NCBI GenBank assembly: GCA_027060825.1
Contig: JALSWC010000234.1
Span: 1-32,521, forward strand
Direction of reading: 5' to 3'
DNA length: 32,521 nt
Source of the DNA: Sulfurimonas sp.
GTDB lineage: Bacteria; Campylobacterota; Campylobacteria; Campylobacterales; Sulfurimonadaceae
The notes beneath the pieces were generated by a model. That model was not told the DNA's origin and did no database searches. It was given only the letters and a program-made list of their open reading frames with translations. Positions 1 to 32,521 of the stretch are shown here, piece by piece (position 1 is the stretch's first letter; each line of letters opens with the position of its first letter). A program made the translations under genes and the position numbers.

Positions 1-1
1 T

Positions 2-264
2 AAAATTAGACCTGTGCTTATCTTTCAAAACAATTTTTTAAATAGAATGCTCGGTGAAACATCATATAACGATGTAGTAGTTCTTCCACTCAGTTCCCAA
101 ATAAGAGAGAATAATTTCAGCTACTATTTACCTGCTCAAGAGAAGTTAGGAAAAGAGAGTGTTGTTTTATATAATGCTATCAAATAGTAGTAAAAGAAAA
201 AAGTAGATTAGAAGCCTATGTTATGGAGTTTTTAGTGCATTTATGGCTGTTTTATGAGGATTAA
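2..264 (+). pseudogene. MazF/PemK-family toxin, 5'-truncated by the window and frameshifted
   Basis: The frame open from base 2 reads KIRPVLIFQNNFL, then VVVLPLSS and LGKESVVLYNAIK before a stop at 185-187. This is the core of the MazF/PemK endoribonuclease toxin fold (the conserved RPvlIfqn strand and the vvvlPLs strand). The conserved C-terminal part of the family (C-x-Q-I ... RL) is found in another frame: from about 175 it reads CYQIVVVKEKSRLEAYVMEF and runs to a stop at 262-264. The join falls around 168-175, so a net shift of -1 or +2 has split the gene. The N-terminus and any antitoxin gene lie outside the window. Either the toxin is decayed or there is a sequencing error. It ends 12 bases from the 3' end of ssrA, on the opposite strand. 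Family assignment is fairly sure; loss of function is an inference. Confidence 0.72.
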
Positions 265-276
265 AAAATGGAATTT

Positions 277-654
277 TGGTGGAGCTGTGGAGAATCGAAC
301 TCCAGTCCGAAACCTAGCTACTCCCAACGCCTACATGCTTAGAAAGATTGTTTTATCTTATCTTGCTTCACACAACCTGCAAAGCTACGCAAGACCAGCC
401 TCTAAGGATTCATTTTAAGTGGAGACACACTTAAAATATATCTAAATGAAGGGTTATACTTCAAAATCCTGCTTATTTAGAATCTGCAGGTGAAGCAGCC
501 CGCCTCTTTCGAGGGGATAAAACTTAAGCTACTGCTAAAGCTGGGCGATAATTTGTATTGTTTGCGTTTAAGCAATTGTGAGCCGTATAACGGAATTGCT
601 CAGTCCGACATGCAGTTGAGAGCTACTAAATCCCGTCGAAACCAGGTCAGCCCC
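277..654 (-). ncRNA. ssrA: tmRNA (transfer-messenger RNA)
   Basis: The minus strand starts GGGGCTGACCTGGTTTCGAC and ends with a T-arm (GGAGTTCGATTCTCC) and CAGCTCCACCA. The first seven bases pair with CAGCTCC to form the alanine-tRNA-like acceptor stem, and the CCA is encoded. The GACCTGGTTTCGACGGG block is the conserved 5' tmRNA signature. An internal reading frame encodes the proteolysis tag (separate entry). The RNA is one-piece, about 378 nt. It rescues ribosomes stalled on broken mRNAs, working with SmpB, which is not in this window. The ORF track entry at 490-705 is an antisense artefact of this gene. Confidence 0.97.
524..565 (-). other. tmRNA tag reading frame (ANNTNYRPALAVA)
   Basis: Inside ssrA on the minus strand the frame GCA AAC AAT ACA AAT TAT CGC CCA GCT TTA GCA GTA GCT TAA gives A-N-N-T-N-Y-R-P-A-L-A-V-A-stop. 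GCA is the expected resume codon. The ANN start and the small hydrophobic ALAVA end fit SspB/ClpXP-type degradation tags, and the ANNxNYxPA pattern resembles what I recall for Campylobacterota tags. Confidence 0.93.
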
Positions 655-660
655 AAAGTG

Positions 661-690
661 TTTATACAAATATTAAATCTATTATATCAA
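661..690 (-). promoter_or_regulatory. ssrA promoter
   Basis: On the minus strand TTGATA (690-685) and TATAAA (666-661) are separated by 18 nt. The second box lies six bases before the mature tmRNA 5' end at 654, the right spacing for a sigma-70-type promoter. Processing of the 5' end could shift the true start slightly. Confidence 0.6.
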
Positions 691-737
691 AAATATGGTT
701 TATAAAGTAAATAATTAAATGAAAATGATATAAAAGG

Positions 738-813
738 TGGTGGCCAATCTCGGAATCGAACCAAGGACACACTGATTTTCAGTCAGTTGCTCTACCGACT
801 GAGCTAATTGGCC
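738..813 (-). tRNA. tRNA-Phe (GAA), copy 1
   Basis: The minus strand reads GGCCAATTAGCTCAGTCGG, an anticodon loop CTGAAAA (anticodon GAA), the T-arm TTGGTTCGATTCCGA and ATTGGCCACCA. Acceptor stem GGCCAAT/ATTGGCC pairs fully, CCA is encoded, and the length is 76 nt. It is identical in sequence to the copy at 857-932 and probably co-transcribed with it. Confidence 0.97.
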
Positions 814-856
814 ACGGTAATTTTGTAAGTATAAAACAAATTATTTCTTTAAAAGG

Positions 857-932
857 TGGTGGCCAATCTCGGAATCGAACCAAGGACACACTGATTTTCA
901 GTCAGTTGCTCTACCGACTGAGCTAATTGGCC
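857..932 (-). tRNA. tRNA-Phe (GAA), copy 2
   Basis: Same 76-nt cloverleaf as the neighbouring copy, with anticodon GAA and encoded CCA. It is the promoter-proximal copy of the pair, since a TATAAT box lies just upstream on the minus strand. Confidence 0.97.
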
Positions 933-949
933 ATCTTTTAAAGAGCGAA

Positions 950-955
950 ATTATA
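950..955 (-). promoter_or_regulatory. tRNA-Phe promoter -10 box
   Basis: TATAAT on the minus strand, 17 nt upstream of the mature 5' end of tRNA-Phe copy 2. A second TATAAT (964-959) lies just upstream. No convincing -35 is visible, as is usual for Campylobacterota. Confidence 0.5.
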
Positions 956-1055
956 TCTATTATATACTGAAAACTAGCTTACATACTGTAAATTAATCAA
1001 GAATTAAAATTAATTTAACTAAAATACGTTTAATTTTAATATAAAGGATAAATAG

Positions 1056-2120
1056 ATGAATAAATCTATTAAAATAACACTTGGAGCACTTGCTGTAATA
1101 TTGCTTGCTTCTGGATGTGCCCAAAAGGTACGTATAAGAGCATTGCAACCTGCTGAAGTTGGTGCAATGGCATCAAAGAAAAAGGTTGCAGTGAGTGCAT
1201 TTAAAAATGATCATATAGGGCTTTCTGGTAAAATAGAAGCAGAACTTTCTAATCAAAAACTTAATAATAAAAAATATTTTACAGTTTTAAGTAGACAAAA
1301 TATGGCAAAAATTATAGCAGAACAAAAATTGCAATCATCTGAACTTATGGATGCGGCAACAAGTGCAAAAGTTGGTGAGTTAATTGGAGCACAAGCAATT
1401 ATTAATGGTGAAGTTGCATCTGCAAATGCTGAAAGTGGCTCATATATGGAAGATAAAGAGAAATGTCTTCAATATTATAAAGATGGAAGTGGATGTGCTC
1501 AATATAGATATTATAAAGTAAAATGTGACACTACAAAAGCTACTGTTTCTGCAAATATTAATATTGTTAATGTTGAGACTGGGGCTATTATTTATGGAGA
1601 TACTCTTACAAAAGATTATAGTGCTGATTCATGTAAAGCAGGTCAACTCAATCTTGGTCTTTTAAGCTTGAATAGTGGTCCAAAGCAAATACTTTCAAAA
1701 GGACAAGCTCTTAATAAATTATCATCAGAAATTGCACATGAATTCGTATATAAATTGACTCCGAATTATATATATTTTTCAGTGACACTTTTAGATAAAA
1801 TTAAGTTAGATGATGTGACAGATGCTCAATCAAAAAAACTTGAAATTGCACTTGAATATATTAAGCAAGCTCGTTATGACAAAGCAAAGAAAATTTTAAA
1901 TAAACTAATGGATAGTTTAGATGGGAAAAGTTATGTTGTTGCTTATGATTTAGGTGTAGTATATGAGGCAACTGGAAATTTGAAAAAAGCAAAAAATCTT
2001 TATAAAATTGCAGATGATTTAACTGTAGAACCTGTTGAAGAGATTAATTTAGCAGTAAATAGAATAGATCAATTAATTGCAAAGCGTGAAGAAGCTAAAA
2101 AACAAATGAGTGCAAAATAA
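1056..2120 (+). CDS. CsgG/LpoB-like lipoprotein with C-terminal TPR-like region
   Basis: Starts with a lipoprotein signal peptide: short basic head, hydrophobic stretch, lipobox LASGC with the lipidated Cys at residue 21. Residues about 40-125 (KVAVSAFKND, FTVLSRQNM, GELIGAQAIINGEV) match the CsgG family fold, in which a periplasmic domain of curli secretins and LpoB-type activators is found. An insert with four cysteines (about 137, 147, 157, 192) follows and could form disulfides in the periplasm. Residues about 265-335 (ARYDKAKKIL, YDLGVVYEATGNLKKAKNLY) look like one or two TPR helical pairs. RBS AAGGA precedes the ATG. The next gene, an LPP20-type lipoprotein, begins within five bases, so the two are probably an operon. 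Role unknown: outer-membrane assembly, peptidoglycan-synthase activation or flagellar outer-ring parts are all possible. Confidence 0.75.
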   Translation: MNKSIKITLGALAVILLASGCAQKVRIRALQPAEVGAMASKKKVAVSAFKNDHIGLSGKIEAELSNQKLNNKKYFTVLSRQNMAKIIAEQKLQSSELMDAATSAKVGELIGAQAIINGEVASANAESGSYMEDKEKCLQYYKDGSGCAQYRYYKVKCDTTKATVSANINIVNVETGAIIYGDTLTKDYSADSCKAGQLNLGLLSLNSGPKQILSKGQALNKLSSEIAHEFVYKLTPNYIYFSVTLLDKIKLDDVTDAQSKKLEIALEYIKQARYDKAKKILNKLMDSLDGKSYVVAYDLGVVYEATGNLKKAKNLYKIADDLTVEPVEEINLAVNRIDQLIAKREEAKKQMSAK

Positions 2121-2124
2121 TACT

Positions 2125-3120
2125 ATGAAAATAATAAAAAGTGTATTTTTTTTATCACTCTTAATGTTTTTAACAGGTTGTGGGGCATCTAGCCCTAAAC
2201 CTGTTGTGAAACAAAAAAAAATTCCAGCATGGGTAAACTCTGTACTTCCAAATGATAATTCTCAATATATGTATGGTCTTGGTATTGCTGGAAATCGTGA
2301 AGGAGCTATAAATGCAGCCTTAAATGATATGATATCAAGATTAGGGACAACAATAGAATCATCATATGAGAGTACACAAAAAGTTGATGGTGCTTATGCA
2401 AATTTAGAAACTACAAGTAATATTAAAGCCGATGTATCTAAGATAAAAATAAATAATTATAGAGTGATTAAATCGTATAAAGTGAATTATAGAGAGTTTG
2501 CTGTAATGATTGAAGTAGATAAACAGAAGTTTATAAGTGGCTTAAAATCAGAACTTGATGTGAAAAAAAAGAGTATTAGAGAAGCTTTGAAAGCATCAAA
2601 AAGTATGAATGCTATTAATAGGTATAATAAAAAGAAAGAGTTGTCAAAAGAGGCTAAATCTTTATTGAGTACAATTTATATGCTTAGTGAACTTGATAAA
2701 ACTTTTAACAAAAAGAAAAATCTTCAATTTGTTTTCTTTATAAATAAAACTTTTATGCACGAAGCAGATAGATTACAGTTCTTTATTTCTGGTAATTTGA
2801 AGTCAAAGAAGTTTGTAGAAAAATTGAGAAATTTTCTTGCACAAAAAGGTTTTAGAGTTGTTCCCTCAAAAAAGAATGCTGTACAAATTATTGTAAATGT
2901 TACAGATAATATTAGTGATGATTATGTAGCAATAGCTGTTTTAACTTTGAATATTTCTGTTTTTGATGGTAGAAAACAGGTGGGTGGGAAATCATTAATT
3001 TTGAAAGAAAGATATAATGGTTCCATGCAAAATGTTTATAAAAATGCCTCTATTGAATTTGGTGAGGATATTAAAAGTAAAGGAATTGATAGTGTAGTAG
3101 GAATAGATTTAAAACTTTAA
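2125..3120 (+). CDS. LPP20-family lipoprotein
   Basis: The ORF track begins at a GTG at 2110, but the ATG at 2125 gives a clean lipoprotein signal (MKIIKSVFFL...LTGC, Cys 19), so I prefer it; no strong RBS is seen and translation may be coupled to the preceding stop codon four bases away. Residues about 34-125 (PAWVNSVLP, YMYGLGIAGNREGAINAALNDM) are the LPP20/FlgP-like domain, named for a Helicobacter pylori outer-membrane lipoprotein. The C-terminal half (FVEKLRNFLAQKGFRVVPSKKNA ... IIVNVTDN) resembles a small alpha/beta periplasmic domain but I do not recognise it. Pairing with a CsgG-like lipoprotein suggests they act together at the outer membrane; the partner process cannot be read from the sequence. 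Confidence 0.75.
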   Translation: MKIIKSVFFLSLLMFLTGCGASSPKPVVKQKKIPAWVNSVLPNDNSQYMYGLGIAGNREGAINAALNDMISRLGTTIESSYESTQKVDGAYANLETTSNIKADVSKIKINNYRVIKSYKVNYREFAVMIEVDKQKFISGLKSELDVKKKSIREALKASKSMNAINRYNKKKELSKEAKSLLSTIYMLSELDKTFNKKKNLQFVFFINKTFMHEADRLQFFISGNLKSKKFVEKLRNFLAQKGFRVVPSKKNAVQIIVNVTDNISDDYVAIAVLTLNISVFDGRKQVGGKSLILKERYNGSMQNVYKNASIEFGEDIKSKGIDSVVGIDLKL

Positions 3121-3130
3121 TCTATTCCTA
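3098..3130. terminator. Bidirectional terminator hairpin between the LPP20 gene and mraY
   Basis: TAGGAATAGATT (3098-3109) and AATCTATTCCTA (3119-3130) are a perfect 12-bp inverted repeat with a 9-nt loop. The stop codon of the lipoprotein gene (3118-3120) sits at the loop/stem edge, and mraY ends four bases beyond the hairpin. No strong T-run follows on either side. Confidence 0.65.
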
Positions 3131-3134
3131 ATCA

Positions 3135-4196
3135 TTATCTAATTTTAAGTGTTATAAGTGCTAAAATATTTGAAAGTATGGCAATAATCCAAAAACGGAC
3201 AATGATTTTATTTTCTGCCCAGTTTTTCATCTCAAAATGGTGGTGAATTGGTGCCATTAAAAAGATGCGTTTTTGGCGTAGTTTGTAGCTGCCAACTTGG
3301 AGTATAACTGAGAGAGTTTCTATAACAAAGATGAAACCAATAAGAAGTAGTAGTAATTCACTCTTACTAATAATAGAAAGATATCCTAAAAATGCTCCAA
3401 TAGTGAGTGAACCACTATCTCCCATAAAAACCTCTGCAGGATGGCAGTTGTACCATAAAAAACCACTTAATGCACCAATAAATGCACTTGCTATAATAGC
3501 AACTTCGCCTACTTGAAAGTTTGGCATCAGAAGGTAAGAACTCAGTTTTATGTTTCCTGTAATGTAAATGATAATAGCAAATGAAGAGAGAGCAGTAATA
3601 GAAGGAACAGTTGCAAGACCGTCAAGTCCATCTGTTAAATTGACTGCATTTGAAGCAGCAACTATAACCACTACCCATAAAATAAGTGCCAAATTACCCA
3701 TATCAAAGAGAGGATTCTTTACAAATGGAACATATAAATCAGTATTAAAATGAGCATAAAAGCATAAAAAAGAGGCGACTAAAAGTGCAGAGATGATTTG
3801 TAAAAGAAATTTACTTCGTGCTTTAAGACCTGCAAGGTTTTCATGTTTTTTAATTTTAGCAAAATCATCTTGAAAACCGATGAGGGCAAAAAGTGTGAGT
3901 GTTAGTAATCCACCAAGTGCATATGCGTTATTTAATTTAATTGTAAGCAGAGAAGCAAAGAGTGTTGCCCCTACAAAAACGACTCCACCCATTGTTGGTG
4001 TGGAAACTTTTGCCTGATGACTTTTTGGTGCCCATTCGTTGATTGGTTGGACACTTGATGTCCTCTGTGCCCATCGAATAAACTTTGGCATTAAAAAAAG
4101 CGTAATGAAAAGAGCGATAAAAAATGCAAAACCTGCACGAATAGTAATGTAGCCTAAAATGTTGATGTCAAGTAGAGTGTGTAACCAGTATAACAA
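3135..4196 (-). CDS. mraY: Phospho-N-acetylmuramoyl-pentapeptide-transferase
   Basis: Transfers phospho-MurNAc-pentapeptide from UDP to undecaprenyl phosphate, making lipid I on the inner face of the cytoplasmic membrane in peptidoglycan synthesis. The family signatures are present: TMGGVVFV (about 68), GFQDDFAKIKK (about 107, the DD pair), NLTDGLDGLA (about 186, catalytic Asp), MGDSGSL (about 258) and APIHHHFEM (about 316). About ten hydrophobic segments are visible and 353 aa is a normal family length. The start is TTG, preceded by AGGA at good spacing, and no in-frame ATG is nearby. In C. jejuni, as I recall, murD follows mraY; here two lipoprotein genes converge on it instead. It diverges from gpmI through a shared symmetric promoter. 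Confidence 0.97.
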   Translation of the reverse strand: MLYWLHTLLDINILGYITIRAGFAFFIALFITLFLMPKFIRWAQRTSSVQPINEWAPKSHQAKVSTPTMGGVVFVGATLFASLLTIKLNNAYALGGLLTLTLFALIGFQDDFAKIKKHENLAGLKARSKFLLQIISALLVASFLCFYAHFNTDLYVPFVKNPLFDMGNLALILWVVVIVAASNAVNLTDGLDGLATVPSITALSSFAIIIYITGNIKLSSYLLMPNFQVGEVAIIASAFIGALSGFLWYNCHPAEVFMGDSGSLTIGAFLGYLSIISKSELLLLLIGFIFVIETLSVILQVGSYKLRQKRIFLMAPIHHHFEMKNWAENKIIVRFWIIAILSNILALITLKIR

Positions 4197-4240
4197 TGTA
4201 TATCCTATAAAAATGAAGTCATTTGTAAAACAGAAGTGAC

Positions 4241-4253
4241 ATTATAGTATAAT
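4241..4253. promoter_or_regulatory. Back-to-back divergent -10 boxes for mraY and gpmI
   Basis: ATTATAGTATAAT is a perfect palindrome around a central G. Read on the plus strand it gives TATAAT at 4248-4253, about 30 nt before the gpmI start. Read on the minus strand it gives TATAAT at 4246-4241, about 45 nt before the mraY start. Both spacings suit promoters, so the two genes probably fire from one symmetric element. Confidence 0.65.
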
Positions 4254-4283
4254 CACAAAATAAATTTACTAATAGGAATAAAA

Positions 4284-5768
4284 TTGAGTAAAAAAGCAAT
4301 TTTAGTCATCACTGATGGTATTGGTTATAGTGTAAAAACTGAGAACAATGCTTTCTATAAAGCAACGACACCAACATATGACAGACTTTTTAGTGAAGTT
4401 CCACACGCATTAATAGATACATTTGGTTTGAGTGTTGGGCTTCCAGAGGGACAGATGGGAAATTCTGAAGTTGGTCATATGACTATTGGAAGTGGACGAG
4501 TTTTATATCAAGATTTAGTTAAAATATCATTGGCTTTAAAAGATGCTTCTCTTGAAAAAAATGAAGTGTTACAGAGTTTATTTAAAAGTTCTGAGAGATT
4601 ACATCTTATTGGGCTTATGAGTGATGGTGGTGTTCATTCTCATATTGAACATTTTATGGGTATTGCTGATATTGCAGCAAAATATGGAAAAAAGGTTTTT
4701 TTGCATCTTATTACTGATGGGCGAGATGTCTCTCCTACTTCGGCACAAAAATATCTGCAAGAGGTGGCTAAACATCTAAATGAAAATGTGCAAATTGCTA
4801 CTATTTCAGGGCGTTTTTACTCAATGGACAGAGATAATCGTTGGGAGAGAATAGAACGAGGCTATAATGCAATAGTAAATGCAGAGCCAAAAACAAATAT
4901 GTCGCCTGAGGCTTACATTAAACACTCTTACTCTTTAGATGAGACAGATGAATTTGTTGCACCGACTGCATTTGAGGGTTATGATGGTATGAAAGATGAA
5001 GATGCCGTGCTTACCATAAACTTTAGAAGTGATAGAATGAGAGAGATGGTAACGGCTATAGCTGATGACTCTTTCACTGCGTTTGAAAGAAAAAATATAA
5101 AAGTAAATCTCGCAACAATTACTGAATATGATAAAAGTTTCCCCTATCCTGTAATGTTTAGAAAAGATGTTCCTAAAAACACCTTGGCAGAGGTTATTGC
5201 AAATAGAAGACTTCGTCAATTACATACGGCAGAGACTGAAAAATATGCACATGTGACTTTCTTTTTAAATGGTGGTATAGATGAACCGTATGAAAATGAG
5301 ACGCGAGTGCTTATTCCATCTCCAAATGTAAAAACATATGACATGAAACCAGAGATGAGTGCAAAAGAGGTTGGTGAAGCTGTTCTTGATGCCATGGATG
5401 CAGGGTATGATTTTGTGGTTGTAAATTTTGCCAATGGCGATATGGTTGGCCATACAGGAGACATAAACGCAGCGATAAAAGCAGTAGAAGCCGTAGATGC
5501 AGAGCTTGGTCTTATATGGGACAAGGCAAAAGAGAAAGATTATGCCCTTGTGATTACATCTGATCATGGAAACTGTGAAGAGATGAAAGATGATGCAGGA
5601 AATGTTCTTACAAATCATACAGTAGGTGAAGTTTGGTGCTTTGTCGATGCTGATGGTGTTACAAAAGTAAACAATGGTGGACTTAATAATATTGCTCCAA
5701 CAGTGCTGGAGTTAATGAAATTAGAAGTTCCATCTGAGATGGATGAGAGTCTTATAGAAAAAAATTAG
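4284..5768 (+). CDS. gpmI: 2,3-bisphosphoglycerate-independent phosphoglycerate mutase
   Basis: Interconverts 3- and 2-phosphoglycerate in glycolysis/gluconeogenesis in the cytosol, using two Mn ions. The alkaline-phosphatase-superfamily phosphatase part opens with ILVITDGIG; GNSEVGHMTIG (about 59) holds the serine that carries the phosphate; GGVHSH, DGRDVSP and SGRFYSMDRDNRW mark the transferase domain; the second metal site is seen in NFANGDMVGHTG and TSDHGNCEEM. Length 494 aa is typical. Start is TTG with AGGAA upstream; there is no ATG alternative. It heads a run of fatty-acid genes (fabG follows after 29 nt), an arrangement also recalled from C. jejuni. Confidence 0.97.
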   Translation: MSKKAILVITDGIGYSVKTENNAFYKATTPTYDRLFSEVPHALIDTFGLSVGLPEGQMGNSEVGHMTIGSGRVLYQDLVKISLALKDASLEKNEVLQSLFKSSERLHLIGLMSDGGVHSHIEHFMGIADIAAKYGKKVFLHLITDGRDVSPTSAQKYLQEVAKHLNENVQIATISGRFYSMDRDNRWERIERGYNAIVNAEPKTNMSPEAYIKHSYSLDETDEFVAPTAFEGYDGMKDEDAVLTINFRSDRMREMVTAIADDSFTAFERKNIKVNLATITEYDKSFPYPVMFRKDVPKNTLAEVIANRRLRQLHTAETEKYAHVTFFLNGGIDEPYENETRVLIPSPNVKTYDMKPEMSAKEVGEAVLDAMDAGYDFVVVNFANGDMVGHTGDINAAIKAVEAVDAELGLIWDKAKEKDYALVITSDHGNCEEMKDDAGNVLTNHTVGEVWCFVDADGVTKVNNGGLNNIAPTVLELMKLEVPSEMDESLIEKN

Positions 5769-5797
5769 TCATAAAATAAAATTAAAGGGTAATAATA

Positions 5798-6544
5798 ATG
5801 AAATTTAGTGGAAAAAATGTACTTGTAACAGGTGCAAGTCGTGGAATTGGTGCGCAAATTGCAAAAACACTTGCAGGGTTTGGTTTAAAAGTATGGATAA
5901 ACTATAGAAGTGGTGTTGTTGAAGCTGATGCTATAAAAGATGAGATAGAAGCAAATGGTGGAACGGCTGCTGTAATTGGTTTTGATGTAAGTGATGAGGC
6001 TGCATTTGTAGATGCTGTGAAAACAATAGTAGCAAGTGATGGGGAGCTTTCATATATGGTAAATAATGCTGGAATTACAAATGATAAACTTGCACTCCGT
6101 ATGAAAATTGATGATTTTCTCTCTGTAATTAATGCAAATCTTACATCTTCGTTTATTGGTTGTCGTGAATCTATGAAAGTGATGCGAAAGAAAAAATTTG
6201 GTGCTGTTGTAAATATTGCATCAATTGTTGGAGAGACTGGAAATGGTGGTCAAACAAACTATGCTGCGAGTAAAGGTGGAACAATTGCTATGACAAAATC
6301 ATTTGCAATTGAAGCGGCTACAAGTGGTATTCGTTTTAATTGTGTGACTCCAGGTTTCATTGCAACAGAGATGACCGAGGTGTTAAGCGATGAGGTTAAG
6401 GAGTCATTTACTTCTAAAATTCCTATGAAGCGTTTTGGAAATCCAAATGAAGTTGCTGAAGCAGTTGCTTTTTTACTTTCTGATTATGCTAGTTATATCA
6501 CTGGAGAAACTTTAAAAGTAAATGGTGGGATGAATATGGCATAA
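5798..6544 (+). CDS. fabG: 3-oxoacyl-[acyl-carrier-protein] reductase
   Basis: NADPH-dependent reduction of beta-ketoacyl-ACP to beta-hydroxyacyl-ACP, the first reduction of each fatty-acid elongation cycle. Short-chain dehydrogenase fold: cofactor motif TGASRGIG at residues about 11-18, NNAG near 87, catalytic Ser in NIASIVGE (about 140) and YAASK (Tyr and Lys about 155-159), C-terminal ITGETLKVNGGM. 248 aa, standard. RBS AAAGGG upstream of the ATG. It sits between gpmI and acpP with fabF and accA after, which makes FabG rather than another SDR the sensible call. Confidence 0.96.
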   Translation: MKFSGKNVLVTGASRGIGAQIAKTLAGFGLKVWINYRSGVVEADAIKDEIEANGGTAAVIGFDVSDEAAFVDAVKTIVASDGELSYMVNNAGITNDKLALRMKIDDFLSVINANLTSSFIGCRESMKVMRKKKFGAVVNIASIVGETGNGGQTNYAASKGGTIAMTKSFAIEAATSGIRFNCVTPGFIATEMTEVLSDEVKESFTSKIPMKRFGNPNEVAEAVAFLLSDYASYITGETLKVNGGMNMA

Positions 6545-6560
6545 ATTAAGTTTTTTATGC

Positions 6561-6566
6561 TACAAT
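6561..6566 (+). promoter_or_regulatory. acpP promoter (-10)
   Basis: TTTTTTATGCTACAATTACG holds a TACAAT box preceded by an extended TGC and a T-run, the usual Campylobacterota layout without a clear -35. It lies 34 nt before the acpP ATG in the fabG-acpP gap and would let acpP be expressed more highly than gpmI-fabG. Confidence 0.6.
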
Positions 6567-6600
6567 TACGAGATTTTAAACTTAAAAAACAGGAGCTATA

Positions 6601-6828
6601 ATGGCACTTTTAGACGATATTAAAGAAGTAGTAGTAGAACAATTAAGCGTTAACCCAGACGAAGTTAAAGAAGACGCAAAATTCGTAGAAGATTTAGGTG
6701 CAGACAGCCTTGATGTAGTTGAATTAGTAATGGCACTTGAAGAGAAATTTGATATTGAAATTCCTGATGATGAAGCTGAAAAAATTCAAACTGTACAAGA
6801 TGTTGTTAACTATATAGAAAGTAAATAG
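6601..6828 (+). CDS. acpP: Acyl carrier protein
   Basis: Small acidic 75-aa protein carrying the growing acyl chain on 4'-phosphopantetheine. The attachment serine is in the invariant [28 protein letters not shown] block (Ser about 36). Strong RBS AGGAG seven nt from ATG and its own promoter fit a very abundant protein. An inverted repeat follows the stop codon, suggesting partial termination before fabF. Confidence 0.98.
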
Positions 6829-6838
6829 TCTATGTTAC

Positions 6839-6865
6839 AATCAAAGAGCAATTCTCTCTTTGGTT
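6839..6865 (+). terminator. Hairpin after acpP (possible attenuating terminator)
   Basis: AATCAAAGAG and CTCTTTGGTT pair as ten base pairs (one T-G) around a 7-nt loop, 11 nt after the acpP stop. A short TTTTT run lies eight bases beyond the stem, not directly after it, so this may be a weak terminator or an mRNA-stabilising hairpin. Transcription probably continues in part into fabF. Confidence 0.5.
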
Positions 6866-6946
6866 GAAAAATATTTTTGGTAGCTAATTTGTAAAAAATT
6901 GGCTTTTAAAAGTATTTATATTTTATATTATGATGGAGAGAAGGGA

Positions 6947-8164
6947 ATGAGAAGAGTAGTAGTAACTGGTTTAGGAATGATAAATTCTGTTGGTAATGAT
7001 AAAGAAAGCGCATTCAAAGCAATGTGTGAGGGTGCATGCGGTATTGATACTATCACTCTTTTTGATCCAGAAAAATATAGTGTTCAAATAGCTGGAGAAG
7101 TAAAAGATTTTGATCCTGCAACTGTTATGGCTCCAAAAGAGGTGAAAAAAGCAGATAGATTTATTCATTTAGGTCTTAAAGCTGCTAAAGAAGCTATGGA
7201 AGATGCTAATATTGGTGATGATATTGATATGGAACGATTTGGTGTAAGTGCAGCATCAGGTATAGGAGGATTGCCTTCAATTGAAAAAAATTCAATTATT
7301 ATAGCGACAAAAGGTCCTCGAAGAATCTCTCCATTTTTTATCCCTGGTGCGCTTGTAAATATGCTTGGTGGGTTTGTTTCTATTGCTCATGGTACAAAGG
7401 GTCCAAATCTCTCTAGTGTAACTGCTTGTGCAGCAGGAACACACTCTATAAATGAAGCTGTTAAAACTATTATGTGTAATGGTGCAGAGAGAATGTTAGT
7501 AGTTGCTGCAGAATCTGCAATTACTGGTGCTGGTGTTGGTGGTTTTGCTGCTATGAAAGCCCTCTCCACCAGAAATGATGACCCAAAACACTCTTCTCGT
7601 CCATTTGATGCAGACCGTGATGGTTTTGTAATGGGAGAGGGTGCTGGCTCATTAGTTCTTGAAGAGTACGAAGCTGCTAAGGCTCGTGGTGCAAAGATAT
7701 ATGGTGAAATTATAGGCTTTGGTGAGAGTGGTGATGCTAGTCATATTACTACACCGTCTCTTGATGGTCCATCTCGTGCTATGAAAGCAGCATATAAAAT
7801 GGCAGGCGAACCAAAACTTGACTATGTCAATGCTCATGGAACTTCTACTGCAATTAATGATAAAAATGAAACACTTGCACTAAAAGCACTTCTTGGTTCA
7901 AAAGAGAACTGTCCTCCAATGAGTTCAGTTAAAGGTCAAATTGGTCACTGCCTTGGTGCTGCAGGTGGTATTGAAGCAGTAACATGTTTAATGGCTATGA
8001 GAGATGGAATTATTCCTCCTACTATCAATTTTGAGAAAGCTGATGAGAATTGTGATTTGGATTATGTTACAGAGGGTGCTAGAAAAGCAGAGTTAAATGT
8101 CGTTATGTCAAATTCATTTGGATTTGGTGGAACAAATGGCGTTGTTATTTTCAAAAAAATCTAG
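6947..8164 (+). CDS. fabF: 3-oxoacyl-[acyl-carrier-protein] synthase II
   Basis: Condenses malonyl-ACP with acyl-ACP to extend fatty acids. The ORF track starts at a TTG (6899), but the family N-terminus is MRRVVVTGLGMINSVG, which begins at the ATG at 6947 preceded by GGAGAGAAGGG; I use that start, giving 405 aa. The thiolase-fold catalytic triad is intact: Cys in VTACAAGTHS (about 161), His in NAHGTST (about 297) and His in GQIGHCLGAAG (about 334). The C-terminal NSFGFGGTNG motif is present. It follows acpP and is followed by accA 17 nt later. A T/A-rich stretch at about 6911-6930 may hold a promoter of its own, but I cannot fix one. Confidence 0.97.
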   Translation: MRRVVVTGLGMINSVGNDKESAFKAMCEGACGIDTITLFDPEKYSVQIAGEVKDFDPATVMAPKEVKKADRFIHLGLKAAKEAMEDANIGDDIDMERFGVSAASGIGGLPSIEKNSIIIATKGPRRISPFFIPGALVNMLGGFVSIAHGTKGPNLSSVTACAAGTHSINEAVKTIMCNGAERMLVVAAESAITGAGVGGFAAMKALSTRNDDPKHSSRPFDADRDGFVMGEGAGSLVLEEYEAAKARGAKIYGEIIGFGESGDASHITTPSLDGPSRAMKAAYKMAGEPKLDYVNAHGTSTAINDKNETLALKALLGSKENCPPMSSVKGQIGHCLGAAGGIEAVTCLMAMRDGIIPPTINFEKADENCDLDYVTEGARKAELNVVMSNSFGFGGTNGVVIFKKI

Positions 8165-8181
8165 AGCAATAAGGATTTAAT

Positions 8182-9234
8182 TTGGCTACATACTTAGATT
8201 TCGAACATAAAATTAAGTTTATTCAAGAAGATATAGTTTCTGCACATGTGCGTCATGATGAAGTTGCTGCTGAAGAGTTGAATAAAAAGTTAGATAAAGA
8301 AGTTGCAAAAATTTATAAGAATCTTTCAGATTTTCAAAAATTGCAGTTAGCTCGTCATCTTGACCGTCCATATGCTCTTGATTACATAAATCTTATCATG
8401 AGAGATAAGTATGAAATTCATGGAGATAGACATTTCCGTGATGATCCTGCTATTCTTTGCTATATGGGTTATATTGGCGATGAAAAAGTCATGCTAATTG
8501 GTGAACAAAAAGGGCGTGGTACTAAAAATAAACTCAAAAGAAATTTTGGTATGCCACATCCTGAAGGTTATAGAAAAGCATTGCGTGCTGCAAAACTTGC
8601 TGAAAAATTTAATATTCCAGTTTTTATGCTTGTGGATACTCCGGGTGCATATCCTGGAATTGGTGCTGAAGAGAGAAATCAGAGTGAGGCAATTGCAAGG
8701 AACTTGCTTGAATTTGCAGAGCTTAAAATTCCTACTATTTCAGTAGTGATAGGCGAAGGTGGTTCTGGTGGGGCATTAGCGATTGGTGTCGCTGATAAAT
8801 TTGCAATGATGCGTTACTCTATTTTTAGTATTATCTCTCCTGAGGGTTGTGCAGCAATTCTTTGGAATGACCCTAAAAAAGTGGAAACAGCAACAAATGC
8901 TCTAAAAATTACAAGTGGTGATTTAAAAGAGCTTGATCTTATTGATGATGTACTTGATGAACCTCTTATTGGTGCACATCGTGAAAAAGAAAAAGCTGCT
9001 GAAGTTTTAAAACAGTACTTTTTAGATGAAGTAAAAAAGCTTAAAGCGATGAGTTCTCAAGAGAGAATGGATGCTCGTTATGCAAAACTTACTAAACCTG
9101 GTGAATTTAGAGACACTAGTGATGAGCCAGAAAGTAAATCTTTGCTTGATAACTTCTTAAAATCAAAAAATGATAACGACGAGAAAAAAGAAAAAATAGA
9201 GAAAGATACGAAAGAGGAAGAGATTAAAGATTAG
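8182..9234 (+). CDS. accA: Acetyl-CoA carboxylase carboxyltransferase subunit alpha
   Basis: Forms, with AccD, the carboxyltransferase that transfers carboxyl from carboxybiotin to acetyl-CoA, giving malonyl-CoA for the neighbouring fatty-acid enzymes. The crotonase-fold signatures are [55 protein letters not shown] and [15 protein letters not shown]. Start is TTG with AAGGA upstream. At 350 aa it is longer than the usual 312-320: residues from about 312 form a lysine/glutamate/aspartate-rich tail ([19 protein letters not shown]) of low complexity with no recognised function. Its stop codon overlaps that of the convergent exonuclease gene. Confidence 0.97.
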
Positions 9235-9245
9235 TCTTTCTCTTC
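9217..9245. terminator. Shared hairpin over the accA/exonuclease stop codons
   Basis: GAAGAG (9217-9222), a 3-nt bulge and AAAGA (9226-9230) pair with TCTTT (9235-9239) and CTCTTC (9240-9245). The 4-nt loop TTAG is exactly the overlap of the two stop codons (TAG for accA, TAA for the minus-strand gene). Likely a bidirectional terminator built from coding sequence. Confidence 0.5.
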
Positions 9246-10031
9246 TTGCTCTAGGAGAGGATCAAATTTAGGACGCTTGCGTCTTGGAGCCTCTTTTGAA
9301 AATCTTACCAAATCTTCTATACTTTTTATCTCTTCAGATATATTCTCTAAACTTAGTAAAAATAGTCCATATGTTGTTATGACATCACTCATAGCTCTAT
9401 GATGTCTTGGATTTGGATTAAGATGGAATGTGTCGTTTAAATAGGAGAGTGCATATCTATAAGAAGTAATAGTTCTCTCAGCTAATGCAAGAGAGCAGAG
9501 ACTTCTATTTAACAGAGGTGCAAAGCCAACTTTTTGTAAACTTTGAGAGATAAATCCATAATCAAATTTTACATCATGGGCTATAAAAACAGCATCTCCT
9601 AAAAAAAGTTTAAACGCTATAAGCACTTCTTTTAATTCTGGTGCATCTTTTGTGTCAGATGCTTTAATTCCTGTAAGTTCCGTTATATGTGTGTTTATTT
9701 CACTTACTTGCACCAAACTTTCAAATCTATCAATAATCTTTCCATTTTTTACTTTTATTGCTGCGAGTTCAATAATCTGGTGCTTCTCTATTTTTGAGCC
9801 ATTTGTTTCAATATCTACAATACAAAATTCTGCTTCGTTTATATCTATAAACGCAGTATCAAAGAAAAAAGAGCCATGTTTTTTTATAACATTAACTCCT
9901 TGCGCCCTCCAAAGTTCTAGTGTTATATCTAGCTCTTCATTTATTTGATCTTTGAGTGTTTTAAGAGAAAGCCCTTTTTTTGAGAGTCTTGCAATGCTTT
10001 TTGCATCAAGTCCTATATCTTTACTTAGCAT
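9231..10031 (-). CDS. DnaQ-like 3'-5' exonuclease (DEDDh)
   Basis: All three exonuclease motifs of the DEDDh group are present: Exo I IVDIETNG (Asp 73, Glu 75), Exo [14 protein letters not shown] (about 151) and Exo [11 protein letters not shown] (His about 206, Asp about 213). This fold removes 3' nucleotides and forms the epsilon proofreading subunit of DNA polymerase III or related repair exonucleases. The first about 65 residues ([20 protein letters not shown]) are an extra helical region not found in E. coli DnaQ and may bind a partner. 266 aa. It overlaps the end of trpF by 11 nt. As I recall C. jejuni also places a dnaQ next to rpe, so it is probably the cell's epsilon-like enzyme, but which polymerase it serves cannot be told. 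Confidence 0.9.
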
Positions 10032-10605
10032 GGTTTATAAACTCTCTAACTTTTTGTGCATCTTTTTTTCCAGCTGAAGATTCAACACCACTACTTACAT
10101 CAAAAGCATAAAAATTATATTTTTTTAACTCTGAAATATTTTGAGCATTGAGTCCACCTGCTAAGATAATCTTTGAGCAATCAAGATTGTCGAACCATTC
10201 AATGTTGAGTCGTTTTCCTGCTCCACCATACGCTTCACAATAGGCATCTACTAATCTATATTCATCACTGTATTTTAAAATATCATCTCTGTTTTTGGCA
10301 CGAATAACTTTTAGATAGGGAATTGTAAGTTTCGTGTATAAATCATCATCTGCATCAAAATGAATTTGAGCTAGAGTTGCCCCTGTATAGTTACATATTT
10401 CATTTATAAACCCAGCATCTACATTTACAAAAAGTGCAACTTTTTCAACAAAGGGTGGCAATCTTTTAATGATGTTCTTCGCTTTTTTGGGGGTAATATA
10501 GCGTGGAGATTTTTCATAAAAGACAAAACCAAGTGCATTTGCTCCAGCATTGAGGGCAAGCATTGCATCTTCGTAGGAAGTTATGCCACAGATTTTACAA
10601 CGCAT
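10021..10605 (-). CDS. trpF: Phosphoribosylanthranilate isomerase
   Basis: Catalyses the Amadori rearrangement of N-(5-phosphoribosyl)anthranilate to CdRP in tryptophan synthesis. TIM-barrel signatures: KICGIT at the N-terminus (catalytic Cys 6), ALGFVFYEKSPRYI, KVALFVN, LVDAY with the general-acid Asp (about 119), GGAGKRLNIEW, ILAGGLNAQNI and FDVSSGVESSAGKKD near the phosphate-binding end. 194 aa, normal. ATG overlaps the rpe stop codon by one base (TAATG), so the two are translationally coupled. It lies apart from any other trp gene in this window. Confidence 0.95.
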   Translation of the reverse strand: MRCKICGITSYEDAMLALNAGANALGFVFYEKSPRYITPKKAKNIIKRLPPFVEKVALFVNVDAGFINEICNYTGATLAQIHFDADDDLYTKLTIPYLKVIRAKNRDDILKYSDEYRLVDAYCEAYGGAGKRLNIEWFDNLDCSKIILAGGLNAQNISELKKYNFYAFDVSSGVESSAGKKDAQKVREFINHAK

Positions 10606-11246
10606 TAAATTTGTAAACTCTCAATAGCTTCTTTTCGATTTTTATGTTTAAAAACATAACTGCCTGCAACAACAACATCAACTCCTGCATCTTTAAGTAA
10701 TTGGATATTTTTATCACTTACCCCACCATCGACTTCAATAAGACAATCAGGATTGATTTTATCTATCATCTGTCGTAATTTTTTTGCCTTTGGAATAACA
10801 GTATCAATAAAACTCTGTCCTCCAAAACCAGGATTAACACTCATAAGAAGAACCATATCTAAAAATTCTAAAAGATATTCTAACTCCTCTGGACGGGAGT
10901 TTGGATTGAGTACAATGGAGGGTTTAATGCCATAAGAACGGATTTGTTGTATAACTCTATGAGGGTGTTTTTCAGATTCAATATGAAAAGATATATACTC
11001 TGGCTTAAGGGGTGCAAACAGATCAACAAAGAAGCTATTGTTCTCAACCATTAAATGTACATCTAAAGGCTTTGTTGCGGCTTTAGCAACTGCAGATACC
11101 ACGACTGGTCCAATGGTAAGATTTGGAACAAAATGTCCATCCATTACATCAACATGAACTAAATCACATCCTGATTTACATATCTCTTTGACATCACGCT
11201 CTAAATTTCCAAAGTCAGCTGAGAGAATACTAGGTGCTACTTTCAT
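10605..11246 (-). CDS. rpe: Ribulose-phosphate 3-epimerase
   Basis: Interconverts ribulose-5-phosphate and xylulose-5-phosphate in the pentose-phosphate pathway (and the Calvin cycle where present). TIM barrel with PSILSADFGNL, HVDVMDGHFVPNLTIGP (metal/general-base Asp about 33), LDVHLMVE, SVNPGFGGQSF and IEVDGGVSDKN (second catalytic Asp), VVAGSYVF at the phosphate site. 213 aa. RBS AGGAAA before the ATG. First gene of a three-gene minus-strand unit rpe-trpF-exonuclease whose members overlap by 1 and 11 nt. Confidence 0.97.
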   Translation of the reverse strand: MKVAPSILSADFGNLERDVKEICKSGCDLVHVDVMDGHFVPNLTIGPVVVSAVAKAATKPLDVHLMVENNSFFVDLFAPLKPEYISFHIESEKHPHRVIQQIRSYGIKPSIVLNPNSRPEELEYLLEFLDMVLLMSVNPGFGGQSFIDTVIPKAKKLRQMIDKINPDCLIEVDGGVSDKNIQLLKDAGVDVVVAGSYVFKHKNRKEAIESLQI

Positions 11247-11276
11247 ATATTTTTCCTACTAATAAATTATTTTTGC

Positions 11277-11282
11277 ATTATA
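11277..11282 (-). promoter_or_regulatory. Promoter -10 for the rpe-trpF-exonuclease operon
   Basis: Minus strand GTGTATAATGC holds TATAAT with an extended TG-like upstream pair, about 31 nt before the rpe ATG. No clear -35. Confidence 0.55.
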
Positions 11283-11296
11283 CACAGAGGATACTT

Positions 11297-12691
11297 TTAT
11301 CTTGTTAAGAAAAAGAGAAATTTGTCATTATCAAAAGAGAGATCAACTTGCACTCCTTTTTTTTCTCCTGCTACTTCTAAAAGACCCTGAATATTTTTAT
11401 ATGTTCGTGGTAGCGTAATGTTAATATGTATATTTTTATCTGAGAGGAGTGTTTTTATTTTTCCTCCGACAATGTTTACAAGTTCGGCAAGGGTGTCTAA
11501 AATAAGTTCTAAATCATCAGTACTCTCACCAATTAAAAGCTCACATGCCTTTTTTGCTATATCAATAGGAAAAACAAGCATTACCATTCCATCAATATCG
11601 CCATAAAATCCAATGGAACTTGCTATTTTGTTTTCTGGATTTTTAATTTTAATTTTATCTACATTAGCAGCTTCTTTAATTGCCTTTGCATTTGTCATCA
11701 TCTCTATTGTTGCTACAGTCGCATCAACAAAATTTGCTAGTTCTGAAACGATTACCTTGTTAAGGGAACGCTTGTTCTTTCCTCCTGTTGCGCTGCTTGC
11801 ACCAAGTTCATCAAGGAGTTCTTTATTTTCTAAAATGTCATTCATCTGCTCAAAAAAGAGTATGCCAGAATCTTCAAGCGTTTCTTTAAAAGTTATAGGA
11901 GTCTTTTCAAAGGTCATACCTACAAAACAGATAGTAGCATTATATTCTGCCGCAGCAGAGGCTAATTTGGAAAAAAAGTTGAGTGCATGAACATTCATAC
12001 TTACTACTTTATAAGCATCAAATATAAAGAGTCTAAAACCTACATTCAAAGAGTTGTTATGATATGCTATGTTAAAGGTATTACCCATTTCAGCATCAAG
12101 AAATGAAGAGAGGGTATATATAATGGCATTGCCCGTTACTCGTGTCGCTACTTGTTGCCCCATCTGTCCTAAATATGACTCATCTACAATTACATCATAA
12201 GCATCTTTATTTTTTACTTTTTCTAGAAATTCTTCTTGAGATTGAGCCACTATTGGATTGTGTCCATTATCATGCAGTTCAATGGCCATAGCTGTTCTTT
12301 GAGATTTATCATCACTATAAAGCAGTACATTTTTTTCTTGATTTTTATAACCATTAGAGAAAAGATTTGCAATCTCTTGTGTCTTAAAAAGTGAAAATGT
12401 AAGTTCATTTTTGTAAAACTTTTGTATGGCTTGGTACTTTTTCGTGTCATAATCACAAAAACCTACTATTATATGCTTGGTACTACGAACTTTATTGAAC
12501 ATTTTTATAAAAGTATCAAGCCCATTACGATTAAAAAATACTACTCTTTTTAGTGATACGAGTATAATATCTGCATTACTTTTGAGGGTTGCATTTATGT
12601 CATCGATGCTTAAAAGTGCTGTGCTTGAATTGCCATCTAAAAAACCTTGCGGATAAAAAACACCTATGCCATTTTTTACTACTGCTCTCAT
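11297..12691 (-). CDS. STAS / receiver-like / CheX multidomain signalling protein
   Basis: Four regions can be read. Residues about 5-110 (GVFYPQGFLDGNSS, RVVFFNRNGLDTFIKMF) look like a STAS domain. Residues about 118-215 (VLLYSDDKSQ, DVIVDESYLG) resemble a receiver domain, with an acidic pair after strand 1 and an Asp at the strand-3 position, though the match is weak. Residues about 220-300 (VVSMNVHALNFFSKLASAAAEYNATICFVGM) look like a second STAS domain. Residues about 310-464 are CheX-like, with the ExxN phosphatase signature in LAELVNIVGGKIK (about 402-405). CheX proteins dephosphorylate CheY-P in chemotaxis. The ATG overlaps the stop of the upstream HDOD gene as ATGA, so both are translated together. 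Its true target is unknown; a scaffold linking a phospho-signal to an anti-sigma-type switch is only an inference. Confidence 0.75.
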   Translation of the reverse strand: MRAVVKNGIGVFYPQGFLDGNSSTALLSIDDINATLKSNADIILVSLKRVVFFNRNGLDTFIKMFNKVRSTKHIIVGFCDYDTKKYQAIQKFYKNELTFSLFKTQEIANLFSNGYKNQEKNVLLYSDDKSQRTAMAIELHDNGHNPIVAQSQEEFLEKVKNKDAYDVIVDESYLGQMGQQVATRVTGNAIIYTLSSFLDAEMGNTFNIAYHNNSLNVGFRLFIFDAYKVVSMNVHALNFFSKLASAAAEYNATICFVGMTFEKTPITFKETLEDSGILFFEQMNDILENKELLDELGASSATGGKNKRSLNKVIVSELANFVDATVATIEMMTNAKAIKEAANVDKIKIKNPENKIASSIGFYGDIDGMVMLVFPIDIAKKACELLIGESTDDLELILDTLAELVNIVGGKIKTLLSDKNIHINITLPRTYKNIQGLLEVAGEKKGVQVDLSFDNDKFLFFLTR

Positions 12692-13485
12692 GAAATTTCC
12701 ATGAGTTGTGCAAAATCATCATATATCTCTTGCACATACTCTATTTGAAAATCTATAAAATCATTGAGTCCTGCGTTTATATATTCAGGTTTTGAAAGTG
12801 TAAAAAAGAGCAGTAGATGCATCCATTTTCCAAGCCTATTTATCTGCTCATCTTTTGATGGCTTCATACCACTTGAAGCCTGTACAATAAAGGCACTTTT
12901 TTTACTCATATTCCATTTTGTAGCTATTATTTGGCAGATGTCAAAGAGATCTAGACTGCAAAGTCTTATAAGAATAGTATTGAGATCAATCTCATTTACA
13001 CTACGAAGGAGTTTTACATCATCAAGCTTTTCGCAAAAAAGTGCTTCAGAGACAATGATGCTTGCAGGAAGTAGGGTAATGGCATTTTGAATCTCTTTAT
13101 CGTTAATATTAAGATGTGTGAGAATCTTTTGCCATTGTATTGAAAACTCTGCTTGTAGATCATAAAAGGAGCTTCTATTGAGTGCAAAGAGTTTCCATTT
13201 GGAAGGAGATAAAAGTGAAATCATATAGTTATAAACTGCTTGTTGTGAACGCGCAACACCTAAAATTCCAAAAATTTGAGAAACATCCTCTACTTCATTT
13301 CTAAATCCAAAAATTGGCTTATTTACAAGCTCCGTAAGGTAAGCGCTGAGTGCTAAATCTTTTTTTGCACTTAGTGCAGCTTTGGTTAACTCCCCTTGTT
13401 GAAGGTAGAGTACAGTTTGTTGTAGTGCCTGCGGTGCTGGAGGAATTTTTTGAATATATGCATCGACTTTCTCTTTTGTAATCAA
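12688..13485 (-). CDS. HDOD-domain signalling protein
   Basis: Residues about 12-120 (IPPAPQALQQTVLYLQ, DLALSAYLTELVNKPIFGFRNEVEDVSQIFGILGVARSQQAVYNYMIS) match the HDOD output domain, an HD-related fold lacking the metal-binding His/Asp pairs and used in bacterial signalling. The remainder is helical. 265 aa. Start is TTG with AGGAA five bases upstream. It overlaps the STAS/CheX gene by 4 nt, a strong sign of a functional pair. HDOD proteins affect motility and chemotaxis in several Campylobacterota as I recall, which agrees with a CheX partner, but no other chemotaxis gene lies in this window. Confidence 0.78.
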   Translation of the reverse strand: MITKEKVDAYIQKIPPAPQALQQTVLYLQQGELTKAALSAKKDLALSAYLTELVNKPIFGFRNEVEDVSQIFGILGVARSQQAVYNYMISLLSPSKWKLFALNRSSFYDLQAEFSIQWQKILTHLNINDKEIQNAITLLPASIIVSEALFCEKLDDVKLLRSVNEIDLNTILIRLCSLDLFDICQIIATKWNMSKKSAFIVQASSGMKPSKDEQINRLGKWMHLLLFFTLSKPEYINAGLNDFIDFQIEYVQEIYDDFAQLMEIS

Positions 13486-13502
13486 ATGATTCCTTTTTGT
13501 AG

Positions 13503-13540
13503 AGAATATTATTATTCTGTATTTTAACTATATAAGTATA
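13503..13540 (-). promoter_or_regulatory. Putative promoter/operator region of the HDOD-CheX pair
   Basis: TATACT on the minus strand (13540-13535) is a possible -10 about 50 nt before the TTG start. Between it and the gene lies a 6-bp inverted repeat AGAATA-TTAT-TATTCT (13503-13518) that could be an operator or a leader hairpin. Weak evidence. Confidence 0.3.
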
Positions 13541-13587
13541 AAATGAATATAAATTATTCGAGTAAATGTTAATTAAATTGGCTTAAG

Positions 13588-13615
13588 TTGAAGTTTTGCT
13601 TTTATTTGGTACAAT
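13588..13615 (+). promoter_or_regulatory. rpmB promoter
   Basis: TTGAAG (13588-13593) and TACAAT (13610-13615) with a 16-nt T-rich spacer, 34 nt before the rpmB ATG. One of the few places in the window with a recognisable -35. Confidence 0.65.
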
Positions 13616-13648
13616 TCGCAACTTTAAATATCATTCAAGGATACTCAA

Positions 13649-13837
13649 ATGGCAAGAAGATGTGCTATTAGTGGCAAAGGCCCTATGAGTGGGAACAATG
13701 TTTCTCATGCAAAAAACAGAACAAAGCGTCGTTTTTTATTAAACTTAAGAACAGTTCGTATTACATTAGAAGATGGTACAACTAAAAAAATTAAGATTTC
13801 TGCAAGAGAGTTGCGTACACTTAAAAAGAACGCATAA
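13649..13837 (+). CDS. rpmB: 50S ribosomal protein L28
   Basis: Small basic ribosomal protein of the large subunit. [33 protein letters not shown] is the family N-terminus, followed by [12 protein letters not shown]-like C-terminal basic helix ([14 protein letters not shown]). 62 aa, full length. AAGG before the ATG. Monocistronic: its own promoter upstream and two inverted repeats downstream. It lies next to the signalling pair and rpe, an association of rpmB and rpe that I also recall in C. jejuni. Confidence 0.98.
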
Positions 13838-13844
13838 GTTAGGA

Positions 13845-13901
13845 TTTTTTTTGAATTTTATTCAAAAAAAATTTAAACTCTTTTCTGGGGATTTCTCCCC
13901 A
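13845..13901 (+). terminator. Two inverted repeats after rpmB
   Basis: The first repeat TTTTTTTTGAA-TTTTA-TTCAAAAAAAA (13845-13871) is an 11-bp perfect but almost pure A-T stem. The second, TGGGG-ATTTCT-CCCCA (13886-13901), is a short G-C stem flanked by T4 and A4 that can extend it past a bulge. No U-run follows the G-C stem until 13914. Together they probably end rpmB transcription. Confidence 0.45.
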
Positions 13902-13942
13902 AAATCTAAAAAACTTTTTCTTCATCTCTCTTTTTTTCGTTC

Positions 13943-13948
13943 TACAAT
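13943..13948 (+). promoter_or_regulatory. argJ promoter (-10)
   Basis: TACAAT inside a T-rich run (TTTTTTTCGTTCTACAATAT), about 50 nt before the preferred argJ start. No -35 visible. Confidence 0.45.
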
Positions 13949-13998
13949 ATTTTTCTTTACCCTATTTTCTTATGACAAACATTCAAAGGAGTTATATT

Positions 13999-15177
13999 TT
14001 GTATAAATTAATAAAAATAGATGGTGGCGTATGTGCTGCTGATGGTTTTTATGCAGATGGTGTAAGTGCAGGTCTTAAAGCAGAAAATGCAAAAGATATG
14101 GCATTTATTTATAGTGAAAATATGTGTGCGATTGCATCAACTTTTACAACAAATAAGATGGCAGCAGCACCCATTAGACACTTTCAAAACAGAGGCGAAT
14201 TTCAGACAAATTTTGTGCTTATAAACTCAAAAAATGCGAATGCTATGACGGGTAAAGCAGGTATTGAAGACATTGAAGCAATTTTAGCAACACTTCCTTC
14301 AACTGTCTCCAATCCCGTGATGAGTTCCACAGGTGTTATTGGTGTGCGAGTGCCAAAAGAGAAGCTTATAGCTGGAGCAAAACTTTTTGATTTGAGCAAA
14401 CGAGAGCCAAACGCAGCGGCAGAGGCTATTATGACTACCGATACTTTCTCCAAACAAATTGCTTACAAAGTAGAACTTACAGATGGTAGTAGCTTTCACA
14501 TAGGAGCCATGGCAAAGGGTGCAGGTATGATTAACCCTGCCATGGCTACGATGCTCTGTTTCATCACAACAGATGCAGATGTAAATAAAGAGGAGATGCA
14601 AAAACACCTTAATAAAAATATTGCTTTTACTTTTAATGCTGCAAGTGTAGATGGTGACACCTCTACAAATGACACTGTAATGTTACTCTCAAATACAAAA
14701 AGTGGAGCTTATAATGCAGAGGCATTTGATGAAGCTCTCTACAACATCATGCGATTTTTAGCACGCCAAATGGTAAAAGATGGGGAGGGTGCTACAAAAC
14801 TTGTAACATACGAAGTGAGTGGTGCAAAAGATGATAAAGAGGCTGAAACAGTGGCAAAAGCACTCTCAAACTCATTGCTTGTAAAAACAGCACTCTATGG
14901 TGAAGATCCAAACTGGGGAAGAATTGCTTCAACAGTTGGAGCGAGTGGAGCAGAAGCGTATGAAGAAAAATTAACTATTGCTTTTAATGATTTATGTGTA
15001 TATAAACAAGGAAAACTTTATTTCAATACAGAAATGGAGCAAAAAGCTTCAGAAGTTATGAAGCTAGAGGAGTTTACAATCTATTGTGATCTTGGAATTG
15101 CAGATGGAGTCTTTACTGCCTTTGGATGTGACTTAGGTCACCGTTATGTTGAGATAAATGCAGACTATAGAACTTAA
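13999..15177 (+). CDS. argJ: Glutamate N-acetyltransferase / amino-acid acetyltransferase
   Basis: Transfers the acetyl group from N-acetylornithine to glutamate, closing the cyclic arginine pathway; many ArgJ also use acetyl-CoA. The precursor cleaves itself before the Thr of KGAGMINPAMATML (Thr about 184), which is intact, so two chains should form. DGDTSTNDT and the late GEDPNWGRI motif are family signatures. The ORF track begins at ATG 13972, but AGGAG at 13987-13991 is placed to serve the TTG at 13999, giving 392 aa and the normal N-terminus. The stop codon overlaps that of the minus-strand gamma-carbonic-anhydrase-like gene. Confidence 0.95.
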   Translation: MYKLIKIDGGVCAADGFYADGVSAGLKAENAKDMAFIYSENMCAIASTFTTNKMAAAPIRHFQNRGEFQTNFVLINSKNANAMTGKAGIEDIEAILATLPSTVSNPVMSSTGVIGVRVPKEKLIAGAKLFDLSKREPNAAAEAIMTTDTFSKQIAYKVELTDGSSFHIGAMAKGAGMINPAMATMLCFITTDADVNKEEMQKHLNKNIAFTFNAASVDGDTSTNDTVMLLSNTKSGAYNAEAFDEALYNIMRFLARQMVKDGEGATKLVTYEVSGAKDDKEAETVAKALSNSLLVKTALYGEDPNWGRIASTVGASGAEAYEEKLTIAFNDLCVYKQGKLYFNTEMEQKASEVMKLEEFTIYCDLGIADGVFTAFGCDLGHRYVEINADYRT

Positions 15178-15189
15178 ATTCTATAATCT
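15162..15189. terminator. Shared hairpin over the argJ/carbonic-anhydrase-like stop codons
   Basis: TATAGAA (15166-15172) pairs with TTCTATA (15179-15185), and AGA/TCT extends the stem past one C-A mismatch. The loop CTTAAA contains both overlapping stop codons (TTAA). Probably a two-way terminator. Confidence 0.5.
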
Positions 15190-15701
15190 TCTTTAAACGC
15201 AACATATCTTTTTGCCGAGCCATAGAGTTCGGCTACCTCTTCATCATTTAATGCTCTTACAACTTTTGCAGGAGAGCCTATAATGAGTGAGCGGGGAGGA
15301 AAGTGTTTGCCTTTTGTGACAAGCGATCCTGCTCCGACTATACTCTCTTTGCCAATGACTGCTCCATCTAAAATGGTAGCACTCATCCCTATAAGACAAG
15401 CATTTTCGATGGTGCAACCATGAAGCATGACACGGTGTCCAATGGTGACATCATTACCAATGATAGTTGGATTTCCTGTAGATTTATCACCATTTTTATA
15501 GTGTGTGACATGAATCATAGATAAATCTTGAATATTTGTTCTCTCGCCAATAGAGATATAATGAACATCGCCTCTAACGACACAGCCAAACCAGATAGAA
15601 CAATCTTTACCACAAGTGACATCTCCAACAACATCAGCAGAGGGTGCTATCCAACTTTTTTCTCCTATTTTAGGCAGGGTACCTTTAAATGAATGTAACA
15701 T
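15174..15701 (-). CDS. Gamma-carbonic-anhydrase-like hexapeptide-repeat protein (YrdA/PaaY type)
   Basis: Left-handed beta-helix protein built of hexapeptide turns (IGERTNIQDLSMIHV, IGNDVTIGHRVMLHGC, IENACLIGMSATILDGAVIG, IVGAGSLVTKG). Three metal-ligand-like histidines are in the expected places: VTH (His 67) and GHRVMLH (His 89 and His 94, five residues apart as in the archaeal gamma-carbonic anhydrase). The end IIGSPAKVVRALNDEE is typical of the YrdA/PaaY/CaiE group. 175 aa; likely a cytosolic trimer. Whether it hydrates CO2 is uncertain because many family members are inactive or require conditions not visible here. RBS AGGAG before ATG. Confidence 0.88.
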   Translation of the reverse strand: MLHSFKGTLPKIGEKSWIAPSADVVGDVTCGKDCSIWFGCVVRGDVHYISIGERTNIQDLSMIHVTHYKNGDKSTGNPTIIGNDVTIGHRVMLHGCTIENACLIGMSATILDGAVIGKESIVGAGSLVTKGKHFPPRSLIIGSPAKVVRALNDEEVAELYGSAKRYVAFKEDYRI

Positions 15702-15733
15702 AGTGTAAATATCTCCTAAGGATTTAATATAGC

Positions 15734-15748
15734 CATAAGTTACTTATG
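15734..15748 (-). terminator. Small hairpin with the nuclease-gene stop codon as its loop
   Basis: CATAAG-TTA-CTTATG is a perfect 6-bp inverted repeat with a 3-nt loop. On the minus strand the loop is TAA, the stop codon of the Rpn-like gene. Too short to be a sure terminator, but it separates the nuclease from the next gene. Confidence 0.35.
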
Positions 15749-16606
15749 TTTTGTTAGCTTTGCTAACTCCGTATCAGTTAATCCTGTAATTATTTTTATA
15801 GTTTTTAAATCTATATTTTCTTCTAACGATTTTCTTGCTATTTCTAATTTTGTTTTCTTCGCTCCTTCTATACTTCCAATAACATAAGTTGATTCATAAG
15901 CACTAGCTTGATCATGTAAAGATTTTTGATAACGCTCATATTCTTCTCTCTCTGCATCATCCATTTTTAAATAATCTAAAGTTTCTTTCGCTTTTAATAA
16001 CCCTTTTGCTTTTGGATGTTCTGGTATTTCCTCATTTTTGAGAAAATTTATCCATTCATCTAAGCTATCTTTTGCCTTATCATTAAAGTTTCTAATTTTT
16101 ATAAGATAATATTGTGGATAAATATTTTCCACACTATCTACTTTATAGAGTTCTTTTTGTTTTTCGTTGAGTTCTAATTGTGTATGTTTATGAAGACCTA
16201 TAAAGTTGGTAGTTCCTTTATAAATATAATCATCTCCATCTCCAAAATCAAAATATAAAATAGATATTGAAATAATTTTAGTAACTTTTGCATAAGAATC
16301 AGACTCTTTCATATGCTCTGCAATCGCTTTAGAAGAAGCATATAATATTCTTTGTAGATAATCCATCTCTCGGTCATATTGAATCTCTATTAAAACTATC
16401 TCTTGTTTATGATTTTTAACTTTTATATCAAGGCGATTAAACTTGTCGTTACTCAAATCTTTATTTGATTCAGATTCTAATACTTCTAGAATAGTTATAT
16501 TTTCTTTTAAAAGTTCACTTAAAAAGCCTTCTAAGATTTCAAAGTTTGCTTTACTTCTTAGTATGCGTTTTATTGCCCAATCGAATGAGATTAGCTTTCT
16601 TTGCAT
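15740..16606 (-). CDS. Rpn-family / PD-(D/E)XK nuclease-type transposase protein
   Basis: N-terminal FDWAIKRILRSKANFEILEGFLSELL and the PD-(D/E)XK core RLDIKVKN...EIVLIEIQY (Asp 60, Glu 74, Gln 76) place it in the Rpn/PDDEXK_2 family, called recombination-promoting nuclease or nuclease-family transposase. Such proteins cut DNA and are spread patchily among bacteria. The C-terminus (EEREYERYQKSLHD-like helix, then GAKKTKLEIARKSLEENIDLKTIKIITGLTDTELAKL) is the usual helical tail. 288 aa, apparently intact, with its own AT-rich promoter region and AGGAGAT RBS. It sits between housekeeping genes with no terminal repeats that I can see, so it is a likely acquired gene but not a demonstrable insertion element. 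Confidence 0.82.
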   Translation of the reverse strand: MQRKLISFDWAIKRILRSKANFEILEGFLSELLKENITILEVLESESNKDLSNDKFNRLDIKVKNHKQEIVLIEIQYDREMDYLQRILYASSKAIAEHMKESDSYAKVTKIISISILYFDFGDGDDYIYKGTTNFIGLHKHTQLELNEKQKELYKVDSVENIYPQYYLIKIRNFNDKAKDSLDEWINFLKNEEIPEHPKAKGLLKAKETLDYLKMDDAEREEYERYQKSLHDQASAYESTYVIGSIEGAKKTKLEIARKSLEENIDLKTIKIITGLTDTELAKLTKHK

Positions 16607-16627
16607 ATTTGTATCTCCTAGTTTTAA

Positions 16628-16638
16628 ATTATATTATA
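16628..16638 (-). promoter_or_regulatory. Promoter of the Rpn-like gene
   Basis: The minus strand holds TATAATATAAT, two overlapping TATAAT boxes, 22-32 nt before the ATG at 16606, in a very AT-rich gap. No clear -35. Confidence 0.4.
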
Positions 16639-16667
16639 TTATTGACACCTACATTTATAAACTGAAA

Positions 16668-18767
16668 CTAACTCTCTATAAAAAGACGCTCTGCAAGTTG
16701 TGTTACATAACTTGAGGTCTCTTTTCGTGTTGCTTTTGCAATTTTATTGACATAATCTTCTAAGAGTTTATGGTTGTTTATATTTTTTTCACCATTTTGT
16801 GCTTTTACTCTTACATAAGTACCATCACTTTGTAGCTCATGTGCTAGAACATTATCTGCACATTGTAGTTTTAGTATTTGGATGATTTTATTTTGTGCAG
16901 TTTCATCTTTGATGGCAGTAAGGAGTTCAATGCGTCTTACCAGATTTCTTGGCATCCAATCTGCACTTGAAATATAGATTTTTGAGGCATCATTTTTAAA
17001 GTAAAATGCACGGGCATGTTCAAGGTATTTTCCAAGAATGGAGATAACACGAATATTTTCACTTACACCTTCAATTCCAGGTTTTAAACAACAGATACCA
17101 CGAACAATAAGATCAATTTTCACACCTGCTTGTGAAGCTTTGTAGAGGGCTCTTATGACATCTTCATCAACAAGTGAGTTTATTTTTGCAATGATTTGAC
17201 CATTTGTTCCTTGTCTTGTTTCATTATGAATAAGCGAGAGAATTTTAGGTTTAATCTGTGATGGTGCCATATAGAGTTCATTGAGTTTGCCTTTTTTACT
17301 AAAACCTGTCAGGAAGTGAAAAAAGCGTGTTAAGTCATTTGTAATGGTATCTTTACTTGTCATATAACTCATATCGGTATAAATCTTAGAAGTAGCAGGA
17401 TTGTAGTTTCCTGTGCCTAAGTGTGCATACTGTTTGAGTTTTCCATTTTTTCTTCTTGTAATAAGTGCTGCTTTTGCATGCACTTTAAATCCTTGAATAC
17501 CATAAATAACATGCGCTCCAGATTTTTCCAAGGCTTTCGCCCAAATAAGATTATTCTCTTCATCAAATCTTGCTTTAAGTTCAACCATAACTGTTACTTG
17601 CTTGCCACTCTCACTTGCATCAATAAGTGCCTTTACAATTGGAGATTTTGTTCCTGAACGGTAGAGTGTCATTTTGATGGAGACAACATCACTATCTTTT
17701 GTTGCATACTGAATGAGGTTTACAACAGGATCAAAACTATCATAAGGATGGTAGAGTAAAATATCTTGTTTTTCTAAAATAGAGAAGTAGTCTTCATTGC
17801 TGTCAAATGGTGGCAGTACCTTTGGTTGGAATGACGGTGCTAAAAGCTGAGCAAAATCTTTGTTTGATACAATTTGCCAAAGACTTGAAAGGTTTAAAAA
17901 TGTATGAAATGTATAAATATCATCTTTGTAAATATGTGCATGTTGATTAAAGAAGTTGATAATCTCTTCATCTGCGTTTGAACCAACTTCAAGCCGTACC
18001 ATTTCTCCCTTTCGTCGGAGTTTTAGACCCTCTTCAAGAATTTCCATAAAGTCATCTGCTTCTTCCTCTTCTATGGCAATATCTGCATTTCTTGTTATAC
18101 GAAATGAAGCATATTTTATAAGTGAATAGCCAGGGAATAGATCTTCTACATGTTTTTCCACCACACTTTCTATGGGAACATAAGTACCACTTTCAAGCTC
18201 TACATATCTATCTAAAACACGGGGTACACGGATGATTCCAAAACGCTCTATATCTTTATTGTCATTATCACGAAGTTTGACTATAAGACCAAAACTAAGG
18301 TTATTGAGATGAGGAAAAGGGTGTGTAGCATCTACGGCAATAGGTATAATTACTGGGTATATATTTTCATTAAAATATCGATTAAGTGTGCGTTTATCTT
18401 GGCTCTCTAATTCATCGTATGTTTTTACAGAAATACCATGCGGTTCAAGTTTTTTAAAAATTTCACTTCGGCAGTGTTCAACAACTTGTTGTTCCTGGTG
18501 AAGATAGCTTCTAATTTCACGAAGTTGTTGTAAAGGTGTAAGCCTATCTGCTCCTGAGACAATAATGCCAGCTGAAAAGAGTTTTTTCAAGCCAGCAACG
18601 CGAATCATATAAAATTCATCAAGATTTGTACCATAAATTGCTAAAAATTTAAGACGCTCTAAAAGTGGTAATGACTCATCTTGTGCCTGTTTGAGCACTC
18701 TTGTATTAAACTGTAACCATGATATTTCACGGTTTAAATAAAGATTTGGATTTTTTAAATTAAGCAT
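16668..18767 (-). CDS. ppk1: Polyphosphate kinase 1
   Basis: Reversibly polymerises the terminal phosphate of ATP into polyphosphate, a reserve linked to stress survival and motility. Family order is intact: N-terminal NREISWLQFNTRVL, middle DVVSIKMTLYR with KQVTVMVELKARFDEENN, the autophosphorylated His in YAHLGTGNYNP (about 448), the second active-site His in LEHARAFYF (about 581) and SADWMPRNLVRRIE. About 699 aa, normal. RBS-like GAGG before the ATG. A TATAAT box lies upstream in the lnt-ppk gap, so it is probably transcribed separately from lnt. Confidence 0.97.
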   Translation of the reverse strand: MLNLKNPNLYLNREISWLQFNTRVLKQAQDESLPLLERLKFLAIYGTNLDEFYMIRVAGLKKLFSAGIIVSGADRLTPLQQLREIRSYLHQEQQVVEHCRSEIFKKLEPHGISVKTYDELESQDKRTLNRYFNENIYPVIIPIAVDATHPFPHLNNLSFGLIVKLRDNDNKDIERFGIIRVPRVLDRYVELESGTYVPIESVVEKHVEDLFPGYSLIKYASFRITRNADIAIEEEEADDFMEILEEGLKLRRKGEMVRLEVGSNADEEIINFFNQHAHIYKDDIYTFHTFLNLSSLWQIVSNKDFAQLLAPSFQPKVLPPFDSNEDYFSILEKQDILLYHPYDSFDPVVNLIQYATKDSDVVSIKMTLYRSGTKSPIVKALIDASESGKQVTVMVELKARFDEENNLIWAKALEKSGAHVIYGIQGFKVHAKAALITRRKNGKLKQYAHLGTGNYNPATSKIYTDMSYMTSKDTITNDLTRFFHFLTGFSKKGKLNELYMAPSQIKPKILSLIHNETRQGTNGQIIAKINSLVDEDVIRALYKASQAGVKIDLIVRGICCLKPGIEGVSENIRVISILGKYLEHARAFYFKNDASKIYISSADWMPRNLVRRIELLTAIKDETAQNKIIQILKLQCADNVLAHELQSDGTYVRVKAQNGEKNINNHKLLEDYVNKIAKATRKETSSYVTQLAERLFIES

Positions 18768-18809
18768 ATTTTATGAACCTCTATGTGATTTTTTATTTAT
18801 AAGAACTCT

Positions 18810-18815
18810 ATTATA
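18810..18815 (-). promoter_or_regulatory. ppk1 promoter (-10)
   Basis: Minus strand AGATATAATAG gives TATAAT 43 nt before the ppk1 ATG, in the 55-nt gap after lnt. Confidence 0.5.
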
Positions 18816-18822
18816 TCTAAAA

Positions 18823-20031
18823 TTATTTAATTACTCCCGTGCCTGCAATATTTGCAGCATGGTAAATTGTGACACCGTTTTTTCGTGCATAATATTCCAT
18901 TAATAGCTTTTGTAAGGTAGGCTCTATTGATGGAGTAAACCATGCGTTATTGCTAATAGCTATCATATACTTTACATTACCACTATAAAGCTCTTGACAA
19001 GTTGCTTCATAACAGATTGCATTTCTAAATTTTACTCCTTTTATGAGAAAATCAGTTGGTTTTTTAGCTGTTACAAAGTCACTTGCTCCTGCAAAAAAAG
19101 TATCGTTTACAAATTTTTTCATAAAGGACGGGAGTGGAATATACTCGCCAAAAGGCACAAGTACCATTTTTTTTGCAATTTGATATGTCTGATTGTGAAA
19201 AAAGTAGGAGACATTGTAGTTAAGATGATTTTGTCGAAGGAGTGAACCTGCAATGATATCTATGTGTTTACTTGCTTTTAAAACTTGTGAAAGTAGAAGA
19301 GGATTTTTATTCATATAAAGTGGAAAAACGGACTCTGGAAATACAACTAAATCATACCCCTCTTTTGTTGCCTTGTCAATTTCTTTAAATATCATATTCA
19401 CAGTTGGATAGAGATTTCCCCTTTGCCATTTATCTTCTTGTTTTATATGTGTTGCAACAAGTTTTATTTTAATTGGTGCATTATGTTGTGGTGGGTAGCC
19501 ATAGTTAAATGCAACAAAGAGTAAAAGAAGAGGAACTGCTTTGAGCTTTTTGTTTTTTATAAGAGCAGGCAGACTAAGTGCTAAAAGTAGGGCGATAAAT
19601 TGGTAGTTGTAAACACCAATATAGCTATTTACAAAGGGAAGTTCTAGTTTCATCCAATTCCATCCAAGAGGTTCTATAAAACTAAGGATAAAGAGGAAAA
19701 TAGCACGGAGATAGGGCTTATTTGTAAAAGCTAAAGGTGCAAAGAAGATGAGGTAAAGTAATCCAAATCCAAAAGTAATAAAAGGTGTCATATATCCTAC
19801 ACCATCATATTTAAAACTATACCCTATCCAGTAAAACCATAAAAGACCTATGAAAAACCCACTAAAGAGTATGCTTCGTTTAGGAATGTAGAGTAAAAGT
19901 GTAAAAGCACTGATGCCTAAAAGAGTGTTGAGTAGCTTATTTGTAAAGCCATAATATGCCAAATAGATGAAGGCACTAAAAAAGAACGCTGTGATGAATC
20001 CTGTCAAAAGGTATCGAATAAAATATTTCAT
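18823..20031 (-). CDS. lnt: Apolipoprotein N-acyltransferase
   Basis: Adds the third acyl chain to the N-terminal Cys of lipoproteins at the outer face of the inner membrane. Several membrane helices fill residues 1-185, followed by a nitrilase-fold catalytic domain with Glu in VVFPESVFP (about 230), Lys in KKMVLVPFGEYIP (about 287) and Cys in AICYEATC (about 338). At 402 aa it is shorter than E. coli Lnt (about 510) but all three catalytic positions are present. No good RBS is visible before the ATG. It diverges from yajC. The lipoproteins in this window (CsgG-like, LPP20-like, LptE-like) are likely substrates. Confidence 0.94.
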   Translation of the reverse strand: MKYFIRYLLTGFITAFFFSAFIYLAYYGFTNKLLNTLLGISAFTLLLYIPKRSILFSGFFIGLLWFYWIGYSFKYDGVGYMTPFITFGFGLLYLIFFAPLAFTNKPYLRAIFLFILSFIEPLGWNWMKLELPFVNSYIGVYNYQFIALLLALSLPALIKNKKLKAVPLLLLFVAFNYGYPPQHNAPIKIKLVATHIKQEDKWQRGNLYPTVNMIFKEIDKATKEGYDLVVFPESVFPLYMNKNPLLLSQVLKASKHIDIIAGSLLRQNHLNYNVSYFFHNQTYQIAKKMVLVPFGEYIPLPSFMKKFVNDTFFAGASDFVTAKKPTDFLIKGVKFRNAICYEATCQELYSGNVKYMIAISNNAWFTPSIEPTLQKLLMEYYARKNGVTIYHAANIAGTGVIK

Positions 20032-20075
20032 AATGAAATTGTACTTAATTTACTCGTTATTTAGCATATTTCTTG

Positions 20076-20081
20076 TATAAT
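20076..20081 (+). promoter_or_regulatory. Promoter of the yajC-mfd operon
   Basis: TTTCTTGTATAATCTTG has a perfect TATAAT with TG two bases upstream of it, 32 nt before the yajC ATG. The overlapping minus-strand reading TATACA (20079-20074) could serve lnt, about 43 nt from its start. Confidence 0.6.
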
Positions 20082-20112
20082 CTTGTAAATTTTACTCAAG
20101 GAAACAGAAACT

Positions 20113-20379
20113 ATGGAAATTATTTCTCAGTTATTACCGTTCGTATTTTTAATTGCGATTATGTATTATGTAATCATACGCCCACAACAAAAAGAAGCAA
20201 AAGCTAAAAAAGAGATGTTAGCAGCTCTTAAAAAAGGTGATAAAGTAATCACAAATGGTGGTTTTATTGTAGTTGTTCACAAAGTTGAAGAGAAGTTTTT
20301 AAGTGTCAAAATGAATGATGACATTATTGTTAAGATTACAAAAGATTCCATTGCAAAGAAGTACGAGGATGAAGTTTAA
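20113..20379 (+). CDS. yajC: Preprotein translocase subunit YajC
   Basis: Small inner-membrane partner of SecDF. One N-terminal membrane helix (QLLPFVFLIAIMYYVII), then the family motif RPQQKEAKAKKEML and the cytosolic beta domain KKGDKVITNGGFIVVVHKVEEKFLSVKM. 88 aa. AAGGA RBS. It overlaps secD by 11 nt and is the first gene of the long operon. Confidence 0.96.
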   Translation: MEIISQLLPFVFLIAIMYYVIIRPQQKEAKAKKEMLAALKKGDKVITNGGFIVVVHKVEEKFLSVKMNDDIIVKITKDSIAKKYEDEV

Positions 20380-21934
20380 TTACAGAATTGTCATCTTTGC
20401 ATTAGCATTAGTGTTTGGTATTGTGTTTTCAATGCCTTCACTTTTGCAAACCAAAGAGGGCAAGAAAATAACCCTAGGTCTTGATTTACAAGGTGGTTTA
20501 CATATGCTTTTGGGTGTAAAAACCGATGAAGCTGTTAAATCTCGTATAAAATCTGTTGCAGCAAGTGTCAAACATTATGCTGATCGTAAAGATATTCTTA
20601 TAGATCATTTAAGATTTACTGCAAATAGTGTGAGTTTTGAAGTACTTGATAGTGATGATGTAGCGTCATTTCAATCATTTTTATCAAAAATAGAAGGTGC
20701 AAAAGTTGTACAAAATGGTTCCAATTTTCTAGTCTCTTTTACTCATAAAGAGGTTAAAAAGATAAAGAAAATGGCTATTAATCAAGCTATTGAAACGATT
20801 AGAAATAGACTTGACCAGTTTGGACTTTCAGAACCACATGTTACAAAACAGGGAAAAAATCAGATTGTTGTAGAACTTGCTGGAATTAAAACACAACAAG
20901 AAGGGCAACGCGCTCGTAAACTTATATCTCGTGCTGCAAAACTGGAATTTATGGCGGTTGATGAAGCAAGAGATGCAAGAGTTTACAATATGACTCCTGC
21001 AGATGCTGCCGAGTATGGTGATGTGATTTTACCTGATGCAAAACATCCTAAAGTGAAGTACCTCGTGCATGAGATTCCTATTTTAGATGGGAGTATGCTT
21101 ACTGGTGCAAGTGTCGGTTTTAACAAAAATAATAAGCCTGTAATCAACTTTAAACTTAATTCAGAAGGGGCAGATATTTTTGGCGATTTTACTGGTAAAA
21201 ATATAGGGAAACGACTTGCAATTGTTCTTGATGGTAAGGTCTTTTCTGCTCCAAATATTAATGAACGAATTGGTGGTGGTTCAGGACAAATCTCTGGTAA
21301 CTATACTGTTTTAGGTGCCAAAGATTTAGCTATTGCACTGCGCTCAGGAGCACTGCTTGCACCTGTATATTTGATGGGACAGCGCTCAGTAGGACCAAGT
21401 TTAGGTGCTGAGAGTATTAGAGAATCTATGATAGCACTTGTTGGTGGTTTTATTTTAGTTATTATTTTTATGCTTGTGTATTATCGTATGGCAGGTCTAA
21501 TTGCAAATATTGCTTTGATTGCAAATCTCTTTTTACTTTTAGCAATTATGAGTCTTTTTGGTGCGACTTTAACACTCCCTGGTATGGCAGGTATTGTCCT
21601 TACTGTTGGTATGGCAGTTGATTCCAATGTTATTATCTCCGAGCGTATTCGTGAACTTATTTACGAGGGCAAGTCGATGCACAAAGCTATTGAAGATGGT
21701 TACTCAAATGCTATGAGTGCCATTTTAGATGCAAATATTACGACACTTATAGCTGCTGTTGTACTGTATGCCTATGGTACGGGTGCTATTAAAGGTTTTG
21801 CTATTACTATGAGTATTGGTATTTTGGCATCTATGCTTACAGCTATTTTAGGAACACATGGTATTTATGATTTACTTGAGAAACAAGTTGGTAAAAGTAA
21901 AAACTACAAATTTTGGTTTGGGATTAAGGGGTAA
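20369..21934 (+). CDS. secD: Protein translocase subunit SecD
   Basis: With SecF it uses the proton or sodium gradient to drive late steps of Sec export. The ORF track starts at 20315, but MKFNYRIVIFALALVFGIVFS from the ATG at 20369 is the natural N-terminal helix, right after GAGG; the extra upstream residues are the yajC overlap. Visible marks are LGLDLQGGLHMLLG, the large periplasmic P1 region (NRLDQFGLSEPHV), and the six-helix RND-like membrane part with SVGPSLGAESI, GMAVDSNVIISERIRE and DANITTLIAAVVLY. 521 aa. Confidence 0.97.
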   Translation: MKFNYRIVIFALALVFGIVFSMPSLLQTKEGKKITLGLDLQGGLHMLLGVKTDEAVKSRIKSVAASVKHYADRKDILIDHLRFTANSVSFEVLDSDDVASFQSFLSKIEGAKVVQNGSNFLVSFTHKEVKKIKKMAINQAIETIRNRLDQFGLSEPHVTKQGKNQIVVELAGIKTQQEGQRARKLISRAAKLEFMAVDEARDARVYNMTPADAAEYGDVILPDAKHPKVKYLVHEIPILDGSMLTGASVGFNKNNKPVINFKLNSEGADIFGDFTGKNIGKRLAIVLDGKVFSAPNINERIGGGSGQISGNYTVLGAKDLAIALRSGALLAPVYLMGQRSVGPSLGAESIRESMIALVGGFILVIIFMLVYYRMAGLIANIALIANLFLLLAIMSLFGATLTLPGMAGIVLTVGMAVDSNVIISERIRELIYEGKSMHKAIEDGYSNAMSAILDANITTLIAAVVLYAYGTGAIKGFAITMSIGILASMLTAILGTHGIYDLLEKQVGKSKNYKFWFGIKG

Positions 21935-21936
21935 TT

Positions 21937-22908
21937 ATGGAATTTTTTAGATATAAATCAGCTATTGATTTTATGGGTAAATCAAAAATAGCTATAGCAA
22001 TTTCTATAACCTTAATGTTACTCTCGTATGCGATTTTACTGACAAAAGGTTTTAACTACGGTATTGACTTCGCTGGTGGGACTATTGTGCAGGTTAAGTA
22101 TGATAAAGCTGCCCCAATTCAAAAGATGCGTGAAAAACTAAAATCAAATAAAATCTTTAATGATGCCTCTATTACACGATTTGGTTCTGCTGATGAAGTT
22201 ATTATTCGTATGAAGAGTAGTAGTAAAAATGTTGCTGATGGTGTTGGAGATATAACAAGAAAAGCACTCCAAGGAACAGGGAATTTTAAAATCCGTCGTG
22301 TTGATGTTGTTGGGCCTACTGTTGGGAGTGAGTTGCGTGAAAAAGGGCTTATGTCTATGGCTCTTGCTATTTTAGGTATTTTAATCTATGTGGCATTTAG
22401 GTTTGAGTGGCGTTTTGCTGTTGCGTCTGTTGTTGCACTTATTCATGATGTCTCTATTGCTAGTGGTTTAGTTGCCCTTTTTGGCATAGATGTAAATCTT
22501 GATGTCTTAGCAGCACTTTTAACACTTTTGGGTTACTCCTTGAATGATACCATCATTGTATTTGACCGTATTCGTGAAGGAATTGTAGCCTCTAAAAAGA
22601 TGACGCTTGGAGAGACTATCAATGACTCTATTACAAGAACGCTCTCAAGAACTATACTTACATCACTTACAACATTCTTTGTTATATTTACGCTCTTTTT
22701 ATTTGGTGGAGAGATTATTCATCCATTTGCATTTACTATGCTTGTTGGTATTGTTGTTGGAACATACTCTTCTATTTTTGTTGCTTCACCAATTCTTTTA
22801 TGGTTTGGTTTTGATATAAAAAAATACCATGAAAAACTCGCTGAAAAAGCAAAAAGAGAAGCTGAAAAAGATAAAATGCGTAAACAGTTTGAATCGGGTG
22901 TAATGTAA
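21937..22908 (+). CDS. secF: Protein translocase subunit SecF
   Basis: Partner of SecD. N-terminal helix, then [14 protein letters not shown], the periplasmic region and membrane helices with [43 protein letters not shown] and [13 protein letters not shown]. 323 aa. AAGGGG RBS; two bases after secD. A lysine/glutamate-rich C-terminus ([20 protein letters not shown]) faces the cytosol. Confidence 0.97.
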
Positions 22909-22919
22909 AGGAAAAAGTT

Positions 22920-25373
22920 TTGGAATATAGTGCAAAAGAAGTAGAAAAAAAGTGGCAAGAGTATTGGAAAGAACACGAGAGTTTTGAGCCGAGTGATGAT
23001 TTTACTAAAGAGAAAAAGTACATCCTTTCGATGTTCCCTTTTCCTAGTGGTCGTTTGCATATGGGTCATGTAAGAAACTACTCTATCTCAGATGCTTTTG
23101 CTCGTTACCATAGACAACAGGGTAAAAATGTTTTACATCCTATTGGATTTGATAGTTTTGGTATGCCTGCTGAAAATGCAGCTATAAAAAATGGAAGCCA
23201 TCCAAAAAGTTGGACATATGATAATATTGATTATATGAAAAATGAGTTTTACTCTCTTGGCTTCTCATTTTCACGCAAACGAGAACTTGCAACAAGTGAT
23301 GAACTCTACACAAAATTTGAGCAGGGTTTTATCATAGATATGTATGAAAAAGGCTTGCTTTACCGTGAAAAAGGGATGCTTAACTGGTGTCCAAATGACA
23401 AAACGGTGCTTGCAAATGAGCAGGTAGTTGATGGGTGCTGTTGGAGATGTGATACGCCTATTGTTAAAAAAGAGATGAATCAGTACTACTTCAAAATAAC
23501 AGCCTATGCAGATGAGCTTTTAGCTGATTTGAAAAAACTTGATGGTGGCTGGCCAAAACAAGTTTTAACAATGCAAGAAAATTGGATAGGAAAATCAAAT
23601 GGTCTAGCCTTTGATCTCTTTTTTGATGAAGAGTCTCGTGCAAAACTTGATGGTAAATTTGAAAGTTTTGATGTCTTTACTACGCGTCCAGATACTGTTT
23701 ATGGAGTAAGTTACACTGCATTAGCACCTGAACATCCTATTGTAAACTATATGATTGAGCATAAGCTTTTAGATGATGAAGCTATTGCAACTGTAAATGC
23801 TATGAAAAATACCTCTTCTATTGATAGACAAAAAGAGAAAGCTGGTCTGCCTCTTCATTTGAGCGTTGTCCATCCTTTAACTGGAAAAAAAGTACCAGTT
23901 TGGATAGCAAACTTTGTTCTCATGGATTATGGAAGTGGTGCTGTAATGGCTGTTCCTGCACATGATGATAGGGATTTTGATTTTGCTAAAAAATATGATT
24001 TACCAATAAACGCAGTAATAGAACCGTTTGAAGGAGAGCATGACTTTTCAAAAACTGCTTTTACAGAAGTTGGTAAGCTTATAAATTCTGAAGATTTTAA
24101 TGGCTTGAACTCTCAAAAATCACAGCAATTTATTATTGAAATGTTTGAAGAGAAAAATATTGGGAAAAAGACTACAAATTATAAGTTAAAAGATTGGGGT
24201 GTCAGCCGTCAACGCTATTGGGGTGCTCCTATTCCATTTGTACATTGCCCTAAATGTGGTCTTGTTATGGAGAAAAAAGAGAATCTGCCTATTGCACTTC
24301 CTGAAGATGTAGAGATAACAGGTGAGGGAAATCCACTTGAAAACCATCCAACATGGAAGTATTGTAAATGTCCAGAGTGTGGTGGCGATGCGACTCGTGA
24401 GACAGATACTATGGATACTTTTGTGGAATCAAGTTGGTACTTTTTACGCTTTTGTGCATCGCCACAAAATTGGGAAAAAGAGGCATTCTCTGCTGAACAG
24501 ATTAAGTATTGGATGGGTGTTGATCACTACATCGGTGGGATTGAACATGCTATTTTACATCTTTTATATGCACGATTTTTTACAAAAGTATTCCGTGATT
24601 TAGGCTATCTTGATTTTGATGAGCCATTTGATAATTTGCTTACGCAAGGCATGGTACTTAAAGATGGTGCTAAAATGAGTAAGTCAAAAGGAAATACTGT
24701 TGACCCTGATGCTATTATAGAAAAATATGGTGCAGATACAGCAAGACTTTTCATTCTCTTTGCAGCACCTCCAACACAAGAGTTAGAGTGGAATGATAGT
24801 GCAGTTGATGGTGCTTATAAGTTTATTAAAAGATTTTTTGATAGAAGTGTTAATGTTGTGCCAACAGATATTAAACCAAAAATCAATCATAGTGCTTTAT
24901 CAAAAGAGGAAAAATTCGCACGCAAAAAAGTCTATGAAGCACTTCAAAGAGCCGAAGATGTTTACAATGAACGATATACTTTTAACACGATGATAGCAGG
25001 TGTCATGGAAGCTATGAATGCACTCAATGCACAAAAAAATGCAGATGTGTGGAGTGAAGGTTATTGGATTTTAAGTGCAATTATGGAACCTGTTATTCCT
25101 CATACATGTTGGGAAATTTCTCAAAAATATTTCAACTTGAAAAACCTTGCTCCTCAAGAGAGTGTTGAAGAGGTTTTTGTGGAAGATTCTCTCTCTCTTG
25201 GTGTCTCTATAAATGGGAAAAAACGAGGTGAGATTGAAGTGCCAGCAGATGCAAGTAAAGATGAGATTTTAGCTACAGCAAAAGAGAGTGTGGCAAAATG
25301 GCTTGAGGGTAAAGAGCTTGTAAAAGAGATTATTGTGCCTAAAAAACTTGTTAATTTTGTTGTAAAGGGTTAA
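22920..25373 (+). CDS. leuS: Leucyl-tRNA synthetase
   Basis: Charges tRNA-Leu. Class I signatures: [17 protein letters not shown] (HIGH-type, about 40-53) and [13 protein letters not shown] (KMSKS, about 584). The CP1 editing domain contains [10 protein letters not shown] and the [19 protein letters not shown] site. Zinc-ribbon-like cysteine pairs (CPKCG...CPECGG) are present at about 440-485. 817 aa. Start is TTG with AAAGGA upstream; there is no better in-frame ATG. Confidence 0.98.
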
Positions 25374-25374
25374 G

Positions 25375-25893
25375 TTGCACTTTTATCCACATTTTTATAA
25401 GTTGATAGTAATTAGCATTGTTGTACTCTTACTCAACGCATGTGGATATAGACCCTCTTCAAAATACGCAAGAGAGGTGCTTGGTAATCGCATAAGTACC
25501 GATGTTGTTATATCTTCACAAAATCCTGAAAATACTGTTCTTATTAAAGATGGGGTGGATGCAGCACTTATTGAAATATTTCATACATCATTAACGAGCT
25601 TAAAGTATTCAGATACAAATCTGAAAATAGTGTTAAATTCGCCCTCTTATGTACCAATACAATATGATGCATCTGGTTTTGTTATTGCATATCGTGCTAC
25701 AATTACGCTTCGTATTACTAGAGAGAGTAAAAATATTAAAAAGCATTATATATCTCGTGGTACCTATGACTTTGCTGTATCACCAAACGCAGTGCTAACA
25801 GACCAAGAGAGATTTGATGCTATTAAATTTGGTGCAGCCAAGGCAATTGCATCATTTATGGCGCAAGTCTCAGCTGAAGGCTCTCGCATATAA
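25375..25893 (+). CDS. LptE-like lipoprotein (LPS-assembly candidate)
   Basis: Lipoprotein signal with lipobox LLNAC (Cys 23) followed by GYRPSS, a common start for LptE proteins. The rest is a short mixed alpha/beta domain (DTNLKIVLNSPSYVPIQYDASGFVIAYRATITLRI) without diagnostic residues. 172 aa, the length expected for LptE, the plug of the LptD outer-membrane LPS translocon. The place immediately after leuS matches E. coli and, from memory, Campylobacter, where the gene is a lipoprotein of this kind. Start is TTG with AAAGGG before it; the stop of leuS is one base away. Confidence 0.7.
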   Translation: MHFYPHFYKLIVISIVVLLLNACGYRPSSKYAREVLGNRISTDVVISSQNPENTVLIKDGVDAALIEIFHTSLTSLKYSDTNLKIVLNSPSYVPIQYDASGFVIAYRATITLRITRESKNIKKHYISRGTYDFAVSPNAVLTDQERFDAIKFGAAKAIASFMAQVSAEGSRI

Positions 25894-25912
25894 AAAATAG
25901 GAGAATAGAGAG

Positions 25913-27457
25913 ATGATGATTAAAAGAATTATTAATAATGCTTTAAAACGCTTGAAAATAGAAGGGAAGTTATTGACCCCCGATTTTTATGCAGAAGCTT
26001 TTTGTCAAGAGGCAAAAAAAGCTAATATGAAGCTAGAAGATTGTGAGCATTTAGAAGATTCTATAAAACTGCTCAATAAAGATCTTCAAGCAGATTTACG
26101 AAATTATCATATAAAGACAATAAAAGAGTTTGTCCGTTATGTGGTAACAAAGTTGAACCGTACCAATTCTATACAATGCACAAAAATTTTAGAGTCTCAA
26201 ATTTTGCTTACAAAGCGTATATTGCAAGTTTCTTCTGTTTTGCACAATAAAGAGATTAGCTCTTTATCACAAACTACTATAGAAGTTATGGAATCAGCTG
26301 CACAACCACAACAGTTAGATGCACTTCGACAACAATGGGTAAATTTCATTACAACTTATGATGATACATTCTTACAAAAACTGAAACCTTATGGAGCAGT
26401 AGATAGTTCTGATTTGCGTAAAACTATTAATGGTTTAAAAATAGATGCATCTGTAGATAATGAATCAAAGAATGAGTTGAAAAAACTTGCAAAATTACTT
26501 GCTGCTTCTTTTGTCCCTTCAATTGCTTCAAGTGTCAATGAGGAAATAGCCTTTGTTAGTGATAAGTTGAGAAATAATCCTGCTATTTTAGAATCAGAGA
26601 CAATTGAAGAGGAAATTAAGTCAATTATTTCACTCAGAATTGCACTTGATAATAAAACAGTCAAAGAGATGGTTGGATCAATAGATGGTGTTTTAGATAA
26701 ATTATCTCTGCGTTTAATCGCTATGATAGAGAGTTCAGATACATCAAATTTGGAAGTGCAGAAGATAAAAAAAGAGTTACAATCTTTTGGTAAAAAGCCA
26801 ATAGAAAATTTTAAAGTTGCACATAAAAAACTCTTTACTATTGCAGTCGCTTTGGAAAAAAATACGCAAGTTCTTAGCAAGGAGCTTAAAGGTCACTCTA
26901 TGGAGGTAAAACTTCTCAGTGAAAAGGTAAATAGCCTAGAAAAAGAGCTTGAAAATGCGAAAAAAGAATCTCAAGAAGATTTCTTAACTAAACTTGTAAA
27001 TAAACGCGCATTAGATGAGATGATTAAAGTAAAAGATGCAGAGTTTGAGCGTTATGGGCGTAACTACTCTGTAGCAATGTTTGATATAGATCATTTTAAA
27101 GCAGTAAATGACACCTATGGACATGAAGCGGGTGATGCTATTTTAGCTGCTGTTGCAAAAATACTTAAAAATATTTCAAGGACAGTGGATATAGTTGGGC
27201 GTTTTGGAGGAGAAGAATTTCTAGCAATTTTAAGCGATACAAATACAGAAGGTGGTGTAGTGTATGCAGATAAAGTAAGAAAAGGTGTAGAAAAAGCCCG
27301 TTTTGTTTATAAAGGAGAACGGATAAAAGTGACTATAAGTGCTGGTGTAAGTGAGAGAAAAAATCATCTTTCAGCAGAAGCTACGATTAATTCTGCCGAT
27401 GAGTATCTTTATAAAGCAAAACATGAAGGTAGAAACCGTGTGGAGTATAAAAAATAG
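25913..27457 (+). CDS. GGDEF diguanylate cyclase with long helical N-terminus
   Basis: The last about 165 residues form a GGDEF domain: DFLTKLVNKRALDE, FDIDHFKAVNDTYGHEAGDAIL and the active-site GGEEF (about 432-436). An RTVD (RxxD) inhibitory site lies exactly five residues before GGEEF. Catalysis is therefore expected, making c-di-GMP from two GTP with product feedback. Residues 1-335 carry no sensor domain I recognise; they are helical with coiled-coil-like stretches near the cyclase (KLLSEKVNSLEKELENAKKES). No transmembrane helix is seen, so it is cytosolic. 514 aa, RBS GGAGAAT; ATG 25913 or 25916. It lies in the middle of the envelope/leuS operon. Confidence 0.9.
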   Translation: MMIKRIINNALKRLKIEGKLLTPDFYAEAFCQEAKKANMKLEDCEHLEDSIKLLNKDLQADLRNYHIKTIKEFVRYVVTKLNRTNSIQCTKILESQILLTKRILQVSSVLHNKEISSLSQTTIEVMESAAQPQQLDALRQQWVNFITTYDDTFLQKLKPYGAVDSSDLRKTINGLKIDASVDNESKNELKKLAKLLAASFVPSIASSVNEEIAFVSDKLRNNPAILESETIEEEIKSIISLRIALDNKTVKEMVGSIDGVLDKLSLRLIAMIESSDTSNLEVQKIKKELQSFGKKPIENFKVAHKKLFTIAVALEKNTQVLSKELKGHSMEVKLLSEKVNSLEKELENAKKESQEDFLTKLVNKRALDEMIKVKDAEFERYGRNYSVAMFDIDHFKAVNDTYGHEAGDAILAAVAKILKNISRTVDIVGRFGGEEFLAILSDTNTEGGVVYADKVRKGVEKARFVYKGERIKVTISAGVSERKNHLSAEATINSADEYLYKAKHEGRNRVEYKK

Positions 27458-27459
27458 TT

Positions 27460-28608
27460 GTGTTAGAAAAGTTTTTAGAAAATAAACCACTCTATTATGA
27501 TGAAATTGACTATATGCGTATGCCTAGAATTTATGCAAAGATTAAAAATAGAGTAAAGATTCCTAAAATTATTCACCTTGTAGGTACAAATGGAAAAGGA
27601 ACAACAGGACGCTTTTTAGCTTCTGCTCTTTGTTCACTTGGTTTCTCTACTGGTCACTACACTTCTCCTCATATTTTAGAATTTAATGAACGCATCTGGT
27701 TTAATGGCAAAAATATTGCAACAAAAGAGTTAGATAAAGCACATAAAGAGTTGCTCCAGTTACTCTCAAAAGAGGATGCAGATGCTTTAAGCTATTTTGA
27801 ATATACAACACTTATAGCACTTTTATGTTACCAAGAGTGCGCTTATATAGTGCTTGAAGCTGGTTTAGGTGGGGAGTATGATGCGACTGCTGTTTTTGAC
27901 AATATACTTACCTTAGTAACACCAATAGATTTTGACCATGAAGCTTTTTTGGGAACAACTATAAAAGAGATAGCTACCACAAAACTAAACGCAGTAAAAT
28001 CTAGTGCAATTTTAGCTTTGCAAGTGCATAAAGAGGTTTATGCAGTTGCAAGGGAAATTACAGCGAAAAAGTCACTTAAAATTGTTTTATGTACAGAGTA
28101 TCTAAACGCAGAGGATGAAACAAAAATCGCTCAGATTACAAAAGAGCTTGATCTTGTAGAGTATTTGCAAGATAATCTCAAACTTGCCATTGCTGCACTA
28201 AAATTTTTAGGTATTACTTATGAGGCTAAGAATTTTTTTCATGCAAAACTTTTTGGAAGACTCTCAAAATTAAATGAAAATATTTATATTGATGTAGGAC
28301 ACAATACTTTGGCAGCAAGTTCCATTGTAAAAGCACTACAAGGGAAAAAATATATACTTATTTACAATAGCTACCGTGATAAAAATTATAAAGAAATTTT
28401 GAGGATTTTAAAGCCTATTGTTGAAAAGGTTGAAATAATTAGAGTTGATGAAGATCGAATTGAAGCATCTTCTGTTTTAAAAGAGACTCTTAGTAACTTA
28501 GGGATAAAACAGAGTGGTTTTACTGCTATAGATGCAAACGAGAAATATTTAGTCTTTGGCTCTTTTAGCGTGGCAGAAACTTTTTTAAGGAATTATTACT
28601 ATGGATAA
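27460..28608 (+). CDS. folC: Bifunctional folylpolyglutamate / dihydrofolate synthase
   Basis: Adds glutamate to folates (and in many bacteria joins dihydropteroate to glutamate). Mur-ligase-like fold: ATP P-loop HLVGTNGKGTTGRFLAS (about 40-55), GHYTSPHILEFNERI, EAGLGGEYDATAVFDN and ITPIDFDHEAFLGTT-type motif (TPIDFDHEAFLGTTIKEIA), IDVGHNTLAA at the C-domain. 382 aa, slightly short but complete. Start is GTG two nt after the preceding stop; the nearest GGAG is about 14 nt upstream, so coupling is likely. It overlaps the next gene by 8 nt. Confidence 0.94.
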   Translation: MLEKFLENKPLYYDEIDYMRMPRIYAKIKNRVKIPKIIHLVGTNGKGTTGRFLASALCSLGFSTGHYTSPHILEFNERIWFNGKNIATKELDKAHKELLQLLSKEDADALSYFEYTTLIALLCYQECAYIVLEAGLGGEYDATAVFDNILTLVTPIDFDHEAFLGTTIKEIATTKLNAVKSSAILALQVHKEVYAVAREITAKKSLKIVLCTEYLNAEDETKIAQITKELDLVEYLQDNLKLAIAALKFLGITYEAKNFFHAKLFGRLSKLNENIYIDVGHNTLAASSIVKALQGKKYILIYNSYRDKNYKEILRILKPIVEKVEIIRVDEDRIEASSVLKETLSNLGIKQSGFTAIDANEKYLVFGSFSVAETFLRNYYYG

Positions 28609-29509
28609 ACACTTTACAATTACCATTCATGATGAAAATGGAGTGAAACAATTTAATGTCCATAAACTCCTTAAAAAGCTCTTTTTTTATCTGTTAGCAC
28701 TTCTTGTGAGTATGGGATTACTAGCAGTTGGTACGATTTTATATCTTCATTATAATGTAAATAAAATGAGTGAAAAAAGAGCATCTATAGAAAAAGCTTA
28801 TAAAAATTTACAAGCACAAGATTTGCTCCTTCAAGGAAGCATTCAAAAAACGAAAAAGAGTCTTAGAAGAAAAAAAGAGGAACTTAATGCTGTTTCTGAC
28901 TCGCTTACAGAGATAGAAAAGATGATGGGACTTAAACCAATTACAAACTCTGATTTACAAGAGCGTGTAAACAGTACAAAACTTACATCCAAAGAGCGTG
29001 CAATACTTTTAGAACTTGTTCCAAGTGGTTCTCCTGTGCCATATCATGGAATAACGAGTAAATTTGGGTATAGAATTAATCCTATTACACACAGAAAAGA
29101 GTTTCATAAAGGAACTGATTTAAGAGCGAAGTTACATACGCCAATTTATGCAACTGCCAATGGCATTGTTGAGTGGTCAGGTTTTCATAAACGCAGTGGG
29201 TTTGGAAATCTTATTATACTAGCACACTCTTATGGATTTAAAACCTATTTTGGGCATTTAAGTAAAGTTGTTGTGAAATCTGGACAATTTGTTGCAAAAG
29301 GAGAACTCATAGGTTATACTGGTAATTCTGGTATGAGTAATGGTCCTCATTTGCATTATGAAATACGATTTTTACAGCGTCCTTTAAATGCTTATTGGTT
29401 TATTAAATGGACACAAAAAAATTACAATCAGATATTTGAAAAAGAGAAAAAAGTACCATGGCAGTCAGTTTTTGAAGCTATGAGTAAAATTCAAATAGTA
29501 AAAAAATAG
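28601..29509 (+). CDS. M23 peptidoglycan endopeptidase, membrane-anchored (Csd1/Csd2-like)
   Basis: One N-terminal membrane helix (about 27-50), a coiled-coil region (about 55-105, EKAYKNLQAQDLLLQ, TKKSLRRKKEELN), then an LytM/M23 domain: SKFGYRINPITHRKEFHKGTD with the HxxxD metal site (about 168-172), and HLHYE (HxH, about 249-252). Both zinc motifs are complete, so it should be active, probably cutting D-Ala-mDAP crosslinks in the periplasm. In Helicobacter and Campylobacter such proteins (Csd1/Csd2) set helical cell shape; here, as far as visible, there is only one gene rather than a pair. 302 aa; overlaps folC by 8 nt. Confidence 0.88.
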   Translation: MDKHFTITIHDENGVKQFNVHKLLKKLFFYLLALLVSMGLLAVGTILYLHYNVNKMSEKRASIEKAYKNLQAQDLLLQGSIQKTKKSLRRKKEELNAVSDSLTEIEKMMGLKPITNSDLQERVNSTKLTSKERAILLELVPSGSPVPYHGITSKFGYRINPITHRKEFHKGTDLRAKLHTPIYATANGIVEWSGFHKRSGFGNLIILAHSYGFKTYFGHLSKVVVKSGQFVAKGELIGYTGNSGMSNGPHLHYEIRFLQRPLNAYWFIKWTQKNYNQIFEKEKKVPWQSVFEAMSKIQIVKK

Positions 29510-29522
29510 GTAAATAAATTTT

Positions 29523-32516
29523 ATGTCACAAGCAATTTTATACAATTATTTTAAAACAGCGAAAAAAGAGTCACCCTTAGAAGTACTGATTTGCGAGGAT
29601 GCAAAAGAGGCAGCTTCTTTAGAGACAGTAGCAAAATATTTTAAAAAAAATGTTGTTGTTTTTCCTGATTTTCGTCCCTCTTATGGGGATGATTTGCGTT
29701 CGTATAAAGAGGAGTTGCATGAACTCTTTTTTGCTCTAAGAAGTTATTACTCTGCAAAGAAAAAACCTCTTGTTATAGCACCTCTAAAGACACTACTTTT
29801 TCATCTGCCAAAAGAGGAAATACTTGGTGCTACGACCTTAGAGTTTGGCACAGAGATTGATTTGAGTGCATTTAAAGAGCAGATGCTATTTTGGGGATAC
29901 ACTTTTGTTGATATGGTGCAAGTGGAAGGAGAAATCTCTTTTCGTGGCGATATTATTGACATCTTCGTTCCCTCTTCAAAAAATCCTGTTCGTATCTCTC
30001 TTTTTGATAATGAAATAGAGCAGATTAAAGAGTTTGCACTTGAAACACAACGGACTTTAGGTGATGACCTTGAAGAGGTGCTAATACGAAGTGCTTTTTA
30101 CTCGCTTGATGAGACTGCATTTAATGCACTTAATGAGAAGATTAAGCAGAGTGAATTTGATGCACTGAACAAAGATGTAGCCTCTTTGGGATTTTGGCAT
30201 CTTGATGAGATGAGTGAAAACTTTTTAGCAGGTAAAGAGGTTAAACTTGTAAGAGATTTACAAAATGTTTTACAAGATGCTTATGGCATTAACAACCCTC
30301 AGCTTTCACGAGAGAGTTTTGAACTTGAAAAATTAGAAGAGAATGATAGCGTAAAAGAGCTTGTTGTTGTAAATGCCGAGCAACTTATAAAAGTGCATAA
30401 AAAGAAGAAAATAACCATCATAGCTGCAAATGCAGCGACCCTCAAACAAGCAGGAATTTATGATACAAAAAACATAAATGTTGTTAATGCCCCTTACATT
30501 TTAAATATCATTACAGATGATGAACTTGTTATATCTCTTAATAAGCCAGATAAAAAACGCCGTAGAAGAAAAAGCTCCATTTTACTTGATGATTTAAAAG
30601 CTGGGGATTATGTTGTTCATGAAGATTATGGAGTAGGGATTTTTGAAAAGATAGAGCAGACTGAAATTCTTGGTGGCGTGAAAGATTTTATTGTCATTAA
30701 ATATATTGGTGATGATAAAATTCTTCTACCTGTTGAAAATCTTGACTTTATAGACCGTTACATCGCAGGAGGGGGAAGTACCCCTGTTTTAGATAGACTT
30801 GGCAAAGGAAGCTTTGCAAAACTTAAAGCAACAGTACGAAAACGCCTCCTTGAAATTGCAGGACAAATTGTAAATACGGCCGCTGCCCGTGAACTTATAA
30901 AAGCACCTAAAATTTCACTTGATAAAAAGAGCTTAAAAGAGTTTCAAGCACTCTCTGGATTTGAATATACTGATGATCAAACGCAGTCCATAGATGAGAT
31001 ACTTTCTCAAATGAGTTCAGGGCATATTATGGATAGGCTTTTAAGTGGTGATGTCGGTTTTGGAAAGACAGAAGTGGCACTTAATACTATCTTTGCAGCA
31101 TATAAATCAGGCTATCAGTCTGCGTTTATTGTGCCTACGACACTCCTCTCTGCACAGCATTTTAGAAGCTTAGATGAGAGATTTCATGATTTAGGCATTC
31201 GTTATGCTAAGCTCGATAGATTTGTAAGCACAAAAGATAAAAATGCCATTATAAAAGGGCTTGCAAGTGGAGAGATAGATTGTGTTGTTGGAACGCATGC
31301 TCTTTTTGGTTTGGAGTTTAAAAAGCTAGGTGTTGTCATCATCGATGAAGAGCATAAATTTGGCGTGAAACAAAAAGAGAGAATAAAAGAGTTGTATCAT
31401 AATGTGCATCTACTCTCCATGTCAGCAACACCAATTCCTCGTTCACTTAATCAAGCACTGAGTTCTATAAAAACTATGAGCCAACTTTTAACGCCACCAA
31501 GTGAGCGACAAGGGGTAAGAACTTTTGTAAAAGAGTATGATGAAAAGCTTATTAAAGAGGTTATTTTGCGTGAGCTTCGCCGTGGGGGGCAGGTTTTTTA
31601 TGTTCATAACTCCATCGACCATATGCCTATTAAAATGGGTGAAATAAAGGCACTTCTTCCAGAGTTGCGAGTACTAATGCTACACTCTAAAATCTCTGCC
31701 GTGCAGACAGAAAAAGAGCTTTTAAAATTTGAAGCGGGTGAATATGACTTGATGATAGCAACCTCCATCATCGAGAGTGGTATCCATATGCCTCGTGTTA
31801 ATACTATTATTGTCGATGGTGCCGATAGATTTGGTATTGCTGATTTGCATCAACTCCGTGGACGCGTTGGGCGTGGAAACTATGAGGGTTTTGCCTATTT
31901 TGTTGTGCCAAATAAAGATGCACTTACTGATGAGGCGAAAAAACGACTTTTAGCACTTGAATCAAACTCCTTTTTGGGTTCTGGTTCGGTTTTAGCGCAT
32001 CATGATTTAGAGATTCGTGGTGGAGGAAACCTTGTGGGAGATGCACAAAGTGGGCATATAAAAAATATAGGCTATTCACTCTACTTGAGAATGCTTGAAG
32101 ATGCCATTAAAGATTTGAGCAATACCACTCAAACACAGCGCGCTAAAGTCGATATAAAACTTACTATTTCGGCATATATTAGCGATATGGTTATTCAAGA
32201 AGATAGACTGCGTTTAGATATATACAGACGACTCTCTCAGGCTGAGAGTGCCATAGAGATTTATGAAATTGAAGAGGAGGTCATCGACAGATTTGCCGAA
32301 GTTGATACCCCTACAAAACAGTTTTTTGAACTTATGGTTATTAAACTCTTAGCTATTGAGAAAAAGATAAAGTCTATAGCAAATTATGGGCAGAATGTCA
32401 CTTTTACATATTTTAATGAGAGCAAAGAGACAATCAAAGCTGATAGTAAGGATGATGATGATATTATCAAAAATACATTGTCTTATTTAAGAAATAGTAA
32501 GCCAAAAATTCTTTAA
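29523..32516 (+). CDS. mfd: Transcription-repair coupling factor
   Basis: Removes RNA polymerase stalled at DNA lesions and recruits UvrA. Order seen: N-terminal UvrB-like region, RNA-polymerase-interaction domain beginning [19 protein letters not shown] (about 359), SF2 translocase with Walker [13 protein letters not shown] (about 509), DEEH box [17 protein letters not shown] (about 607), SATPIPRSL, and the C-lobe [40 protein letters not shown]. The TRCF C-terminal domain follows. 997 aa, as in other Campylobacterota though shorter than E. coli (1148). RBS AGG-rich and ATG. The stop is five bases from the window end. Confidence 0.97.
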
Positions 32517-32521
32517 AAAAA

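Follow-up and report, generated by a model that had tools for sequence, protein, structure and literature searches.

CheX, the CheY-P phosphatase of T. maritima and B. burgdorferi, is a stand-alone protein of ~155–170 amino acids. In a survey of Campylobacterota chemosensory systems, CheX is again stand-alone, with the cheX gene of the F3 class lying upstream of fliN and fliO, and STAS and HDOD are absent from the main text (PMC9321776). HDOD proteins alter swimming in other bacteria, by a mechanism that is not given in the reports concerned (PMC11004494, PMC11813219). Our literature search, which covered mostly open-access texts without supplements, found no paper joining HDOD, CheX and STAS. 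Nor did it find a description of the domain order considered here, which the earlier note on this DNA had not known from any described protein.

The locus is a pair of genes in a 32,521-nucleotide stretch of Sulfurimonas sp. DNA (contig JALSWC010000234.1; all of it hereafter called the window). One gene encodes an HDOD protein and the other a fusion of STAS, receiver-like and CheX modules. The pair is probably an undescribed accessory part of the chemotaxis system and not a chance arrangement, because the two genes are kept together and are confined to species with a chemotaxis system.

Organization of the gene pair and its products

The genes overlap by 4 bp, the stop of the first and the start of the second sharing ATGA, and the window sequence confirms both this overlap and the extent (11297–13485) reported earlier. 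The features of the locus are as follows.

13490..13498, minus strand: putative ribosome-binding site AAAAAGGAA upstream of the HDOD start codon, likely from its sequence
12688..13485, minus strand: gene for the HDOD protein, 265 amino acids, TTG start, upstream member of the pair
11297..12691, minus strand: gene for the STAS–half-receiver–STAS–CheX fusion, 464 amino acids, downstream member of the pair
12362..12691, minus strand: STAS1, residues 1–110 (SpoIIAA profile match; Pfam match in relatives; STAS topology in the model)
12176..12337, minus strand: half pseudo-receiver at best, residues 119–172, β-α-β-α-β (profile matches and model)
11798..12151, minus strand: STAS2, residues 181–298, missing from the short form (Pfam match in a relative; STAS topology in the model)
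11300..11764, minus strand: CheX domain, residues 310–464 (Pfam; Foldseek to CheX)
11474..11485, minus strand: ExxN active-site motif, E403-L-V-N406 (GAA CTT GTA AAC), from the sequence

From its N to its C terminus, the fusion thus reads STAS, half receiver, STAS and CheX. Pfam assigns CheX to residues 357–450 of the window protein (E = 1e-13) and STAS to residues 3–71 under the cut-off (E = 0.0038). STAS1 exceeds the curated cut-off in relatives (L037, residues 13–103, E = 1.4e-10; also L039 and L020), as does STAS2 in L034 (residues 180–261, E = 1.4e-7); among 37 family members, 33 have STAS matches and 31 have CheX matches. Searched against solved structures, the family profile finds CheX chains at residues 310–457 and SpoIIAA at residues 4–71 (E = 9e-4). 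The AlphaFold model of the fusion (mean pLDDT 83) comprises a STAS domain, a small β-α-β-α-β unit, a second STAS domain and CheX, whose relative placement is uncertain because the pTM is 0.59. A Foldseek search with this model returned CheX first (T. maritima 1squ/1xko, E = 2e-10, TMt 0.74–0.77), followed by CheC/FliY/FliM and then by STAS anti-sigma-factor antagonists. Model and search therefore recover both the STAS and the CheX folds, and the earlier description of two STAS-like regions and a CheX domain with an intact ExxN motif (ELVN at residues 403–406) is borne out.

The degenerate receiver-like region of that description survives in part, as the remnant of an N-terminal half but not as a complete receiver. 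It spans ~55 residues and only β1–β3 (residues 121–169 in the model). Query residues 120–175 of the family profile align with chain residues 3–59, the N-terminal half of CheY/PhoP (E = 0.05–0.9), and the Response_reg match in a short relative (L052) covers profile positions 1–52 of 111 (E = 0.008). No Asp is conserved at the phospho-acceptor position among aligned relatives, and hhalign gives the region a probability of 11% against receivers. A full (βα)5 receiver was rejected on these grounds. Receiver alignment A4 comprised five receiver sequences, two of them taken from the beginnings of translations. The middle unit is at best a half pseudo-receiver, with weak sequence support, in which conventional phosphorylation is not possible.

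The partner carries a Pfam HDOD match at residues 19–202 (E = 2.1e-8). Its AlphaFold model is all-helical (pLDDT 88), and the best Foldseek matches (3hc1, 1vqr [Cj0248], 3mem and SadB 9qzk) are all HDOD structures. Alignment A2 shows no conserved HD pair at the metal site (conservation reaches 70% in the best His column), and we therefore read the protein as a non-enzymatic partner. HDOD proteins in general occur in 293 of 298 genomes of the class, so that family alone is useless as a marker. The orthologues of the window protein form a separate group, scoring >180 bits with the family profile, as against ≤60 bits for other HDOD proteins.

The pair is surrounded by housekeeping genes (rpe, which follows the fusion gene, trpF and an exonuclease-like gene). 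As the earlier note had remarked, no other chemotaxis gene lies nearby: the 12 window proteins scanned and the neighbours read include none. This is not counter-evidence to a role in chemotaxis, because in Campylobacterota genomes the F3-class cheX, cheY and cheZ genes are themselves dispersed (PMC9321776). Across 108 regions upstream of the HDOD gene, CGATWT occurs in 6, below the expected 16; of two sigma-54-like patterns, the first is in excess (7 regions, 1.7 expected) and the second is not (4 regions, 6.8 expected). From these counts, no sigma-28 or sigma-54 promoter was convincing and both were rejected. A TATAAT-like −10 element is common there. Elsewhere in the window, a CsgG/LpoB-like protein is encoded near the start (1056–2120; Pfam CsgG, E = 6e-14), and a 382-codon open reading frame amid housekeeping genes (27460–28608) has no Pfam match at E ≤ 1e-5.

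Conservation of the pair and its link to chemosensory arrays

Of the 298 genomes of the class, 115 contain a relative of the fusion at E ≤ 0.001, with a few matches that are weak and confined to the CheX part; the closest named relatives, in Sulfurimonas MAGs, are 87–94% identical. No relative was found in the plasmid collection. In a sample of 131 aligned fusion proteins that is Sulfurimonas-heavy and includes a few short-form copies, 115 have an HDOD orthologue at the same locus, and in 103 of these 115 the overlap is exactly 4 bp. The two genes thus recur together, and conservation in more than 100 genomes argues that the arrangement is more than chance. Twenty genomes of an 80-genome panel carry the HDOD orthologue, and every one of them also has the full-length fusion (Fisher p = 2.5e-13; this and the other profile counts and p values given here are raw, with genomes treated without regard to phylogeny). 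Seven of the 27 panel genomes with a full-length fusion have no HDOD orthologue, so that HDOD depends on the fusion and the fusion does not depend on HDOD. The orthologue is unlinked, lying between rnhA and rnc, in three genomes of family f5 that carry the fusions L035, L037 and L039 (L070:5452-6228, L071:5466-6242 and L072:5390-6217).

Several variants were observed. In one genome, the usual pair (L025) is accompanied by another full-length copy of the fusion gene, divergent and with no HDOD gene next to it (L054:5763-7178). Stops or split frames disrupt the fusion gene in a single-contig genome of the same genus whose HDOD gene is intact (G356:C1:673235-674627), and likewise in one genome of family f5 (L058:5542-6884). 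A short relative of 345–358 amino acids lacks STAS2, retains ExxN and has no adjacent HDOD orthologue; it shares some genomes with the full-length protein. Its loci are:

L050:6034-7110, L051:6251-7303, L052:5897-6940 and L053:5725-6777
L055:5914-6951, L056:5984-7042 and L057:3771-4817

In the panel, 27 genomes have a full-length fusion and 3 a short one; all 30 encode CheW, whereas the fusion is absent from all 16 CheW-negative genomes (Fisher p = 3e-4). It is also missing from 34 of the 64 CheW-positive genomes. When a CheV-sized protein, recognized by the length of its frame and by where its match falls in the CheW table, and not by a profile of its own, is used as a rough F3 marker, the split for the fusion is 30/0 versus 18/32 (p = 1e-9). 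The strongest control comes from within the genus, among 85 genomes at least 90% complete: the fusion occurs in 80 of 81 CheW-positive genomes (one, that of G356, is broken) and in 0 of 4 CheW-negative ones (p = 2.5e-6), and HDOD in 78 of 81 and 0 of 4, respectively. The assembly of the sole CheW-positive exception (G345) is fragmented and contaminated, and two further genomes without HDOD (G316 and G338) have the fusion at the end of a contig. All three CheW-negative genomes examined, of the four, keep FliG, so the array, more than the flagellum, seems to be what the fusion is linked to; within the FliG-positive panel genomes alone, however, fusion and CheW are not significantly associated (p = 0.25). 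This co-occurrence supports a chemotaxis role for the pair. In this phylogenetic profile, a kind of check that the earlier note had proposed, the fusion tracks CheW and HDOD tracks the fusion.

Catalysis and possible functions

Of the 131 aligned proteins, 117 have an intact ExxN and 13 an altered one; the remaining protein, a broken copy, lacks the motif. The altered full-length proteins are L030, L031 and L033, together with L034, L036, L038, L041 and L044–L049, which make up a putatively Campylobacter-like group. The motif is kept throughout the sampled Sulfurimonas-type group and in L026–L029, L032, L035, L037, L039, L040, L042 and L043 from other families. The source genome of the window also encodes a CheZ homologue (a single stop closes its frame at the edge of the match; the Pfam profile for CheZ lacks the strength needed for a survey in these genomes), a FliY-like protein adjoining fliM and a stand-alone CheX of 141 amino acids (L060:5902-6327), whose gene precedes fliN- and fliO-like genes. 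Because all are present together, the idea that the fusion replaces CheZ or the F3 CheX was rejected, and with these proteins available it is unlikely that the fusion acts as the main CheY-P phosphatase.

Our preferred explanation, held tentatively, is that the pair is a two-protein module serving the Campylobacterota F3 chemosensory system, with CheX as phosphatase or adaptor and HDOD as its partner. The CheX domain would dock on a phosphorylated receiver, either CheY-P or the CheV/CheA receivers that act as phosphate sinks in the F3 class, and, judging from the motif, would remove the phosphate where ExxN is intact. Because none of them has a conserved phospho-site, the STAS modules and the half receiver are best read as protein-binding modules, which may position the CheX activity. 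The co-translated HDOD protein would carry or receive the output. In lineages that have lost ExxN, the fusion would work as a binding adaptor only. Somewhat more guardedly, we suggest an F3 component, phosphatase or adaptor with a dedicated HDOD, that is near-universal in chemotactic Sulfurimonas and may be drifting to a dead adaptor elsewhere. We count several points against the preferred explanation: the ExxN losses, the coexisting CheZ, CheX and FliY, the CheW-positive genomes that have no fusion, the lack of adjacent chemotaxis genes and of a convincing sigma-28 or sigma-54 promoter, and profile counts uncorrected for phylogeny.

Some of these points would suit an array or motor adaptor without catalytic activity, in which the CheX fold docks or dimerizes, as the CheC-like fold does in FliM/FliY, and the phosphatase is vestigial or secondary. 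ExxN has been lost several times while the protein was retained, two genomes pair an ExxH or ExxY full-length copy with a short paralogue that lacks STAS2 and has intact ExxN (L030/L055 and L031/L056), the genome has other CheY-P phosphatases, and Foldseek also gives FliM middle domains and FliY. However, retention of ExxN in the Sulfurimonas-type group and in members from other families needs a selective reason, and we consider this explanation unlikely, though a serious competitor. Less probable by far is a phosphatase or adaptor through which the chemosensory phosphate pool would act, by way of HDOD, on an output other than motility, such as gene expression or surface behaviour. HDOD has been named an output-type domain, and the pair has neither a flagellar-type promoter nor flagellar neighbours; yet no output target is visible among the housekeeping neighbours, and the panel genomes in which the full-length fusion has no HDOD imply that it can act alone. 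The earlier suggestion of a route from chemotaxis phosphate to another output is not established, and it is weakened by the ExxN losses, by the presence of CheZ, CheX and FliY and by the half receiver. A stressosome-like or anti-sigma-factor partner switch built on the STAS modules is very improbable despite the STAS1 match to SpoIIAA, as the defining Ser/Thr is absent from the phospho position of the common forms in the 131 proteins (NRNG/NKNG in STAS1, NIHA/NVHA in STAS2), which led us to reject a STAS phospho-switch, and no kinase or PP2C neighbour was seen.

Comparison with described systems

If the module serving the F3 system is real, HDOD would be a direct chemotaxis signalling partner. 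The reports on HDOD proteins and swimming cited above give no mechanism, and an overlapping, co-inherited partner of the CheX family offers a concrete, testable link. The pair would add a part to the F3 class, which is common to Campylobacter and Helicobacter relatives, and the fusion would be a CheX protein apparently shifting from enzyme to adaptor.

With CheX of T. maritima and B. burgdorferi, the fusion has in common the CheX fold and ExxN. In the fusion, however, CheX is the C-terminal third of a protein of four modules and, from its motif, appears catalytically degenerate in some lineages, unlike the T. maritima/B. burgdorferi type. The F3 CheX belongs to the same phylum, chemosensory class and CheX family (cheX-fliNO; PMC9321776), but the fusion gene is not placed upstream of fliN and fliO, a site held by the separate 141-residue CheX gene. 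CheC-family FliY and FliM are related in fold to the CheX domain; unlike the fusion, they have no STAS modules and are structural parts of the motor switch. SpoIIAA and other STAS anti-sigma-factor antagonists share the STAS fold with modules that, in the fusion, are without the phosphorylatable Ser/Thr. Cj0248 (1vqr), GsmR, SadB and PSPTO_4229 share the HDOD domain and are among the proteins that affect swimming (PMC11004494, PMC11813219), and the Cj0248 and SadB structures match our model, whereas the present HDOD protein is tied to the fusion and stands apart from them by bit score. We regard the fusion as a CheX-family variant with a new dedicated partner.
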